Below are positions 1 to 64,000 of a DNA stretch of 64,000 nucleotides, in pieces; within the stretch, counting starts at the first letter, position 1, and every line of letters starts with the position of its first letter. The notes below the pieces were generated by a model, which saw nothing but the letters and a program-made list of their open reading frames with translations, ran no database searches and was not told where the DNA came from. Source of the stretch: an uncultured Gammaproteobacteria bacterium (GTDB lineage: Bacteria; Pseudomonadota; Gammaproteobacteria; UBA4575); NCBI GenBank assembly GCA_951812785.1, contig OX638335.1, positions 833,501-897,500 of the forward strand, in the 5' to 3' direction. The translations under genes were made by a program, and so were the position numbers.

Positions 1-1
1 T

Positions 2-208
2 GCGCCAGTGATACAAGAAAATGCTGTATTGGTAGGTGATAGCCAAGGCTATATACATGCGTTATCAAAACAAGATGGGCGCATTATTGGACGTACTAAT
101 CTTGCTAAGAAACCAATCCACACTTCACCATTATCGACTAACACCGTTGCATATGTTATGGATGTAAGTGGTCGCTTAGCCTCTTACTCTGTCATTTCTG
201 CTAATTAA
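2..208 (+). CDS. bamB: BamB outer-membrane assembly lipoprotein, C-terminal fragment
   Basis: The window opens inside this gene, so only the last 68 codons are visible and the frame is open back to base 2. BamB is the beta-propeller lipoprotein of the BAM complex that helps insert outer-membrane proteins. The visible part ends a propeller-blade pattern: GDSQGYIHALSKQDGRIIGR is a typical PQQ-like blade (G-D-x-x-G-x-x-x-A-L-x-x-x-D-G), followed by a final blade ending in SGRLASYSV. The identification rests on this pattern and on der lying directly downstream, the usual gammaproteobacterial bamB-der order. The N-terminal part and lipobox are outside the window. Confidence 0.8.
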   Translation, partial: APVIQENAVLVGDSQGYIHALSKQDGRIIGRTNLAKKPIHTSPLSTNTVAYVMDVSGRLASYSVISAN

Positions 209-268
209 CTCAGAGACGATTTAAATAGCAAAATTCGAATTTTATTCGATTTTCTGACTTAATAAATT

Positions 269-1666
269 ATGCACCCTGTCATTGCTCTAATCGGCCGACC
301 TAACGTCGGAAAGTCAACATTGTTTAATTTTTTGACCAAGTCTAGGGATGCATTGGTGGCTGATTATCCGGGGCTAACGCGTGATAGAAAATATGGTATC
401 TGTGAGAGGTATAACAAGCCATTTGTATTAATAGATACTGGTGGCATTGTTGATGAGCAGGATGAAATAGAAGTTGGCATGCAATCTCAAACAGACTATG
501 CCATTGATGAAGCTGATTTTGTTTTACATTTGGTTGATGCTAGAGATGGCTTGATGCCAGAAGATTATGCCATTGTTAACATGCTGCGAAAGCGCAATAT
601 AGAATTCGTGTTAGTCGTGAATAAAATTGACGGTGTGGATGCAGATATTGCTGCAGGTGACTTCCATCAGATTGGCGCGCCTAAGTTATATCCTATTGCT
701 GCCAGACAAGGGCGTGGCATTGAATCAATGATAAAGGACTTGTTTAGTGGGTTGCCTGAACTGAGTGTTGAGCCAGAAGATGAGGATGCACAAGATGCAA
801 CCACGCGTATTGCGATCATCGGGCGTCCTAATGCTGGCAAATCAACATTGATTAATGCGCTAATAAAAGAAGATCGTTTAGTCACGTCGTCAGTGCCTGG
901 TACCACACGTGACAGTGTCAGAATTCCATTTGAATTTAATAAACACCAGTTTACATTGATAGACACAGCGGGCGTGCGGCGTAAAAGTAAAGTGCGCGAA
1001 GCAGTTGAAAAATACAGTATTGTACAAACGTTGGATGCAATCTCATCTGCGCATGTCGTAATTTGTATGGTTGATGTCATAGAGGGTATCGCCGATCAAG
1101 ACAGCACCTTGTTAGAGATAGCGCTACGTGAAGGCCGAGCAATTGTGTTGGCACTGAATAAAATCGATAAGGCCAGTCAAGATGACTACCACATGCTGAA
1201 CTATTCATTGGAGACTAAGTATCAATATTTGTCCTATGTTGAAAAAATAAAAATTTCTGCAGAAAAAAAGATTGGCTTGAAAAAGTTAATGAATGCTGTC
1301 ATTGCGGCAAATAAATCTGCTTCGGTGGATTTATCTACCTCGGAAGCAAATCAGTTATTAGAACAAGCGGTGGAAGCAAATGTGCCTCCTTCGGTGAAGG
1401 GTAGAAGGATTAAACTACGTTACACTCACCAGGGCGGTTCTCATCCGCCAACATTTGTATTGTATGGCTCACAAACAAGTAAACTGCCGAAATCGTATAT
1501 TCGCTATCTGGAAAATTTTTTCCGTAACAAGCTAAAATTGGTTGGCACACCTATTCGATTTTTATTGCGAACACCAGAAAATCCTTATGCAGGGAAGTAC
1601 AACACTCTGACGCCTAGACAACAACGCAAGCGTGAAAGGATGATGAGTTTCCATAAGCGTAAATAA
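269..1666 (+). CDS. der: Ribosome biogenesis GTPase Der (EngA)
   Basis: Der is an essential double GTPase needed for 50S subunit maturation. The 465-residue protein has two tandem G domains: the first P-loop GRPNVGKS at residues 9-16 with DTGG and NKID motifs following, and the second P-loop GRPNAGKS near residues 185-192 with DTAG and NKID. A KH-like C-terminal domain follows and ends in a basic tail (RQQRKRERMMSFHKRK). The acidic linker between the G domains (EPEDEDAQD) is typical. Length and domain order are normal and the frame is intact. It sits about 60 bases after bamB, as in other gammaproteobacteria, and is probably co-transcribed with it. Confidence 0.97.
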   Translation: MHPVIALIGRPNVGKSTLFNFLTKSRDALVADYPGLTRDRKYGICERYNKPFVLIDTGGIVDEQDEIEVGMQSQTDYAIDEADFVLHLVDARDGLMPEDYAIVNMLRKRNIEFVLVVNKIDGVDADIAAGDFHQIGAPKLYPIAARQGRGIESMIKDLFSGLPELSVEPEDEDAQDATTRIAIIGRPNAGKSTLINALIKEDRLVTSSVPGTTRDSVRIPFEFNKHQFTLIDTAGVRRKSKVREAVEKYSIVQTLDAISSAHVVICMVDVIEGIADQDSTLLEIALREGRAIVLALNKIDKASQDDYHMLNYSLETKYQYLSYVEKIKISAEKKIGLKKLMNAVIAANKSASVDLSTSEANQLLEQAVEANVPPSVKGRRIKLRYTHQGGSHPPTFVLYGSQTSKLPKSYIRYLENFFRNKLKLVGTPIRFLLRTPENPYAGKYNTLTPRQQRKRERMMSFHKRK

Positions 1667-1730
1667 CTATTCGATTGATTGTGCCAGTTATTTTGTTGCT
1701 AATAAGTTTTTGTTAGTCAAGAAATTTCAA

Positions 1731-2879
1731 GTGAAAAAAGAATTAGATATCACGCCGTTTCATGTCATGGATATTCTTGCGCGTTGCAAGGAGATGGAAG
1801 CGCAAGGCAGAGATGTGGTTCATATGGAGATAGGAGAACCTGATTTTCCAACCCCACAAACTATTGCTGATGCAGGCATGGAGGCCATCCAAAATCAGCA
1901 GACTCAATATACTTCTGCGTTAGGTTTGTTTGAGTTGCGTAAGGCTATTAGCCAGTATTATAACGATCACTTTTCTGCCAGCGTTCAACCCGAACAAATC
2001 ATTATCACGCCTGGCGCATCTGGTGCTTTGCAATTAATTCTTTCATATGTGTTGCGCACAGATAAGCAGCTAATGATTACTGACCCTACTTATCCATGTA
2101 ATCGTAATGTGACAAAGCTGATAGGTGGTGAAGTGGTGGCAGTGCCCGTGAGCAGTGAAACAGAATTCCAACTGAATGCCCGGTTGCTTGAAGAAAATTG
2201 GAACGACAACATTGCTGCTGTACTCATCGCTAGCCCATCCAACCCTACCGGTACTGTATGTAAGCAATCACAGTTGTTAGCAATGGCAGATTTTTTATCG
2301 ACTAAAAATAAATTACTGATTGTGGATGAGATCTATCAAGGGCTGACGTATGATATTGAAAGCGAGACAGTCGCAGGCATGCGAGACAACATCATTGTCA
2401 TCAATAGCTTTTCTAAATATTTTGGTATGACCGGTTGGCGTGCTGGTTGGGTAGTTGCACCAATGCAGTGTGTCGATGATTTAGATGTGATTGCGCAAAA
2501 TACCTATCTGTCAACGTCTACAGTTGCTCAGTACGCAGCATTGGCTGCGTTCTCTATTGAAAGCAGGAAAATACTAGAACAACGCAGAAAGTTATTTCAA
2601 CAACGTAGAGATTTATTATGCAATGCGCTTAGCGAACTTGCTATTAATGCCCCGGTCATGCCTCAAGGTGCATTTTATGTGTATGCAGATATATCTAAAT
2701 ACAGCAGCGATAGTTTTATGTTTTGTAGAGAACTGTTAGAAAGCAAAGCAGTTGCCATAACGCCAGGGTGTGATTTTGGTGAGTATCAAGCCAATCAGTA
2801 TGTACGATTCGCCTATACTACAAGTGATGAACGAATAAATATTGGTATGAAGAGGTTAAAAGAGTTTCTATTTAGCTAA
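1731..2879 (+). CDS. PLP-dependent aminotransferase, class I/II (aspartate/alanine type)
   Basis: Fold-type I aminotransferase of about 382 residues. It has the N-terminal signature MEIGEPDFPTP, the substrate-loop SPSNPTG, the cofactor-binding D-E-I-Y and the PLP-lysine motif SFSKYFGMTGWRAGW, followed by the C-terminal arginine region YVRFAYTTS that binds the substrate carboxylate. The substrate (aspartate, alanine or aromatic) cannot be fixed from sequence. The frame is open from a TTG at 1710, but the GTG at 1731 is preferred because it gives the usual short lead before PFHVMDIL. Neither start has a clear ribosome binding site. It follows der by about 65 bases in the same orientation. Confidence 0.85.
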   Translation: MKKELDITPFHVMDILARCKEMEAQGRDVVHMEIGEPDFPTPQTIADAGMEAIQNQQTQYTSALGLFELRKAISQYYNDHFSASVQPEQIIITPGASGALQLILSYVLRTDKQLMITDPTYPCNRNVTKLIGGEVVAVPVSSETEFQLNARLLEENWNDNIAAVLIASPSNPTGTVCKQSQLLAMADFLSTKNKLLIVDEIYQGLTYDIESETVAGMRDNIIVINSFSKYFGMTGWRAGWVVAPMQCVDDLDVIAQNTYLSTSTVAQYAALAAFSIESRKILEQRRKLFQQRRDLLCNALSELAINAPVMPQGAFYVYADISKYSSDSFMFCRELLESKAVAITPGCDFGEYQANQYVRFAYTTSDERINIGMKRLKEFLFS

Positions 2880-3559
2880 TATTGTTTGTGTGAGACATTG
2901 AATTTACATAAAGATCAGTGGCTCCCGCGACAGCGACAGGCATCACTATGAAGTTCAATACAGGAATCATTGTGAACGCGCTTACCAATGCACCAAAACT
3001 TAAACAACGTGCGCGTTGTTGCTTGGCGAGTCCTCTTGTTTGCTTGAATAATACGCCATGATTTCCAAGTGGATAATCTAAATATTCAAGACTTAGCATC
3101 AAAGCAGAAAATAAAAACCAGACAACAGGTGCGATGACATTAACGCCAGGAATTAAGAATAAAATTAGTAAAGGTATTGACCTTAGTAGAAACTAAAATA
3201 GTTTACTAATTTCACTGCCGACTGTTCGAGGTAATTCTCTGAGTAATTGTTTAATGGTGGATTGATTTTGTTGAGGAATATCATCACGTAAATGCTGCTC
3301 AACTTTCTCTGCAAGCAGTCCGTTAAAAGGGGCAGCGATGATATTTGCTAATAATGCAAACAAGTAAAATACAATAAGAAAATAACTGAGTGCAAAGATT
3401 GGCCATAATATGAATTCTGCCCAAGATAACCATGCAAGAAGCATGTTTTCTAAAAATTGATCGAACCATGCCGAACCAGAATCCAAACGCGAATATGCAA
3501 ATGTTGATTGCTAAGGGGATCAATACAAAGCGTTTTACTCCACGAACATATACAGTGCC
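2872..3559 (-). pseudogene. cysZ: cysZ (sulfate permease, EI24 family), broken
   Basis: Minus-strand pieces read as CysZ when compared with my knowledge of the E. coli protein. Piece 1 (about 3532-3485): RFVLIPLAINICIFAF. Piece 2 (about 3486-3196): an ILWPIFALSYFL membrane segment followed by NIIAAPFNGLLAEKVE. Piece 3 (3192-2872): IPLLILFLIPGVNVIAPVVW, then the SLEYLDYPL and FGALVSAFTMIPVLNF segments. Pieces 1 and 2 are in different frames, so there is a frameshift near 3480-3490. Pieces 2 and 3 are in the same frame but separated by an in-frame TAG at 3193-3195, where E. coli CysZ has Trp. The N-terminal 25-30 residues are not recognisable next to queF. Several independent lesions make this a pseudogene, so high-affinity sulfate import by CysZ is probably lost. 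Confidence 0.85.
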
Positions 3560-3574
3560 TTACGAAGTGATTGT

Positions 3575-3961
3575 TTAAGGCAATTGAACAGCGGTGGCTG
3601 CTTGCCAGCCAGGTTTGCGATGCTCGACAATAACTTGAGTATAAATACCGCCGCGCACATTCCATTCTGCGGTTAAACGCATAAAGCGAGGATTAATTAA
3701 AGATGACAGTGAATTTAAAATTTGATTGGTAATTGCTTCATGAAAAGCGGCTGTATCCCGGAACGATACCATGTATAATTTGTAAGACTTAAGTTCAACG
3801 CATAGTTGGTCGGGGATATACTCTAAATGCAACTGTGCAAAGTCTGGTTGTCCTGTGAGCGGACACAGACAAGTAAATTCAGGTGTAGTGATTCGGATGG
3901 TATAATCATTCCCCAGTTCGGGATTTTCAAACGTATCTAAAATATTTTTATCTTTTGACAT
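3575..3961 (-). CDS. queF: NADPH-dependent preQ0 reductase QueF, short (unimodular) type
   Basis: QueF reduces the nitrile 7-cyano-7-deazaguanine (preQ0) to preQ1 in queuosine biosynthesis. The 128-residue protein is of the short type. It has the nucleophile region [14 protein letters not shown], containing the catalytic Cys, and the QueF family motif [15 protein letters not shown] His-Glu pair (AFHEAI) lies further on. The ATG at 3961-3959 starts the conserved N-terminus. queG, the last enzyme of the pathway, is also in this window (56374), so tRNA queuosine synthesis appears functional. It is transcribed divergently from smc, whose start is about 50 bases away. Confidence 0.92.
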
Positions 3962-4014
3962 TAATTTATCAACAACTCGTTATAACTAGCTGTAATTTTA
4001 CTGGATATTAACCT

Positions 4015-7000
4015 ATGCGTCTTCGTAAAGTAAAAATGGCTGGTTTCAAGTCATTTGTCGATTCCACAGATTTCCTATTCCCTAGTGATATGGTGGGAAT
4101 CGTCGGCCCCAATGGCTGTGGAAAGTCTAATATTGTCGATGCAATTCAGTGGGTTATGGGCGCAAGCTCAAAAAACATACGTGGTGATACCTTAGAGGAT
4201 GTTATTTTCAAAGGCTCTAGTAATCGAAAGCCAGTGGGTCAAGCAAGCGTAGAGTTGGTATTTGATAATGCACAGGGTAAAGCAGGCGGACAGTACGCCT
4301 CATACAATGAAATAGCAATTCGTCGTCAAGTCACAAGAGACGGGCAATCTAAATACTTTTTGAATGGCACGCATTGTCGGCGTCGTGATATTTCCGACAT
4401 CTTTTTAGGCACGGGTTTAGGTCCGCGTAGTTACGCAATTATTGAGCAGGGAACCATATCGCGCTTGATTGATGCTAAACCGGAGGAAATGCGCGCGCAT
4501 CTCGAAGAAGCGGCAGGTATTTCGAAATATAAAGAACGTCGTAGAGAAACAGAAAATAGAATTCGCCACACGCGTGAGAATTTAGATCGGTTAAATGACT
4601 TGATCGAAGAAGTGGCTAAACAGATTGCTAAGCTAAAACGCCAAGCATCAGCCGCTGAAAAATATAAACAATTAAAAGCTGAAGAACGGCGTTCCAATGC
4701 TGAGTTGTTGTTACTACGTATGCAGTCCATGCATGAAGATCTTGATGGGCAACATAAAAATGTAGAACACAAAGAAACCAAACTGGAAGAAACGATTGCT
4801 AATTTGCGAGCGTTGGAAGCTGAGTTAGAACAATTGCGTCAAGAGCATGGTTCTGCTAATGAGCTGATGAATAAAGTACAAGGTGAGTACTACCAGGTAG
4901 GGGCAGATATTTCCCGCTTAGAACAATCTATCCAACATGCTACCGAAACCAAACAACGACACGAAAGTGATCTGGAGAAAACTAAATCAAATTTAGACTC
5001 GTTAGTTGAAGAGTTGGTGAAGCAGGATGACGCGCAGCAAGAATTTGAGCAGCAAATGCAGACCATGCAGACTGAGCTTGAGTCGCTTGGCGAGCAATAT
5101 GATGAAGTGGATGAAGCAGTATCCAGTGCCGAAACCGCTGAGTTGCTATGGCGTGAGGCATGGGAAGAGCTCATGTACGAAGCTAATGAACCCAGTCATC
5201 AAGTGCAAGCACATTCGCAGCGTATCGAATTTCTAGATCAAGAGATCAATCGCTTGCAGGAGCGACAGCAAAGATATCAGTCAGAGCATGATGAGTTGTT
5301 GCAAAGCAAGCATGAGTTTGATTTAAGTTCAATTCAAAAACGCTTAGAGACACGCGCTGAGGCAGTCAGTGATTGTAAGCGTATGTTGGATCAGTCAGTC
5401 GAAAATATTGCTCAATCACGCGAAAAAATTGAAGAGCTAGCGATGCAGCTTGATGAGCGTAAGACTGAACATCAACAGATTAAAAGTGAGCTAGCAACAT
5501 TGCAAGCGCTGCAAGATGCCGCTTTAAAGGGCGATCAGCAGCAATTGCAACAATGGCTTAATGAGAAGCAATTAGATCAAGCGCCAAGACTTGCTGATCA
5601 AGTGGAAGTGGAAGCAGGTTGGGAGCGAGCAGTTGAGACAGTGTTAGATGGTTATCTGGAAGCCATCTGCACGACTGAGCTAGATCAAATTGCGCGTCAA
5701 TTGGGCGAGTTACAAGAAGGTAATGTGATGTTTTTTGAGTCAAATAGAACTCAAGACATGCAAGTATCAGCAAATACTCTTGCGAGTAAAATTAAATCAG
5801 ATTTAGGAGTTAAAGCAGAGCTGCAAAAAATTCTGGTTGCCGATAATCTCAATCAAGGGTTAGCAATTCGAGCGCAGCTACAAGATGGTGAGTCTGTGAT
5901 TACCGCAGATGGAATCTGGTTAAGTGCAAGTTGGGTACGCTATTCAAATACTGCAAATGCAAGTGATGGTGTATTGAGTCGAAAAGCAGACATTATAGAT
6001 TTAACCGATCAGCTGAATCAGGTTGATGAAGTGATTGTTGCTGTTTTTCAGGCGCACCAAAATGCGCTTGAACGATTATCAGAGCAAGAACAACAACGCG
6101 AAGATGCGCAACAGGCGCACAATTTAGCTTTTCAACAACATGCGGAAGTTCAATCTGAATTATTTAACAGTCAGGCCTCTATTGAACATTGGCAGCAACG
6201 TGATTCGCAATTGCGCAATTCTATTGAAGAAGTAGTATCTCAGTTAAGTGAGTATGCCAATCAGAAGCAAGCAGCAACAGAGAGTTATGAGGTTGCCGAG
6301 GTTAACTTGAATGCGTTGCAAGTGCGTAAAGATCAATTGCTCGGACGAAAAGAAGAATTTGTTTTTGAATTTAACGAGCGTAAAGAGCAAGCGAGCCAAC
6401 TACAGGAACGAAGACATTCGTTGCAGTTAGAGATTGAAGTGCTGCGAACACGTTCTGCTACGTCTAAATCTATCTTTAGTCGCCTTCAAATGGAGCAGTT
6501 AGAAGGCAATCTTCGTCTCGAACACTTGGCCGAGGCAATCGCTGAGAGTGATCAACCTATTCAGGAATATTCTGCCACCTTGAAAGAAAAATTAGAGGGC
6601 AGATTATTGGTTGAGCAAAAACTCACAGAATCAAGAACAAGTTTAGAAAAGGTTGAAACAACGATTCGAGAAAAAGATGAACAACGCGTTAGTGTCGATA
6701 ATCAAATCGGTGAGCAGCGTGAAGAATTAAATCTTCAACGTATGAAGTGGCAAGAATTGAAAGTGCGTGTTCAGACAATTAGAGAACAATTAGATCAGTT
6801 TGATTGGACAGCAGAAGAACTCTCAAATAAATTGTCTGAAGATGCTTCATTAGAACGTTGGGGAAAATTAGTTGTAGAGCTTGAGGAAAAAATTAAGCGC
6901 TTAGGTTCTATTAACCTTGCCGCAATAGATGAATTTAAAGAGCAAAGCGAGCGCAAGGAATATCTTGATTCACAAAATGAAGATCTTACTAAAGCACTAG

Positions 7001-7515
7001 AAACGCTAGAGGCTGCTATTCGTAAAATCGATAAAGAAACAAAAGAGCGCTTTAAGGACACATTCGATCAAGTTAATACACATATGCAAAGAATGTATCC
7101 AAGATTATTCCCGGGCGGTAAAGCTTACCTGGAAATGACGGATGATGACTTGTTAACTGCTGGTGTGACTATTATGGCGCGCCCTCCTGGCAAGTGTGTG
7201 TCTTCTATACAGTTATTGTCTGGTGGAGAGAAAGCATTAACTGCGGTTGCCTTGGTATTGGCTATATTTGAATTGAATCCTGCGCCGTTCTGTTTACTTG
7301 ATGAGGTTGATGCGCCTCTTGATGATGCCAACGTTGGCCGATTCTGTGATCTTATTAAAGATATGAGCATGCATGTGCAGTTTGTATTTATTACTCATAA
7401 TAAGAGTACCATGAGTTACGCAGACCATATGTTGGGCGTAACAATGAATGAACCTGGAGTGTCTCGACTGGTCTCAGTAGATATAGAAGAAGCAGTCAAA
7501 TTTGCGACGGCTTGA
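4015..7515 (+). CDS. smc: Chromosome segregation protein SMC
   Basis: SMC-type ATPase for chromosome condensation and segregation. The 1166-residue protein has the head N-terminus with Walker A GPNGCGKS (residues 31-38), long coiled coils rich in Glu/Gln, a central hinge around residues 500-640 (ADQVEVEAGWERAVETVLDG marks its start), a second coiled coil, and the C-terminal head with ABC signature LSGGEKALTA and Walker B CLLDEVDAPLDD. Length is normal for SMC and there are no interruptions over 3.5 kb, which is a useful contrast to the broken genes nearby. The arrangement smc-zipA-ligA on one strand with short gaps is the usual gammaproteobacterial operon. Confidence 0.97.
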   Translation: MRLRKVKMAGFKSFVDSTDFLFPSDMVGIVGPNGCGKSNIVDAIQWVMGASSKNIRGDTLEDVIFKGSSNRKPVGQASVELVFDNAQGKAGGQYASYNEIAIRRQVTRDGQSKYFLNGTHCRRRDISDIFLGTGLGPRSYAIIEQGTISRLIDAKPEEMRAHLEEAAGISKYKERRRETENRIRHTRENLDRLNDLIEEVAKQIAKLKRQASAAEKYKQLKAEERRSNAELLLLRMQSMHEDLDGQHKNVEHKETKLEETIANLRALEAELEQLRQEHGSANELMNKVQGEYYQVGADISRLEQSIQHATETKQRHESDLEKTKSNLDSLVEELVKQDDAQQEFEQQMQTMQTELESLGEQYDEVDEAVSSAETAELLWREAWEELMYEANEPSHQVQAHSQRIEFLDQEINRLQERQQRYQSEHDELLQSKHEFDLSSIQKRLETRAEAVSDCKRMLDQSVENIAQSREKIEELAMQLDERKTEHQQIKSELATLQALQDAALKGDQQQLQQWLNEKQLDQAPRLADQVEVEAGWERAVETVLDGYLEAICTTELDQIARQLGELQEGNVMFFESNRTQDMQVSANTLASKIKSDLGVKAELQKILVADNLNQGLAIRAQLQDGESVITADGIWLSASWVRYSNTANASDGVLSRKADIIDLTDQLNQVDEVIVAVFQAHQNALERLSEQEQQREDAQQAHNLAFQQHAEVQSELFNSQASIEHWQQRDSQLRNSIEEVVSQLSEYANQKQAATESYEVAEVNLNALQVRKDQLLGRKEEFVFEFNERKEQASQLQERRHSLQLEIEVLRTRSATSKSIFSRLQMEQLEGNLRLEHLAEAIAESDQPIQEYSATLKEKLEGRLLVEQKLTESRTSLEKVETTIREKDEQRVSVDNQIGEQREELNLQRMKWQELKVRVQTIREQLDQFDWTAEELSNKLSEDASLERWGKLVVELEEKIKRLGSINLAAIDEFKEQSERKEYLDSQNEDLTKALETLEAAIRKIDKETKERFKDTFDQVNTHMQRMYPRLFPGGKAYLEMTDDDLLTAGVTIMARPPGKCVSSIQLLSGGEKALTAVALVLAIFELNPAPFCLLDEVDAPLDDANVGRFCDLIKDMSMHVQFVFITHNKSTMSYADHMLGVTMNEPGVSRLVSVDIEEAVKFATA

Positions 7516-7555
7516 TAATGCTGTCTCAATCAAACGTATAAAATAGGTGGGTAAT

Positions 7556-8335
7556 ATGGTGGTATCTGCTTTTGAGTTACGTATCTCTCTCGTCATTCTC
7601 GCGGCGATAATCATTGTGGCTATTTATGTGTGGTATCGTACGAATTCAAAAGACCGACAAGTTGATGAGCTAAGTGCAAATGATTTAAATTTAACAGAAA
7701 AGCTCAGCGATATTCCATCAATGGTGCAAGTGGATGAAGCATTAGGCTTGCCAGATGATTTGCGTTCTGAATTTCAAGACGTCAGTAAACAGCTGCGCGA
7801 AGAAACTATTTCAAAACGCGTGCAAGAAGCAAAAAGTATCCGTGCGGAAAGTACTAGAAAGCCATCTATTTCCCAAGCTGCTTCAGATAAAACAAGTAAA
7901 GAAATGATAGTGGCTTTTCATGTGGTAGCACATAAAGGAGAAATATTTACTGGGCCAATGATTGCTCGCATGATGTCTGATTTGGATCTTGAGCATGGTG
8001 AAATGGGTGTGTATCACTATAATGTGGAAAGACTGGGTAAAAAACATAGCGTCTATTGTGTAGCGAACATGCTTAAGCCTGGGGCATTTGATTTAGCAGT
8101 GATGGATACATTTGAAACTCGCGGACTAACAATGATCTTGCAATTGCCAGGGCCAGAAAATGAGCTTAAGTCGTTCAATATCATGATTGAACATGCTCAA
8201 CGCCTTGCGGCATTCTTAAATAGCGATTTGCTAGACGAAAATCATAAACCTGTTACCAAGCAATCAATCCTTCTCTATAAAGAGCAAGTGCAGTTATTTG
8301 GTTTGCGTGCTACAAGGCAGAGTGTGACCGCATAA
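7556..8335 (+). CDS. zipA: Cell division protein ZipA
   Basis: ZipA is an inner-membrane protein that tethers FtsZ at the septum. The protein starts with a single hydrophobic anchor (about residues 8-26, LRISLVILAAIIIVAIYVW), then a charged linker, and from about residue 118 a ZipA C-terminal FtsZ-binding domain with typical segments (FHVVAHKGEIFTG, GMYHY-like GVYHYN, FNIMIEHAQRLA). An in-frame GTG lies at 7547, but ATG at 7556 is preferred because an AGGTGG ribosome binding site sits about 8 bases upstream. It lies between smc and ligA, the standard place for zipA. Confidence 0.93.
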   Translation: MVVSAFELRISLVILAAIIIVAIYVWYRTNSKDRQVDELSANDLNLTEKLSDIPSMVQVDEALGLPDDLRSEFQDVSKQLREETISKRVQEAKSIRAESTRKPSISQAASDKTSKEMIVAFHVVAHKGEIFTGPMIARMMSDLDLEHGEMGVYHYNVERLGKKHSVYCVANMLKPGAFDLAVMDTFETRGLTMILQLPGPENELKSFNIMIEHAQRLAAFLNSDLLDENHKPVTKQSILLYKEQVQLFGLRATRQSVTA

Positions 8336-8379
8336 TTGCTACAGGTTACACAACTACAATATATTCGGTGTTGTCTTGA

Positions 8380-10401
<2,022 letters not shown>

Positions 10402-10412
10402 CAAGCAATAAA

Positions 10413-10607
10413 ATGTCTTCCGCAGAACGTAGAGCTTATTTAAGATATAACGTTTCAATTCTTTTCACGTTGGTAATCACGTCGGGACTTAATAACTCTA
10501 AGACACCTGAAATCATGTATATTTTGAGTTATGTGTTGGCGGTGCTAGTGCTGGATGAAAGTCAGTTTTCTATTCGCTTTAGTTTTGTTGGTGTTGATGT
10601 AGAGTAG
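10413..10607 (+). CDS. Short hypothetical protein, one possible membrane helix
   Basis: A 64-codon open frame starts 11 bases after the ligA stop. The product has a basic N-terminus (SSAERRAYLRYN) and two moderately hydrophobic stretches (VSILFTLVITSG and IMYILSYVLAVLVL). I recognise no family and see no good ribosome binding site. It could be a small membrane protein or the remnant of a larger gene. Position and orientation allow co-transcription with ligA. Coding status is uncertain. Confidence 0.3.
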   Translation: MSSAERRAYLRYNVSILFTLVITSGLNNSKTPEIMYILSYVLAVLVLDESQFSIRFSFVGVDVE

Positions 10608-10667
10608 TAAGATAAGCTACAACGGTTACTAAAAAGTAAATATTTCAATTCAAAAATAATATTCTGC

Positions 10668-11426
10668 ATGACAAAGATTCACCCTACAGCTGTTGTATCT
10701 AGCTCGGCAGATTTGGCCGATGATGTGGAAATTGGACCATACTCAATTGTGTGTGACAACGTACGTATTGGTGCGGGAACATTGATAGGCTCGCACAATA
10801 TTATTCACTCTTATGTAAGTATGGGCGCACGCAATAAAATCACTGATCACGTCGTGCTTGGTGGAGCGCCGCAAGATATTTCATATCAAGGAGAAGAAAC
10901 TTGGTTAGAGATTAATGATGATAATATCTTTCGTGAATTTTGCTCAGTGCATCGAGCTAATAACGATCAAGAAGCCACTAAGATAGGTGATGGTTGCTAT
11001 TTGATGTGTAACACTCATATTGGACACAATTGTTTGTTGGGGGATGAGGTGATTATTACTGCTTACGCAGGACTTAGTGGTCATGTGGAAGTGGGTAATA
11101 AAGCAATCATTGGAGGCAATGTAGGAATCCATCAATTTTGTCGTATTGGTGCTTATGCAATGATTAGTGGATTTACACCCGTTACAAAAGATGTATTGCC
11201 ATTTTGTTTGTTGGGTCGAGACCCGGTAGTACATTATAAATTAAATACAATTGGTTTGCGGAGGTCTGGCATTACTGGCGAAAAATATAAAGCATTGAAA
11301 AATAGAATCCGACAAATACGCGCAGGTGATCGCGAGAGTTATCCAGCAACAACCAAAGAATTAGAAATTCTAGAAAATTGGCTGGCAGCACCATCAAAGC
11401 GTGGTATATATAAATTTTTACGTTAG
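10668..11426 (+). CDS. lpxA: LpxA-family UDP-N-acetylglucosamine O-acyltransferase
   Basis: LpxA transfers a 3-hydroxyacyl chain from ACP to UDP-GlcNAc, the first step of lipid A synthesis. The 252-residue protein is a left-handed beta-helix: it has repeated hexapeptides (VEIGPYSIVCDNVRIG, HVEVGNKAIIGGNVGI), the catalytic-His segment NTHIGHNC, the GIHQFCRIG turn, and the LpxA-specific C-terminal part (LNTIGLRRSG, RGIYKFLR). It is not next to lpxD, fabZ or lpxB, the usual partners, and the LANNATLAGH-type segment of E. coli LpxA is replaced here by ITAYAGLSGH. It may therefore be a second copy or a relocated sole copy. The reading as an LpxA-family acyltransferase is firm; its exact substrate is less so. 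Confidence 0.85.
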   Translation: MTKIHPTAVVSSSADLADDVEIGPYSIVCDNVRIGAGTLIGSHNIIHSYVSMGARNKITDHVVLGGAPQDISYQGEETWLEINDDNIFREFCSVHRANNDQEATKIGDGCYLMCNTHIGHNCLLGDEVIITAYAGLSGHVEVGNKAIIGGNVGIHQFCRIGAYAMISGFTPVTKDVLPFCLLGRDPVVHYKLNTIGLRRSGITGEKYKALKNRIRQIRAGDRESYPATTKELEILENWLAAPSKRGIYKFLR

Positions 11427-11431
11427 TCTAA

Positions 11432-11944
11432 ATGAAATATATTATTGAATATTACATTCGTTTGGCATTACTGAGTGCAAAGCCGCAAGATGGGCCCTCT
11501 TCGTATGTATTTCAGAAAATATTAATATGTTTTTATCTGGGGCTGTCTATATTAAATGCGCTTGCTATTTATGGGTTTTCGAGAAGTGCTGTACATGGCG
11601 GGCTGGATCTAATTTTGTTGTATATGTTTACTCGGCTAATTTTGCGCGATAAGAAAGAGTGTATTAATCAAACATTTAATGCATTTTTAGGTGTGAGTGT
11701 TTTTATTGGAGTGCTGCATACAATTTTCTCCTATACATTTATTGTTGATCAGGATACACAAACAATCTCGGATCTTGGCAAGATTCTGTTTCTTCTGGTC
11801 TTTATTTGGATAGTCATTGCATATGGCCATATTGTGCGACATGCAGCCGAATTGAATCTAGCAGTAGGTGTTTCGATTAGTTTGGGCTATACAGTGCTTA
11901 ATGCCATGATGCTTCTTTCAATTTCAGAAATGTTAAAGATATAA
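11432..11944 (+). CDS. Hypothetical integral membrane protein (170 aa, about four helices)
   Basis: The 170-residue product has about four hydrophobic segments (near residues 30-50, 55-70, 83-105 and 120-165) with a basic N-terminus and short loops (LRDKKECINQ). I do not recognise the family; the layout is loosely like Yip1-type small membrane proteins, but nothing decisive is visible. It begins 5 bases after the lpxA-family stop and ends 1 base before the mpl start, so it is very probably translated from the same messenger as both. Confidence 0.6.
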   Translation: MKYIIEYYIRLALLSAKPQDGPSSYVFQKILICFYLGLSILNALAIYGFSRSAVHGGLDLILLYMFTRLILRDKKECINQTFNAFLGVSVFIGVLHTIFSYTFIVDQDTQTISDLGKILFLLVFIWIVIAYGHIVRHAAELNLAVGVSISLGYTVLNAMMLLSISEMLKI

Positions 11945-11945
11945 A

Positions 11946-13303
11946 ATGCATATTCACTTCCTTGGTGTATGTGGAACATTTATGGGCGGCTTAGCGTTGT
12001 TAGCTAAGCAAATGGGCTATCAGGTAACGGGGTCTGATGAAGGCGTGTATCCACCAATGAGCACGCAACTTGAAGTTGCAGGCATTGATTTGATTGAAGG
12101 TTTTGATGCGGCGCAATTGGATATACGCCCAGATCAAGTTGTCGTCGGCAACGTGATGACGCGAGGTCATGCAGTAGTTGAACGTATGCTCAGTGAGCAA
12201 TGGCCAATGATGTCTGGCCCTCAATGGTTGAGGGAACATTTGCTACAAAGTCGTTGGGTGTTGGCTGTGTCTGGCACACATGGAAAAACAACCACAGCCA
12301 GTATGCTTGCATGGATATTGGAGAATGCAGGCCTGGGTTTTTAATAGGGGGCGTACCACATGATTTTGGCGTGTCAGCGCGTATAGGTAACAGGCCTTTT
12401 TTTGTCATTGAAGCAGACGAGTACGATACAGCATTTTTTGATAAGCGATCTAAGTTTGTTCACTATCAACCACGGACATTAATTATTAATAATATTGAAT
12501 TTGATCATGCAGATATATTTCGTGATCTTAAGGATGTGCAGAAACAATTTCACCATGTTGTAAAAATTCTTCCACAGTTGGGGAAGTTGATCTTTAATGG
12601 TGATGATAAAAATATTCAAGAAGTACTAGATTTGGGTTTGTGGTCAGAGAGCGAATCGTTTGGTGCTCAATCATCTTGTTATTGGCATTTGGGTAGTGTC
12701 CACGATAAGAAGAAGCCTTATAAGTTTTCTATACAAAAAAGTAAGAAATATGAAGGGCGATTATCTCTGCTTGGAGAACATAATGCATTGAATGCGATTG
12801 CTGCGATAGGAGCAGCTAGACATGCTGGTGTTACTGTAGAGCAATCATTAAAAGCACTAACAAATTTTTCAGGTATTAAACGGCGTTTGGAAAATAGAGG
12901 CGAGTATGATGGCGTCACTATATATGATGATTTTGCTCATCATCCGACAGAAATTAAATGCACTCTTGAAGCATTTAAGCAGCAATATGATAAGCAGCGC
13001 ATGATAGTCGTATTTGAGCCGCGTTCGAACACTATGCAAATGGGTGTCTATGCGCATCACTTAAAGGAGGCATTGTCGTCAGCGACAGAGTTATGTGTTT
13101 ATGATGGTGGTGAGCTAAGTTGGTCTGTAGAGCAGGTATTATCCGGCTTACATAGCAATATATTCACTAATATAGAGCGTTTGGTCGAATACCTGCTGTC
13201 AATTTTGCAGCCTCAACATAATGTACTTATCCTCAGTAATGGTAGTTTTGGTGGTGTATGTGAAAAGCTTATCGCCGCTCTTAATCAGCGTTTGCATCAT
13301 TAA
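11946..13303 (+). pseudogene. mpl: mpl (murein tripeptide ligase), one -1 frameshift
   Basis: Mpl recycles cell-wall tripeptide by ligating it to UDP-MurNAc. The N-terminal part (11946-12344) carries HFLGVCGTFMGGLALLA and the ATP loop SGTHGKTTTAS, then stops at TAA 12342-12344. The rest continues in the -1 frame with FLIGGVPHDFG, EADEYDTAFFDKRSKFVHY, NNIEFDHADIF, VYDDFAHHPT and FEPRSNTM, through to 13303. The switch lies at a run of five T (about 12337-12341). One extra T would restore G-F-L-I-G-G exactly. Even when repaired, the loop is about two residues shorter than in E. coli Mpl (GYKPGF). The call is a disabled gene. A sequencing error in the T run or ribosomal slippage at T-TTT before the stop are alternatives. 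Mpl is dispensable in E. coli. Confidence 0.85.
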
Positions 13304-13481
13304 TGCGCAAGTGAAGGAAACCCATTGCTTGAAAGACGGCAACGCAGAATAAATTTAAGCGCTACTGCAAAATTTCAGATCTTAAGTTTATCAAAATTTA
13401 GTCTTTTAGAGAATTCTATGGCTACGCAAGCATATATACTTTAATTTATGCTAGACCGAATTTTTGTACAGTAAATTAAAT

Positions 13482-14084
13482 ATGCATCTTCCATTATTCC
13501 CGCTAAATTCAGTAATATTTCCAGGCGGCGTATTGCCGTTACGTATTTTTGAATCGCGTTATTTGGATACGGTGAAAGAATGCTCACGTAACCAAAGCGA
13601 ATTCGTTATTTGCTTAATTAAAGATGGAAGCGAAGTGGGCGATGCGGCAAAACATCAGAATATTGGTACTGCATGCCGCATTGTTGATTGGGAGACTTTG
13701 TCTGATGGCTTGCTAGGGATTATTGCGCAAGGCTAAGCAAGAGTTGAAATAAAGATGACACAAATACAAGAAAATCAATTGCTCATAGGTAATGTGGAAT
13801 ACTTGATGGAAGATGATGATGGAATGCTTCCAAGGGAATTTGATGAATGGGCACAGTTAATTTCTTCCATCACAAAAGAATTAGGTGAGCCATTCAGTCA
13901 GCAGGTGAAAAAGCCACAAAGTGCTCACTGGATAGCTGCAAGATTGACAGAATATTTGCCATTTGAATTAGAGCAAAAACAACGTATTCTTGAGATAGAT
14001 CATCCATTGGTTCGCTTGGAGCATCTGCGTGATGTATTAAGGGATATCGAGTACTATTATTCACAAGGAAATTTTAATAATTAG
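13482..14084 (+). pseudogene. LON substrate-binding-domain protein, interrupted by in-frame TAA
   Basis: The N-terminal half begins LPLFPLNSVIFPGGVLPLRI, the hallmark of the PF02190 LON N-terminal domain found as a stand-alone protein of about 190-200 residues. The frame hits TAA at 13734-13736 after GIIAQG and then continues in the same frame with GNVEYL and the helical second half through to 14084 (ARLTEYLPFELEQKQRILE). The intact product would be 200 residues, the family's usual size. The TAA is one C-to-T change from CAA. The downstream part has its own ATG at 13755, but translation of a separate half-domain is doubtful. The thioredoxin-like gene follows at once. Confidence 0.8.
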
Positions 14085-14098
14085 GAGTCACTATAGCC

Positions 14099-14467
14099 AT
14101 GCTGGAATTAAATTCTGATAACTTTAACGATACAATTCAGGGGAACGATATTGTCATTATTGATTTCTGGGCAGAATGGTGCGGGCCATGTAAATCTTTT
14201 GCGCCTACATTTGAAATGGCATCGAAAAATCATACTGATGTTGTATTTGCTAAAGTGAACACAGAAGAGCAAACCGAGCTGGGTCAAGCGTGTCAAATTC
14301 GTTCTATCCCAACACTGATGTTGTTTAGAGAACAGGTTTTATTATTTAATCAGGCAGGTGCTTTAGCGCCTGCGCAGTTAGAAGATATTATTGAAAAAGT
14401 TAAAGAGCTTGATATGAATCAGATGCGTGCATCTATGGATGCGGAAGAGAAAAAAGAAAACAAATAG
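14099..14467 (+). CDS. Thioredoxin family protein
   Basis: A small cytoplasmic thiol-disulfide oxidoreductase. The 122-residue protein has the thioredoxin fold with active site WCGPCK (Cys28 and Cys31), the preceding FWAEW strand, and the cis-proline segment IRSIPTLMLF. A charged, lysine- and glutamate-rich C-terminal tail (about residues 105-122) extends beyond the usual 108-residue thioredoxin. There is no signal peptide. A GGAG ribosome binding site precedes the ATG. It lies 14 bases after the broken LON gene and about 40 bases before an ABC exporter. Whether it is the main thioredoxin or an accessory one cannot be told. Confidence 0.9.
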   Translation: MLELNSDNFNDTIQGNDIVIIDFWAEWCGPCKSFAPTFEMASKNHTDVVFAKVNTEEQTELGQACQIRSIPTLMLFREQVLLFNQAGALAPAQLEDIIEKVKELDMNQMRASMDAEEKKENK

Positions 14468-14505
14468 GAAATCTAATTAACTAACTATACAAAGCATAAA
14501 AACTA

Positions 14506-16290
14506 GTGCCAGCAACATATACATTTAAATATATCGTTCAGTTGGCGCTGCAACACCGGCGTACTTTAGTTGCGGGCAATGTAATTGCTATATTTGCTGT
14601 TCTAGCCAGTGTGCCTATTCCCTTGCTAATTCCTTTGTTGGTTGATGAAGTATTGCTTGATCAGCCGGGAAAGGTGGTTGACACATTTAACTGGCTATCA
14701 TCAAGTGTTGATCATAGCCCGCTATTTTATATCGCCGGTATTTTAATTGTTACCGTTATTCTTAGAGTTGTCTCAGTGCTGCTGAACATATGGCAGACCA
14801 AAAAGTTTGTTGGTATATCTAAAGACGTCATCTATAAAATTCGCTCACAGTTGTTAAATAGACTTCAATCAATTGCCATGTCTGAATATGAAACAGTCGG
14901 CAGTGGTACGGTTTCTTCTTTGTTTGTGACTGACTTAAATACTGTAGATACCTTTGCTGGTGAAACGGTAAGTAAGGTAATTGTCTCAGTATTAACTATC
15001 ATTGGTGTGGCAGCGATTCTGCTTTGGTTACACTGGCAGTTAGCCCTATTCATACTTTTGATGAATCCTGTGGTGATTTATTTCACTATGGTGATGGGTA
15101 AGCGCGTAAAGAATTTAAAGAAGAATGAAAATAAAGCCTTCGAAGTGTTTCAACAAGCACTGACAGAAACGTTAGACGGCATCCAACAGATTAGGGCGAG
15201 TAATCGCGAGAAATTTTATCTTTCACGCGTAGATAAGCTGGCTGCAAAAGTGCGTGATCACTCATCAGCATATTCATGGAAGAGTGATATTGCTAATCGA
15301 TTGTCGTTTGTTATATTTCTGGCTGGGTTTGATATCTTCCGTGCAGTAGGCATGGCGATGGTATTGTTTGCCGGATTGTCGATCGGTGAAATGATTGCAG
15401 TATTTGGGTATCTCTGGTTTATGATGGGGCCTGTGCAAGATGTGCTTAATATTCAGTACTCATACTATAGTGCTAAGGCGGCGCTAGGCCGGATTAATGA
15501 ATTAATGTATTTGCCAAACGAACCAATTTATAAACACGAAAAAAACCCATTCCTTAATCAAGAAGGCATGAAGGTTGATATAGAGGGTGTTAAGTTCGCT
15601 TATGGTGACGGTCCTTATGTCCTTAATGGGGTTAACTTATCTATAGCTGCAGGCGAAAAAGTTGCATTAGTGGGTGCTAGTGGTGGGGGTAAGTCTACCT
15701 TGGTGCAAGTGTTACTAGGGCTATATCCACCATTATTTGGGGAGATTAAATTCAACAACGTACCAATTGAGAAAATCGGCATGGAAGTGGTGCGAGAACA
15801 CGTTGCTTGTGTATTACAATATCCAGCGCTATTTAACGATTCTTTGCGTATGAATTTAACGTTAGGCAGAGAAGTGTCTGATGATCAGCTGTGGCAAGTA
15901 CTAGAAGTCGCACAGATACGTGATGTTGTTGAAGATATGCCGCGAGGTTTAGATAGTCTATTGGGTATGGATGGAATTAGATTGTCTGGTGGGCAACGTC
16001 AGCGTATTGCGATTGCACGTATGGTGCTTACCAATCCTAATGTGGTGATACTCGACGAGGCTACATCAGCGTTAGACGTAGAGACTGAAGCGCGAGTACA
16101 TGATTCCTTGCAGAAGTTTTTGCAGGATAGAACCACAATAATTGTCGCTCATCGATTGAGTGCAGTGAAACAAGCAGATAGAGTTTTTGTGTTTGATAAT
16201 GGAGAAATTAGTGAACATGGTAGTCATGAAGAGCTATTAGTTTCTAATGGCCTATATACAAAACTATACGGACGCCAGCAAGCTGGATAG
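14506..16290 (+). CDS. ABC exporter, fused membrane and ATPase domains
   Basis: A 594-residue half-transporter that probably works as a homodimer in the inner membrane. The N-terminal 310 residues contain six hydrophobic helices (first at about 24-45), typical of type IV ABC exporters such as MsbA or bacteriocin/lipid exporters. The ATPase domain has Walker A GASGGGKS (residues 390-397), a Q-loop at VLQYPALF, signature LSGGQRQR (about 491), Walker B VVILDEATSALD and the H-loop VAHRLSAV. The start is GTG at 14506. The substrate is unknown and no peptidase domain is present. Confidence 0.92.
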   Translation: MPATYTFKYIVQLALQHRRTLVAGNVIAIFAVLASVPIPLLIPLLVDEVLLDQPGKVVDTFNWLSSSVDHSPLFYIAGILIVTVILRVVSVLLNIWQTKKFVGISKDVIYKIRSQLLNRLQSIAMSEYETVGSGTVSSLFVTDLNTVDTFAGETVSKVIVSVLTIIGVAAILLWLHWQLALFILLMNPVVIYFTMVMGKRVKNLKKNENKAFEVFQQALTETLDGIQQIRASNREKFYLSRVDKLAAKVRDHSSAYSWKSDIANRLSFVIFLAGFDIFRAVGMAMVLFAGLSIGEMIAVFGYLWFMMGPVQDVLNIQYSYYSAKAALGRINELMYLPNEPIYKHEKNPFLNQEGMKVDIEGVKFAYGDGPYVLNGVNLSIAAGEKVALVGASGGGKSTLVQVLLGLYPPLFGEIKFNNVPIEKIGMEVVREHVACVLQYPALFNDSLRMNLTLGREVSDDQLWQVLEVAQIRDVVEDMPRGLDSLLGMDGIRLSGGQRQRIAIARMVLTNPNVVILDEATSALDVETEARVHDSLQKFLQDRTTIIVAHRLSAVKQADRVFVFDNGEISEHGSHEELLVSNGLYTKLYGRQQAG

Positions 16291-16363
16291 ACTTATTAGC
16301 TGCCATATTCGTTATGAATGGATTGTTATATAATTTCACTGCTATTTTATTAAGGTATTACTT

Positions 16364-17245
16364 ATGTCTAAAGGACAACCTGCCATACTTTTAGATGTTC
16401 CTGCGCACTCACGTTATTTAACGTTCGTGATTAAAAATTCTAATGAATTAAAAAATGTGCTTGCTTCCTTATCTCATATAGTGGATGGCAGCAGTGTAGC
16501 CATGGGTATCGGTCTTGAAGTGGTCACGACAATGCATGAAGAAGTGCCGGGTTTACGTTTATTCCCGAACTTGAGTAAAGCGCAGGTGCCAGTGTCTGCG
16601 ACACCTGGTGATTTGTGGTTTTGGCTTCGTGGCGATGATCGAGGAGAATTACTGCATCGTGGTCGTGCTATTGAGGTGATTGCTAAACCTGCGTTTGAAT
16701 TAATCAATGCAGTCGATGGATTTAAATATGATGATGGTCTGGATCTCACCGGCTATGAAGATGGTACTGAAAACCCTAAAGATGAATTAGCACTGCAAAC
16801 TGCGTTAATGACAGGCGAAAGTGTGAAGATGGATGGATCTAGTTTTGTTGCCGTACAGCAATGGTTACACGACTTGAATTATTTTGAGAGTTTGCTTGCA
16901 GAGCAGCAAGATAATGTATTTGGTAGAACTAAAGAAACTAATGAAGAGATCGACGACGCACCTAATAGTGCTCATGTGAACAGAGTAGAACAAGATGACT
17001 TCGATCCGCCCGCTTATGTTGTACGTCGATCCTCTCCTTGGATTGAGAATCAGCAGTCAGGACTTATGTTCGTATCATTTGGGCATTCATTTGATGCATT
17101 TGAAGCGCAGCTTAAAAGAATGGTGGGTTTAGATGACGGTATAACTGATGCTTTGTTTAATTTTTCAAAACCGTTGGCAGGAAACTACTACTGGTGCCCT
17201 CCGATTGGTAAAGAAGGACTCGAGCTTGCTCAAATTATGAGCTGA
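16364..17245 (+). CDS. DyP-type heme peroxidase
   Basis: A 293-residue dye-decolorizing peroxidase close in size to E. coli YfeX. It has the family GXXDG motif at residues 130-134 (GYEDG, followed by TENP) that supplies the distal Asp, the SAHVNR segment with the likely proximal heme His, and the C-terminal GLMFVSFGHSFDAFE and PLAGNYYWCPP blocks. There is no signal peptide, so it is cytoplasmic. It sits immediately upstream of a Fur box and the hemP remnant, a context of heme and iron handling. Physiological substrate unknown. Confidence 0.93.
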   Translation: MSKGQPAILLDVPAHSRYLTFVIKNSNELKNVLASLSHIVDGSSVAMGIGLEVVTTMHEEVPGLRLFPNLSKAQVPVSATPGDLWFWLRGDDRGELLHRGRAIEVIAKPAFELINAVDGFKYDDGLDLTGYEDGTENPKDELALQTALMTGESVKMDGSSFVAVQQWLHDLNYFESLLAEQQDNVFGRTKETNEEIDDAPNSAHVNRVEQDDFDPPAYVVRRSSPWIENQQSGLMFVSFGHSFDAFEAQLKRMVGLDDGITDALFNFSKPLAGNYYWCPPIGKEGLELAQIMS

Positions 17246-17283
17246 TCTGAATAATTAAAAGGGATATTGCTTGCAATCACGAA

Positions 17284-17298
17284 TGATAATGATTATTA
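17284..17298 (+). promoter_or_regulatory. Fur box upstream of hemP remnant
   Basis: The 15 bases TGATAATGATTATTA match the 7-1-7 Fur consensus (TGATAAT-N-ATTATCA) at 14 of 15 positions. The site lies 40 bases before the ATG of the hemP remnant, where a Fur site that blocks RNA polymerase is expected. It can be read as an operator that has outlived its gene. Confidence 0.75.
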
Positions 17299-17337
17299 GC
17301 GTATTGTTAATCTATCTTCTTATTTAGGAGCAGTCAT

Positions 17338-17501
17338 ATGTCCAACCAACTATCTCTATCATAAATAAGCAAAATACATCAAATTCAGCAGTATCAGTCA
17401 CAAACTTGTTAAAGGGCAAGCGCTATGCCTAGATAAGTCATGCGGACAAGACTTATTTGTTACAACTAACAAAATCAAATAAGTTGCTGTTGACTAAATA
17501 A
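17338..17501 (+). pseudogene. hemP: hemP/hmuP-type hemin uptake regulator, broken
   Basis: HemP proteins are small (about 50-70 residues), Fur-regulated and linked to heme uptake, with a conserved ending of the form I-x-H-x-G-x-x-Y-x-L-R-x-T-x-x-x-K-L-x-L-T-K. Here TTAGGAG plus ATG (17338) opens a frame that stops after 8 codons. In the -1 frame the sequence continues VTNLLKGKRYA, an in-frame TAG at 17430-17432, then ISHADKTYLLQLTKSNKLLL plus TK and TAA at 17499-17501, which is the HemP ending. One missing base after the start and one nonsense codon therefore disable it. The strong Fur box at 17284 supports the identity. Confidence 0.72.
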
Positions 17502-17520
17502 TTACAAATTTATTAGAAGT

Positions 17521-17660
17521 AACTTCTCCTGTAATTTAAGTGGCCTTGACTCCGCTACTTAAACTTGAGGTACTCAAGCCAGGGCCTATCACTTTTTACC
17601 TAACAGTAAATAAGTGAGTGACCTCCTCATATCCACCTAGGCCGGTAGCCAGAGTATTTT
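17521..17660. other. Structured intergenic stretch of unknown role
   Basis: No gene is seen between the hemP remnant and bufA. The stretch contains several nested inverted repeats: the perfect hairpin CTTGAG-GTA-CTCAAG (about 17563-17577), an enclosing imperfect pair (AAGTGGCC near 17538 with GGGCCTATCACTT), and a second hairpin (CACTTTTTAC with GTAAATAAGTG near 17590-17615). It lies upstream of the predicted bufA promoter, so it would be transcribed only from the Fur-controlled promoter or as a separate RNA. It does not match any riboswitch consensus that I know. Confidence 0.4.
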
Positions 17661-17668
17661 TTAAATTA

Positions 17669-17695
17669 TGTAATCAAATTGACTTCAATTTCGTC
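17669..17695 (+). promoter_or_regulatory. Candidate ECF-sigma promoter of the buf operon
   Basis: TGTAATC at 17669-17675 and CGTC at 17692-17695 are separated by 16 bases. This resembles ECF promoters of the TGTAAC-N16-CGTC form. Predicted transcription would start near 17703, about 60 bases before bufA. The sigma factor encoded at the end of the same operon is the natural candidate to read it (inference). Confidence 0.5.
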
Positions 17696-17764
17696 TTATA
17701 GAGTGAGTGCAAGCAATCCTCAAAAATTGTTTGCGATAACTTTACTTATTCCGGAGGACGGAAA

Positions 17765-18049
17765 ATGAATAAAAAACTTGTTGTAGATTCAGCTATCGCT
17801 ACTATCTTTTCAGTGGGAATGCTAGCAGTCACTCAAGCACAGGCAGTTCCAGATCAACCTAAAGAATGGGAAAAATGTGCTGGTATAGCTAAAGCTGGGA
17901 AAAATGACTGTGGTGCACTCGATGGAAAACATGGTTGTGCAGGCCAAGCTACGGTTGATAATGACGATACTGAATGGGTTTATGTGCCTGGCGGTACATG
18001 TGCAAAAATTACTGGTGGTGTTGTTGCTAAAGTAAAACCTGCTAAGTAA
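17765..18049 (+). CDS. bufA: BufA1-like bufferin precursor (DUF2282)
   Basis: A 94-residue exported RiPP precursor. Residues 1-27 form a signal peptide (basic start, hydrophobic core, AQA before the cut). The mature part has the DUF2282 pattern with four Cys at positions 38, 49, 58 and 79, in the contexts EKCAGIAKAGKNDCG, GKHGCAGQA and VPGGTCAKI. In described bufferins the neighbouring DUF692 enzyme converts core Cys residues to thiooxazoles and the peptide binds copper in the periplasm. The ribosome binding site CGGAGG is very strong and lies 8 bases before the ATG. The gene heads a five-gene operon with bufB, bufC, an ECF sigma and its likely anti-sigma. Assignment to the family is firm. 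Copper as the metal here is inferred from family knowledge. Confidence 0.9.
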   Translation: MNKKLVVDSAIATIFSVGMLAVTQAQAVPDQPKEWEKCAGIAKAGKNDCGALDGKHGCAGQATVDNDDTEWVYVPGGTCAKITGGVVAKVKPAK

Positions 18050-18059
18050 TTAGTTTGCC

Positions 18060-18944
18060 ATGAGCATGCGTAGCCCTAATTTTATTGATTCATCAACTCT
18101 GAAAGGAATCGGAGTCGGGTTACGTGCGCCTCATGTTGCTGAGATTTTAACTAACCAGCCAGAGCTGGATTGGTTTGAATTACTGGCAGATAATCACATT
18201 GCTGAAGGTGGGTGGTTACGCAGACAAGCAATAGAGGTCGCTAATGTTTACCCTGTGACCATGCATTGCGTGGGCATGTCGATAGGCTCAATAGACCCAA
18301 TTAATTTTGACTACCTGAAAAAAATAAAAAACTTAGCAATGGAGATAAATCCAAAATTAATATCGGATCATCTGTGCTGGACATCACTGCACACGCATTA
18401 CTCACACGACTTGCTACCGCTGCCTTATACAGAAGAAGCGTTAATACACGTTGCAAGTCGAATTAATCAAATTCAAGACTATTTGGGCGTTCGCATTGCG
18501 GTAGAGAATGTTTCAGCGTATCTCACATATAAGCATTCAATTATTAATGAAGTGGAATTTATAAATGCGCTGGCACAGAAAGCAGATTGCTCAATTCTAT
18601 TCGACATTAACAATTTGTATGTTAATCAAGTTAATAACGGGCAAGACAGTGATGAATATATAAATAATATTGACGTTAATCGTGTTGCCGAAATTCATTT
18701 GGCAGGATTTGAAGAAAAAGAAAATTATTATTTAGATGCACATAACAGTCATGTTCATGAGGATGTTTTGGTGTTATATGAAAAGTTTCTTTCTTGTAAT
18801 AAGGATATTCCTACATTAATAGAATGGGATCATGATATTCCTGAATTTTCAGTGTTATATGGCGAAGCAATAAAAGCGAAAAATGTACATCGAATGTTTA
18901 ATGATAAGCGGGAGAGTGAATATGAACTCGCAGATGCTAGCTGA
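18060..18944 (+). CDS. bufB: BufB-like DUF692 multinuclear iron oxygenase
   Basis: DUF692 (MNIO) enzymes use a multi-iron centre to modify Cys in RiPP precursors (MbnB, TglH, ChrH, BufB). The 294-residue protein shows the TIM-barrel signature positions that carry iron ligands: GVGLRAPH at the N-terminus, TMHCVGMSIGS, SDHLCW, VENVS, FDINNLYVN, EIHLAG, DAHNSHVHEDV and LIEWDHDIP. It begins 10 bases after bufA and overlaps bufC by 23 bases, so the three are translated together. Its substrate is presumably the adjacent precursor. The frame is complete. Confidence 0.93.
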   Translation: MSMRSPNFIDSSTLKGIGVGLRAPHVAEILTNQPELDWFELLADNHIAEGGWLRRQAIEVANVYPVTMHCVGMSIGSIDPINFDYLKKIKNLAMEINPKLISDHLCWTSLHTHYSHDLLPLPYTEEALIHVASRINQIQDYLGVRIAVENVSAYLTYKHSIINEVEFINALAQKADCSILFDINNLYVNQVNNGQDSDEYINNIDVNRVAEIHLAGFEEKENYYLDAHNSHVHEDVLVLYEKFLSCNKDIPTLIEWDHDIPEFSVLYGEAIKAKNVHRMFNDKRESEYELADAS

Positions 18945-19689
18945 AATTCAAAATCAATTCTGGAGTGGATTGAAGTATTCCGATAATGAAATCATATCAG
19001 CTATCCATGAGAGTGATGACTTCAAATCTACCGATAGATTTGGAGTTTACCGCAGCAATGCCAGATATTTACATGTATCAGTACTGATTAGCGTATTTCC
19101 AGTGTGTGAAAAAATACTAGGTAATGAAAACTTTAAGCAGATAGCAAAAAAATATTTTAATGACAATCCTTCTTGTAGCCCAGATCTGAATGAATATGGA
19201 GAATACTTTCCAAGTTATTTATATGGTCTAATTATGCAACGTGCAGAATTAGAGGAGTATAAATATCTTGTTGATCTTGCACAGCTAGAATGGAATAGGC
19301 AAAAAGCTTATTTCTGTGATGATGCGGTAGACTTAGATATGACAGTGTTTCAGCAAAGCTGTGAACGAATGGGCGGCGAGATTGTGTTTTCGCTACAACC
19401 AGGGATATCTATACTAGAAACACAATTCCCAATTGTTGCATTATGGGAAATGTATCAAAGTGGCTCAATTGAAAAAGAAGTTAAGTTTATTCAGCAAAGC
19501 GAATATTTGTGTGTTTATAGGAAGGAATTTCAAGTGCAACATGAAAAAATTGATGCCGATATTTTTAATCTAATGAAAGCAATCCAAAATAAATGCACTC
19601 TGTCAGCAATTGCTGAAATTTTCCAGAAAAGTGCACGCTTGAATGCAGCAATTGAAAAAGTTATTAAACGCAAATGGTTGAAAGTTTAA
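18922..19689 (+). CDS. bufC: BufC-like DUF2063 protein, bufferin maturation partner
   Basis: DUF2063 proteins accompany DUF692 oxygenases and are thought to bring the precursor to the enzyme; the old label of DNA-binding domain is not supported by that role. The 255-residue product has the N-terminal family pattern (LAEIQNQFWSGL, DRFGVYRSNARYLHVSVL, FPVCEKILG) and a C-terminal winged-helix-like region (NKCTLSAIAEIF). The ATG at 18922 follows a GGGAGAG ribosome binding site inside the end of bufB; the frame is open from 18883, but the upstream codons lack such a site. Overlap with bufB indicates translational coupling. Confidence 0.88.
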   Translation: MNSQMLAEIQNQFWSGLKYSDNEIISAIHESDDFKSTDRFGVYRSNARYLHVSVLISVFPVCEKILGNENFKQIAKKYFNDNPSCSPDLNEYGEYFPSYLYGLIMQRAELEEYKYLVDLAQLEWNRQKAYFCDDAVDLDMTVFQQSCERMGGEIVFSLQPGISILETQFPIVALWEMYQSGSIEKEVKFIQQSEYLCVYRKEFQVQHEKIDADIFNLMKAIQNKCTLSAIAEIFQKSARLNAAIEKVIKRKWLKV

Positions 19690-19695
19690 TTAGCA

Positions 19696-20178
19696 ATGTT
19701 TGATAATGATCAGCTTAATAGTTTGTATAGATATTGCTTCTCGCTGACAGGAGATGAGAGTGAATCGTACGACATATTACAGTCAAGCATAGAAAAATTT
19801 TTGAAAGCCAATGTTGAAAGCGTTGAGAACAAAAATGCTTACATGAAAAGAATTATTCGAAATCACTATATAGATGTAAGTAGAAAACGATCAAAGATTG
19901 ATGAAGAGGAGTTTGATGAAACTGTCACCTATGTTGATATGCATATTAATTCACTAGAAAAGATTGTTGCTTCACAGTATCAAGTTGAAGCAGTGTGGCA
20001 GGAATTAAGTTCCTCTGAGCGTGAGATTATGTACTTTTGGGCGGTAGAAGGTTACACGACGAGTGAGCTGGCTGAATTTTTAGATATTTCTCGAGGAACC
20101 TTGTTATCAAAAATTCACCGTTTACGAAAACGACTCAAGCAACAATTTGATGATTCGGGCAAGGAAAGCGTGCTATGA
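19696..20178 (+). CDS. ECF-type RNA polymerase sigma factor
   Basis: A 160-residue sigma factor with only regions 2 and 4. Region 2 spans about residues 8-75 (CFSLTGDESESYDILQSS, NAYMKRIIRNHYIDVSRKR) and region 4 about residues 95-150 (SSEREIMYFWAVEGYTTSEL, DISRGTLLSKIHRLRKRLK, the helix-turn-helix that reads the -35 element). It follows bufC by 6 bases and overlaps the next gene by 4 bases. ECF factors in such loci are known to drive buf genes in response to metal. Here the promoter at 17669 is its likely target (inference). Confidence 0.9.
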   Translation: MFDNDQLNSLYRYCFSLTGDESESYDILQSSIEKFLKANVESVENKNAYMKRIIRNHYIDVSRKRSKIDEEEFDETVTYVDMHINSLEKIVASQYQVEAVWQELSSSEREIMYFWAVEGYTTSELAEFLDISRGTLLSKIHRLRKRLKQQFDDSGKESVL

Positions 20179-20777
20179 AGCAGGAATTAAGAAAAGTCGT
20201 TAAAGGCTATGTTGAGTCTCAAGAGCTCAATAGTGATCAGTTACATAGTTTGACTAAACTGATTAATACACATGGTGAGAAAAATAACCAAAATAAACTT
20301 GTTAAGTTTCGAGTAATAGCAGCGGTGATAGTGGTATCAATTGCTCTTGGTTTATTTTGGGGTTATGGAATAAATACGCAAGCAAATGTTTCACAATCGA
20401 TCGCTGAAGAAGTGGCGCATAATCACTTGAAAATGAAGCCCATGGAAGTATCCAGTACTTCGTTAAGTGATGTGCGCCGATATTTTAATAAGTTAGATTT
20501 TTCTTTAAGTCAGTCTAAGTTTGTCGCCAATACTAGTCTGCAACTGATTGGTGGCCGTTATTGTTCTATCCTAGGTGAAACTGCAGCGCAGTTGCGAATG
20601 ACGGATGAAGCAACTGGCAATATGCAGATTATTTATCAGGCTCCCTATGATCAAGAGTTATTCCGTGAATTACCGAGCTTGGAAAAGGGCCAAGACCCTG
20701 TGCGTCATTATGTGAATGGTATCAGTGTTGATGTATGGGTTGAAAAAGGGATCTTGTTTGCACGCTCTTTTAATTAA
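20175..20777 (+). CDS. Putative membrane-anchored anti-sigma factor
   Basis: The 200-residue product has a charged cytoplasmic N-terminus (residues 1-44), one membrane helix (about 45-67, FRVIAAVIVVSIALGLFWGY) and a periplasmic domain of about 130 residues containing LIGGRYCSILGETAAQLRM. Single-span proteins overlapping an ECF gene by 4 bases are usually its anti-sigma; I see no zinc-binding HxxxCxxC motif, so this is not a ZAS-type. The lone periplasmic Cys in GGRYCS could take part in metal or redox sensing (speculation). Function is assigned from context. Confidence 0.7.
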   Translation: MKQELRKVVKGYVESQELNSDQLHSLTKLINTHGEKNNQNKLVKFRVIAAVIVVSIALGLFWGYGINTQANVSQSIAEEVAHNHLKMKPMEVSSTSLSDVRRYFNKLDFSLSQSKFVANTSLQLIGGRYCSILGETAAQLRMTDEATGNMQIIYQAPYDQELFRELPSLEKGQDPVRHYVNGISVDVWVEKGILFARSFN

Positions 20778-20794
20778 TAATAATTAATAGAAAA

Positions 20795-22075
20795 TTATAT
20801 AGCCGCAAAAGCTACAGCAGCTTTATTCAGTGTGACGTTGATATCGTCGATTGTATGTGCCGCAGAAACAAACCCAGCCTCATAGGCGGATGGGGCTAAA
20901 TATACGCCGTGGTCCAACATAGTTTGGAAAAATTGATTAAATTGATCTAGGTTGCACTGTGTGACTTGCTCAAATGTAGTGACTTTCTTTTCTTTTGTAA
21001 AAAAGAATCCAAACATTCCACCTGCGCAATTAACACTAACGGCAATCCCTTGTTGGTCGGCACGCATAACTAACCCTTGTGCCAACTGTTTCGTTTTTTT
21101 GCTTAATTCTTCGTAGAAGCCTTTTTCTTTGATTAAATTTAGAGTCACAATGCCTGCTGTCATAGCGATAGGATTACCAGATAGCGTGCCAGCTTGGTAG
21201 ACCGGTCCATTTGGTGCTAGATGATCCATAATTTTCTTGGTGCCACCAAATGCACCAACTGGCATGCCACCACCAATGACTTTACCCAGTGTGGTCAGGT
21301 CAGGAGTCACTTTATATAATGCTTGTGCCCCACCTAAAGCGACGCGAAAGCCTGTCATAACTTCATCAAAGATCAGTAAACTTTCATGACGTTGTGTAAT
21401 AGTACGTAAGCCTTGTAGGAAGCCATCAACTGGCAGAATACAATTCATATTGCCTGCAATGGGTTCTACGATAATGCATGCGATTTCTTCGCCACATTCA
21501 TCAAATAACTTTTCTACTGCTTCAAGATCATTAAATGGTAGCGTTAATGTGTATGCTGCTAAATCCTCAGGTACTCCCGGAGAACTAGGTGTGCCAAAAG
21601 TGAGCGCGCCTGAGCCGGCTTTTACCAATAGTGAATCTGCGTGACCATGGTAACAACCCTCAAATTTTAAAATTTTATCGCGACCAGTGTAACCGCGTGC
21701 TAAACGTATTGCGCTCATGGTGGCTTCAGTGCCAGAACTCACCATACGCACTTGTTCAATAGATGGCACCAGTTCGCAAACTAATCTGGCCATCTCGGTT
21801 TCAAGAGTGGTTGGTGCACCAAAACTCAAACCATCAACCGCAGCTTCTTGTACTGCTTTGATGACCAATGGATGCGCATGACCTAAAATCATTGGCCCCC
21901 ACGAGCCGACATAGTCAATATATTCTTTATTATTGGTATCATACACATAGGCACCTGAAACGCGATTGATGTAAATAGGATTTCGACCCACTGTTTTAAA
22001 TGCACGCACAGGGGAATTGACGCCTCCCGGTATATATTTCTGGGCTTCTTCAAATAGCGCCTGCATTGATTCCAT
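20795..22075 (-). CDS. hemL: Glutamate-1-semialdehyde 2,1-aminomutase
   Basis: HemL makes 5-aminolevulinate in the C5 route of tetrapyrrole synthesis. The 426-residue protein has the N-terminal [29 protein letters not shown], the [11 protein letters not shown] cofactor motif, and the PLP-lysine motif [16 protein letters not shown] with Lys265 in this numbering. The frame is open to TTG at 22081, but ATG at 22075 is chosen because an AAGGA site lies upstream. The gene converges with the buf operon; only 17 bases separate the stops and no clear terminator is seen. It is followed upstream by thiE and thiD on the same strand. Confidence 0.97.
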
Positions 22076-22118
22076 GTTCAATATCCTTACTTCAAATGTG
22101 TGTGATTGGGCAGCTAAA

Positions 22119-22754
22119 CTAGCGCCGCATTATAACCTGATGAGTGAGTTTGTTCGCGGCTGCCATCGGATCATGTGCATTAAAAACCGAGTGAGTCACG
22201 GCAATCAATTTGGCGCCAGCGTCAAGCGCGTAGCGGCTGTTGTTAGGTGTGATTCCACCAATGGCACACATTGGTATATTTAGTAATGAACGTGCTTTAT
22301 AGATGACCGATATTGGGCAACGTGGCGCATGTTGCTTGGTGCTCGAAGGGAAAATGCTGCCAAATGCGACATAATTAGCGCCAGATTTCTGTGCTTGTAA
22401 GGCAGACCATAAATTTTTGTAGCAAGATACGCCTATTAAAAAATGATTACCTAAATACGTACGTGCTTCACGCAGGGCTTGATCATGTTGTCCAATATGT
22501 AAGCCATCTGCCTGTATTTGTTTGGCCAGTGTTATCCGATCATTGATGATAAATGTGACAGCATAATCAGCACATATTTGTTTTATTAATAAAGCGGTTG
22601 GTTTTAATGCATCGTCACTAAGCTTCTTGTCGCGTAATTGAATGACGTTGGCACCACCTAAAATAGCCAGTTCAATACGCGCTGGCCATTCACTGTGAGC
22701 ATGAATACGGCTATCAGTTAAAACGTATAACCCCTCTAGCAAATTATCTTGCAT
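22119..22754 (-). CDS. thiE: Thiamine-phosphate synthase
   Basis: ThiE joins HMP-pyrophosphate and thiazole phosphate to thiamine phosphate. The 211-residue TIM-barrel protein has the start LYVLTDSR, the phosphate-binding [38 protein letters not shown] in place of the common Gx[16 protein letters not shown], and [11 protein letters not shown]. It begins 2 bases after the thiD stop (minus strand), so the two are coupled. No TPP riboswitch was found upstream of thiD. Confidence 0.93.
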
Positions 22755-22756
22755 GG

Positions 22757-23551
22757 TTAATTTTTAGCATCGTTGATACGCTTAGGAATCCATTGACCAC
22801 TGCCAATTTGCTGGGCATTTTGCAATGACTGCCAAGTGAATTGCTGGGCCTTTTTAATCGCCTCAGCTACATCTAAGTCAAAAGCAAGATAGCAAGCGAG
22901 TGAGCTACTTAAAGTGCAGCCACTACCATGGTAGCTATGGGGTAATCGCGGCCATTGATATTCGTGTTTCACACCTTGGCGAGTAAGCAAAGTATTGTAA
23001 ACATTATCATTATCACTATCAGCGCCTGTGGCGAATACATACTTAGGGCCTAATTCGCACAGCGATTTTGCTTGAGAACTTACGTTGCTATTGTTATCTG
23101 TCAGTGTCATTAATTCGCTAAGATTAGGGGTCACCACCGTGACAATGGGCAATAAAATTTCTTTAATAGCTTTGATAGTGTCAGCATTACAAAATTCACT
23201 TCCATGGCTAGCGGATAATACCGGGTCAAAGACGACTGGCACACTGGGTAGTTGGGCGAGAATTTCGGCAATAGCTAAGGCAACAGCTTTATTCGGCACC
23301 ACGCCAATTTTGCAGCTGGCTATGTGCATATCATCAAGCAATGCGGATGCTTGTTGTTGAATAAGCTTAGCTTCAACGGCAGACACAGAAATTGCCTGGG
23401 CAGAGTTTTGCACAGTTAAACAGCTGGCAATGGGTAGTGCGTGTCCGCCACAACCCGCGACAGCTTCAATATCTGCTTGGAGTCCAGCACCCCCAGACGG
23501 GTCTAGGCCGCCAATGCATAGAATTGGCGGGCGTAAAATTTCTGCTTGCAT
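22757..23551 (-). CDS. thiD: Hydroxymethylpyrimidine/phosphomethylpyrimidine kinase
   Basis: ThiD phosphorylates HMP and HMP-P in thiamine synthesis. The 264-residue ribokinase-fold protein has the N-terminal CIGGLDPSGGAGLQADIEA motif, VFDPVLSASHG, TVVTPNLSELMTL, and the C-terminal anion hole HGSGCTLSSSLACYLA. It is the first gene of a thiD-thiE-hemL run on the minus strand and is divergent from rubredoxin (82 bases between starts), an arrangement often seen in gammaproteobacteria. Confidence 0.95.
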   Translation of the reverse strand: MQAEILRPPILCIGGLDPSGGAGLQADIEAVAGCGGHALPIASCLTVQNSAQAISVSAVEAKLIQQQASALLDDMHIASCKIGVVPNKAVALAIAEILAQLPSVPVVFDPVLSASHGSEFCNADTIKAIKEILLPIVTVVTPNLSELMTLTDNNSNVSSQAKSLCELGPKYVFATGADSDNDNVYNTLLTRQGVKHEYQWPRLPHSYHGSGCTLSSSLACYLAFDLDVAEAIKKAQQFTWQSLQNAQQIGSGQWIPKRINDAKN

Positions 23552-23633
23552 AAGTATACTGGGTCGATATGATTCACTCAGTTTATCACGCTGGAAAACT
23601 AAGGGTACGGGTTAGCTAAAGGAGCAACTGGAC

Positions 23634-23804
23634 GTGTACAAGAAATATATGTGTGTCATTTGTGGCTGGATTTATGATGAGGAAAAAGGTGCGCCCGATG
23701 ACGGCATTGAGCCAGGTACAAAATGGGATGATATCCCTATGAATTGGCAATGCCCTGAGTGTGGCGCTATTAAAGATGATTTCGAAATGGTCGAAATAGC
23801 TTAA
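23634..23804 (+). CDS. Rubredoxin
   Basis: A 56-residue iron-only electron carrier starting at GTG 23634 with AAGGAGCAAC upstream. Four Cys form the Fe(SCys)4 site: CVICGW (Cys7 and Cys10) and CPECGA (Cys40 and Cys43). The invariant aromatic residues and GTKWDDIP loop are present. The gene is too short for simple ORF finding but the family match is unmistakable. It lies next to thiD in the divergent orientation. Its redox partner is not evident here. Confidence 0.95.
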
Positions 23805-24020
23805 TATGTCATTCCCGTGCGACCGCCAAAGACGGTGGAAGTACGAGAAAGACTTGATTGCATGGATGAGGGAAGTGGAGTGATGCATGATCTAAGGCTG
23901 AGGAACATCTTCTATGTGAAAGTGGGAATCAAGCCAAAGTTAAACTAAGCCACCAATGGTATTTAAACGCAGCAATAAAAATTTCAACAAAACTCAAATC
24001 AAAAAACAGGAAACTAAACT

Positions 24021-24953
24021 ATGACAGCACTTATCTGTGGCTCGTTCGCATACGACAACATCATGGTCTTTCAAGACCAATTTAAAAATCATATCCTGCC
24101 AGATAAGGTGCATATTTTAAACGTGTGTTTCCTAGTACCAGACATGCGTCGTGAATTTGGAGGTACTGCAGGTAACATTGCTTATAACTTACATATGTTA
24201 GAAGGCAAAGGTAAGCCTATGGGAACGGTGGGTAGTGACTTTGCTCCATATTCAGAGTGGATGAATAAAACTGGTGTCAGTCAAGACTACATTACACAAG
24301 TAGATGATTCATATACTGCGCAAGCTTTTATCACCACTGATTTGGATGATAATCAAATCACTGCATTTCATCCTGGAGCAATGAATTTTGCCCATAGTGT
24401 AAAAATTCCAACTAATGATGGGATTAGTCTAGGGTTAATATCCCCTGATGGTCGTGATGCAATGATTCAACATGCAGAGCAATTTGCTAACGCAAACATT
24501 CCTTTTATATTTGATCCTGGCCAAGGTCTTCCAATGTTTGATGGCGACGATCTGAAATTGTTTATTGAGCAAGCAAATTACGTCGCAGTGAATGATTATG
24601 AGTCAGAACTCATGCAAGAACGCACCGGTTTATCCGAAGGTGAAATTTCAGAACGCGTGCAAGCATTAATCGTCACCCGTGGTGCTGATGGTTCAACTGT
24701 ATTTTCGGGTGGTAATAAAATTAGCATTCCTACCGTTGCAGTCGATGAACTTAAAGACCCAACCGGTTGTGGTGACGCATACCGTGCAGGATTAATTTAT
24801 GGAATAATGAAGGACATGGGTTGGGATACAACATGCCGTATTGCATCACTACTAGGTGCAATTAAAATTCAGCATCACGGCACACAAAACCACTCTTTCT
24901 CACTGGCAGAATTCAAAGATCAATTCAAGAATGAGTTTAATCGCGAGTTCTAA
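24021..24953 (+). CDS. PfkB-family carbohydrate/nucleoside kinase (adenosine kinase-like)
   Basis: A 310-residue ribokinase-superfamily kinase. The N-terminal GSFAYDNI, the GGTAGNIAYNLHMLEG substrate motif and the C-terminal DPTGCGDAYRAGLI, which carries the catalytic Asp and anion hole, are all present. The overall layout resembles bacterial proteins annotated as adenosine kinase; the true substrate could also be a sugar. It stands alone between rubredoxin and a hairpin repeat and has its own ribosome binding site (AGGAAACTAAACT). Confidence 0.85.
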   Translation: MTALICGSFAYDNIMVFQDQFKNHILPDKVHILNVCFLVPDMRREFGGTAGNIAYNLHMLEGKGKPMGTVGSDFAPYSEWMNKTGVSQDYITQVDDSYTAQAFITTDLDDNQITAFHPGAMNFAHSVKIPTNDGISLGLISPDGRDAMIQHAEQFANANIPFIFDPGQGLPMFDGDDLKLFIEQANYVAVNDYESELMQERTGLSEGEISERVQALIVTRGADGSTVFSGGNKISIPTVAVDELKDPTGCGDAYRAGLIYGIMKDMGWDTTCRIASLLGAIKIQHHGTQNHSFSLAEFKDQFKNEFNREF

Positions 24954-25019
24954 TTAGAGTAAGGGCTACCTTTATTGTCTTCTAAGATTGTTGGCCAACT
25001 GGGTTTTATAGCCTAACTG

Positions 25020-25059
25020 ATTGCTTGTTATTCCCGCGAAAGTGGGAATAACAAGCAAT
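25020..25059. repeat. Long perfect hairpin with ATTCCC...GGGAAT core (dRS3-like)
   Basis: An inverted repeat whose 16-base arms ATTGCTTGTTATTCCC and GGGAATAACAAGCAAT are exact complements around the loop GCGAAAGT. It lies 66 bases after the kinase gene and can act as a terminator on both strands. The core ATTCCC-N8-GGGAAT has the form of the dRS3-type repeats known from Neisseria. A looser ATTCCCGTG / GTGGGAATC pair also occurs between rubredoxin and the kinase (about 23812 and 23925). Confidence 0.7.
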
Positions 25060-25422
25060 GTTTAGATTTATTTCACCTTGATGATTGGCATTATCATTTG
25101 TTGATTTCACAATCTTGTTAAACACAGTCAAAATCACTTGAGGAATGTTTACAATAGCTGTTAGGTTTTAAGAAGATTCAATGTGTCGACCATATTCAGA
25201 TAAATTTGGTTTAATTAAATGTTCGAGTATTATTTATCTGATTGCTGGAGTTTCAGCATTCTCCGAGCTTTTATGGAGGTCTGCCTACAATTATTTTTTT
25301 ATAGCTTTGCTAAAATGCTTGACGCCAACTAGGGCAAAAACCCTTAATATAATAAGCAGCACCAAGATTTATTGACAGATTTTCAGCCGTGACGTATCTT
25401 GCGCAGCTCCGTTCAAATACAT
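25060..25422. other. Intergenic region upstream of tRNA-Met
   Basis: No convincing gene is visible. A 64-codon open frame at 25181-25375 lacks a ribosome binding site and any family resemblance. The only recognisable element is the tRNA promoter at its right end. Confidence 0.5.
25372..25400 (+). promoter_or_regulatory. Sigma-70 promoter of tRNA-Met
   Basis: A perfect -35 TTGACA (25372-25377) and a -10 TATCTT (25395-25400) are separated by 17 bases. The tRNA begins 22 bases after the -10 box, leaving a short 5' leader. Confidence 0.55.
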
Positions 25423-25499
25423 GGCTATGTAGCTCAGCTGGTTAGAGCACAGCATTCATAATGCTGGGGTCGGTGGTTCAAGTCCACCCATAGCCACCA
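25423..25499 (+). tRNA. tRNA-Met (CAT), elongator
   Basis: The 77-base sequence folds as a cloverleaf: acceptor arm GGCTATG pairs with CATAGCC, D arm GCTCAGCTGGTTAGAGC, anticodon arm CAGCA-TTCATAA-TGCTG with anticodon CAT, T arm with GGTTCAAGTCC, and an encoded CCA end. It is close to E. coli elongator tRNA-Met rather than the initiator (the acceptor begins with a proper G-C pair). Its 3' end is duplicated at 27150, see the island entry. Confidence 0.95.
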
Positions 25500-25500
25500 T
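25485..25500 (+). repeat. attL-like repeat in the tRNA-Met 3' end
   Basis: The 16 bases CACCCATAGCCACCAT at the end of the tRNA are repeated exactly at 27150-27165. This is the usual footprint left by integration of an element into a tRNA 3' end. Confidence 0.65.
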
Positions 25501-25672
25501 AAGCACTTCCGCTAACTTCCGTACAAGTTCATTTTCAGTAGTTAAAACATAAACTTACAAATATTTATTATCCTTGCTTGTGCGCCCGCGTCCGTTTGTA
25601 TCCACGAAATTTGGGGGTGCAGCTCAGGGGTATAATTGATATCCTAAAATCTTATCCCTTGTTCAAGGTGGG

Positions 25673-25894
25673 ATGCTTTATCGAAACTCATTTGCTTTTG
25701 CTTGTTATCTTGTAGTGAAAGGAGAAGTGCTAGCGGCAAAGAAAATCTTAAGATGTTTGTATGATTTATTGGGTTGGGATAACAATAAAACATATTTCTC
25801 CAATTTGATTGATTCAATCGAAGAGTTTGCAGAAGAATATTCGATAGAAATTGTGGCTAATATGGAGATTCTTGATTTATTTGAAGCAAAATAA
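25673..25894 (+). CDS. Orphan hypothetical protein in the tRNA-Met island
   Basis: A 73-codon frame starting at ATG 25673 behind AAGGTGGG, a ribosome binding site that sits rather close. The product is soluble-looking, with a helical C-terminal half rich in Glu and Ile (SNLIDSIEEFAEEYSIEIVA). I recognise no family. Location inside the presumed island suggests accessory cargo. Coding status is plausible but not certain. Confidence 0.4.
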   Translation: MLYRNSFAFACYLVVKGEVLAAKKILRCLYDLLGWDNNKTYFSNLIDSIEEFAEEYSIEIVANMEILDLFEAK

Positions 25895-26167
25895 ATACAT
25901 TGTGTGTATAGAGGCAGTGCTTTTGTTCACTTTTCCTTGTTGTATGCGAAGGTTTTGGATTATCTTCCTAACTGTCTTAAGTAGGTGATTTTTGTATTGA
26001 GCTAAGTTGTTTTAGGCATATCTAACTAAGCAATTATTGAATGGTATAAAAGAACTAAGATAGTATTTTTTGAAAGTTATCGAAAACAAATAAGTAATGA
26101 TTGTCTATTTCAATAAAGCTGGATTTCTAATGCTCGGTTTAACCAGAACAAACCGGTAGTTATTATA

Positions 26168-26920
26168 ATGAAATTTGTTTACATTGATGAAAGTGGAAAT
26201 ACTGGATGGAATCTTAAAGATGCTCATCAGCCATTTCATTTTCTGTCTGCGCTATCCGTAGACGAAACTCATATTATGGGAGTTCAAAATGCGATTAAAA
26301 ATATTGGTAGTGAATATTTCTCAGAAGAATATTTAAAGGAAAATTTTGAATTTCATGGGGTGGAGCTACGAAAAGGGACAGGCTATTTCAAAGAGATTTC
26401 AATAGAGCAGCGTGTTGAAATTGCTCATAAGCTAATGAGTATACTCAAGGAGTATGAAGTTGATGTGTTTCTTATTGGTATTGATAAAGACAAATACTAT
26501 GCAAATGTACACCCTCATCAAGCAGCTTTTGTCTTACTTGTTGAGAGACTTAATCCATTCTTAATAGATGAAGGACAACGTGGATTACTTATATGTGATG
26601 AAAACCATGACATAGAGCAGCCTATAATAAATGATCTATCAAAATTTCAAGAATACAGTACTAGTTTTGGCTATAAGGCAGTTAAGGTGACAGAAATTGT
26701 GGATTCGGTTCATTTTGTAAAATCACATAATAATCCAATCATTCAACTAGCGGATATAGTTGCCTATTTTGCTAATAGGCGAAAGTTAGTGCTGAGGAAA
26801 TACGGGGAAAGTTGGAATGATGCTGATGTAAAGAACAAGGTAGGCAAGGGAGAGTGCGTTGACCTTGATCTCTATGATGTGATTCGTGGGTCACTTTTGC
26901 GCTCTAAGATTTTCCCATAA
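26168..26920 (+). CDS. DUF3800 family protein
   Basis: The 250-residue product opens with FVYIDESGNTG, the defining acidic motif of DUF3800 (Asp6, Glu7), and has further conserved acidic blocks LLICDENHD and the late QLADIVAYFANRR, consistent with an RNase H-like nuclease fold as suggested for the family. Function is not established; such genes are frequent cargo of mobile and defence-rich regions. It is the only sizeable gene in the tRNA-Met island and stands alone, with about 270 gene-free bases upstream. The frame is intact. Confidence 0.85.
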   Translation: MKFVYIDESGNTGWNLKDAHQPFHFLSALSVDETHIMGVQNAIKNIGSEYFSEEYLKENFEFHGVELRKGTGYFKEISIEQRVEIAHKLMSILKEYEVDVFLIGIDKDKYYANVHPHQAAFVLLVERLNPFLIDEGQRGLLICDENHDIEQPIINDLSKFQEYSTSFGYKAVKVTEIVDSVHFVKSHNNPIIQLADIVAYFANRRKLVLRKYGESWNDADVKNKVGKGECVDLDLYDVIRGSLLRSKIFP

Positions 26921-26921
26921 A

Positions 26922-26980
26922 AAACCAACTAAGGCCGTCAGGCAGATGCTCGGTGACCCAAACACTCTCTTAGCTGGTTT
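26922..26980. repeat. Inverted repeat after the DUF3800 gene
   Basis: AAACCAACTAAG (26922-26933) pairs with CTTAGCTGGTTT (26969-26980) at 11 of 12 positions around a 35-base loop containing GGTGACCC. It starts directly after the stop codon. It has no T tail, so it is not a standard intrinsic terminator; an RNA element or an attachment arm are possible. Confidence 0.45.
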
Positions 26981-27149
26981 CTATAGTATCTATGTCGGTA
27001 CGATGTAAAGTCAATACCACTACAGCATAAAATTAGAGAGAGGAATTGGTGTATGACATTTATATTTGGGGGTATAAATAGGAGTATACTGCTAAACCTA
27101 TCTTATCAATTCCCTTATTAATCAATAGTATAAAATTTCTATTCGGTGG

Positions 27150-27165
27150 CACCCATAGCCACCAT
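27150..27165 (+). repeat. attR-like copy of the tRNA-Met 3' end
   Basis: An exact 16-base copy (CACCCATAGCCACCAT) of the tRNA-Met end, with no tRNA body upstream of it. It marks the right boundary of the presumed integrated element. Confidence 0.65.
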
Positions 27166-27172
27166 TGAAAGT

Positions 27173-27210
27173 AAAAATATCTTATTATATTCAATGAGAT
27201 AGATATTTTT
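27173..27210 (+). terminator. AT-rich hairpin, possible terminator
   Basis: AAAAATATCT (27173-27182) pairs with AGATATTTTT (27201-27210). The right arm ends in a T run. Just outside the island, it may be the original terminator of tRNA-Met before the insertion (inference). Confidence 0.4.
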
Positions 27211-27517
27211 GTCATAAAATTGATTGCTATTTCTTTTAACGTTAATGCATTGGAAAGTTCAAAGTGAAGCCAACGATGCTGGCTCTATGTGATGATTGTG
27301 TAGAAAGGGCAGGTCAGAGTAACGGGATTAGTGCAATCTTGCGTCAATTGTTGAGGCCGTATTAAGGCTAAGTCCTAGAAGTAGGGCCGCCGAGAAGTTA
27401 CTAGAAATGAGATGGTTATTACTTTGAACGCATAATAAGTCTTTTATGAATTCAGGGCTGTTATGCTAGTTAGTCAAAATTTAGCATGCCTAGTTTAACT
27501 TGGTTGAGGAAATAATT
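27211..27517. other. Intergenic region, no gene recognised
   Basis: No open frame with coding character is seen on either strand between the island boundary and the alr stop. The part around 27300-27400 is less AT-rich than its surroundings and could hold an RNA or a degenerate gene, but nothing specific was recognised. Confidence 0.4.
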
Positions 27518-28597
27518 TTACTGGTATCGACGATGAACCCTTCCTGCTACCCCGCAAAGTAATTCGTAACTAATAGTATTAGCCGCGTTGGCGATATCAA
27601 TCACTGAGATATCGTCTCCCCATAGCTCTACATCATCGCCAATGGTTGCGTCGGTATGGCTAAGATCAATGGTAATCATATCCATTGATACGCGTCCTAT
27701 GAGGGGTGCGAGATTACCGTTCACATTTACATTTACTGGTTTTGTTAGTGCGCGTGGATAACCGTCCGCATAACCAATTGCGAGAACACCTATGCGCATT
27801 TCGCGTGGGCAGGTGTAAGTACTTCCGTAACCTATTTGATCACCTTGCTTACACTGCTTAATGGAAATTAATGGTGCGCGTAACGACATGACTGGTTTCA
27901 GTTCACTAGTGTCTGGCTGTATTTTATCTGCCTGGAAAGGTGAAACACCATATACGGCTAATCCTGATCTAACCCATTCATATAATGAGTTCGAGTAGGC
28001 AAGTGTTGCAGCAGAATTGGCAGCACTTCTTTCACAATCAGGAAAACTTTTTGTGACATTATCAAAAGATTTTAGTTGACGCTGTGTTGAGTCGTTATCT
28101 AATAAATCAGCATTAGCAAAATGAGTCATTAAACGAATTTTGGAAATGGATTTTATTTGCTCAAGTTGTTGATAAGCGTAACGAGCATCTTCAGGTCGAA
28201 AACCTAACCTGCCCATGCCTGTATCTATTTTTAACCATACTTGGATAGACTGATTCAAATTTTGGTTTTGAAGTAACTTGATTTGGTGATCGCTATGAAT
28301 GACAGCTTGTACGTTAGCGTCAGCAATCATTTTTAACTCGGCCTCGTTAGAAAAGCCTTGTAAACAAATAATTGGATGTAAGATTCGCGAGGCGCGTAAG
28401 TCCATGGCTTCGTTTGCACATGAAACTGCAAAGGCATCACTTTGTGCGAGTGCTTGCACAGTTTTTGCTAAACCATGTCCATAGGCGTCTGCTTTAACAA
28501 CCGAAATGATCTTTGAGTTGGAAGCAAATGTTCTTAGAATGTTTAGGTTGTGTTCGAGATGTTCTAATCTTATTAAGGCGTATGCCGAACGTCTCAT
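27518..28597 (-). CDS. alr: Alanine racemase
   Basis: Alr interconverts L- and D-alanine for peptidoglycan synthesis. The 359-residue protein has the PLP-lysine motif VVKADAYGHG (Lys35), the TIM-barrel dimer-loop pattern KIDTGMGRLGF, and the C-terminal beta domain with IGYGSTYTCPREMRIGVLAI, which carries the second catalytic residue Tyr. Its start overlaps the dnaB stop by 4 bases. The order dnaB-alr is the same as in E. coli. Confidence 0.96.
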   Translation of the reverse strand: MRRSAYALIRLEHLEHNLNILRTFASNSKIISVVKADAYGHGLAKTVQALAQSDAFAVSCANEAMDLRASRILHPIICLQGFSNEAELKMIADANVQAVIHSDHQIKLLQNQNLNQSIQVWLKIDTGMGRLGFRPEDARYAYQQLEQIKSISKIRLMTHFANADLLDNDSTQRQLKSFDNVTKSFPDCERSAANSAATLAYSNSLYEWVRSGLAVYGVSPFQADKIQPDTSELKPVMSLRAPLISIKQCKQGDQIGYGSTYTCPREMRIGVLAIGYADGYPRALTKPVNVNVNGNLAPLIGRVSMDMITIDLSHTDATIGDDVELWGDDISVIDIANAANTISYELLCGVAGRVHRRYQ

Positions 28598-30000
28598 GAA
28601 TATTTCTCGTTATTATACATTTCGGGTATGAAGTTTTCGAAACGGGTGTACTGTCCTAAGAATGTTAGCCGTGTTTCGAATGTTGGGCCATTACGTTGTT
28701 TAGCAACAATAATCTCAGCAGTGCCTTTGTCGGGAGAATCTTTGTTATAGACTTCGTCTCGATAGATAAACGCAATTAAATCTGCATCTTGTTCAATGGC
28801 GCCTGATTCGCGCAGGTCATACATCTGCGGTCGTTTATTTTGGCGTTGTTCAAGGCTTCGATTAAGCTGTGATAAAGCAATTACGGGAACCTCTAATTCT
28901 TTTGCTAGCGCTTTTAACGAACGTGAAATTTCAGAGACATCATTGGTACGGTTCTCTCCGCTACCACTTACTTGCATTAATTGTAAGTAATCGATAACAA
29001 TTAAAGACAGGCCATATTCGCGCTTTAGGCGTCGTGCACGCGCACGAATTTCTGTTGGTGTTAAAGCGGCACTATCATCGATAAATAGTTTGGATTCAGA
29101 AAGCATAGACACAGCACTGGTGAGTCTGGGCCAATCTTCATCTGTTAGTTTTCCTGTGCGAATATTTTGTTGATTAATGCGTCCAATAGAAGACAGCATA
29201 CGCATAGTCAGTTGATGGCTAGGCATCTCCATGCTAAAGATAGCAACGGTTTCTTGTTTTTTTATGACAGCATACTCAGCCATGTTCATGGCTAAGCTAG
29301 TTTTTCCCATGGAAGGCCGGCCAGCAACAATCACTAGATCGCCTTTTTGTAAGCCGGAGGTATTCGCGTCAAACTGATCAAAGCCAGTGGCGATACCGGT
29401 TACAGTTTCACCGCGTTCAAATAATTCGTCGATGCGCTCTACAGTGGTTTTAAGCAATTCTTTCATGCCTTTAAATCCGCCGATATTGCTAGCGCCATGA
29501 TCGCCAATCTGGAAGATTTTCTTTTCGGCAATATCGAGTAACTCGCGACTATGCATGCCTTGAGTTTGGTATGCGGAGCCAGCTATATCTGTGCCGGTGC
29601 TGGCGATTTGTCTCAAGACTGATTTTTCGCGAACGATCTCCGCATAGGCTGAGATATTAGCCGCAGTTGGCGTTTCTTTTGCCAGTGTCGCCATGTAAGC
29701 AGTAACATTTTGGCTATCTATGCTAGGGGCGTCTTCAGATTGTTTAATTTTGTCAGCCAGAGTGACGACGTCAAACGGCTGATTTTGATAAGCAAGCTCA
29801 GCAATCGCTCGAAAGATGATACGATGATCGAAAAGATGAAAATCATTTTCGTTTAAGTTGTCGGCAACCAGCTCCCAGGTGCCGTTCTCTAGCATTAAGC
29901 CTCCAAGTACAGCTTGCTCTGCTTCAAGCGAATATGGAGGCGTGCGTAACGATTCTGCATTGGGAGCAGAGTAATCTGCGCTAGAGATCATTTCTGCCAC
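28594..30000 (-). CDS. dnaB: Replicative DNA helicase DnaB
   Basis: The hexameric 5'-3' helicase of the replication fork. The 468-residue protein has the N-terminal domain (PPYSLEAEQAVLGGLMLEN), the linker, and a RecA-type C-terminal domain with Walker A GRPSMGKT (227-234), the SMEMPSHQL block, Walker B LIVIDYLQLM, and the DLRESGAIEQDADLI motif. Length is normal and no intein is present. It lies 15 bases after rplI on the same strand and is probably co-transcribed with the ribosomal genes. Confidence 0.97.
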   Translation of the reverse strand: MAEMISSADYSAPNAESLRTPPYSLEAEQAVLGGLMLENGTWELVADNLNENDFHLFDHRIIFRAIAELAYQNQPFDVVTLADKIKQSEDAPSIDSQNVTAYMATLAKETPTAANISAYAEIVREKSVLRQIASTGTDIAGSAYQTQGMHSRELLDIAEKKIFQIGDHGASNIGGFKGMKELLKTTVERIDELFERGETVTGIATGFDQFDANTSGLQKGDLVIVAGRPSMGKTSLAMNMAEYAVIKKQETVAIFSMEMPSHQLTMRMLSSIGRINQQNIRTGKLTDEDWPRLTSAVSMLSESKLFIDDSAALTPTEIRARARRLKREYGLSLIVIDYLQLMQVSGSGENRTNDVSEISRSLKALAKELEVPVIALSQLNRSLEQRQNKRPQMYDLRESGAIEQDADLIAFIYRDEVYNKDSPDKGTAEIIVAKQRNGPTFETRLTFLGQYTRFENFIPEMYNNEKYS

Positions 30001-30015
30001 TAGAGTGTTAAATCA

Positions 30016-30474
30016 CTAAGCAGACAAATTTTCAGCGACTATGTTTATAGTCACAGTTGCATTGACATCTGTATGTAAGTGCAATTTAACTTGGTATTCA
30101 CCGATATTGCGGAATGCGCCATCAGGCATACGAATTTCACGTTTTTCAACTTGATGACCCTGGGCAGTCAATGCTTCCAGTACGTCAATATTGCCTACTG
30201 AACCGAATAACTTACCTTCGCTGGCTTCTTTCGCTGGAATGGTAACTGTTATGCCATCTAATGTAGCTTTGCGTTCTTCTGCTGCAGCTAAAGTGCTGGC
30301 TGCTTCCGCTTCCAGCTCTGCTCGGCGTGCTTCAAACTTAGCAATGTTATCAGGAGTGGCAAATTTAGCCTTGCCTTGCGGGATAAGATAATTGCGTGCA
30401 AACCCTGAACGTACGCTTACTTTGTCGCCAAGTGCACCAAGATTTTCTATTTTTGATAATAAAATAACTTCCAT
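30016..30474 (-). CDS. rplI: 50S ribosomal protein L9
   Basis: A 152-residue protein with the L9 signature MEVILLSKIENLGALGDKV and VRSGFARNYLIPQGKA, a long central helix rich in Ala/Glu (RRAELEAEAASTLAAAEERK) and the C-terminal RNA-binding domain. The frame is open further upstream, but ATG at 30474 is the conserved L9 start and has an AAGGA site before it. It follows the DUF2232 gene as in other gammaproteobacteria. Confidence 0.97.
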   Translation of the reverse strand: MEVILLSKIENLGALGDKVSVRSGFARNYLIPQGKAKFATPDNIAKFEARRAELEAEAASTLAAAEERKATLDGITVTIPAKEASEGKLFGSVGNIDVLEALTAQGHQVEKREIRMPDGAFRNIGEYQVKLHLHTDVNATVTINIVAENLSA

Positions 30475-30508
30475 TGCTTTTCCTTCAAATATCGATATGT
30501 TTATAAAA

Positions 30509-31396
30509 TTACTTAACGCGTTCGCGTATTTTGAAAAATGTTTCGAATATACCAAGCAGTATAACGACAAGAATCGCCTGTGGAAAAAAGATCACTAACA
30601 TATAGGCAATTATTAACCATAGTTTGCCTTTTGTCATGGCCCCACAAGCGGTATGAATGACCGCCATTCCTTGTAAAAAGAACAGAATGGAGAGTATTCC
30701 GCATAGCTGCGCCGCATAAGCCGATTGGGTTAGCACTGCCCATCCTCCAACAGCCATTGCTAATATCGCCAGTACTTTGCCCAAGCGTATTTGCTGGAAA
30801 TCATGCTCGAACTGCTTGTTATCACTTACTAGGCATTTCAACTTGTAACCGAATAGTAAGATGCTGCTATGTACCAGCACAATAGACGCGATTAATAAGC
30901 CAGTCATGAACTTAGCTGTCTGGGATATTAATGCAGCGCTCTGTTCGGCATTATATCCACCTGTTTCAAGCACTGGGGCCAATATTGAGCTTAAGGACTG
31001 TTGCCAAAATTGATCGCTGTTAGGAAAAAATGCACTCACAATAATAAATACTACTGTACCCAACAAAGACGCAGCTTGTAGCGACAGGGACAAAGAGCGT
31101 GTTGAGTGAAAAATCACAGCAAGTATGAAGCTTGGCAGTAATTGGCCTGCGGCGGCGGCTGCACCTAATGACGCATGTCCAATGAATATTGAGCTAATTA
31201 ATGACAGCGCAATCATACAGGCTAGTACTATTGAAAAGCTGTTTTTGGGGCCGGCATGTAAGGTAATTAAAACGACCCCCGCACCACTTAGTATGGCGCT
31301 TAGTGGGAAGATTAAAGCAAATAGTAAAAAGCCAAAGACAACAGTAAACGCGGGAAACTTTCCCGAAAGCGTAAAGCTGGCAAAGTTCTTCATCAT
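30509..31396 (-). CDS. DUF2232 (YybS-like) integral membrane protein
   Basis: A polytopic membrane protein of about 295 residues with roughly eight hydrophobic segments spread over its length. Family members commonly lie between rpsR and rplI, exactly the position here. Function is unknown. The frame is open to TTG at 31405, but the tandem ATG at 31396/31393 is the better start. A palindrome (AACAACCCGGGGTTGTT) spans about 31402-31418 just before it and could be a regulatory or attenuating hairpin between rpsR and this gene. Confidence 0.85.
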   Translation of the reverse strand: MMKNFASFTLSGKFPAFTVVFGFLLFALIFPLSAILSGAGVVLITLHAGPKNSFSIVLACMIALSLISSIFIGHASLGAAAAAGQLLPSFILAVIFHSTRSLSLSLQAASLLGTVVFIIVSAFFPNSDQFWQQSLSSILAPVLETGGYNAEQSAALISQTAKFMTGLLIASIVLVHSSILLFGYKLKCLVSDNKQFEHDFQQIRLGKVLAILAMAVGGWAVLTQSAYAAQLCGILSILFFLQGMAVIHTACGAMTKGKLWLIIAYMLVIFFPQAILVVILLGIFETFFKIRERVK

Positions 31397-31467
31397 GGTG
31401 AACAACCCGGGGTTGTTTAAGCTGAGATTTAGGTGTCGTTAAACTTCTGTTTTAGGACGCCTAAATC

Positions 31468-31692
31468 TTAGTGTGCGTCGCTGTAAGGAAGTAAAGCCAG
31501 GTAACGAGCACGCTTGATAGCGGTCGTTAACTGGCGTTGATAACGTGCCTTAGTGCCAGTGATTCGACTTGGAACGATTTTGCCTGTTTCAGAAACAAAA
31601 TCTTTAAGTAGTTCAGTATCTTTATAGTCGATCTGTTTGATACCTTCCTCTGTAAAGCGGCAATATCTTCTTCTACGGAAATACTTAGACAT
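31468..31692 (-). CDS. rpsR: 30S ribosomal protein S18
   Basis: A 74-residue protein with the S18 pattern: [45 protein letters not shown] and the ending [12 protein letters not shown]. It starts 3 bases after the rpsF stop, so both come from one messenger. priB is not present between rpsF and rpsR, as is common outside the enterics. Confidence 0.98.
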
Positions 31693-31695
31693 ATC

Positions 31696-32163
31696 TTATT
31701 CCTCCACGGCTGCTTCAACAGCGGTTTCTTCTGTTGGTTCCGATGCAGGCTCAGCTGCAACTTCACTTGACTTGCTGGCAGCTTCGGTTGGTGCTGCTGG
31801 TCTAGGCGTTCTGGTTTCGCGAGTATCACGCTCACGCTCTTTCTCAAGAGACTTTACCATTGGGGAAGGCTCTGTAATTGCTTCTTTGCAACTTAAAATC
31901 ATGTGGCGAAGCACCGCATCGTTAAAACGAAATGCACTGACTAGCTCATCAAGGATTTCTTGATTAGTCTCGATATTCATCAGTACGTAGTGTGCTTTAA
32001 GAATTTTGTTGATTGGGTAAGCTAAGATTCTACGTCCCCAATCTTCAAGACGATGGACTTTGCCATCACCATTTTCAATCATGGTTTTGTAGCGATCGAC
32101 CATGGCTGATAACTGGTCGCTCTGGTCTGGGTGGACCAGAAATACGATCTCATAATGTCTCAT
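31696..32163 (-). CDS. rpsF: 30S ribosomal protein S6
   Basis: A 155-residue protein with the S6 start [18 protein letters not shown] and the core [27 protein letters not shown]. From about residue 108 a long low-complexity tail rich in Ala, Glu, Ser and Pro follows; acidic tails of this kind are the substrate of RimK-type glutamylation in some S6 proteins. ATG at 32163 has an AAAGGAG site; the upstream open frame is not used. It heads rpsF-rpsR-DUF2232-rplI-dnaB-alr. Confidence 0.97.
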
Positions 32164-32263
32164 TGTCGCTCCTTTAGGGCTATGTCCTCCCGCGGACATT
32201 GGCGATGAGGAAAGGTAGCTGAAAAAATAAAGAAGCGAAGTGTACGTGAGCGTGAGGGAACAT

Positions 32264-33007
32264 TCAATTGCTGCGTTGACGTACCGCCTCATAGAGAAAA
32301 ATCCCAGTGGCAACAGAGACGTTTAAACTTTCTACTCCACCTAACATAGGCAGTGAATAGAGCTGGTCGCAGCGTTCTTGGGTTAAACGCCTTAATCCTT
32401 GGCCTTCAGCGCCCATCACAATGGTAGAAGCTTGAGTTAGGTTAGATTGGTAAATCGAACTGGAAGCTTCTCCTGCGGCACCATAGACCCATACACCGGA
32501 TTTTTTTATTGTATCTATAAACCGTGCTAAACTAGTGGTTTTCACAATTTTCAGTCGCAATGTGGCTCCTGAGGCTATTTTATGTACAGTTGGGGATAGC
32601 GGTGCGGAATTTCGTTGTGGTATTACTACCGCATCAACGCCAGCGGCATCGGCGGTTCGTAGACAGGCAGCGAAATTGTGTGGGTCGCTGACTTCGTCTA
32701 AAATCAATATTAGCGGCGGGGTAGAAGCAGCGGTAATTTGAGAGACTAAATCTTGTTCATCGACTAGCGGTGTAGGCGAGCAACTAGCTGCAATACCTTG
32801 ATGTTGAGTGCCTTCGCAGAGTTGATCTAGCTTTGCACGTTGTACTTGTTGAACGGATATTCCAAGCTTGGCAGCGTGCCCGACTAATTGCTCAATACGC
32901 GGATTGTTTTTGTTTTGCTCAAGCCAGATAGAATGCGCGCGCTGAGGTTGCCAACGTAACAACGAGGCAACCGTGTGGATGCCGGGAAGAATTTCTTTTT
33001 TGCTCAT
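32264..33007 (-). CDS. rlmB: 23S rRNA (guanosine-2'-O-)-methyltransferase RlmB
   Basis: RlmB methylates G2251 of 23S rRNA. The 247-residue protein has the N-terminal substrate-binding domain ([11 protein letters not shown]) and a SpoU knot domain with motif 1 ([21 protein letters not shown]), motif 2 ([12 protein letters not shown]) and motif 3 ([20 protein letters not shown]). It starts 5 bases after the rnr stop, as in E. coli. Confidence 0.96.
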
Positions 33008-33012
33008 ATTGA

Positions 33013-35238
33013 CTACTTGCGCTTAGATTTTTTAGGGCGCTTGCGCTTATTTAGATTTTTATTTTGCTCTAAGACAAAATCAATTTTACGTTCATCAATA
33101 TCAACGCGAGTGACAATAATGTCTACAGTGTCACCTAGTCTGTATATGTTGCGGGTAAGCTCGCCTTCTAAGGTCATTCTAGTCGGATCATATTGATAGT
33201 AATCATCTGACAAAGTGCTGATGTGCACTAAACCCTCTACGTAAACATCTAATAACTCAACAAACAAACCAAATGATGTGACGCCAGTAATCGAACCGGT
33301 AAATATTTTGCCAACCTTGTCTTGCATAAATTCACACTTTAAGGTGGCTTCAGCATCGCGCGTGGCGTCATCGGCCCTACGTTCTGTCATTGAACAATGT
33401 TCGCCTTGCAATACTAAATCATTATGACTGTACATAAAGCTGTCGGCTTTTTCCTTGTCTACTATATGGCTGATGGCGCGATGTACAATCAAATCTGGGT
33501 AGCGACGAATTGGTGAGGTGAAATGTGCGTAAAATGAATGTGCTAATCCAAAGTGACCTGCGTTATCTGGGCTGTAAACTGCTTGAGACAGAGAGCGTAA
33601 TAGCATGGTCTCTATCCATCTATCTTCCTCGCGCTCATTCACTTGGGTGATTAGAGCCGCATAATGTTTTGGTTCAGGCTTATCGCCACCTGGCAAATTC
33701 AAGCCTAAAGTCTTAAGCAGTTGGCGCAGTTCTTTTAGTTTTGTTTCCTTGGGTCCTTCATGTATACGGTATAAGCCAGGAATTTTATTTTTGGTAAGAA
33801 ATTTTGCCGCAGCGACATTCGCTGCAATCATGCATTCTTCAATAACGCGATGCGCATCATTTCTTTCGTAAGGATAAATTCGCACTATTTTTTTATTTGG
33901 GCCAAATTCAATTTTGGTTTCTGTAGAATGAAAATTGATTGCACCACGTTTTTCTCTGTAGCCTAAAAGTACTATAAATAAGCGATATAATTCATCAAGG
34001 TGAGTGCATATGTCACCAATTGATTTACGCTCTTTGACTTTTTTGTCTACGACTGCCGCAGCAACTTGTGTATAAGTAAGCCGGGCATGCGATTTTATAA
34101 CAGCCTTATAGAGCTGATAGCTTTGCATTTCTCCTGTGGGAGAAATACTCATTTCACACACCAGTGTTAAGCGTGGGATTTCTGGGTTGAGCGAGCATAG
34201 GCCATTCGATAAATTTTCTGGCAACATTGGGATAACTTGCCCTGGAAAATATACCGAGGTGCCACGCCACTGAGATTCTTTATCTAGCTCACTGCCAGGC
34301 TGAACGTAGAACGATACATCGGCAATGGCGACATATAACTTCCATCCGCCAGCTTCGCGCATTTCACAATAGACAGCATCATCAAAGTCTTTTGCGTCTT
34401 CGCCATCGATAGTTACAAATGGGATGTTGCGCAAATCTTTTCTATTTGGCAATTCCTCTATGATTGAATTTTCAGTGAATGATGCTGCTTCTTGGATGAC
34501 TTCATTTGAGAACTTGCTAGGAAGCTCATGTACGCGAATGGCGATATCAATCTCCATTCCCGGCGCCATGTGTTCGCCTAACACTTCAAACACTTCGCCT
34601 ATTGGTTGTTTTCTTTTAGTTGGATGCTCGGTAATTTTCGCGATAACAATTTGGCCGTGGGTCGCACCATTCTTGCTATCTGGCGCGATGAAAATATCTT
34701 GGTGTAAGCGTTTGTTGTCAGGAATTACAAACCCCATGCCTTGTTCTTCGTGATAGCGGCCAACGATTTGATCGTTAGCGCGTTCAAGCACTTCGACTAA
34801 ATGACCTTCTTTACGACCATCTCTTTTTGTATGAGTGATTTGCACAACAGCACGGTCACCGTGTAGTGCTGCACGCATTTCACGAGGTGATAAAAATATA
34901 TCGGATTCACCATGCTCATCAGGGTTTAAAAATCCAAATCCATCGGGGTGGCCAATAATACGTCCGCGCACTAGGTCAGCACGGCCTACGGGTAGATAAG
35001 AGCCTTGTCGATTACGTACTAATTGCCCATCACGTTCCATTGCGCGCAGTCGGCGCTCCAATGATTCAATATCTCTTTCACTAGAAAGGCCAAGGGATTT
35101 TTTTAATTTAGTGAAGGTAGCAGGGCCTTCATTTTTATCAATAAGTTCTAGTATGAATTCGCGGCTAGCAATCGGATGGGCATATTTTTTTGCTTCTCTG
35201 TCCGCATGTGGATCACTGGTTTTTTTTGGTTTGGCCAT
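33013..35238 (-). CDS. rnr: Exoribonuclease R
   Basis: RNase R is a 3'-5' exonuclease that degrades structured RNA. The 741-residue protein has an N-terminal winged helix (PATFTKLKKSLGLSSERDIE), cold-shock domains, the RNB catalytic domain with the acidic motif ITIDGEDAKDFDDAVYC-type segment (VTIDGEDAKDFDDAVYCEM), the conserved HFGLAHSFYAHFTSPIRRYP, and an S1 domain followed by a basic tail (NKNLNKRKRPKKSKRK). Somewhat shorter than E. coli RNase R because of the shorter tail. First gene of the rnr-rlmB pair. Confidence 0.97.
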   Translation of the reverse strand: MAKPKKTSDPHADREAKKYAHPIASREFILELIDKNEGPATFTKLKKSLGLSSERDIESLERRLRAMERDGQLVRNRQGSYLPVGRADLVRGRIIGHPDGFGFLNPDEHGESDIFLSPREMRAALHGDRAVVQITHTKRDGRKEGHLVEVLERANDQIVGRYHEEQGMGFVIPDNKRLHQDIFIAPDSKNGATHGQIVIAKITEHPTKRKQPIGEVFEVLGEHMAPGMEIDIAIRVHELPSKFSNEVIQEAASFTENSIIEELPNRKDLRNIPFVTIDGEDAKDFDDAVYCEMREAGGWKLYVAIADVSFYVQPGSELDKESQWRGTSVYFPGQVIPMLPENLSNGLCSLNPEIPRLTLVCEMSISPTGEMQSYQLYKAVIKSHARLTYTQVAAAVVDKKVKERKSIGDICTHLDELYRLFIVLLGYREKRGAINFHSTETKIEFGPNKKIVRIYPYERNDAHRVIEECMIAANVAAAKFLTKNKIPGLYRIHEGPKETKLKELRQLLKTLGLNLPGGDKPEPKHYAALITQVNEREEDRWIETMLLRSLSQAVYSPDNAGHFGLAHSFYAHFTSPIRRYPDLIVHRAISHIVDKEKADSFMYSHNDLVLQGEHCSMTERRADDATRDAEATLKCEFMQDKVGKIFTGSITGVTSFGLFVELLDVYVEGLVHISTLSDDYYQYDPTRMTLEGELTRNIYRLGDTVDIIVTRVDIDERKIDFVLEQNKNLNKRKRPKKSKRK

Positions 35239-35333
35239 TAGGAGTGGAATAGTATTGTGAATGAGTGACTGTTCGCTATCCGAGAATATTACCGGTTTTC
35301 CATGGATAAACGTATAACTAAATTAAAACTAAT

Positions 35334-35361
35334 AAAAAAGAGGCTTAAAAGCCCCTTTTTT
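35334..35361 (-). terminator. Intrinsic terminator (bidirectional form)
   Basis: AAAAAAGAGGCT (35334-35345) pairs with AGCCCCTTTTTT (35350-35361) around TAAA, with one A/C mismatch. The T/A runs at both ends let it stop transcription on either strand. On the minus strand it lies after the SPOR gene and before rnr, separating the two units. Confidence 0.8.
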
Positions 35362-35517
35362 ATAGCTTTCTAACTACAGTGCTATGGTACTGGCATAAAT
35401 TTACCGCCTTCTTTGAGGTGTAGTTCCCGTTGACAAATATTATTTAGATCTTTTTATGACGTTGGTAAATTACGTAACTTGGTTTTTCCGCTGTTTGGGT
35501 TTACATTCTGATGGGCG

Positions 35518-35619
35518 TGGTCATGATGCCAATTGCTAGTTATGCCTGAACCATATTCCCCAGTTTTTCAAAAGAGTAGCGGTATGGTCATGACGCTGAT
35601 TGCTGGCTATACCTGAACC
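35518..35619. repeat. 35-base degenerate direct repeat at the end of the SPOR gene
   Basis: The 35 bases at 35518-35552 and 35585-35619 agree at 29 positions; all six differences are transitions. The copies are 67 bases apart, not a multiple of three, so the second copy is read in another frame and supplies the stop codon of the SPOR gene. Confidence 0.65.
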
Positions 35620-35904
35620 TATGCGGTTAATGAAAGCATCTTTATAACCAGCTTGTCTTAGTCGTGATAACAATTCTTGCGCGACATTTCTACTGCTAAA
35701 GCTGCCGACGCTGATGCGGGTTAACTCCCCAGTTTGGGAGGCGTGTACAGTCCCATATTTTTCTGCGGAGCTAATAAAGTTTTCTGGAAGATTTTTGTAG
35801 ACGGCTATTTGAACGGTATAGGATCCAGTATGTTGGGCTACCTGTGCGATACAAGCGATATTGATAATGGTTAATAGAGCGAGGGCTGTAATTTTATTTG
35901 CCAC
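35536..35904 (-). CDS. SPOR-domain protein, exported
   Basis: The product has a signal peptide (ANKITALALLTIINIACIAQ) and then a SPOR-like fold of about 75 residues: YTVQIAVYKNLPENFI, VHASQTGELTRISVGSFSSR and AQELLSRLRQAGYKDAFI. SPOR domains bind denuded glycan strands in the periplasm. GTG at 35904 with AGGGG upstream is chosen; the frame is open to 36021, but those codons precede the signal peptide and overlap a terminator. The C-terminal 25 residues run into a duplicated, frame-shifted segment and may not be original. It lies after a terminator that ends the upstream peptidoglycan-binding gene. Confidence 0.75.
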   Translation of the reverse strand: MANKITALALLTIINIACIAQVAQHTGSYTVQIAVYKNLPENFISSAEKYGTVHASQTGELTRISVGSFSSRNVAQELLSRLRQAGYKDAFINRIGSGIASNQRHDHTATLLKNWGIWFRHN

Positions 35905-35960
35905 TGTACCCCTATTGATTAAGAGATGATGTGTTTTTCTGGTATGAATTGCTATTTGGA

Positions 35961-35999
35961 TTTTTAAAAAGAAGAGTGGAATGAATTTACACTCTTCTT
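35961..35999 (-). terminator. Intrinsic terminator of the peptidoglycan-binding gene
   Basis: Read on the minus strand, AAGAAGAGTG (35999-35990) pairs perfectly with CACTCTTCTT (35978-35969) around an 11-base loop, and is followed by TTTTAAAAA. It begins 12 bases after the stop at 36011. Confidence 0.85.
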
Positions 36000-36010
36000 G
36001 GCAAAAAATT

Positions 36011-37498
36011 TTACAGGTCAATACCTAATGCTCGAACGGTTTCGATATTAATGTATTTATCTGTAGGTAGTTTATTGCCACTCTGGAATTCATTGACTGC
36101 CTTGATTGTATTGCTTCCAATTACGCCATCAATTGCACCTGGATTATATCCTTTTGCCGATAAGGCGCGTTGAATTGAACTGATAGTTCCAGTAGTCATG
36201 TTGGTTTCACAAAGAATAGAACGCCACTCCATGTAGCCATCTTTTTCAAGTTCTTGTGAAGTAACAGTTTCGTAACGTGCTGGAATTGCTTCACGCATTT
36301 CTTTTGCTTCTGAAACAACCTTGTTCACTTTAACCGTTTTGTATTCTGCGGGAACTTCAACGCGTCATGTTGAAGCAGGTGACTTAACGATGGTTTTAGT
36401 GACTGGCTCGTAGCGAGGAGGTGTTTCTGTTAAACAAATTTTATTACCTGTACGAGTGCTTTTAGGATGTTCTCCGTTATGAATTTCATGCCAAACAAAA
36501 GACCTATCCGCAACTTTACGTTGTGAAGATAGAGACTTGTACTTAGCTGGCACATGATTGCGAATTTCTTCAGGGCCAGCGACTAGTTCGCGAACCTTAA
36601 CTGTTTTGTACTCTGCAGGAACATTTACTGTTCTTGTGGCTGCTGGTAATTTAAGGACTCGTTTACTGATAGTTTTGTAAGTTGCAGGTACTTCGACTAG
36701 GCACATGATTTCACCAGTCGCTTCATCAATACGTTGAATTGGGCCTGTGCCTTTTTTCCAAACTGGATGAGCTGGGTTGTCGATGATCTGCTCAGTGACA
36801 GTTTCATATTGTGCAGGAATGTAGTGCTCGTGATAACAAGCTCCAGGAGTAGCTGCATCTAAGTTAATACCATGGTTTTTTGCTGCAGCTAGTAGTTCAT
36901 CACTAGCAGGTGCAGCATTCCTTTCTAGACCAACTTTCCAGAGTCTTTGCCCTTCTTCAACTAGGCGTGTTTCTTTTTCTGTGCCATAAACAGCTGGTAC
37001 TGGCTCCATATAGAAACGTGCTTCTTTTACTAGTACTTCTTCAGTAACAGTTTCGTATTGAGCTGGAGAAGTGGTTACTTTTTCACTTGCTTCGCTAACT
37101 AAGATGGTTTCGCTGTTAGTCCTATAAGTAGGCTTAACCCAAACGCGAGCATAACACTCGCCTGCTTTTGCCTTTGGTGGTAGGAGTTTCGTTATTAGGT
37201 ACTCTGACATACTTGCCGTTTGGCTACGTTGTGTTTCCAGCTCCGCCTGAGCGCGAGCAGCTGTGCTTCTCCGGTACCGATAGCCTGCTCACGGGGCGTA
37301 GTAGGCTCCGGCGGTTTTGCCACCCGTTGAGTCAATATAAGTTTCGCCACCAAGAGGGCGTGGATGCACGGGGTCTCTTCTCTTTTGTAATTGTTTTTCA
37401 CGATTAATAATGTTTTGCAATTTAGCTGCATCATACATAGCACCCGCGCTAACAGCATTAGCTAGAGCGTCTTCTATTTCAGCCAAGGTAGAATTCAT
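36011..37498 (-). pseudogene. Peptidoglycan-binding protein with PAxYxTV repeats, two in-frame TGA
   Basis: Reading the minus strand in one frame from ATG 37498 gives a 495-codon protein broken by TGA at 37289-37291 and at 36365-36367. The middle part holds at least six copies of a repeat with the core P-A-x-Y-x-T-V (PAQYETVTEEVLVKEA, PAEYKTVKVRELV and others). The C-terminus is a PG_binding_1 domain (ISSIQRALSAKGYNPGAIDG, NEFQSGNKLPTDKYI). By comparison with the parallel repeat (AATRTVNVP), the second TGA replaces Arg, one C-to-T change from CGA. No signal peptide is visible at the start. Three separate shorter proteins could in principle be made, but the family is known to me as a single polypeptide. 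Broken. Confidence 0.8.
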
Positions 37499-37514
37499 TA
37501 GTTATTTCTCATAG

Positions 37515-37880
37515 TTAATTTGGCGTTAGCCATTTTTTCATAATCTGATCAACTTCATCAGATTCAGCAGTCGGATTTGGAATGTCCGGAATCGTACCTG
37601 GAATTCCGCTACTTTCTGCTAAGTCTCTACGCATTTTAAGCACGAGTCTTTCTGCTTCCATCACGTTTTCTAAAAATCTATCTGAACTCTGGTCTAAAAA
37701 AAATTCATTTGGGGAACTTGCGAAAGAAATGCTTGCGCATCAACTGTCTCCACCAATCTTTGGAAATCAAGAACATCTTGCTCGAAAAAATTCGTCCATT
37801 TCATGCTGTCGAATGAACCTACCGCAGCATCAATAACATCCCTTTGGTGTATTTTTTATGCGATTTATAGTGTAGAGCAT
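37515..37880 (-). pseudogene. Small accessory protein gene with two one-base frameshifts
   Basis: Starting at ATG 37880 the frame reads MLYTINRIKNTPKG and then needs a shift at a GGG run (near 37832) to continue DVIDAAVGSFDSMKW through VDAQAFLSQVP. At a run of eight T (about 37685, minus strand) it needs a second shift to continue EFFLDQSSDRFLENVMEAER through DQIMKKWLTPN and TAA at 37515. The repaired product would be about 121 residues and is not recognised. It lies between the peptidoglycan-binding gene and the coiled-coil gene on one strand with short gaps, so the three look like one operon. Both shifts sit in homopolymers. Confidence 0.55.
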
Positions 37881-37905
37881 GTTATCTATATTAAATCTTG
37901 CAGTA

Positions 37906-38863
37906 CTAATCTTTATCTTTTTCCTCTCTAATTTCTTTATCGCGCTTTCTCTTCGCTTCTGCAATGTCTACTTTTAACTTTTCTCGCCTTAACTCATTAT
38001 CTTCTCTTTGAGACGCAGCCTCCATCGCAGCGATTCTCTTTTCTTCTTTTTCGATCTCTACTTCATTTCGCTAATTTATTTTTCTCAAAATCAAATTTTT
38101 CTTTTTCTAGATTTTTCTCAAAAGCAAACTTATCTTGTTCTAGTTTTCGATCTTCGATCTCCTTAAATTTTGCAAGAAATTTTTCAGGACCTTGTCTTGC
38201 AGCAATATTAAGTCCAATTGATTTTCTTGCAAAATCAGGATCAATGTTTATCATCTCGATAAGATCACGATCTTCTTTTGCAGATTGCGCATCACCTGAA
38301 TTTTCCGCAGCTTGTGCCTGTCGTTTTAAGAGATTGATCGCAACATCTGGATTTCCCGAGCTGAGCGCAGAATACACTTCGCCCGCTTGGTTAAGTTGCT
38401 CTGCTTGTGCCTCTTCGTTTTTTGCATCAATTTCAGCTTGTTGCGCTTGATTAGCTTCGTCTCGCTCGTTATCAATGACACCCCACGCTTCGTTGATTTG
38501 TGCTTTAAACTTCGGATAGTTGATAACTAATTTCGCAAAGTCTCTTGCGCCCGCATCGGGATTTTCAAACAATGACATTAAATCTTTTTGCATCGCTGCT
38601 TGCTCAGCTTGTGCTTCCTCCGCTTTTTGAGCTTGCTGCGCTCGTTGCTGAGCTTTAACAAGTCCTAAGTTATTGATATAATTTAAAAATTCAGCGTTGT
38701 TCTGTCTGATTCGAGACCCGCCAAGATCGCCTACACCTGGATCAAACATATTCATCTTAAAATCCTCTTCAGCAACAGCATTTCCGAGTACTATGCCACG
38801 ACCCATTGCGATTAAAAATAGCACTTTGATAATTGCTGCTAGTAGTTTCTTGTTGTTATCCAT
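37906..38863 (-). pseudogene. Coiled-coil protein resembling phage DNA-ejection proteins, frameshifted
   Basis: From ATG 38863 (MDNNKK; an in-frame ATG also lies at 38878) the product has a hydrophobic segment that looks like a signal peptide (LLAAIIKVLFLIAMGRGIVL), an Ala/Gln-rich coiled coil, and a block YSALSSGNPDVAINLLKRQA...SGDAQSAKEDRDLIEMINID that recalls internal virion/DNA-transfer proteins of tailed phages. It stops at TGA 38063, but dropping one A at about 38066 continues EVEIEKEEKRIAAMEAASQR to TAG at 37906. The relation to phage is an inference from pattern memory, not a search. The gene is disabled by at least one frameshift. Confidence 0.6.
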
Positions 38864-38878
38864 GATTTGTCTCTGCAT

Positions 38879-39391
38879 TTTTGAGTTATGTGCTTTTGGA
38901 GGTTAAAAGTATCAATACTATTAAGTGTAATTCTTGTTCATGTGAAAGTATAGTAAAGGTCTAATTTCGTAGATTGATGGCTAGCAACGGCGGCGTTAAA
39001 CATTACTTACTGAAGGGTTATGGAAAGCCACTATGTAATATCTTTCCTGCACTTGCATTTAAGTAAGAGTGTAAAACGTCAAGTACTTTTCTGGGGGTCA
39101 AAGTAACCCATTTAAATCATATGCACATATTGGTTGTGTAAGTGGATTTCGTTAACAGGGTCACATCTTTGGTGTTTCAGCGGAGTAGAATTATTGCTTA
39201 GGCGTCATTAAGAACATTTTAAAATTAGAAATAACACTAGCCAATGAGTCAGCGGCTGAGAGGTAGTCCTGTGTGAGCGACGTGTAAACCCAGAGTGCAG
39301 AAATTCAGGGTTAGAGTGCTGAACTTAAAGTTTTACCGGGGGAATTTGGGCAATTGTTTCAAGAGTACAATTAGACACTGATAATTGTTTG
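38879..39391. other. Intergenic region, no gene recognised
   Basis: About 510 bases between the coiled-coil gene and the fatty acid hydroxylase gene have frequent stops in all frames. The promoter of the minus-strand operon should lie at its left end. No repeat, tRNA or IS end was recognised. Confidence 0.5.
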
Positions 39392-40195
39392 CTAACTTGT
39401 TTTGTTCGCAAAAGGAAGTGCTAACATTCCATAGATACGATTCCACTGTCTATCAGAATAGCTACTGCTTAACCCAAGGTTAAATGCCTGCTCAATAGGG
39501 CGCATTGTATAAGACTTAAAAAGTCGGTCCCAAATAGAAAAAACACTTGCATAATTAGAATCGGTTTCGCTTTGAATGTCGGAGTGATGCAGTCGATGCA
39601 TGTGTGGTGTGACAGTGATTATTCGTAATATTTTATCTATCCTTTCGTTTAATTTTATGTTGCTGTGATGAAATAAGGTAATGGGTAATAGCAAAATCTC
39701 GTAGAGAAGTAAGTGGTCTAATTGAAAGCCAATAAGAGGGATAATGCTGATACGAATTAAATTAGAATAAATTATTTCTACTGGATGAAAGCGAAGTCCT
39801 GTACTTGCATCCATGTCTTTGTCAGCATGATGGACTTGATGGAATTTCCATAACCAAGAAATTTGGTGGTTGAGTCGATGCCATATGTACTGCCATAAAT
39901 CTATCAATAATAAGGCTAATAAAAGCGAATAAATGCCAGGTAAGTTCAGTTGATTAAGTAAGCCAACCTGGTTGTTTCCGCTCCAAGTTAGAATGTGCTT
40001 CAGTATGGCGACAAAAAATATTGTCGATATTAACGCATTAATTGTTGCCAGTGTGAGGTTGCGCAGCGAATGCGGTAGATGAAGGTGTCGGTTTTTGAAG
40101 TAGGGCGCGTAATGCTCAGTAGTAAAGAGTATCAAATACACTGCTGCTATAATTAGCAGTTTTATATTTTCTTCATTCAGAGATCCTTCAAGCAT
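39392..40195 (-). CDS. Sterol desaturase / fatty acid hydroxylase family protein
   Basis: A 267-residue membrane di-iron enzyme. It has four or so hydrophobic segments and the histidine clusters of the family: HRLNH, HQVHHADKD and HMHRLHHSD, plus the late NYASVFSIWDRLF block typical of this superfamily. It would hydroxylate or desaturate a lipid in the inner membrane; the substrate is unknown. The frame is complete. It stands alone between the decayed operon and the IS481-type element, whose left end is about 210 bases from its start. Confidence 0.9.
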   Translation of the reverse strand: MLEGSLNEENIKLLIIAAVYLILFTTEHYAPYFKNRHLHLPHSLRNLTLATINALISTIFFVAILKHILTWSGNNQVGLLNQLNLPGIYSLLLALLLIDLWQYIWHRLNHQISWLWKFHQVHHADKDMDASTGLRFHPVEIIYSNLIRISIIPLIGFQLDHLLLYEILLLPITLFHHSNIKLNERIDKILRIITVTPHMHRLHHSDIQSETDSNYASVFSIWDRLFKSYTMRPIEQAFNLGLSSSYSDRQWNRIYGMLALPFANKTS

Positions 40196-40407
40196 GAGTT
40201 ACCTTTCCAGAGTGGATGATAAGGAGTATAGAGGATATTGTTGGTATTGGCGCGTATATCTAAAAGGATATTGAGAACAGCGTGGAAGAAAGTTTGATAA
40301 GGATCGGTAAATTGTTTGTGCCGACATTGCGCAGTTTATTAATAAGCCTTCTAAATTTAATGTGTTGTGATTTGTTAAAGAGAACTTAAAAAATATCTAG
40401 CCTAAGA

Positions 40408-44024
<3,617 letters not shown>

Positions 44025-44039
44025 GAAGATTTAATAGTA

Positions 44040-44231
44040 TTAACTTTGACGAATAAGGGTTAAGAGTACCACGCCTACCAGCATGCTCACTAATCCAAAT
44101 ATGCGCAAAGTTCGATCAGGCATGGTGGCAATGTTTTCCCACAATTTGCGCACTGTGCGAGGGCTGGCGAAAGGTAGTATTCCCTCCAGCACTAGGACCA
44201 GTGCGCAAGCGGCTAGCAGTTCGTTAGCCAT
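44040..44231 (-). CDS. DUF2065 (YjeT-like) small membrane protein
   Basis: A 63-residue protein with two hydrophobic helices (about 5-23 and 44-61) and the family pattern ALVLVLEGILPFASP and RKLWENIATMPDRTLRIFGL. It lies directly after hflC, as yjeT does in E. coli. Function unknown; presumably in the inner membrane near the HflKC complex. Confidence 0.9.
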   Translation of the reverse strand: MANELLAACALVLVLEGILPFASPRTVRKLWENIATMPDRTLRIFGLVSMLVGVVLLTLIRQS

Positions 44232-44251
44232 GGAGAATATTTAGGCGATGA

Positions 44252-45115
44252 CTATTTTGGCTTTGACTGGTTAAAGTACCGGAAAAATTGAGAATCTGGT
44301 TCCAGTACTAAAATGTCATTCTTGCTACTAAAAGTTTGCTTATAAGCAGTCAAACTTTTGGTGAGTGTGTAGAACTCCTGGTCTTTGCCGTATGCTTGAG
44401 CATAGATATTAGCGGCAGTAGCATCACCTTCACCTCGAAGTTGCTCCGATGTTTTGTATGCATTGGCTAGCGTGATTTGACGTTCACGATCAGCGGCTGC
44501 ACGGATTTTTTCGGATGACTCTTTGCCGCGCGCACGAAAGTCTTTTGCCACTCTATCTCGACCTGCACTCATGCGTTGGTAGACGGAGTCACTGATATCA
44601 TCAGTATAATCAATGCGACTGATACGCAAATCGACGATTTCAATGCCTAATTCTTTAGAAATATTGTTCGCTTTGATGACTAGCGCATTCATAATGTCTG
44701 CACGTTCGCCCGACACAGATTCTTTGATTGTGCGCTGAGCAAATTCGTCACGTAATTCATCTTTGGTGATTTGGCTTAGACGGCTATTCGCTCGTTCTTC
44801 TAATCCACCGGTAGCAACAAAGTAATTGCGCACATTGTCTATGCGCCATTTAACGAAAAAGTCGACGTAAACATATTTTTTCTCATTTGTTGGGAATAAA
44901 TCTGGCTGAACATCTAAGGTTAAAATGCGCGAGTCAAATTTTTTCTCGTTATTAATGAAAGGTGTTTTCCAATGCAACCCCGGTTTGATGTCGGCTTCTT
45001 TGATTTCACCAAACTTAAATAGAATGGCGCGTTCGGTTTCGTTAACCGTATATGTGCAAAGGCTAAAGACAATCACTGCCAATACAACAACTGCTATTAA
45101 TAATTTAGAAATCAT
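44252..45115 (-). CDS. hflC: HflC, FtsH-modulating membrane protein
   Basis: HflC with HflK forms a large periplasmic SPFH cage around the protease FtsH. The 287-residue protein starts with a signal-anchor helix (LLIAVVVLAVIVFSLCTYTV), then an SPFH/band-7 domain (NETERAILFKFGEIKEADIK, RISRIDYTDDISDSVYQRM) and a long C-terminal helix rich in Ala/Glu/Arg. ATG at 45115, one base after the hflK stop, is the conserved start; the upstream open frame lies inside hflK. Confidence 0.95.
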   Translation of the reverse strand: MISKLLIAVVVLAVIVFSLCTYTVNETERAILFKFGEIKEADIKPGLHWKTPFINNEKKFDSRILTLDVQPDLFPTNEKKYVYVDFFVKWRIDNVRNYFVATGGLEERANSRLSQITKDELRDEFAQRTIKESVSGERADIMNALVIKANNISKELGIEIVDLRISRIDYTDDISDSVYQRMSAGRDRVAKDFRARGKESSEKIRAAADRERQITLANAYKTSEQLRGEGDATAANIYAQAYGKDQEFYTLTKSLTAYKQTFSSKNDILVLEPDSQFFRYFNQSKPK

Positions 45116-45116
45116 C

Positions 45117-46250
45117 TTATCGTACCTCTCTGCCACGGACAGTGCGTCTTGGGTTGGTGTTGGCAGTTGTGCTGGTAGAACTTGGTGTGCCAAAGTTAAC
45201 GGAGCCTGAAGGGGCGCGATTATTTTGCATGAGTTGATCTAAAGGCAGATACATTAGATTATTGCTTCCTTCTACATCCATCATGATTTTAGTGGTATTT
45301 GAATATACGGCTTGAGTAGCTTCTAAGTAGAGGCGCTCGCGTGTAATGTTGGGTGCTTTCTTGTACTCGGCCAGTAATGCTTCAAATCTTTCTGCTTCAC
45401 CTTCTGCTTTTGAAACAATTGCTTCTTTATAGGCAGTGGCTTCTTCGGTGATTCGTGCGGCTTCACCACGTGACTGAGGCACAATAGTATTTGCGTAGGC
45501 TTCAGCCTCTTCGATATATCTTTCTAAATCCTCACGAGATTTAATTACGTCATCAAATGCATTTTGAACCTGTGCAGGAGGTTGTGTTTTTTCTAAGTTG
45601 AGTGTGGTGACTTCAATGCCAGCATCGTAGCGGTCTAGAATTTCTTGCATTAAGGCTTTGGTGTTTGAAGAAATCACTTCTAGCCCTTCGTATAAAACAA
45701 AGTCGACTGTGCTTTTACCAACCACTTCGCGAATGGCACTTTCCATCGCTTGTTTAACCGTGACTTCTGGAAAGCGTAAATTAAACAAATAATTCGGTGC
45801 ATCTTTAATTCTGAATTGAGCAGCAAGGATTATCTCTACAATGTTCTCATCCTTTGTCAGCATCGTGGTTTGATGTTTGGAGCTACGCACTTGCTGCATG
45901 TCGACGACACGTAGTTCTTCGATCGGATATGGCATGTGCCAGTGTAAGCCGGGATTAGTAAGTTCTTTGTATTTGCCAAATTGCAAAATAACACCTGTTT
46001 CACCATCTGTAATGGTGTAGATGCCTGTCCCTGCCCAAATGAGACCTGCCACGATCAGCGCAAATATGCCGATACCTGCACTTGCGCCACCGGAAGGGGC
46101 TGCGCCCGAGCCGCCGCCTTTGCCTCCAAAAATACCACCGAACTTACGGCTGAGGTTTTGAAAAATCTCATCTAAATCAGGTGGCCCTTGATTATTAGAA
46201 TTGCGATTCCAGGGGTCATCGTTTTTATTACCTGGGCTGTTCCAAGGCAT
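45117..46250 (-). CDS. hflK: HflK, FtsH-modulating membrane protein
   Basis: Partner of HflC in the FtsH-regulating complex. The 377-residue protein has a cytoplasmic N-terminus rich in Asn, Gly and Pro (MPWNSPGNKNDDPWNRNSNN), one membrane helix (about 57-78), and the SPFH domain (GETGVILQFGKYKELTNPGL, EVTTLNLEKTQPPAQVQNAF) followed by a helical region and a Ser/Thr-rich tail. Order hflX-hflK-hflC is that of E. coli. Confidence 0.95.
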   Translation of the reverse strand: MPWNSPGNKNDDPWNRNSNNQGPPDLDEIFQNLSRKFGGIFGGKGGGSGAAPSGGASAGIGIFALIVAGLIWAGTGIYTITDGETGVILQFGKYKELTNPGLHWHMPYPIEELRVVDMQQVRSSKHQTTMLTKDENIVEIILAAQFRIKDAPNYLFNLRFPEVTVKQAMESAIREVVGKSTVDFVLYEGLEVISSNTKALMQEILDRYDAGIEVTTLNLEKTQPPAQVQNAFDDVIKSREDLERYIEEAEAYANTIVPQSRGEAARITEEATAYKEAIVSKAEGEAERFEALLAEYKKAPNITRERLYLEATQAVYSNTTKIMMDVEGSNNLMYLPLDQLMQNNRAPSGSVNFGTPSSTSTTANTNPRRTVRGREVR

Positions 46251-46294
46251 GGAGTTCTCCGATATGAAAAATTTAAAAGGTTAAGGAGCGTATT

Positions 46295-47608
46295 CTATTC
46301 ACTCTGAGCCAAAAAATCAGCCTTATGTTGCGATGATTCCTGATTAGTTTGCTTGTACAGATAAGGTTTAAAGCGATCTTTTAGCGAATTGCTCAAAGAT
46401 GCTTCAATTTCCCATATCCCTTCAGGGTTAAAGGTTTCACTGATCACTGCATTTTGGTTGTAGAGCAGTGTGCGTAATTCAGTCTGGTTTAATGGTAAAT
46501 GTAGAGTGGCCTGGGAGTGTTGGCTTTCGAAATATTGCAGCAGTGCTGAATTCAGCAAATTCATCCCTTGGTCTTTAAGGGCTGATACCCATACACGATT
46601 GATCTGTTTATCTTCTCCAATATCGACATGGGGAATTTGATAAGTTTGATCAATTTTATTGAATACCAATAACTGTGGGCATTCATCGGCACCAATGTGT
46701 TTTAGCACTTGGTTGACCTGTTCTATATGATCGTTACGCAATTCACTGCTGGCATCCACGAGATGTAATAACAAGTCTGCTTCACAGGTTTCTTGCAGTG
46801 TCGCGTGAAATGCATCCACTAAATCATGTGGTAGGTTCTGTATGAATCCCACGGTGTCTGCGAGCACGACGTGTTGATTTTTGCTGAGTTCTAATTTGCG
46901 TAATGTCGGGTCGAGAGTGGCAAATAGTTGATCTGCTTGATAGACATTGGCAGAGGTAACTCTGTTAAAAAGTGTGGATTTACCAGCATTGGTGTAACCC
47001 ACTAAGGCGACTGTCGGCACAGAATTCTTCTTGCGCGCTTGGCGGCCTTGCTCGCGTTGTTTACGCACTTTTTGTAAACGCTTTTCTAAGTGTTTTACTC
47101 GTTGTGCGAGTAAGCGCCTATCCGTTTCCAGTTGAGTTTCGCCAAGACCTCTTAAACCGATTCCACCTTTTTGTCTTTCTAAGTGGGTCCAGCCACGGAC
47201 TAGTCGTGTCGATATGAATTTTAGTTGGGCGAGTTCTACTTGCAGCTTGCCTTCATAAGAACGTGCGCGTTGGGCAAATATATCGAGAATTAAGCCAGTG
47301 CGATCAAGTACTCGGCATTTGCAGGTTTTTTCAATATTACGTTCTTGGCTGGGTGATAATTCATAGTTAAATAATAATAATTCAATTTCTTCGCTTTCTA
47401 CTAATGCAACGAGTTCATCTACTTTCCCATGACCAATAAGAAAGCGTGATTCGGGTTTGGGGCGAGAATAGGTGATGACCTTGATTTCTTGCGCGCCCGC
47501 GGAATGGGTGAGTAAGCGAAATTCTTCGGTGTCTGTGGGGTCTGGTGATTTGCCGAATTCGGGATGGACTAATAACGCGCGTTCGCCAGACTTCGGGCGT
47601 TCAAACAT
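46295..47608 (-). CDS. hflX: Ribosome-rescue GTPase HflX
   Basis: HflX binds the 50S subunit and splits stalled ribosomes under stress. The 437-residue protein has the N-terminal HflX domain (FLIGHGKVDELVAL, NYELSPSQERNIEKTCKCRV, VELAQLKFISTRLVRGWTHL), the coiled linker, and the G domain with P-loop VGYTNAGKSTLFN, DTVGFIQNLPHDLVDAF and NKID. It lies 32 bases after hfq on the same strand. Confidence 0.96.
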   Translation of the reverse strand: MFERPKSGERALLVHPEFGKSPDPTDTEEFRLLTHSAGAQEIKVITYSRPKPESRFLIGHGKVDELVALVESEEIELLLFNYELSPSQERNIEKTCKCRVLDRTGLILDIFAQRARSYEGKLQVELAQLKFISTRLVRGWTHLERQKGGIGLRGLGETQLETDRRLLAQRVKHLEKRLQKVRKQREQGRQARKKNSVPTVALVGYTNAGKSTLFNRVTSANVYQADQLFATLDPTLRKLELSKNQHVVLADTVGFIQNLPHDLVDAFHATLQETCEADLLLHLVDASSELRNDHIEQVNQVLKHIGADECPQLLVFNKIDQTYQIPHVDIGEDKQINRVWVSALKDQGMNLLNSALLQYFESQHSQATLHLPLNQTELRTLLYNQNAVISETFNPEGIWEIEASLSNSLKDRFKPYLYKQTNQESSQHKADFLAQSE

Positions 47609-47640
47609 GCAGTGAAGTTCTCCACCGTATTAGCTGGGCT

Positions 47641-47874
47641 TTATTCTGCTTCGTCACCAAAAGGAATTTTTACCGATTTTGCCGGAACAATAGTTGAGAT
47701 AGCATGTTTATATACCATTTGATTCACTGTGTTTTTTAACACGATAACAAATTGATCAAATGAGTCGATTTGACCTTGCAGTTTGATGCCATTCACTAAA
47801 TAGATAGAGACTGCTACTTTTTCTTTACGCAGCACATTTAGGAAAGGCTCTTGTAATGTTTGCCCTTTTGACAT
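47641..47874 (-). CDS. hfq: RNA chaperone Hfq
   Basis: Hfq is the hexameric Sm-like RNA chaperone for small RNAs. The 77-residue protein has Sm1 ([40 protein letters not shown]) and Sm2 ([14 protein letters not shown]) motifs complete with the proximal-face YKHA. The C-terminal tail is very short. An AGGAG site precedes the ATG. Located between miaA and hflX, the standard position. Confidence 0.98.
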
Positions 47875-47968
47875 GATATTTGCTCCTAACCTTCGTTATT
47901 ATTTTTATTAAAAGTTGTGCTTGAGCACTGCTAAAAACTGTCATCATGTCGTTAGTTTAGCAGTTAGT

Positions 47969-48940
47969 TCATTGTAATTGGTAAATCATTTGTTGGCTAA
48001 TATGCTCTGCATTTGTTGCGTAAGGATCTATTAGTGTTGTTTCTGGATAATGTCTTAACCAGGTTAGCTGGCGTTTGGCAAGTTGACGGGTGGCGGCAAC
48101 TGCCTGATCGCGCATTTCTTCAAGAGTGATTTCATTTTCCAGATAATTCCACAGCTGTTTGTAACCAATACAACGCATAGAAGGCATTTGTGCAGAAAGA
48201 GACCATTGTTGACGTAATGTTTTTAATTCTTCAATTACACCGGTTTCCAACATGGCATCAAAGCGGCGTGCAATATTTTCATGCAATAGGCTACGATCTT
48301 CTGGGAATAGTCCTAAGTTAATAATTGAGATATCAGATCGGACCGAATTCTTGGCTGCGTGGTATGACGAAAGTTTGGTGCCAGTTAGTTCGAACACCTC
48401 TAGCGCGCGCTGAATTCTTTGCGTGTCGTTATGATGAATTTTGCTGGCAGACTCTGGATCTACTTGCGCTAGTTTTTGGTGCAAGACATGCCAACCTTGC
48501 TGTACACCGATACTATTCATTTGGGTTCTTAGCTTTTCATCTGCTGCGGGCAATTCAGACAAGCCAAACTGTAGAGCGTGGAAATACATAATAGTGCCGC
48601 CCACCAGCAAAGGAATCTTATTGCGAGCATGGATGTCATCAATGAGTGCGTTGGCATCATGGCAAAACTCAGCCACTGAATAACTCTTATCAGGATCTCT
48701 GATATTGATCAAATGATGAGGTGCGGCAGACAGTTCTTGTGTGGACGGTTTGGCGGTGCCGATATTCATGCCACGATAAATCATCGCTGAATCCACACTG
48801 ATAATTTCACACGCCGAATTTTTCACCAATGTAATAGCTAAATTAGTTTTACCACTGGCGGTGGGGCCCATTAAGAAAATAACAGGGGGCTTTCCGTTAG
48901 TACTTAAAAGTTTATTGACCGCGTAAAAATAATTTATCAA
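47969..48940 (-). CDS. miaA: tRNA dimethylallyltransferase MiaA
   Basis: MiaA adds a dimethylallyl group to A37 of tRNAs reading UNN codons. The 323-residue protein has the P-loop GPTASGKTNLAI, the catalytic SVDSAMIYRGMNIGTAKP, HHLINIRDPDKSYSVAEF, VGGTIMYFHAL and the late RCIGYKQLWNYL...ATRQLAKRQLTWLR. The frame overlaps the mutL end by 29 bases, so translation is coupled; a start at an internal codon nearer the P-loop is possible. Confidence 0.95.
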   Translation of the reverse strand: MINYFYAVNKLLSTNGKPPVIFLMGPTASGKTNLAITLVKNSACEIISVDSAMIYRGMNIGTAKPSTQELSAAPHHLINIRDPDKSYSVAEFCHDANALIDDIHARNKIPLLVGGTIMYFHALQFGLSELPAADEKLRTQMNSIGVQQGWHVLHQKLAQVDPESASKIHHNDTQRIQRALEVFELTGTKLSSYHAAKNSVRSDISIINLGLFPEDRSLLHENIARRFDAMLETGVIEELKTLRQQWSLSAQMPSMRCIGYKQLWNYLENEITLEEMRDQAVAATRQLAKRQLTWLRHYPETTLIDPYATNAEHISQQMIYQLQ

Positions 48941-50711
48941 GGTCTGAGATGCTTAGTTGGATCCAAGTGGGACGCCCATGATTGCACTGATTGCTGCGTT
49001 CGGTTTCTTCCATGGATCTGAGTAATGCATTCATTTCATGAATGGTCATGCTGCGATTGGCGCGGACTGATCCGTGACAGGCAATGCTGGAGAGCGTCTC
49101 ATTGCGCAGCTCCTCAACGCGTGTACTCATAGAGTTTTTTTGAATGTCTGCAATTACATCGCGAATCAATTGTGGAATATCAACTGTTGATAATATGCTG
49201 GGTATTGTACGCACAACAATAGAGGTGTCGCCGAGACGATTGATATCGAATCCAAAGGAATCAAATAGCGTGTGCTGATTGTCAATTAGACTCGCCTCAG
49301 AATGAGTGACGGCTATTTGTAGCGGTACCAGCAACTGTTGTCGAACAAGGTTATCGCTTGATTGAGAACTTTTTAATTGTTCATACACAACACGCTCATG
49401 TGCTGCATGCATATCCACTAATACTAGACTATCTTTATTTTGCGCAAGAATATAAATGCCGTGCAATTGAGCAACGGCGTAACCTAGCAATGGGATGTCA
49501 TTTTGTTCGCTTTGGCTATTGGTATTAGTTACTAAAGAAGATTGATAACTAGATTGTGGTTCTGCTACAGCAGACGAATACAATGTCTGGAAGTGACGAT
49601 TCGTACTAGGAGCAGCACTTGTTGGTATATATGATTGAGCGGTTAGTGTGTCCGAGGCGGTGTTTTTAGATAGCTTGTTTAAGTCTCTAGTATCGATAGA
49701 AGACGGACGAATCTCACTAACAGCCTGTTTGATAGTTTGACGAACGAAGTTATGAATCGCACGTGTGTCATGAAAGCGTACTTCATGTTTGGCTGGGTGT
49801 GCATTTACATCCACACTGCTTGGATCGACTTCTAAGAATAATATATATGCAGGATGGCGTCCGTGGTAAAGCACATCTTGAAAAGCGAGTTTTACAGCAT
49901 GGCCAATTGTTTTATCACGTATATGTCTGTTGTTGACGTATTGATACTGTAAGTCTGGCTGGCTTCTTGAAAAAGTAGGTGCTGCAATCCAACCATAAAG
50001 TTTCATACCATCTATTGCTCGTTCAACATAAATAGCATGTTCAACAAATGTTTTGCCGATAAGTTTTTCTAGTCGACTTACTTTGTCATCTATATTCTGT
50101 GCAGCGGGGAGCGAGTAGACGGTCTTCTGGTTGTGACGTAATGTGATTGAAATATGGAAATTTGATAATGCTAGCCGTTTAACGACCAATTCGCTGTGGC
50201 CGTATTCGGTTTTCTCTGTGCGCAAAAATTTCCTGCGCGCTGGAGTATTGTAGAAGATATCGTTAATTTCAACACTAGTACCTTTAGTGTGTGCGGCTGG
50301 TTTAGGCTGTTGATCTAAATTGCCACCTTCGCAACTTATTGCCCAGCCTTGATTAGACTGCTGCGTATTAGAGGTGATAGTAAGCCTGGAAACCGAGGCA
50401 ATGCTTGGCAAGGCTTCCCCGCGAAAGCCTAAACTATGAATGTTCTGCAAATCATCTATGTTTTGTATCTTTGACGTGGCATGTCGCGTTAGTGCAGTGG
50501 CTAACTGATCTTTTTCGATGCTAGTACCGTTATCGCGTATATAAATTCGTTGAATGCCGCCTTTTTCGAGTTCTATTGTGATGTTGCTAGCAGTGGCATC
50601 AATACTGTTTTCAACTAACTCTTTGATTGCCGAAGCAGGTCGCTCAATAACTTCGCCCGCGGCTATTTGGTTAATTAAGTTATCAGGTAATTTTTGAATA
50701 GTTTTGGACAT
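48912..50711 (-). CDS. mutL: DNA mismatch repair protein MutL
   Basis: The 599-residue protein has the N-terminal GHKL ATPase (IAAGEVIERPASAIKELVEN, DNGTSIEKDQL, LGFRGEALPSIASVSRL), the transducer domain, a Ser/Thr-rich linker (about 340-410) and a dimerisation domain. Unlike E. coli MutL, the C-terminal part keeps an endonuclease-type signature: DMHAAHERVVYE fits DQHA-x2-E-x4-E except Met for Gln, and ACHGSVR and CNHGRP blocks follow. It may therefore nick DNA itself, as in MutH-free bacteria (inference). Confidence 0.95.
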   Translation of the reverse strand: MSKTIQKLPDNLINQIAAGEVIERPASAIKELVENSIDATASNITIELEKGGIQRIYIRDNGTSIEKDQLATALTRHATSKIQNIDDLQNIHSLGFRGEALPSIASVSRLTITSNTQQSNQGWAISCEGGNLDQQPKPAAHTKGTSVEINDIFYNTPARRKFLRTEKTEYGHSELVVKRLALSNFHISITLRHNQKTVYSLPAAQNIDDKVSRLEKLIGKTFVEHAIYVERAIDGMKLYGWIAAPTFSRSQPDLQYQYVNNRHIRDKTIGHAVKLAFQDVLYHGRHPAYILFLEVDPSSVDVNAHPAKHEVRFHDTRAIHNFVRQTIKQAVSEIRPSSIDTRDLNKLSKNTASDTLTAQSYIPTSAAPSTNRHFQTLYSSAVAEPQSSYQSSLVTNTNSQSEQNDIPLLGYAVAQLHGIYILAQNKDSLVLVDMHAAHERVVYEQLKSSQSSDNLVRQQLLVPLQIAVTHSEASLIDNQHTLFDSFGFDINRLGDTSIVVRTIPSILSTVDIPQLIRDVIADIQKNSMSTRVEELRNETLSSIACHGSVRANRSMTIHEMNALLRSMEETERSNQCNHGRPTWIQLSISDLDKLFLRGQ

Positions 50712-50716
50712 GATAG

Positions 50717-51064
50717 TTAACCAATAAGAATTGGGGTTTCGTCAGTCAGCTCAAACATCTGTTGGATGCCTTGCAGTGCATAATCACAAAATTTTTGTTC
50801 GTGTCGCCATTCTTTGTTTTGGTTGATGATGTGTTCGTCTTGCTCAGATAAAACACGGATACGGTAACTGGCTTCGTCATTTGCAGTCGTGGCTTCACAC
50901 GTGATGTATACTTCTGGGTTTGAGGCGCCTTCGCGTAATGCCGCTGCAATGTATAGGTATGAAACTGGGTCGCTACTACTGATATCAGTTAATAAGGTGA
51001 TCGCGAACTCGCCAAACTGATAACGCCTTTTAGGAATTGCTGATTGAATTGTTGGAAAAGCCAT
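50717..51064 (-). CDS. Conserved-looking hypothetical protein (115 aa)
   Basis: A soluble, acidic 115-residue protein with no signal or membrane segment. Its layout (YQFGEFAITLLTDISSSDPV, YLYIAAALREGASNPEVYI, YALQGIQQMFEL) suggests an alpha/beta fold. I do not recognise the family. It starts divergently from the RibD_C gene (26 bases between starts) and ends 5 bases before the mutL start, so it heads the transcript that runs into mutL. Confidence 0.7.
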   Translation of the reverse strand: MAFPTIQSAIPKRRYQFGEFAITLLTDISSSDPVSYLYIAAALREGASNPEVYITCEATTANDEASYRIRVLSEQDEHIINQNKEWRHEQKFCDYALQGIQQMFELTDETPILIG

Positions 51065-51090
51065 TTGTATAGTGAACTGTTGTATATCTA

Positions 51091-51927
51091 ATGAATAAAA
51101 ATGTTATCCGTTTATATCCAGAGGGTGGCGAATCTGTGCCTCTGAGAGGATTGTATCTTAGACAAGAAAAGCCTGCCCAAGAAAATAACCAGCCATATAT
51201 CTACGCTAATTTTTTAACCAGCTTAGATGGGCGGATTGCTTTGCGTGATGTCGGTGATGAGCATTATCAATTGCCTGATCAGTTAAAGTCAGATGAAGAT
51301 TTTATGCTTTTCCTTGAGCTATATGCACGTGCAGATTGCATTATTACTCATGGCGGCTATATGCGTGCCTTAGATACAGGTCGCCTAGGCAATGTATTGC
51401 AGTTACCAGAGTCAAGTACTACTCAGTATTTGCACGATTGGCGTCATCAGCAAGGGATGAATAAAAATCCTGATGTGGTCATTATTAGTGGTAGCTTAGA
51501 TTTTCCTTGGCACTCCTCGTTAGTAGAATCCGAGCAAACAGTGCATATCGCAACCGGTGATAAGGCCAGCCAAGCGAGTAAACAGTATTGGCTAGATGCT
51601 GGGCATCAAATCAATCAGTTGGGTGAGCAACAGCTTGTCGATGCAACATGTTTAATTAAATTTTTGAGGAAACAGGGATATCGATCAGTATATTTGGTTG
51701 CAGGGCCAGACTTGCTGCAAGATTTGATAGAACACGATTATGTTCAGAGCTTTTATATAACAATGAGTCATCAGTTGCTCGGAGGGAGTGATTTTAAAAG
51801 TCTGCTGTCTGGTGAAGTGCTAGATAAGTCTGGGCGTATGAAGCTTAATAGTATGTATATGGATGTAGAAAACTTAAATGCGCTAGGGCAATGGTACGTT
51901 GAGTTTTCTTTTGAAGAAAATAAATAA
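51091..51927 (+). CDS. RibD C-terminal domain (dihydrofolate reductase-like) protein
   Basis: A 278-residue single-domain reductase related to the RibD reductase half and to dihydrofolate reductase. It has YIYANFLTSLDGRIAL (the N-terminal strand and Asp of RibD_C), ADCIITHGGYMRALDTGRLG, VVIISGSLDFPW and VYLVAGPDLLQDLI (the NADPH-binding Gly-rich turn). It lacks a deaminase domain, so it is not a full RibD. Substrate unknown. It is followed 18 bases later by sohB. Confidence 0.8.
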   Translation: MNKNVIRLYPEGGESVPLRGLYLRQEKPAQENNQPYIYANFLTSLDGRIALRDVGDEHYQLPDQLKSDEDFMLFLELYARADCIITHGGYMRALDTGRLGNVLQLPESSTTQYLHDWRHQQGMNKNPDVVIISGSLDFPWHSSLVESEQTVHIATGDKASQASKQYWLDAGHQINQLGEQQLVDATCLIKFLRKQGYRSVYLVAGPDLLQDLIEHDYVQSFYITMSHQLLGGSDFKSLLSGEVLDKSGRMKLNSMYMDVENLNALGQWYVEFSFEENK

Positions 51928-51945
51928 TTTAACTAGAGAATAATA

Positions 51946-52953
51946 ATGATGGAATTTGTTTCTAATTACGGGTTGTTTCTGGCAAAGGCGGCAACAATAC
52001 TTATTTTTATATGGCTGCTGTTGTCTTTGATTGTGTCGCTGACGCATAAACCCCAAGAGCAAGATCAGATTGAAATAAAAAAACTTAATGATAAATTCGA
52101 TAACTTAAAATTGTTGATGCAAAAGTCTATGCTTTCACAGAAGCAGGCGAAAGAATTTATTAAGAAGAGAAAGAAGCAAAATAAAAAGAATAAAAGTGAA
52201 GGTGGGCGCCAACGAGTATTTGTATTAAATTTTGTTGGCAACATTAAGGCGAGTGCAGTCAAGCATCTGCGTAAGGAAATAACAGCACTATTGGCGGTGG
52301 CAACACCAGAGGACGAAGTGGTGATATGTTTAGAAAATGCTGGTGGCATGGTACATGAGCATGGTTTTGCATCGTCGCAGTTAGAGCGTATTAAGCAGCG
52401 AAAAATTCCATTAACAGTGACTGTGGATAAAGTGGCTGCCAGTGGTGGTTATATGATGGCATGTGTTGCCGATCGAATAGTGGCGGCTCCCTTTTCTATT
52501 ATTGGTTCAATTGGTGTGATTGCACAGCTGCCCAACTTTAATCGCCTGCTTGATAAGCATGGGATTGATTATGAACAGGTTAAAGCCGGTGATCTTAAGC
52601 GTACGCTAACTATGTTTGGTAAAAACACAGATGAAGATCGTGAAAGATTTACTGAGCAAATGGAAGAAATCCATGCTTTGTTTAAACAGTTTGTGGCGGA
52701 GAATCGTGAACAGATTGATATTCAAGAGATTGCCACTGGTGAGCATTGGTTGGGTAAAAGAGCATTGGAATTGAAACTGGTAGATGAATTAATCACCAGT
52801 GATGATTATCTTCTACGTAAAAGTGAATCAGCAGATGTATATGAGATTAAACACAGCGCACCAAAGACTATCAGTGAAAAAATAATGGGCAATGCGCAAT
52901 TAGCATTTGAGAAAGTGATGACAGTGTTGTGGGAGAGGAAACTCTTTTCTTAA
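51946..52953 (+). CDS. sohB: Inner-membrane protease SohB (S49 family)
   Basis: The 335-residue protein has an N-terminal membrane helix (about 12-31), a basic Lys-rich region, and the S49 peptidase core. Catalytic Ser166 lies in AASGGYMMACVADRI and catalytic Lys218 in AGDLKRTLTMFG, with the AAPFSIIGSIGVIAQLPNF segment between them. Active site on the periplasmic side as in the family. Convergent with the amidase gene, whose stop is 22 bases away. Confidence 0.95.
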   Translation: MMEFVSNYGLFLAKAATILIFIWLLLSLIVSLTHKPQEQDQIEIKKLNDKFDNLKLLMQKSMLSQKQAKEFIKKRKKQNKKNKSEGGRQRVFVLNFVGNIKASAVKHLRKEITALLAVATPEDEVVICLENAGGMVHEHGFASSQLERIKQRKIPLTVTVDKVAASGGYMMACVADRIVAAPFSIIGSIGVIAQLPNFNRLLDKHGIDYEQVKAGDLKRTLTMFGKNTDEDRERFTEQMEEIHALFKQFVAENREQIDIQEIATGEHWLGKRALELKLVDELITSDDYLLRKSESADVYEIKHSAPKTISEKIMGNAQLAFEKVMTVLWERKLFS

Positions 52954-52974
52954 CGGAAGCTACTAAGTGAAAAG

Positions 52975-54339
52975 TTAAACTTCAGGAATAATTAACTTCT
53001 GGCCGGCATGAATTCTGTCTGTACGTAAAGCGTTTGTCTTGCGTATAGCATCAATGCTCACGCTATATTGAATAGCAATTGCCGATAGGGTCTCGCCATG
53101 TTTGATAGTGTGTTTATCTGTATTAATGTTGCTGACAAGTATAGCGTTGTTGGGCGAGTGGTTTTTCAAGTATTTCTCTAATCCTTTGAATATCGAACTA
53201 GCAAGTTTTTGCTGATGCGTTGTTGAGCGTAATTTTTTCTCTTCTGTGACATTAGAAATGAAGGCTGTTTCTACAAGAATGGAAGGAATGTCAGGTGACT
53301 TGAGTACGGCAAAGCCAGCATGCTCCACATTTTTGCGTGTCTTGCCTAAAGTGCTTAGCTCCTTTTTTACTGAATTTGCCAGTTTCATACTGGCATTAAT
53401 AGTTGCTGCCTGCGAAAGATCAACCAGTACTTTCTGAACGTCTTTACCTTTGCCGTTAAGTTTTACTCCTCCAATTAAGTCCGATTCGTTTTGACTTTTC
53501 GCTAAAAATCTAGCTGCTTCACTACTTGCACCATTTTTCGATAATATATAGACGGATGAGCCGCGAACTCGTCGATCATGAACAGCATCAGCATGAACAG
53601 AAATAAATATATCAGCTTTTTGATCGCGTGCTTTTTTCATGCGTCCGCGTAGCGTTAAGAACTTATCTGAGCTACGAGTCATTATTGCACGCATGCCTTT
53701 TTTAGCATTAATTAAGCGAACCAGTCTTTGAGAAATTTGTAGCACCACATCTTTTTCACGAGTTCCTGCGTAACCTATAGCGCCGGGATCTTTGCCGCCG
53801 TGGCCCGGATCTATTGCAATCACAAGTGTTTTGGACTTTGGCTTGCTAGCGGCCTTTTCTATTCGCTTCGGTGTGGTTGCTGGAGTCTTTGCTAGCTGAG
53901 TGTTAGCAGCCTGTGAATTTTTTAAATCAATCACGAGTCGATGGTGTGAATTACCATTAGGGGGTAATGCGAAACTTTTGGCTGTGATCTGTTGGTTGAG
54001 ATCTAAGACGATTCTAAGTTTATTGTTAGATTGATTAGCGTGGCGTAGTTTTGCTACAAACGATGACTTAAATATGGCTTGATTTACGGTCGTTGATAGC
54101 TTGGCATCAATGAGATCAATAACCACGCGTCGAGGATTATTTAGGACAAAAGTCTTGTAAGAGGGTGTGGCGCTGGTATCGAAAACGACGCGAGTAACCT
54201 GGCCATTTTTGGCCACGCGAATATTTTCTACCTCGAAAGAATCAGCAAATACACAGGCGGGCAATACTGCGAATATTACGATTAGCGCAATATTCAACCG
54301 AGTTACACAGCAGAAATTTGATGGCTTTGGATATAGCAC
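52975..54339 (-). CDS. N-acetylmuramoyl-L-alanine amidase, AmiB/AmiC type with LysM
   Basis: A periplasmic septum-splitting amidase. From GTG 54339, preceded by GGGAG, the product has a signal peptide ending in CVFADS, an AMIN domain (about 35-135), a linker with PKRIEKAASKPKSKT, an Amidase_3 domain with zinc-binding residues in IDPGHGGKDPGAIG and SVHADAVHD and the catalytic Glu near VETAFISN, and a C-terminal LysM domain (KHGETLSAIAIQYSVSIDAI). An upstream TTG at 54387 is also open. E. coli has amiB at this place between tsaE and mutL. Confidence 0.93.
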   Translation of the reverse strand: MLYPKPSNFCCVTRLNIALIVIFAVLPACVFADSFEVENIRVAKNGQVTRVVFDTSATPSYKTFVLNNPRRVVIDLIDAKLSTTVNQAIFKSSFVAKLRHANQSNNKLRIVLDLNQQITAKSFALPPNGNSHHRLVIDLKNSQAANTQLAKTPATTPKRIEKAASKPKSKTLVIAIDPGHGGKDPGAIGYAGTREKDVVLQISQRLVRLINAKKGMRAIMTRSSDKFLTLRGRMKKARDQKADIFISVHADAVHDRRVRGSSVYILSKNGASSEAARFLAKSQNESDLIGGVKLNGKGKDVQKVLVDLSQAATINASMKLANSVKKELSTLGKTRKNVEHAGFAVLKSPDIPSILVETAFISNVTEEKKLRSTTHQQKLASSIFKGLEKYLKNHSPNNAILVSNINTDKHTIKHGETLSAIAIQYSVSIDAIRKTNALRTDRIHAGQKLIIPEV

Positions 54340-54450
54340 CCGGCGGATCTCCCAATGACTTTCGTCTATTTTTGCTAACTTTAACAAAAATAATGACCTA
54401 CAGGCAATTATTAAATGAAAATCTATGGGGTAGCCAAATATTAAGAGGGG

Positions 54451-54870
54451 CTAAAGTGAGTGATTTACAATACTGAGCTGGCGTCCTTCTGGAGCATATT
54501 CGATAGAAATCTCCATTGTGGCTTTTGGGACTAACGGTTTGCCTAGATCTGGCCATTCGATAAAGCATATATTCGAGCCGCTACAAAACTCTCTAATGCC
54601 AATGTAATCAAGTTCTTCTGGATCAGAAATTCTATATAAATCAAAGTGATAAGCTTCAAGGGAATCAAGGGAATAAGTTTCTACCAAGGTGAAAGTGGGA
54701 CTTTTTACTAAGCCTTTATGGCCAAGTTGGCGTAATGCGCCTCTTACTAGAGTAGTTTTGCCAGCGCCGAGATCGCCATGTAAATAAATAACCGCTGGAG
54801 TTGATAGATTTTCTACCAGTGTCGCCCCCATGGCTTCCATTTTATCGGCCGAGCGAATTATCTGCTTCAT
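54451..54870 (-). CDS. tsaE: tRNA threonylcarbamoyladenosine synthesis ATPase TsaE
   Basis: TsaE is the ATPase partner of TsaB/TsaD in t6A37 formation. The 139-residue protein has the P-loop YLHGDLGAGKTTLVRG, SPTFTLVETY, FDLYRISDPEELDYIG and the late CFIEWPDLGKPLVP. It overlaps nnr by 4 bases. Order nnr-tsaE-amidase-mutL as in E. coli. Confidence 0.96.
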   Translation of the reverse strand: MKQIIRSADKMEAMGATLVENLSTPAVIYLHGDLGAGKTTLVRGALRQLGHKGLVKSPTFTLVETYSLDSLEAYHFDLYRISDPEELDYIGIREFCSGSNICFIEWPDLGKPLVPKATMEISIEYAPEGRQLSIVNHSL

Positions 54871-56348
54871 TGATTAACTAGTTCATAGATCGCTGGGAAT
54901 AGATCGCTGGCCAACACACCGCGTGTGCCATTCTTAGATACTAGTTCTGCAGCAAGTCCGTGCAGCATAGTCCCACAATTCGCAGCATCGATCAGGGAGA
55001 GACCTTGAGCAACTAGGCTGGAAATTATTCCGCCTAGAACGTCGCCGCTGCCACCAGTCGCTAAGCTAACATTACCACTTGTGCAAAAGTTAATTTGTTG
55101 GTCATGACAGGTAAGTGTGCCTGAGCCTTTTAGTACAGCTATTCCAGAGTACTGTTCCTGAATAGCCAGTGCTGAGGAAACGCGGTTTAACTGGATCTCC
55201 TCAGCATTGCATGTGAGTAATTTTGCAGCTTCACCTGGGTGAGGAGTTAATACCCAATGATCACACTTGTTTGGGTTGTCGCTTAGTAAGCGTAGAGCAT
55301 CAGCATCTACGACTAATGGTTTCTTGGTTTCGATGATGCGCGCAAAAACTTTTTGTGCCCACTTATCTTGACCTAATCCAGGACCAATTAAAATAACATC
55401 AGCTTTGTTCATAAGGTCTGCAAGATTACGTGGTTCATTTATCCCTTTGACCATGAGAGATGCGCAACCTGCTGCAACTGCTGCAACATTATCAGGGTGA
55501 GTCGCTACGCTGACTAAACCAGCACCGGTGCGAGCCGCTGCTTCACCTGCAAGGCGTGCTGCATTGGGGTAGCCAATATTCCCACCGATTACTAATACAT
55601 GACCATACATGTTTTTATAACCACTTTGTTTGCGAGCTGGTAATAATCGGGTTGGTATCGCTTTGCTTAATGACATGCCTAGCTTTTCTGACATACCAAT
55701 AATGGCATCAGATAGACCTAATGTATCCACGCCGACTCTGCCAGTGTAATCGCGTGATTCACCAGTGATTAATCCACTCTTGAGGCCGATAAAGGTGAGT
55801 GTACAGTTGGCATATACTGTTGGCCCCATAGGGTTGCCTGTATTTGCATTGAGACCAGATGGAATATCTAATGATAGTACTGGAATTAGTGTACGGTTGA
55901 TCGCGTTGATCATTTCAGCAAATTCATTTTCAGCCGGACGTGTTAGTCCTGTGCCGAAAAGTGCATCCACGATTAAATCGTATTCTGCCAGGTCCTCGCT
56001 AGAGTCGATGACTTTGCCGTCAAGAACGGCATAGGCATTTTGCGCGCGCATGGCATCACCTCTTAATTTGGTGATCGGCACGACTGGCATGGTGTAGCAT
56101 TCAATATCCGCACTGTGTAGTAAGCGTGCCAATACGTATCCATCGCCAGCATTGCCGCCGCCAGTAATCACTAATATTCGTTTAGCATTTGGGTAGTGTT
56201 CTCGGATGAACAGAAATGCGGCTTTGCCAGCGCGTTGCATGAGATCATAGCTTTTAAACTTATGTTGCTCAATTACGCTAGACTCAAGGATTTGGATTTG
56301 TTGTCTAGAGAAGACCGGGTATTGGTTACCGTTATTTATAAAATTCAT
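54867..56348 (-). CDS. nnr: Bifunctional NAD(P)H-hydrate epimerase / dehydratase
   Basis: Nnr repairs hydrated NAD(P)H. The 493-residue protein has the N-terminal YjeF epimerase domain (RAGKAAFLFIREHYPN, GGGNAGDGYVLARLL, DIPSGLNANTG) and the C-terminal ADP-dependent dehydratase domain (NAARLAGEAAARTGAGLVSV, ILIGPGLGQDKWA, LTPHPGEAAKLL, SLATGGSGDVLGGII). Full length. It is divergent from queG (25 bases between starts). Confidence 0.96.
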   Translation of the reverse strand: MNFINNGNQYPVFSRQQIQILESSVIEQHKFKSYDLMQRAGKAAFLFIREHYPNAKRILVITGGGNAGDGYVLARLLHSADIECYTMPVVPITKLRGDAMRAQNAYAVLDGKVIDSSEDLAEYDLIVDALFGTGLTRPAENEFAEMINAINRTLIPVLSLDIPSGLNANTGNPMGPTVYANCTLTFIGLKSGLITGESRDYTGRVGVDTLGLSDAIIGMSEKLGMSLSKAIPTRLLPARKQSGYKNMYGHVLVIGGNIGYPNAARLAGEAAARTGAGLVSVATHPDNVAAVAAGCASLMVKGINEPRNLADLMNKADVILIGPGLGQDKWAQKVFARIIETKKPLVVDADALRLLSDNPNKCDHWVLTPHPGEAAKLLTCNAEEIQLNRVSSALAIQEQYSGIAVLKGSGTLTCHDQQINFCTSGNVSLATGGSGDVLGGIISSLVAQGLSLIDAANCGTMLHGLAAELVSKNGTRGVLASDLFPAIYELVNQ

Positions 56349-56373
56349 GTGTAATTAAATGATTTAATTTATT

Positions 56374-57444
56374 GTGGAAAAGCCTATCGCTACCGGATCG
56401 AGTATGCAAAGACTAATGGATAATATCCAAGATTGGGCAGCTGAGCTTGGCTTTGATCATATTGGAATTAGCGATACAAATCTTGTTGAACATGAGGCTT
56501 ATTTGCTTAATTGGTTGCAGTCAGGAATGCAGGGTGAAATGGGCTACATGCATAAGCATGGCACTAAACGTTCACGACCTGATGAATTAATGCCTGGCAC
56601 GGTACGAATCATTTCGGTTAGAATTAATTATTTGCCACCTGACGCGCAAGATCCGATGCAAGTACTTGAAGATACAAGTTTAGCTTATATTTCTCGTTAT
56701 GCTTTAGGCCGCGATTATCATAAGGTGATGAGAAAGCGCTTGCAAAAACTTGCAAGCCGCATTGAACAACAGGTTGGGCCATTTGGGTATCGTGCATTTG
56801 TTGATAGTGCGCCGGTTTTAGAAAAGGCACTTGCGCATAAGGCTGGCTTGGGCTGGGTGGGTAAACATACTAATTTGTTGTCTGAAGATGCGGGGTCGTG
56901 GTTTTTTCTGGGAGAACTATTTACAAACTTGCCGTTACCTGTAGATCAGCCATCGACAAGTCACTGTGGTACTTGTGAGGCATGTATAGATATATGTCCA
57001 ACACAAGCGATTATTGCGCCGTATAAGTTGGATGCGCGTAAATGCATTTCTTATTTAACTATAGAACATAAAGCTTCTATACCTGTTGACTATCGAAAGC
57101 CAATGGGGAATCGTATTTATGGATGTGATGATTGCCAGCTGGTATGCCCATGGAATAAGTTTTCTAAAATATCACCGTTAGCAGATTTTGCTAAAAGACA
57201 TGAATTGGATGCAGTTAGTTTGGTTGAGCTGTTCTTGTGGAGCGAGCAAGATTTTCTACGCTACACTGCAGGATCCGCGATACGACGTATAGGTTACCAG
57301 CAATGGTTGAGAAATATTGCTGTAGCCTTGGGTAATGCGCCAAGTATTCCAGAAGTAGTTGATGCGTTAATAGGCCGTCAAGATGATTGCTCTGACTTGG
57401 TGCGAGAGCATGTTCAATGGGCATTGCAGCAGCATAAGCAGTGA
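56374..57444 (+). CDS. queG: Epoxyqueuosine reductase QueG
   Basis: QueG is the cobalamin-dependent last enzyme of queuosine synthesis. The 356-residue protein has the N-terminal LGFDHIGISDTNL, FVDSAPVLEKALAHKAGLGW (conserved catalytic Asp), GEL, two 4Fe-4S clusters (CGTCEACIDICPTQAI and CDDCQLVCPWNKF) and a C-terminal HEAT-like part. Start is GTG 56374; ATG at 56404 (MQRLMDN) is a possible alternative. With queF at 3575, this shows queuosine use. Confidence 0.96.
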   Translation: MEKPIATGSSMQRLMDNIQDWAAELGFDHIGISDTNLVEHEAYLLNWLQSGMQGEMGYMHKHGTKRSRPDELMPGTVRIISVRINYLPPDAQDPMQVLEDTSLAYISRYALGRDYHKVMRKRLQKLASRIEQQVGPFGYRAFVDSAPVLEKALAHKAGLGWVGKHTNLLSEDAGSWFFLGELFTNLPLPVDQPSTSHCGTCEACIDICPTQAIIAPYKLDARKCISYLTIEHKASIPVDYRKPMGNRIYGCDDCQLVCPWNKFSKISPLADFAKRHELDAVSLVELFLWSEQDFLRYTAGSAIRRIGYQQWLRNIAVALGNAPSIPEVVDALIGRQDDCSDLVREHVQWALQQHKQ

Positions 57445-57451
57445 ATAGATT

Positions 57452-60097
57452 ATGAAGAAATTATTTTCCATATTATTTTTAGTAGTTATTTTTTCGAGTT
57501 TGTTTTTATTTCGCGTGCCATTAATTCAACGGTTCTCTCCTAGTGTGGCTGAATATTACGGTTTCGATATTCGCAACCTTGAAATTAGTCAGATTGATGC
57601 TGATAAAATAGTTATTCCTGTGTTGTCGATGCGGCATGCAGATGATTCGATGCGAGCGCAAATTGAGATTTATGATCTTGTCATTGAAATTGTTGGGTAC
57701 AAAGCTGAAGTGTCTAATGTTTCGTCCGGTCATGTCTTTATTGATGTGGAAGCGATGGATAGTGTTGGTATGGCTCCGAGTGAGCAGAGTGTGAAAGACT
57801 TTATAAAATCTTTGCCGATTTTTGCAGTGGATGTTGATCATGTAGAAATTAAATATCACTTGGGTGAAGAGGATCTATTGCGCTTTGAAGGGGTGTTGTC
57901 ATACGCGAATCAAGCAACACTAAAAGGTGTGCTTAGCGGTAAAAATAAATTTGATGCGACTGTAGATCTATCTATCGATGAATCAAATTTTTCACTTAAT
58001 ATACTTCAAGCAAGCAATGCTAAGGCAACTATAGATTTAAATGGTGATTACCAAATTCTAGATGATTGGTTGGCGGTGAAACTGAGTGGTGATGTAAGTA
58101 TTGCTGCGATCAATCAATTTTTACTGTCGTTTGGTGTTGAAGAATATGTACAAGAAGACGCCAGCTATATAAAGGCTAAGTTTGAGTTAGATTTAAATCG
58201 TTCAACACAAGATATCATACAATCTTTTGCTGCGCATGTGGATTTTGATAGCGCATTGCATATTTCCTCAAAGCAATTTGGTTTGCGGCAAGCCCAAGTG
58301 GATGTGAGCGCGAGCTGTCGAGTTGAAAAATTAGAAATAACAGGTTGTTTGTTTAAAAACCCACAACGAGCTGTTGTCGATTTTTATCAACCGCCTGAGT
58401 GGCTGAATAAGTATTTTGATGATGTGGGAAACAAGTATGTGGTTGAAGTGAATCCAAGTGACCAACTAATGGCGCAAATTTCTTTTAAAGAAATTTTGAG
58501 AGCTAATATCAAAGGTGATGCTTACATCGATGTGCGTACCCAATCTTCGCGATTAAAGATTAGCGCTTGGGTGTCTGGGTTGAGTTTTAATGGGGTTGAT
58601 CAGGATTGGCAGCTTGATGCTGGATATAAGTTTAAATTGGAAGGTTTGAATATAAATGCGCCAGTTAAAATTTCACGCTTTCTAATGAATGGGCAAGGTA
58701 AATTAAAGGCTGACACGCAGCGAATAAATATGCTCTTGAATGAAGGCTTTGTTGCAAATGCACTGAATGTGAATTATGACGGATACCAAACTAAAAAAGT
58801 CCAACTTAAGCAGTTACATGATGCGCGTATTGTTTATCGCTACAAGGAAAATCATGTCGAAACAGAAAATGTGAGATTTTCTCTTTCGTCTAATCGGATG
58901 AGAAATGGCGATATTGAAATTGAGTCAGCACCTATTCAATTGCATGTTTTAAGCCTTGTATATTCTGATGCCGGGCAAAAATTAATGGCGAGGATAGACG
59001 CGGATAATTTTTTGCTAAACGCGCTTGGTATTGGCATGTCGGCATATGAATTGGCTGCTGAGATCAACCTAAATAACAATGAGCTTTCTATTGACGGTGA
59101 TATAGGGTTGGGCAAGCAAAAGCATTCGTTGAATTTGTCGGCAGAACATAATGTGCAAACAGGATTGGGATTGGGCAATATGCAGGCAAACGCAATCGCA
59201 TTGGCGAATAACGAGATTATAAGTAATCAGATTGGTGAGTCTGGATTTCCTTTGCAGTTGAAAGGTGGCGAGCTTGATGTGGATATTGGTGCTGTCTGGG
59301 ATGTTAACAAGGCTTCTTCTGAAATTAATGTCAAGCTGAATGTTGAAAGAGCAATAGGTGATTATGCGCAAAATCAATTCTCGGATTTCAATGTAGCGCT
59401 GGAGTTTGTTGGTCAAGATGGTTGGAAGTTAAAACAAGCTGCAAACGTTGAAATTGGTTCAGTTAATGTTGGTGTGCCTCTCAATGATGTGTCCATGCGT
59501 CTAGATCGAATGGAGTATCAGGTACAGGAACAACCATTGATAAAATTGAGTGATTTATCTGCAAGTGCTTTGGATGGAAGTATCTACGCTAAGCAGGTAG
59601 AGATTGATCTCAGTCGAAGGCAAAATAATTTTTCCATATATCTTTCCTCTTTGTCTTTGGAGAAATTAATCGCGCTAAACCAAACTGATGATTTGGTTGC
59701 TAGCGGCAGTTTCGATGGAGAATTGCCAATGCAGCTACATGATGGTGTGTTTTTAATTAATGACGGTTGGTTATGTGCAGATGAGCGCGGAGGCCATATT
59801 AAGTATGGCCGTATTGGTGAAATCTTGGCGGGGAATGAAGATTTACAGTTGGTTGGAGAGCTATTAGAAGATTTCCAATACAATGAAATGTCTGCGCAAG
59901 TAAATTTGGTGTCTGGAGGTGGGTTAACGCTAGCAACTAAGCTGCATGGGCGTAGTCCACAGGCAACACTTAATAAACAGGTTAATTTAAACTTCAATAT
60001 TGATTTTAATTTGTGGAAATTCTTAGAGAGTGCTAGATTGCTGACACGTATTGATCAAGATGTTAGTGAGCAGATACTTTCCAATCAAAAGAAATAG
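57452..60097 (+). CDS. ydbH: YdbH-family AsmA-like lipid transport protein
   Basis: An 881-residue envelope protein with an N-terminal membrane anchor (LFSILFLVVIFSSLFLFRV) and a long beta-rich body, as expected for AsmA-like bridges that carry phospholipid between the membranes. The C-terminal half contains the YdbH/dicarboxylate-transport-family pattern (LSLEKLIALNQTDDLVASGS, DGELPMQL, FQYNEMSAQVNL). ynbE and ydbL follow at once, the same trio as in E. coli, where YdbH acts with the lipoprotein YnbE. It begins 7 bases after queG. Confidence 0.9.
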   Translation: MKKLFSILFLVVIFSSLFLFRVPLIQRFSPSVAEYYGFDIRNLEISQIDADKIVIPVLSMRHADDSMRAQIEIYDLVIEIVGYKAEVSNVSSGHVFIDVEAMDSVGMAPSEQSVKDFIKSLPIFAVDVDHVEIKYHLGEEDLLRFEGVLSYANQATLKGVLSGKNKFDATVDLSIDESNFSLNILQASNAKATIDLNGDYQILDDWLAVKLSGDVSIAAINQFLLSFGVEEYVQEDASYIKAKFELDLNRSTQDIIQSFAAHVDFDSALHISSKQFGLRQAQVDVSASCRVEKLEITGCLFKNPQRAVVDFYQPPEWLNKYFDDVGNKYVVEVNPSDQLMAQISFKEILRANIKGDAYIDVRTQSSRLKISAWVSGLSFNGVDQDWQLDAGYKFKLEGLNINAPVKISRFLMNGQGKLKADTQRINMLLNEGFVANALNVNYDGYQTKKVQLKQLHDARIVYRYKENHVETENVRFSLSSNRMRNGDIEIESAPIQLHVLSLVYSDAGQKLMARIDADNFLLNALGIGMSAYELAAEINLNNNELSIDGDIGLGKQKHSLNLSAEHNVQTGLGLGNMQANAIALANNEIISNQIGESGFPLQLKGGELDVDIGAVWDVNKASSEINVKLNVERAIGDYAQNQFSDFNVALEFVGQDGWKLKQAANVEIGSVNVGVPLNDVSMRLDRMEYQVQEQPLIKLSDLSASALDGSIYAKQVEIDLSRRQNNFSIYLSSLSLEKLIALNQTDDLVASGSFDGELPMQLHDGVFLINDGWLCADERGGHIKYGRIGEILAGNEDLQLVGELLEDFQYNEMSAQVNLVSGGGLTLATKLHGRSPQATLNKQVNLNFNIDFNLWKFLESARLLTRIDQDVSEQILSNQKK

Positions 60098-60155
60098 TGG
60101 GAACTTTGTCATCGAGAAATTGGTCAACCATTTACTGATAATTGGTATATCGCAA

Positions 60156-60347
60156 ATGAATAAATTACTTATATGCGTCTTGGTTACGAGTGGGTTTCTG
60201 TTAACAGCATGCAATCCAACGGTTAAAGTTGAAGCACCAGATGAGCCTATTACAATCAATATGAATATCAAGATTGAACATGAAGTGCGTATTAAGGTGG
60301 ATAAAGAATTGGATGATGTGTTTGCAGATGATAGTGGTCTGTTCTGA
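60156..60347 (+). CDS. ynbE: YnbE-like outer-membrane lipoprotein
   Basis: A 63-residue lipoprotein. Signal peptide with lipobox L-L-T-A-C (MNKLLICVLVTSGFLLTAC), then NPTVKVEAPDEPITINMNIK, the YnbE pattern. The frame opens at 60051 but ATG 60156 precedes the signal peptide. In E. coli YnbE stacks on the C-terminus of YdbH. Its TGA overlaps the next ATG by one base. Confidence 0.9.
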   Translation: MNKLLICVLVTSGFLLTACNPTVKVEAPDEPITINMNIKIEHEVRIKVDKELDDVFADDSGLF

Positions 60348-60694
60348 TGGGAATGAAAATAATGAGACTTAAAATTTTTAAAACATTGTTTGTTGCGCTA
60401 ATCGTATTAAATACGGCATATGTGTTTGCGGTTGACTTGCAGCAGGTTAAAAGTGAAGGTTTGGTTGGTGAGCAGCTGAATGGCTATCTTGGTGTGGTGG
60501 ATGCAAAAGCTAATGCTGGAGTGAGAGAGCTAATTGCCGATATCAATACCAAGCGTAAAGCGAAGTATGAATCAATTGCGGTGCAAAACAGCACTAGCTT
60601 GGAAACGGTCGAATTGCTTGCAGGTAAAAAAGCTGTTGAGAAAACACAAGCAGGAAATTATATTCAAACGGCGGCAGGTTGGAGAAAGAAATAG
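60347..60694 (+). CDS. ydbL: YdbL-like DUF1318 periplasmic protein
   Basis: A 115-residue exported protein with a signal peptide (IFKTLFVALIVLNTAYVFA) and the DUF1318 pattern: VKSEGLVGEQLNGYLGVV, LIADINTKRKAKYESIA and the C-terminal AGNYIQTAAGWRKK. YdbL modulates the YdbH-YnbE system in E. coli. The start overlaps the ynbE stop (TGATG). Confidence 0.9.
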   Translation: MGMKIMRLKIFKTLFVALIVLNTAYVFAVDLQQVKSEGLVGEQLNGYLGVVDAKANAGVRELIADINTKRKAKYESIAVQNSTSLETVELLAGKKAVEKTQAGNYIQTAAGWRKK

Positions 60695-60719
60695 CAATTT
60701 CTTGTTGTTGATTTACTTG

Positions 60720-61313
60720 TTATCTACGCCAGCATAATATTTTATTGTTGGCAGGCATTTCATATTCGGTTGATATCTGAAGATTATTTTTAAGTGCAAG
60801 TTGGTCCAGGTCATTCTTGTTTCTGATGCCGGATTCTGGGTCTCTATTTTTTAACCATTGATCAAAATGGCGATTACTTTTGCTGGTGTATTTTCCATTA
60901 GAATTAAACGGGCCGTATAAGCAAAATATACCAGCGTCGGTGAGCACTCGGTCTAATCCCGAAAATAAAGCTTCTATTTCATACCAATGCATGATGTGGG
61001 CAATATTTGCCGCATATGCGCCCTGATAACATTGCTGTGGCCAAGCCAAGTTGACGTCTAGTTCGATAGGCATCAGTGCATTTTGTGAATTTGTGTCATT
61101 AATCCACATGCGAATGCCGGCGAGCATTTCGTGCTTATCGCTGGATTGCCAATCAAGGTGCGGTAATTGTTGTGAGAAAAATGCGGCATGTTGTCCGGTC
61201 CCACTGCCAATTTCTAGCACTGTTTTTGTATGCTTGAATATTTGGCGAAGTACACTAAGAATTGCATCACGGTTTTCTTCAGCCGCTGGCGCGAAAGGTT
61301 TTTGGGGCATCAC
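60720..61313 (-). CDS. DUF938 SAM-dependent methyltransferase
   Basis: A 197-residue class I methyltransferase. It has the N-terminal KPFAPAAEENRDAILSVL, motif I VLEIGSGTGQHAAFFS, WQSSDKHEML and the DUF938-type ANIAHIMHWYEIEALF and FCLYGPFNSNGKYTSKSN blocks. Substrate unknown. It is 9 bases from the pgi start on the same strand, so it is likely co-transcribed with pgi. Confidence 0.92.
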   Translation of the reverse strand: MMPQKPFAPAAEENRDAILSVLRQIFKHTKTVLEIGSGTGQHAAFFSQQLPHLDWQSSDKHEMLAGIRMWINDTNSQNALMPIELDVNLAWPQQCYQGAYAANIAHIMHWYEIEALFSGLDRVLTDAGIFCLYGPFNSNGKYTSKSNRHFDQWLKNRDPESGIRNKNDLDQLALKNNLQISTEYEMPANNKILCWRR

Positions 61314-61322
61314 TGCAGTGAG

Positions 61323-62930
61323 TTAACTATTTTTGCGAATGTAATCGAGTAATGCTTGAGTGGAGCAGTCGGCGCTGGATAATTCTTTGTCGCTCTGCAT
61401 GGCTGGAAGAATTTTGCTGGTTAATGTTTTGCCAAGTTCGACACCCATCTGATCAAATGAATTGATGTTCCATATGATGCCTTGCACAAACACTTTATGT
61501 TCATAAAGCGCAAGAAGAGCGCCTAGTGTTGCCGGAGTGAGTGACTCACACATGATGGTGTTGCTAGGCCGATTTCCAGGGAAGGTCATATGCAGAGATA
61601 AATCTTTGACCATCTTACCAGTAATATTGTAGCTGGCTAATAATTCAATCGTTTCTTTTCTTGATCGTCCCATCATCATTGCTTGCGATTGAGCTAGCAT
61701 ATTGGAAAGTAAAATCTCGTGATGGTTTTTGTGATCATGCTCGGCTTTAGAGAATCCAATAAAGTCGCAGGGTACAGTGAGCGCGCCTTGATGCAGTAAC
61801 TGATGAAAAGAATGTTGCCCATTAGTGCCCGCATCTCCGAAGATAATTGGGCCGGTATTATAGTTTGCACGTTTGCCATCACGTGTGACGCCTTTGCCAT
61901 TACTCTCCATGTCGAGTTGTTGTAAATAACTCGGTAAGCTACGTAATCGATGATCATATGGCAGTACTGCATGATGTGGCATGCCTAAAAAGTTGATATA
62001 CCAAACACCGAGCAGTCCCATAATGACGGGTAAGTTCTTGTCTAATGGTGCTGTTTGGAAATGTTTATCCATTGTGTAAGCACCAGTCAATAAGCTGCGA
62101 AAATTCTGCATGCCTATTTGTAGTGCAAGTGGAAAGCCAACTGTGCTCCAGAGAGAGTAACGTCCACCCACCCAATCCCACATATTTAGAATATGGTCGG
62201 AATCTATACCAAAGGATTTAGCTGCTTCAGCATTTGACGTAATAGCAACAAATTGTTTGTGAACCGATCTGCGAATACCGCTTTTTTCTCTTAGCCATGC
62301 TGCTGCCGTTTCTGCGTTAGCAGTGGTTTCTTGAGTTGAAAAACTTTTGGAGACTACCACGAATAAAGTGTCTTCCGGTGCAATGTCTTTTAATACTTCA
62401 TCTAATAAATGAGCATCGACATTAGCGACGAAATGAATTTTTATACCTTTTTGAGTGAAATGCGTGAGCGCTTCACTGGCAAGCTTGGGCCCTAAGTAAG
62501 AACCGCCAATGCCAATTACTACAATGTCTTTGATGGGAGTGTCTTTATAGCTCAGCCATTTGCCATGATGAAGCTTATTACATAAACGTTCCATGCTTGC
62601 TAATTCAGTGTCAATTTCTTTGCTGACATGGGTGTGTACTGGGCTACGTAACGCTGTATGTAGTGCTGAGCGTTGTTCGGTGCTATTAACAATTTCGCCA
62701 GCGAACATTTTGTCGCGCCACTTTTCTACTTCGGCTGCTTTTGCAAGATTAAATAATAGAGAAAGGGTTTGTTCGATGACCCTATTTTTTGAGAAATCAA
62801 CAAGAACGGGATTTGATTGAATCGAGAATTTTTTGAAACGATTTGGATCTTCATCAAACAGCTGACGCATTTCTACATCACGCATGAGCGATGCGTGGTT
62901 AATCAATTTTTTCCAATGCGGGGCTATCAT
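61323..62930 (-). CDS. pgi: Glucose-6-phosphate isomerase
   Basis: Pgi interconverts glucose-6-phosphate and fructose-6-phosphate. The 535-residue protein has IGIGGSYLGPKLASEAL, the VVSKSFSTQETTAN phosphate loop, DWVGGRYSLWSTVGFP, the catalytic MESNGKGVTRDG and GDAGTNGQHSFHQLLHQG, and the late FDQMGVELGKTL with the active-site Gln and Lys. Slightly shorter than E. coli Pgi (549). Intact. Confidence 0.97.
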   Translation of the reverse strand: MIAPHWKKLINHASLMRDVEMRQLFDEDPNRFKKFSIQSNPVLVDFSKNRVIEQTLSLLFNLAKAAEVEKWRDKMFAGEIVNSTEQRSALHTALRSPVHTHVSKEIDTELASMERLCNKLHHGKWLSYKDTPIKDIVVIGIGGSYLGPKLASEALTHFTQKGIKIHFVANVDAHLLDEVLKDIAPEDTLFVVVSKSFSTQETTANAETAAAWLREKSGIRRSVHKQFVAITSNAEAAKSFGIDSDHILNMWDWVGGRYSLWSTVGFPLALQIGMQNFRSLLTGAYTMDKHFQTAPLDKNLPVIMGLLGVWYINFLGMPHHAVLPYDHRLRSLPSYLQQLDMESNGKGVTRDGKRANYNTGPIIFGDAGTNGQHSFHQLLHQGALTVPCDFIGFSKAEHDHKNHHEILLSNMLAQSQAMMMGRSRKETIELLASYNITGKMVKDLSLHMTFPGNRPSNTIMCESLTPATLGALLALYEHKVFVQGIIWNINSFDQMGVELGKTLTSKILPAMQSDKELSSADCSTQALLDYIRKNS

Positions 62931-63082
62931 CTGCGGATAATACTAGGATTTAAAAACAATTGAGCAGTATGTTTGAGTTGGTTTATGCCGTTTATCAGAC
63001 TAAGGGCGGGAAATGATTAATGGTTAATATCATATCAAGGAAAGATTATTAATGGAGGAACTGTGTGGAAAATTTTGAGCAT

Positions 63083-63114
63083 AAAAAAAGCGGACTAAAA
63101 AGCCCGCTTTTTTT
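63083..63114 (-). terminator. Intrinsic terminator after the 34-codon gene
   Basis: AAAAAAAGCGG (63083-63093) pairs with CCGCTTTTTTT (63104-63114). The A and T runs flank the stem on both sides. On the minus strand it lies 17 bases after the small ORF stop and before pgi. Confidence 0.85.
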
Positions 63115-63130
63115 ATGAAATGCGCCCGAA

Positions 63131-63235
63131 TTATCGGTAAATAGTGCCGTTCTTAAGATGTGAGAATAGGTTTAACTGCGCTGCTATATTGATTACAAAT
63201 GCAAGTACTACGAAACCAACTACAAACCATGCCAT
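63131..63235 (-). CDS. 34-residue single-span membrane peptide
   Basis: A short frame with ATG at 63235, a strong CAGGAG site 8 bases upstream, and TAA at 63131. The product begins MAWFVVGFVVLAFVINIAAQ, one membrane helix, then a short polar tail (LNLFSHLKNGTIYR). A clear intrinsic terminator follows. Good ribosome binding site, membrane-type sequence and own terminator make it a credible gene. No family recognised. Confidence 0.65.
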   Translation of the reverse strand: MAWFVVGFVVLAFVINIAAQLNLFSHLKNGTIYR

Positions 63236-63289
63236 ATGTATTCTCCTGAAATTTTGTTAATGACTTTGTATAGCTTCAAGTATACACAA

Positions 63290-64000
63290 TTAAGGCATTG
63301 GGAAAAGTATGTTGTCTATCAAACGAGTCTCTCCTAACCAAGCGGCGGCTAAAACCACAATTTCTCTAGTGGAATCACTAATTGGCTGTAAATTAATCGC
63401 ATCTCGAATATTGAAATATTCAACGCGCATGCTATGTTTTTCTAAATGAGAATATGCTGATGTTTCTAATAAAGAGATTGTCTCAATAGAAAATTGTTTT
63501 TTTACTCGTTCTAAATTGGAATATAGATGATGAGCCAGCTCACGTTGCTTAGGGCTTAGGTGCGTGTTGCGTGAGCTCATTGCCAGTCCATCTGCTTCTC
63601 GCTCAGTTTTTCCCGCAACGATATTTATATGGAAGTTAAGCTCGTTTACCATGCGGCGAATAATTAATAGCTGCTGGTAATCTTTATTGCCAAACACGGC
63701 AACATCAGGCGTCAGAATATTAAATAATTTGCAAACAATTGTGCATACGCCTTCAAAATGTCCTGGACGAAAGCGGCCATCAAATTCTTCGGTTAATTCA
63801 GGGATAAGTATTTTTGGAGCTGATTGTATTCCATGAGGGTAAAGTGATTCTGTGTGGGGAGTAAAAACAGCATCAACATTAAGAGCCTGTAATTGCGCTA
63901 TATCAGTGTCTAACGTCCTTGGGTAATGAGCGAAGTCACTTTCTTGATTAAACTGCAGCGGATTCACAAAAATAGACACAACGACACATTGGCCTAATGA
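63290..64000 (-). CDS. panC: Pantothenate synthetase, N-terminus outside window
   Basis: PanC joins pantoate and beta-alanine. The frame is open to the window end, so about the first 50 residues are missing. Visible motifs: VVVSIFVNPLQFNQESDFAH, YPRTLDTDIAQL, GRFRPGHFEGVCTIVCKLFN, FGNKDYQQLLIIRRMV and the KMSKS-like DGLAMSSRNTHLSPKQR. The C-terminus is complete at 63290. Confidence 0.95.
   Translation of the reverse strand, partial: SLGQCVVVSIFVNPLQFNQESDFAHYPRTLDTDIAQLQALNVDAVFTPHTESLYPHGIQSAPKILIPELTEEFDGRFRPGHFEGVCTIVCKLFNILTPDVAVFGNKDYQQLLIIRRMVNELNFHINIVAGKTEREADGLAMSSRNTHLSPKQRELAHHLYSNLERVKKQFSIETISLLETSAYSHLEKHSMRVEYFNIRDAINLQPISDSTREIVVLAAAWLGETRLIDNILFPMP

Follow-up and report, generated by a model that had tools for sequence, protein, structure and literature searches.

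The bufferin operon and its products

Five genes lie together on the plus strand of the window, a stretch of 64,000 nucleotides from a gammaproteobacterial genome of 2.16 Mb that consists of a single contig. They encode a bufferin precursor, its maturase, a partner protein, an ECF sigma factor and a membrane protein, from herein called the fifth protein. Coordinates are those of the window unless a locus (L) is named.

17670-17698, plus strand: ECF promoter GTAATC-N16-CGTCTTA, conserved before bufA and compared with loci lacking the sigma gene
17699-17764, plus strand: bufA 5' leader, containing a stable hairpin (z-score -4.7; a similar hairpin in genome G004 has z -3.9)
17765-18049, plus strand: bufA, 94 aa, Buf1 (DUF2282) bufferin precursor (PF10048, E=4e-23)
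18059-18136, plus strand: hairpin at the bufA-bufB junction, covering the bufB start (z -3.3)
18060-18944, plus strand: bufB, 294 aa, MNIO (DUF692) bufferin maturase (MbnB_TglH_ChrH, E=6e-96)
18922-19689, plus strand: bufC, 255 aa from the ATG at 18922, DUF2063 partner protein (PF09836, E=2e-18)
19696-20178, plus strand: ECF sigma factor gene, 160 aa (sigma70_r4_2 over the cut-off)
20175-20777, plus strand: fifth gene, 200 aa single-span membrane protein, putative anti-sigma factor by position and topology

The genes bufB and bufC overlap by 23 bases, and the sigma factor gene and the fifth gene by 4 bases. BufB scores 323 bits against the NCBIfam model MNIO_BufB (cut-off 310), and the sigma factor 49.4 bits against sigma70-ECF (cut-off 42.9). 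The latter protein is built of regions 2 and 4 only, and its region 2 match, at 22.2 bits, stays below the cut-off of 24.

The sequence-only reading of this DNA had described a five-gene locus on one strand, and both this layout and the gene positions (17765-20777, plus strand) were confirmed, as were its family assignments, since DUF2282, DUF692, DUF2063 and sigma70 are all matched in Pfam or NCBIfam profiles. Its identification of a bufferin-type RiPP locus agrees with these matches, with the four cysteines of the precursor, with the MNIO ligands and with conserved synteny. Calling the locus “complete” was slightly too strong, however, because DoxX, a common although not obligatory core gene of bufferin operons, is missing: none was found among the operon genes or adjoining them. 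The DoxX seen in the host genome sits in a separate EGKCG cluster. This second MNIO cluster (L075 1745-6057, genome about 1891744-1896056) comprises an EGKCG-repeat precursor, a glutamate-synthase-like protein, DoxX, HvfB and HvfC.

Absence of the DUF692 iron ligands had been named as a result that would speak against the assignment; in an alignment of BufB to 3bww the metal-ligand pattern is intact (His69, His104, Glu149, Asp182, His213, Asp226, His228 and Glu255), and which of these residues are ligands is well established for MNIO enzymes. BufA carries what was judged by eye to be a Sec-type signal peptide, and its Cys38, Cys49, Cys58 and Cys79 are the four conserved cysteines of Buf1. No other protein of the operon is nearly as conserved: identity to the window copy is 87-93% in G002, G003 and G008 (43-51% for BufC in the same genomes), and bufA Ka/Ks values of 0.05-0.08 indicate strong purifying selection. 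In published Buf1 bufferins the central two cysteines are modified and the outer two are joined as a disulphide (PMC12452194). If this chemistry can be carried over, BufB and BufC would convert the central Cys49 and Cys58 of BufA, and the peptide would leave through Sec and then bind metal in the periplasm.

Gene order and promoter among relatives

The order bufA-bufB-bufC-sigma-fifth gene is also found in two genomes of the same bacterial family (G007 and G008) and, in other families, in G065, G263 and, with a weaker fifth protein, G064. As the order recurs in other genera and families, the arrangement is not due to chance. The operon of G004 is in pieces: one contig carries its start with bufA, bufB and the sigma gene, and a second contig part of the fifth gene. 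Two Thiotrichaceae metagenome genomes have looser arrangements: in one (L010) the sigma pair and a separate bufABC are some kilobases apart, and in the other (L011) the pair comes after a bufC fragment.

In the sister species G002 and G003, bufB is gone from the operon and bufA and bufC are kept. A short remnant of the bufB start, read by eye, persists in both.

L012 8810-8907 and L013 9658-9769: bufB deletion sites, with the hairpin left behind

The retained bufC is under selection, with a Ka/Ks of 0.15 between the two species. Each also encodes a stand-alone MNIO that is unlinked to the operon and beside which no DUF2063 protein was detected. The window genome and G004 do not have this stand-alone enzyme, given that their two MNIO genes are bufB and that of the EGKCG cluster; G008 has all three. 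An operon without bufB in G002 and G003 means that maturation in cis is not universal, and we infer that in these species the unlinked MNIO could serve BufA and BufC. The same enzyme must have other work too, as it is present in G014, where there is no DUF2282 match. This natural loss of bufB beside an unlinked MNIO makes it directly testable which MNIO matures which precursor. The hairpin that persists at the junction without bufB (z -4.9 in G002 and -2.6 in G003) is like that of the window. Such a hairpin may make the bufA mRNA more stable or limit the amount of the enzyme; lying over the bufB start, that of the window would probably keep BufB scarcer than its substrate.

Upstream of bufA, GYAATC-N16-CGTCT is present in all six related genomes. 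A 14-position consensus, GYAATCAA-N14-CGTCTW, was defined from this genus and then scored in further genomes; the promoter sits 83-113 bases 5' of bufA in eight genomes with a linked sigma gene. Before bufA it matches at all 14 positions in G007, G008 and G263, at 13 in G065, and at 13-14 in G002 and G003, which lack bufB. The stand-alone sigma/anti-sigma pairs of G074, G210 and G307 are each preceded by a site with 13 of 14 positions, and in L010 both of the separate operons have one with 12. The fit is poor in G064 (11/14), where there is an alternative site with a 15-base spacer. At ten loci without a detected sigma/anti-sigma pair, the sequence upstream of bufA scores only 8-10 of 14, i.e. 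the promoter is missing. Scores of at least 13 were reached in 19 of 5000 random stretches, which is an upper bound for the background because some of those stretches are true sites. The whole genome has only two perfect sites, of which one is that before bufA. The other (genome 1782739-1782767, minus strand) lies within another gene, nearly 400 bases 5' of an M23 peptidase gene, and is probably a chance match.

The promoter resembles GTAACC-N16-CGAA, from which Caulobacter sigma-F drives two Buf1 operons when metals cause stress (PMC3511200): the GTAAxC-type -35 element and the N16 spacing are shared, whereas the -10 element is CGTCTW here and not CGAA. That the sigma factor would drive the bufferin operon is well supported, the main evidence being the distribution of the promoter, which is present with a linked sigma gene and absent at the loci without the pair. 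The sequence-only reading had inferred that the sigma/anti-sigma pair drives the whole operon, and this distribution upholds it.

The hemP remnant and the RNA upstream of the operon

A DyP-type peroxidase gene (16364-17245) precedes the locus; its copy in G003 (L013 7962-8839) is interrupted by a frame shift. Between this gene and the ECF promoter are three further features:

17281-17298, plus strand: Fur-box-like sequence GAATGATAATGATTATTA before the hemP remnant, read from sequence
17338-17498, plus strand: hemP pseudogene, with a frame shift after the ATG and an in-frame TAG
17535-17664, plus strand: conserved structured RNA of 130 bases, a candidate small RNA, with hairpin 1, an interrupted long stem and a U-run

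The PF10636 match to the remnant (17391-17498, one internal TAG) is the sole hemP match in the window genome. In G001-G004 and G008 hemP is intact, and in each of these five genomes it is preceded by a similar, putative Fur-box-like site. The RNA and the Fur-box-like site of the window are intact though the only hemP copy is broken.

Homologues of the RNA number six (the window, G001-G004 and G008; loci: the window, L012, L013, L064, L101 and L123). In these, hairpin 1 mostly has a GACUCC loop, and the interrupted stem encloses the conserved ACCUCCUC and ends in a U-run. Both sides have changed in 10 of 25 pairs, which none of 500 shuffles reaches, although the count leans towards structure because the alignment was fitted to the model. 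Taken alone, the G001 and G008 copies have unremarkable fold energies. Tandem units of 97 bases, which share the 3' half of the RNA, come after it in G008 and run off contig ends (L101 1582-1765 and L014 10682-10980); they were excluded from the covariation count, as only their 3' half aligns. A 53-base repeat in two copies is found at L101 1394-1494.

The RNA has no match in Rfam, where searching at E up to 10 gives only chance matches, and when 143 genomes of the class were searched with its model, matches came from this genus only. G005 has a weak match (E 0.34) 30 bases 3' of hemP, and there is none in G007. In G001, where no DUF2282 protein was found, hemP is followed directly by the RNA and then by hemL. 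The RNA thus belongs with hemP, and a role as leader of the buf operon was rejected.

The closest known RNA in position is BrrF of Burkholderia, an iron-starvation small RNA processed from the hemP mRNA (PMC7377471). Likened by position and structure, the two share a length of about 126-130 nt, a place directly 3' of hemP, conserved hairpins and a terminal U-run; Fur control of hemP is described for the BrrF side (PMC7377471) and read from sequence only in ours. BrrF-like sequence is reported from nowhere outside Burkholderiales (PMC7377471), and unlike BrrF, the present RNA shows covariation, has conserved loops rich in CUCC, persists beside a broken hemP, and in G008 has tandem units after it. 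We regard it as a candidate Fur-controlled small RNA placed like BrrF, and as an unlisted, covarying addition to the few known iron-linked small RNAs.

The fifth protein and control of the operon

Published Buf1 operons carry their own sigma factor and NrsF genes (PMC12452194). Like the Caulobacter (CC3254-3257 plus sigF-nrsF) and Cupriavidus (gigPABT plus rpoQ-rsqA) examples, the operon described here has a four-cysteine DUF2282 precursor, an MNIO, a DUF2063 protein, an ECF sigma factor and a presumed membrane inhibitor (PMC3511200, PMC10304878, PMC12452194). In contrast to these operons, it has no DoxX, and its sigma genes close the operon rather than lying apart or being divergent. NrsF has six spans, whereas the presumed inhibitor here has one, with another periplasmic domain. 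Sigma-bearing bufferin operons are already published, and what is new is a putative inhibitor other than NrsF, from a family without a description in Pfam or NCBIfam.

The fifth protein consists of a short cytoplasmic part, one membrane span (about residues 46-68, by eye) and a periplasmic domain. Neither Pfam nor NCBIfam contains an acceptable match for it, and NrsF (PF06532) matches neither this protein nor anything in the host genome or 54 relatives. The sequence-only reading had reported that the HxxxCxxC zinc motif is lacking, and had suggested that the signal may hence differ from known ones; the motif is indeed absent, both from the protein and from the alignment of its family, which is neither NrsF nor any named one. 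His84 (NH..K) and Cys130 (RYCS) of the periplasmic domain are invariant in 16 of 16 aligned relatives, as are Glu79, Asn83, Gln139, Trp188 and the Arg-Tyr-Cys-Ser around Cys130. The family profile gives nothing meaningful against solved structures, and the AlphaFold2 model of the protein is unusable (mean pLDDT 41).

Relatives of the fifth protein occur in 19 of 369 sampled gammaproteobacterial genomes. An ECF sigma gene adjoins the relative at nearly all loci examined (none was detected in L130), and wherever it was found the fifth-protein gene comes after it. The profile of the family matches in 17 genomes, 13 of which have no DUF2282 match, so that copper is not necessarily the signal. DUF3379 is matched weakly by two distant members, and an NCBIfam anti-sigma model by one (E=0.0085). 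From gene position and topology only, the fifth protein is a putative anti-sigma factor.

In our judgement this is likely to be a Buf1-type bufferin operon whose own ECF sigma factor controls it autogenously. In the resting state, the cytoplasmic part of the single-span protein would keep the sigma factor at the membrane. Periplasmic stress, most likely an excess of copper or another thiophilic metal, would be sensed by the domain carrying His84 and Cys130, releasing the sigma factor, which would read GYAATC-N16-CGTCTW before bufA and raise the whole operon, including itself and its inhibitor. Metal or redox stress is a plausible signal, and copper is the one that we infer. With somewhat less than even confidence, we suggest that the fifth protein represents an undescribed class of periplasmic sensor anti-sigma factor whose invariant His (NH..K) and Cys (RYCS) may be direct ligands of copper or another thiophilic metal, and which replaces NrsF in several gammaproteobacterial bufferin operons. 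For bufferin research, the operon offers regulation from a defined promoter together with a putative inhibitor unlike the studied one, and the metal sensing behind bufferins becomes testable by mutating two residues.

The pair may instead be a general envelope or redox-stress module, of which the bufferin operon is only one output in some lineages, its signal being not copper but oxidised thiols or damage to the envelope. The 13 genomes with the family and without a DUF2282 match fit this view, as do the pairs that come after an unrelated exported protein and the single invariant cysteine, which would suit redox sensing. In this bacterial family, however, the buf operon is the only place where the pair was found, the promoter immediately precedes bufA, and the genome has just one other perfect match to it; we hold the general module to be a serious but rather doubtful alternative.

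It seems improbable that the fifth protein, instead of inhibiting the sigma factor, assists it as a positive co-factor or is an accessory protein of the bufferin. Its function is deduced from position, and the window protein matches no known anti-sigma family, but its gene overlaps or adjoins an ECF sigma gene in many families, even where bufferin genes are lacking; one-span topology is usual for class I anti-sigma factors, and the DUF3379 and NCBIfam matches of distant members point the same way. It is likewise very unlikely that iron, acting by read-through from the Fur-box/hemP promoter, and not the ECF sigma factor, is the main control of the operon. The Fur-box-like site, the hemP remnant and the RNA do lie directly upstream, yet the RNA closes with a terminator-like stem and U-run 5' of the ECF promoter, G001 has hemP and the RNA without the operon, and the ECF promoter is present in G007, G065 and G263, the first of which has no match to the RNA.

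Compared by description, a similar system is SigAb-AabA-AabB of Acinetobacter, where SigAb is a copper-responsive ECF sigma factor (PMC12153292). Both systems have an ECF sigma factor and a membrane anti-sigma factor, putative in ours, in one operon and a small regulon. The Acinetobacter system differs in its promoter (GTCAAC/CGTT) and in having two inhibitors, and its direct regulon comprises relA and small RNAs besides SigAb, bufferin genes not being reported among them (PMC12153292). At three further loci (L132, L137 and L138) a distant form of the sigma/anti-sigma pair follows a small exported protein and has a GCAATCAA-type promoter upstream.
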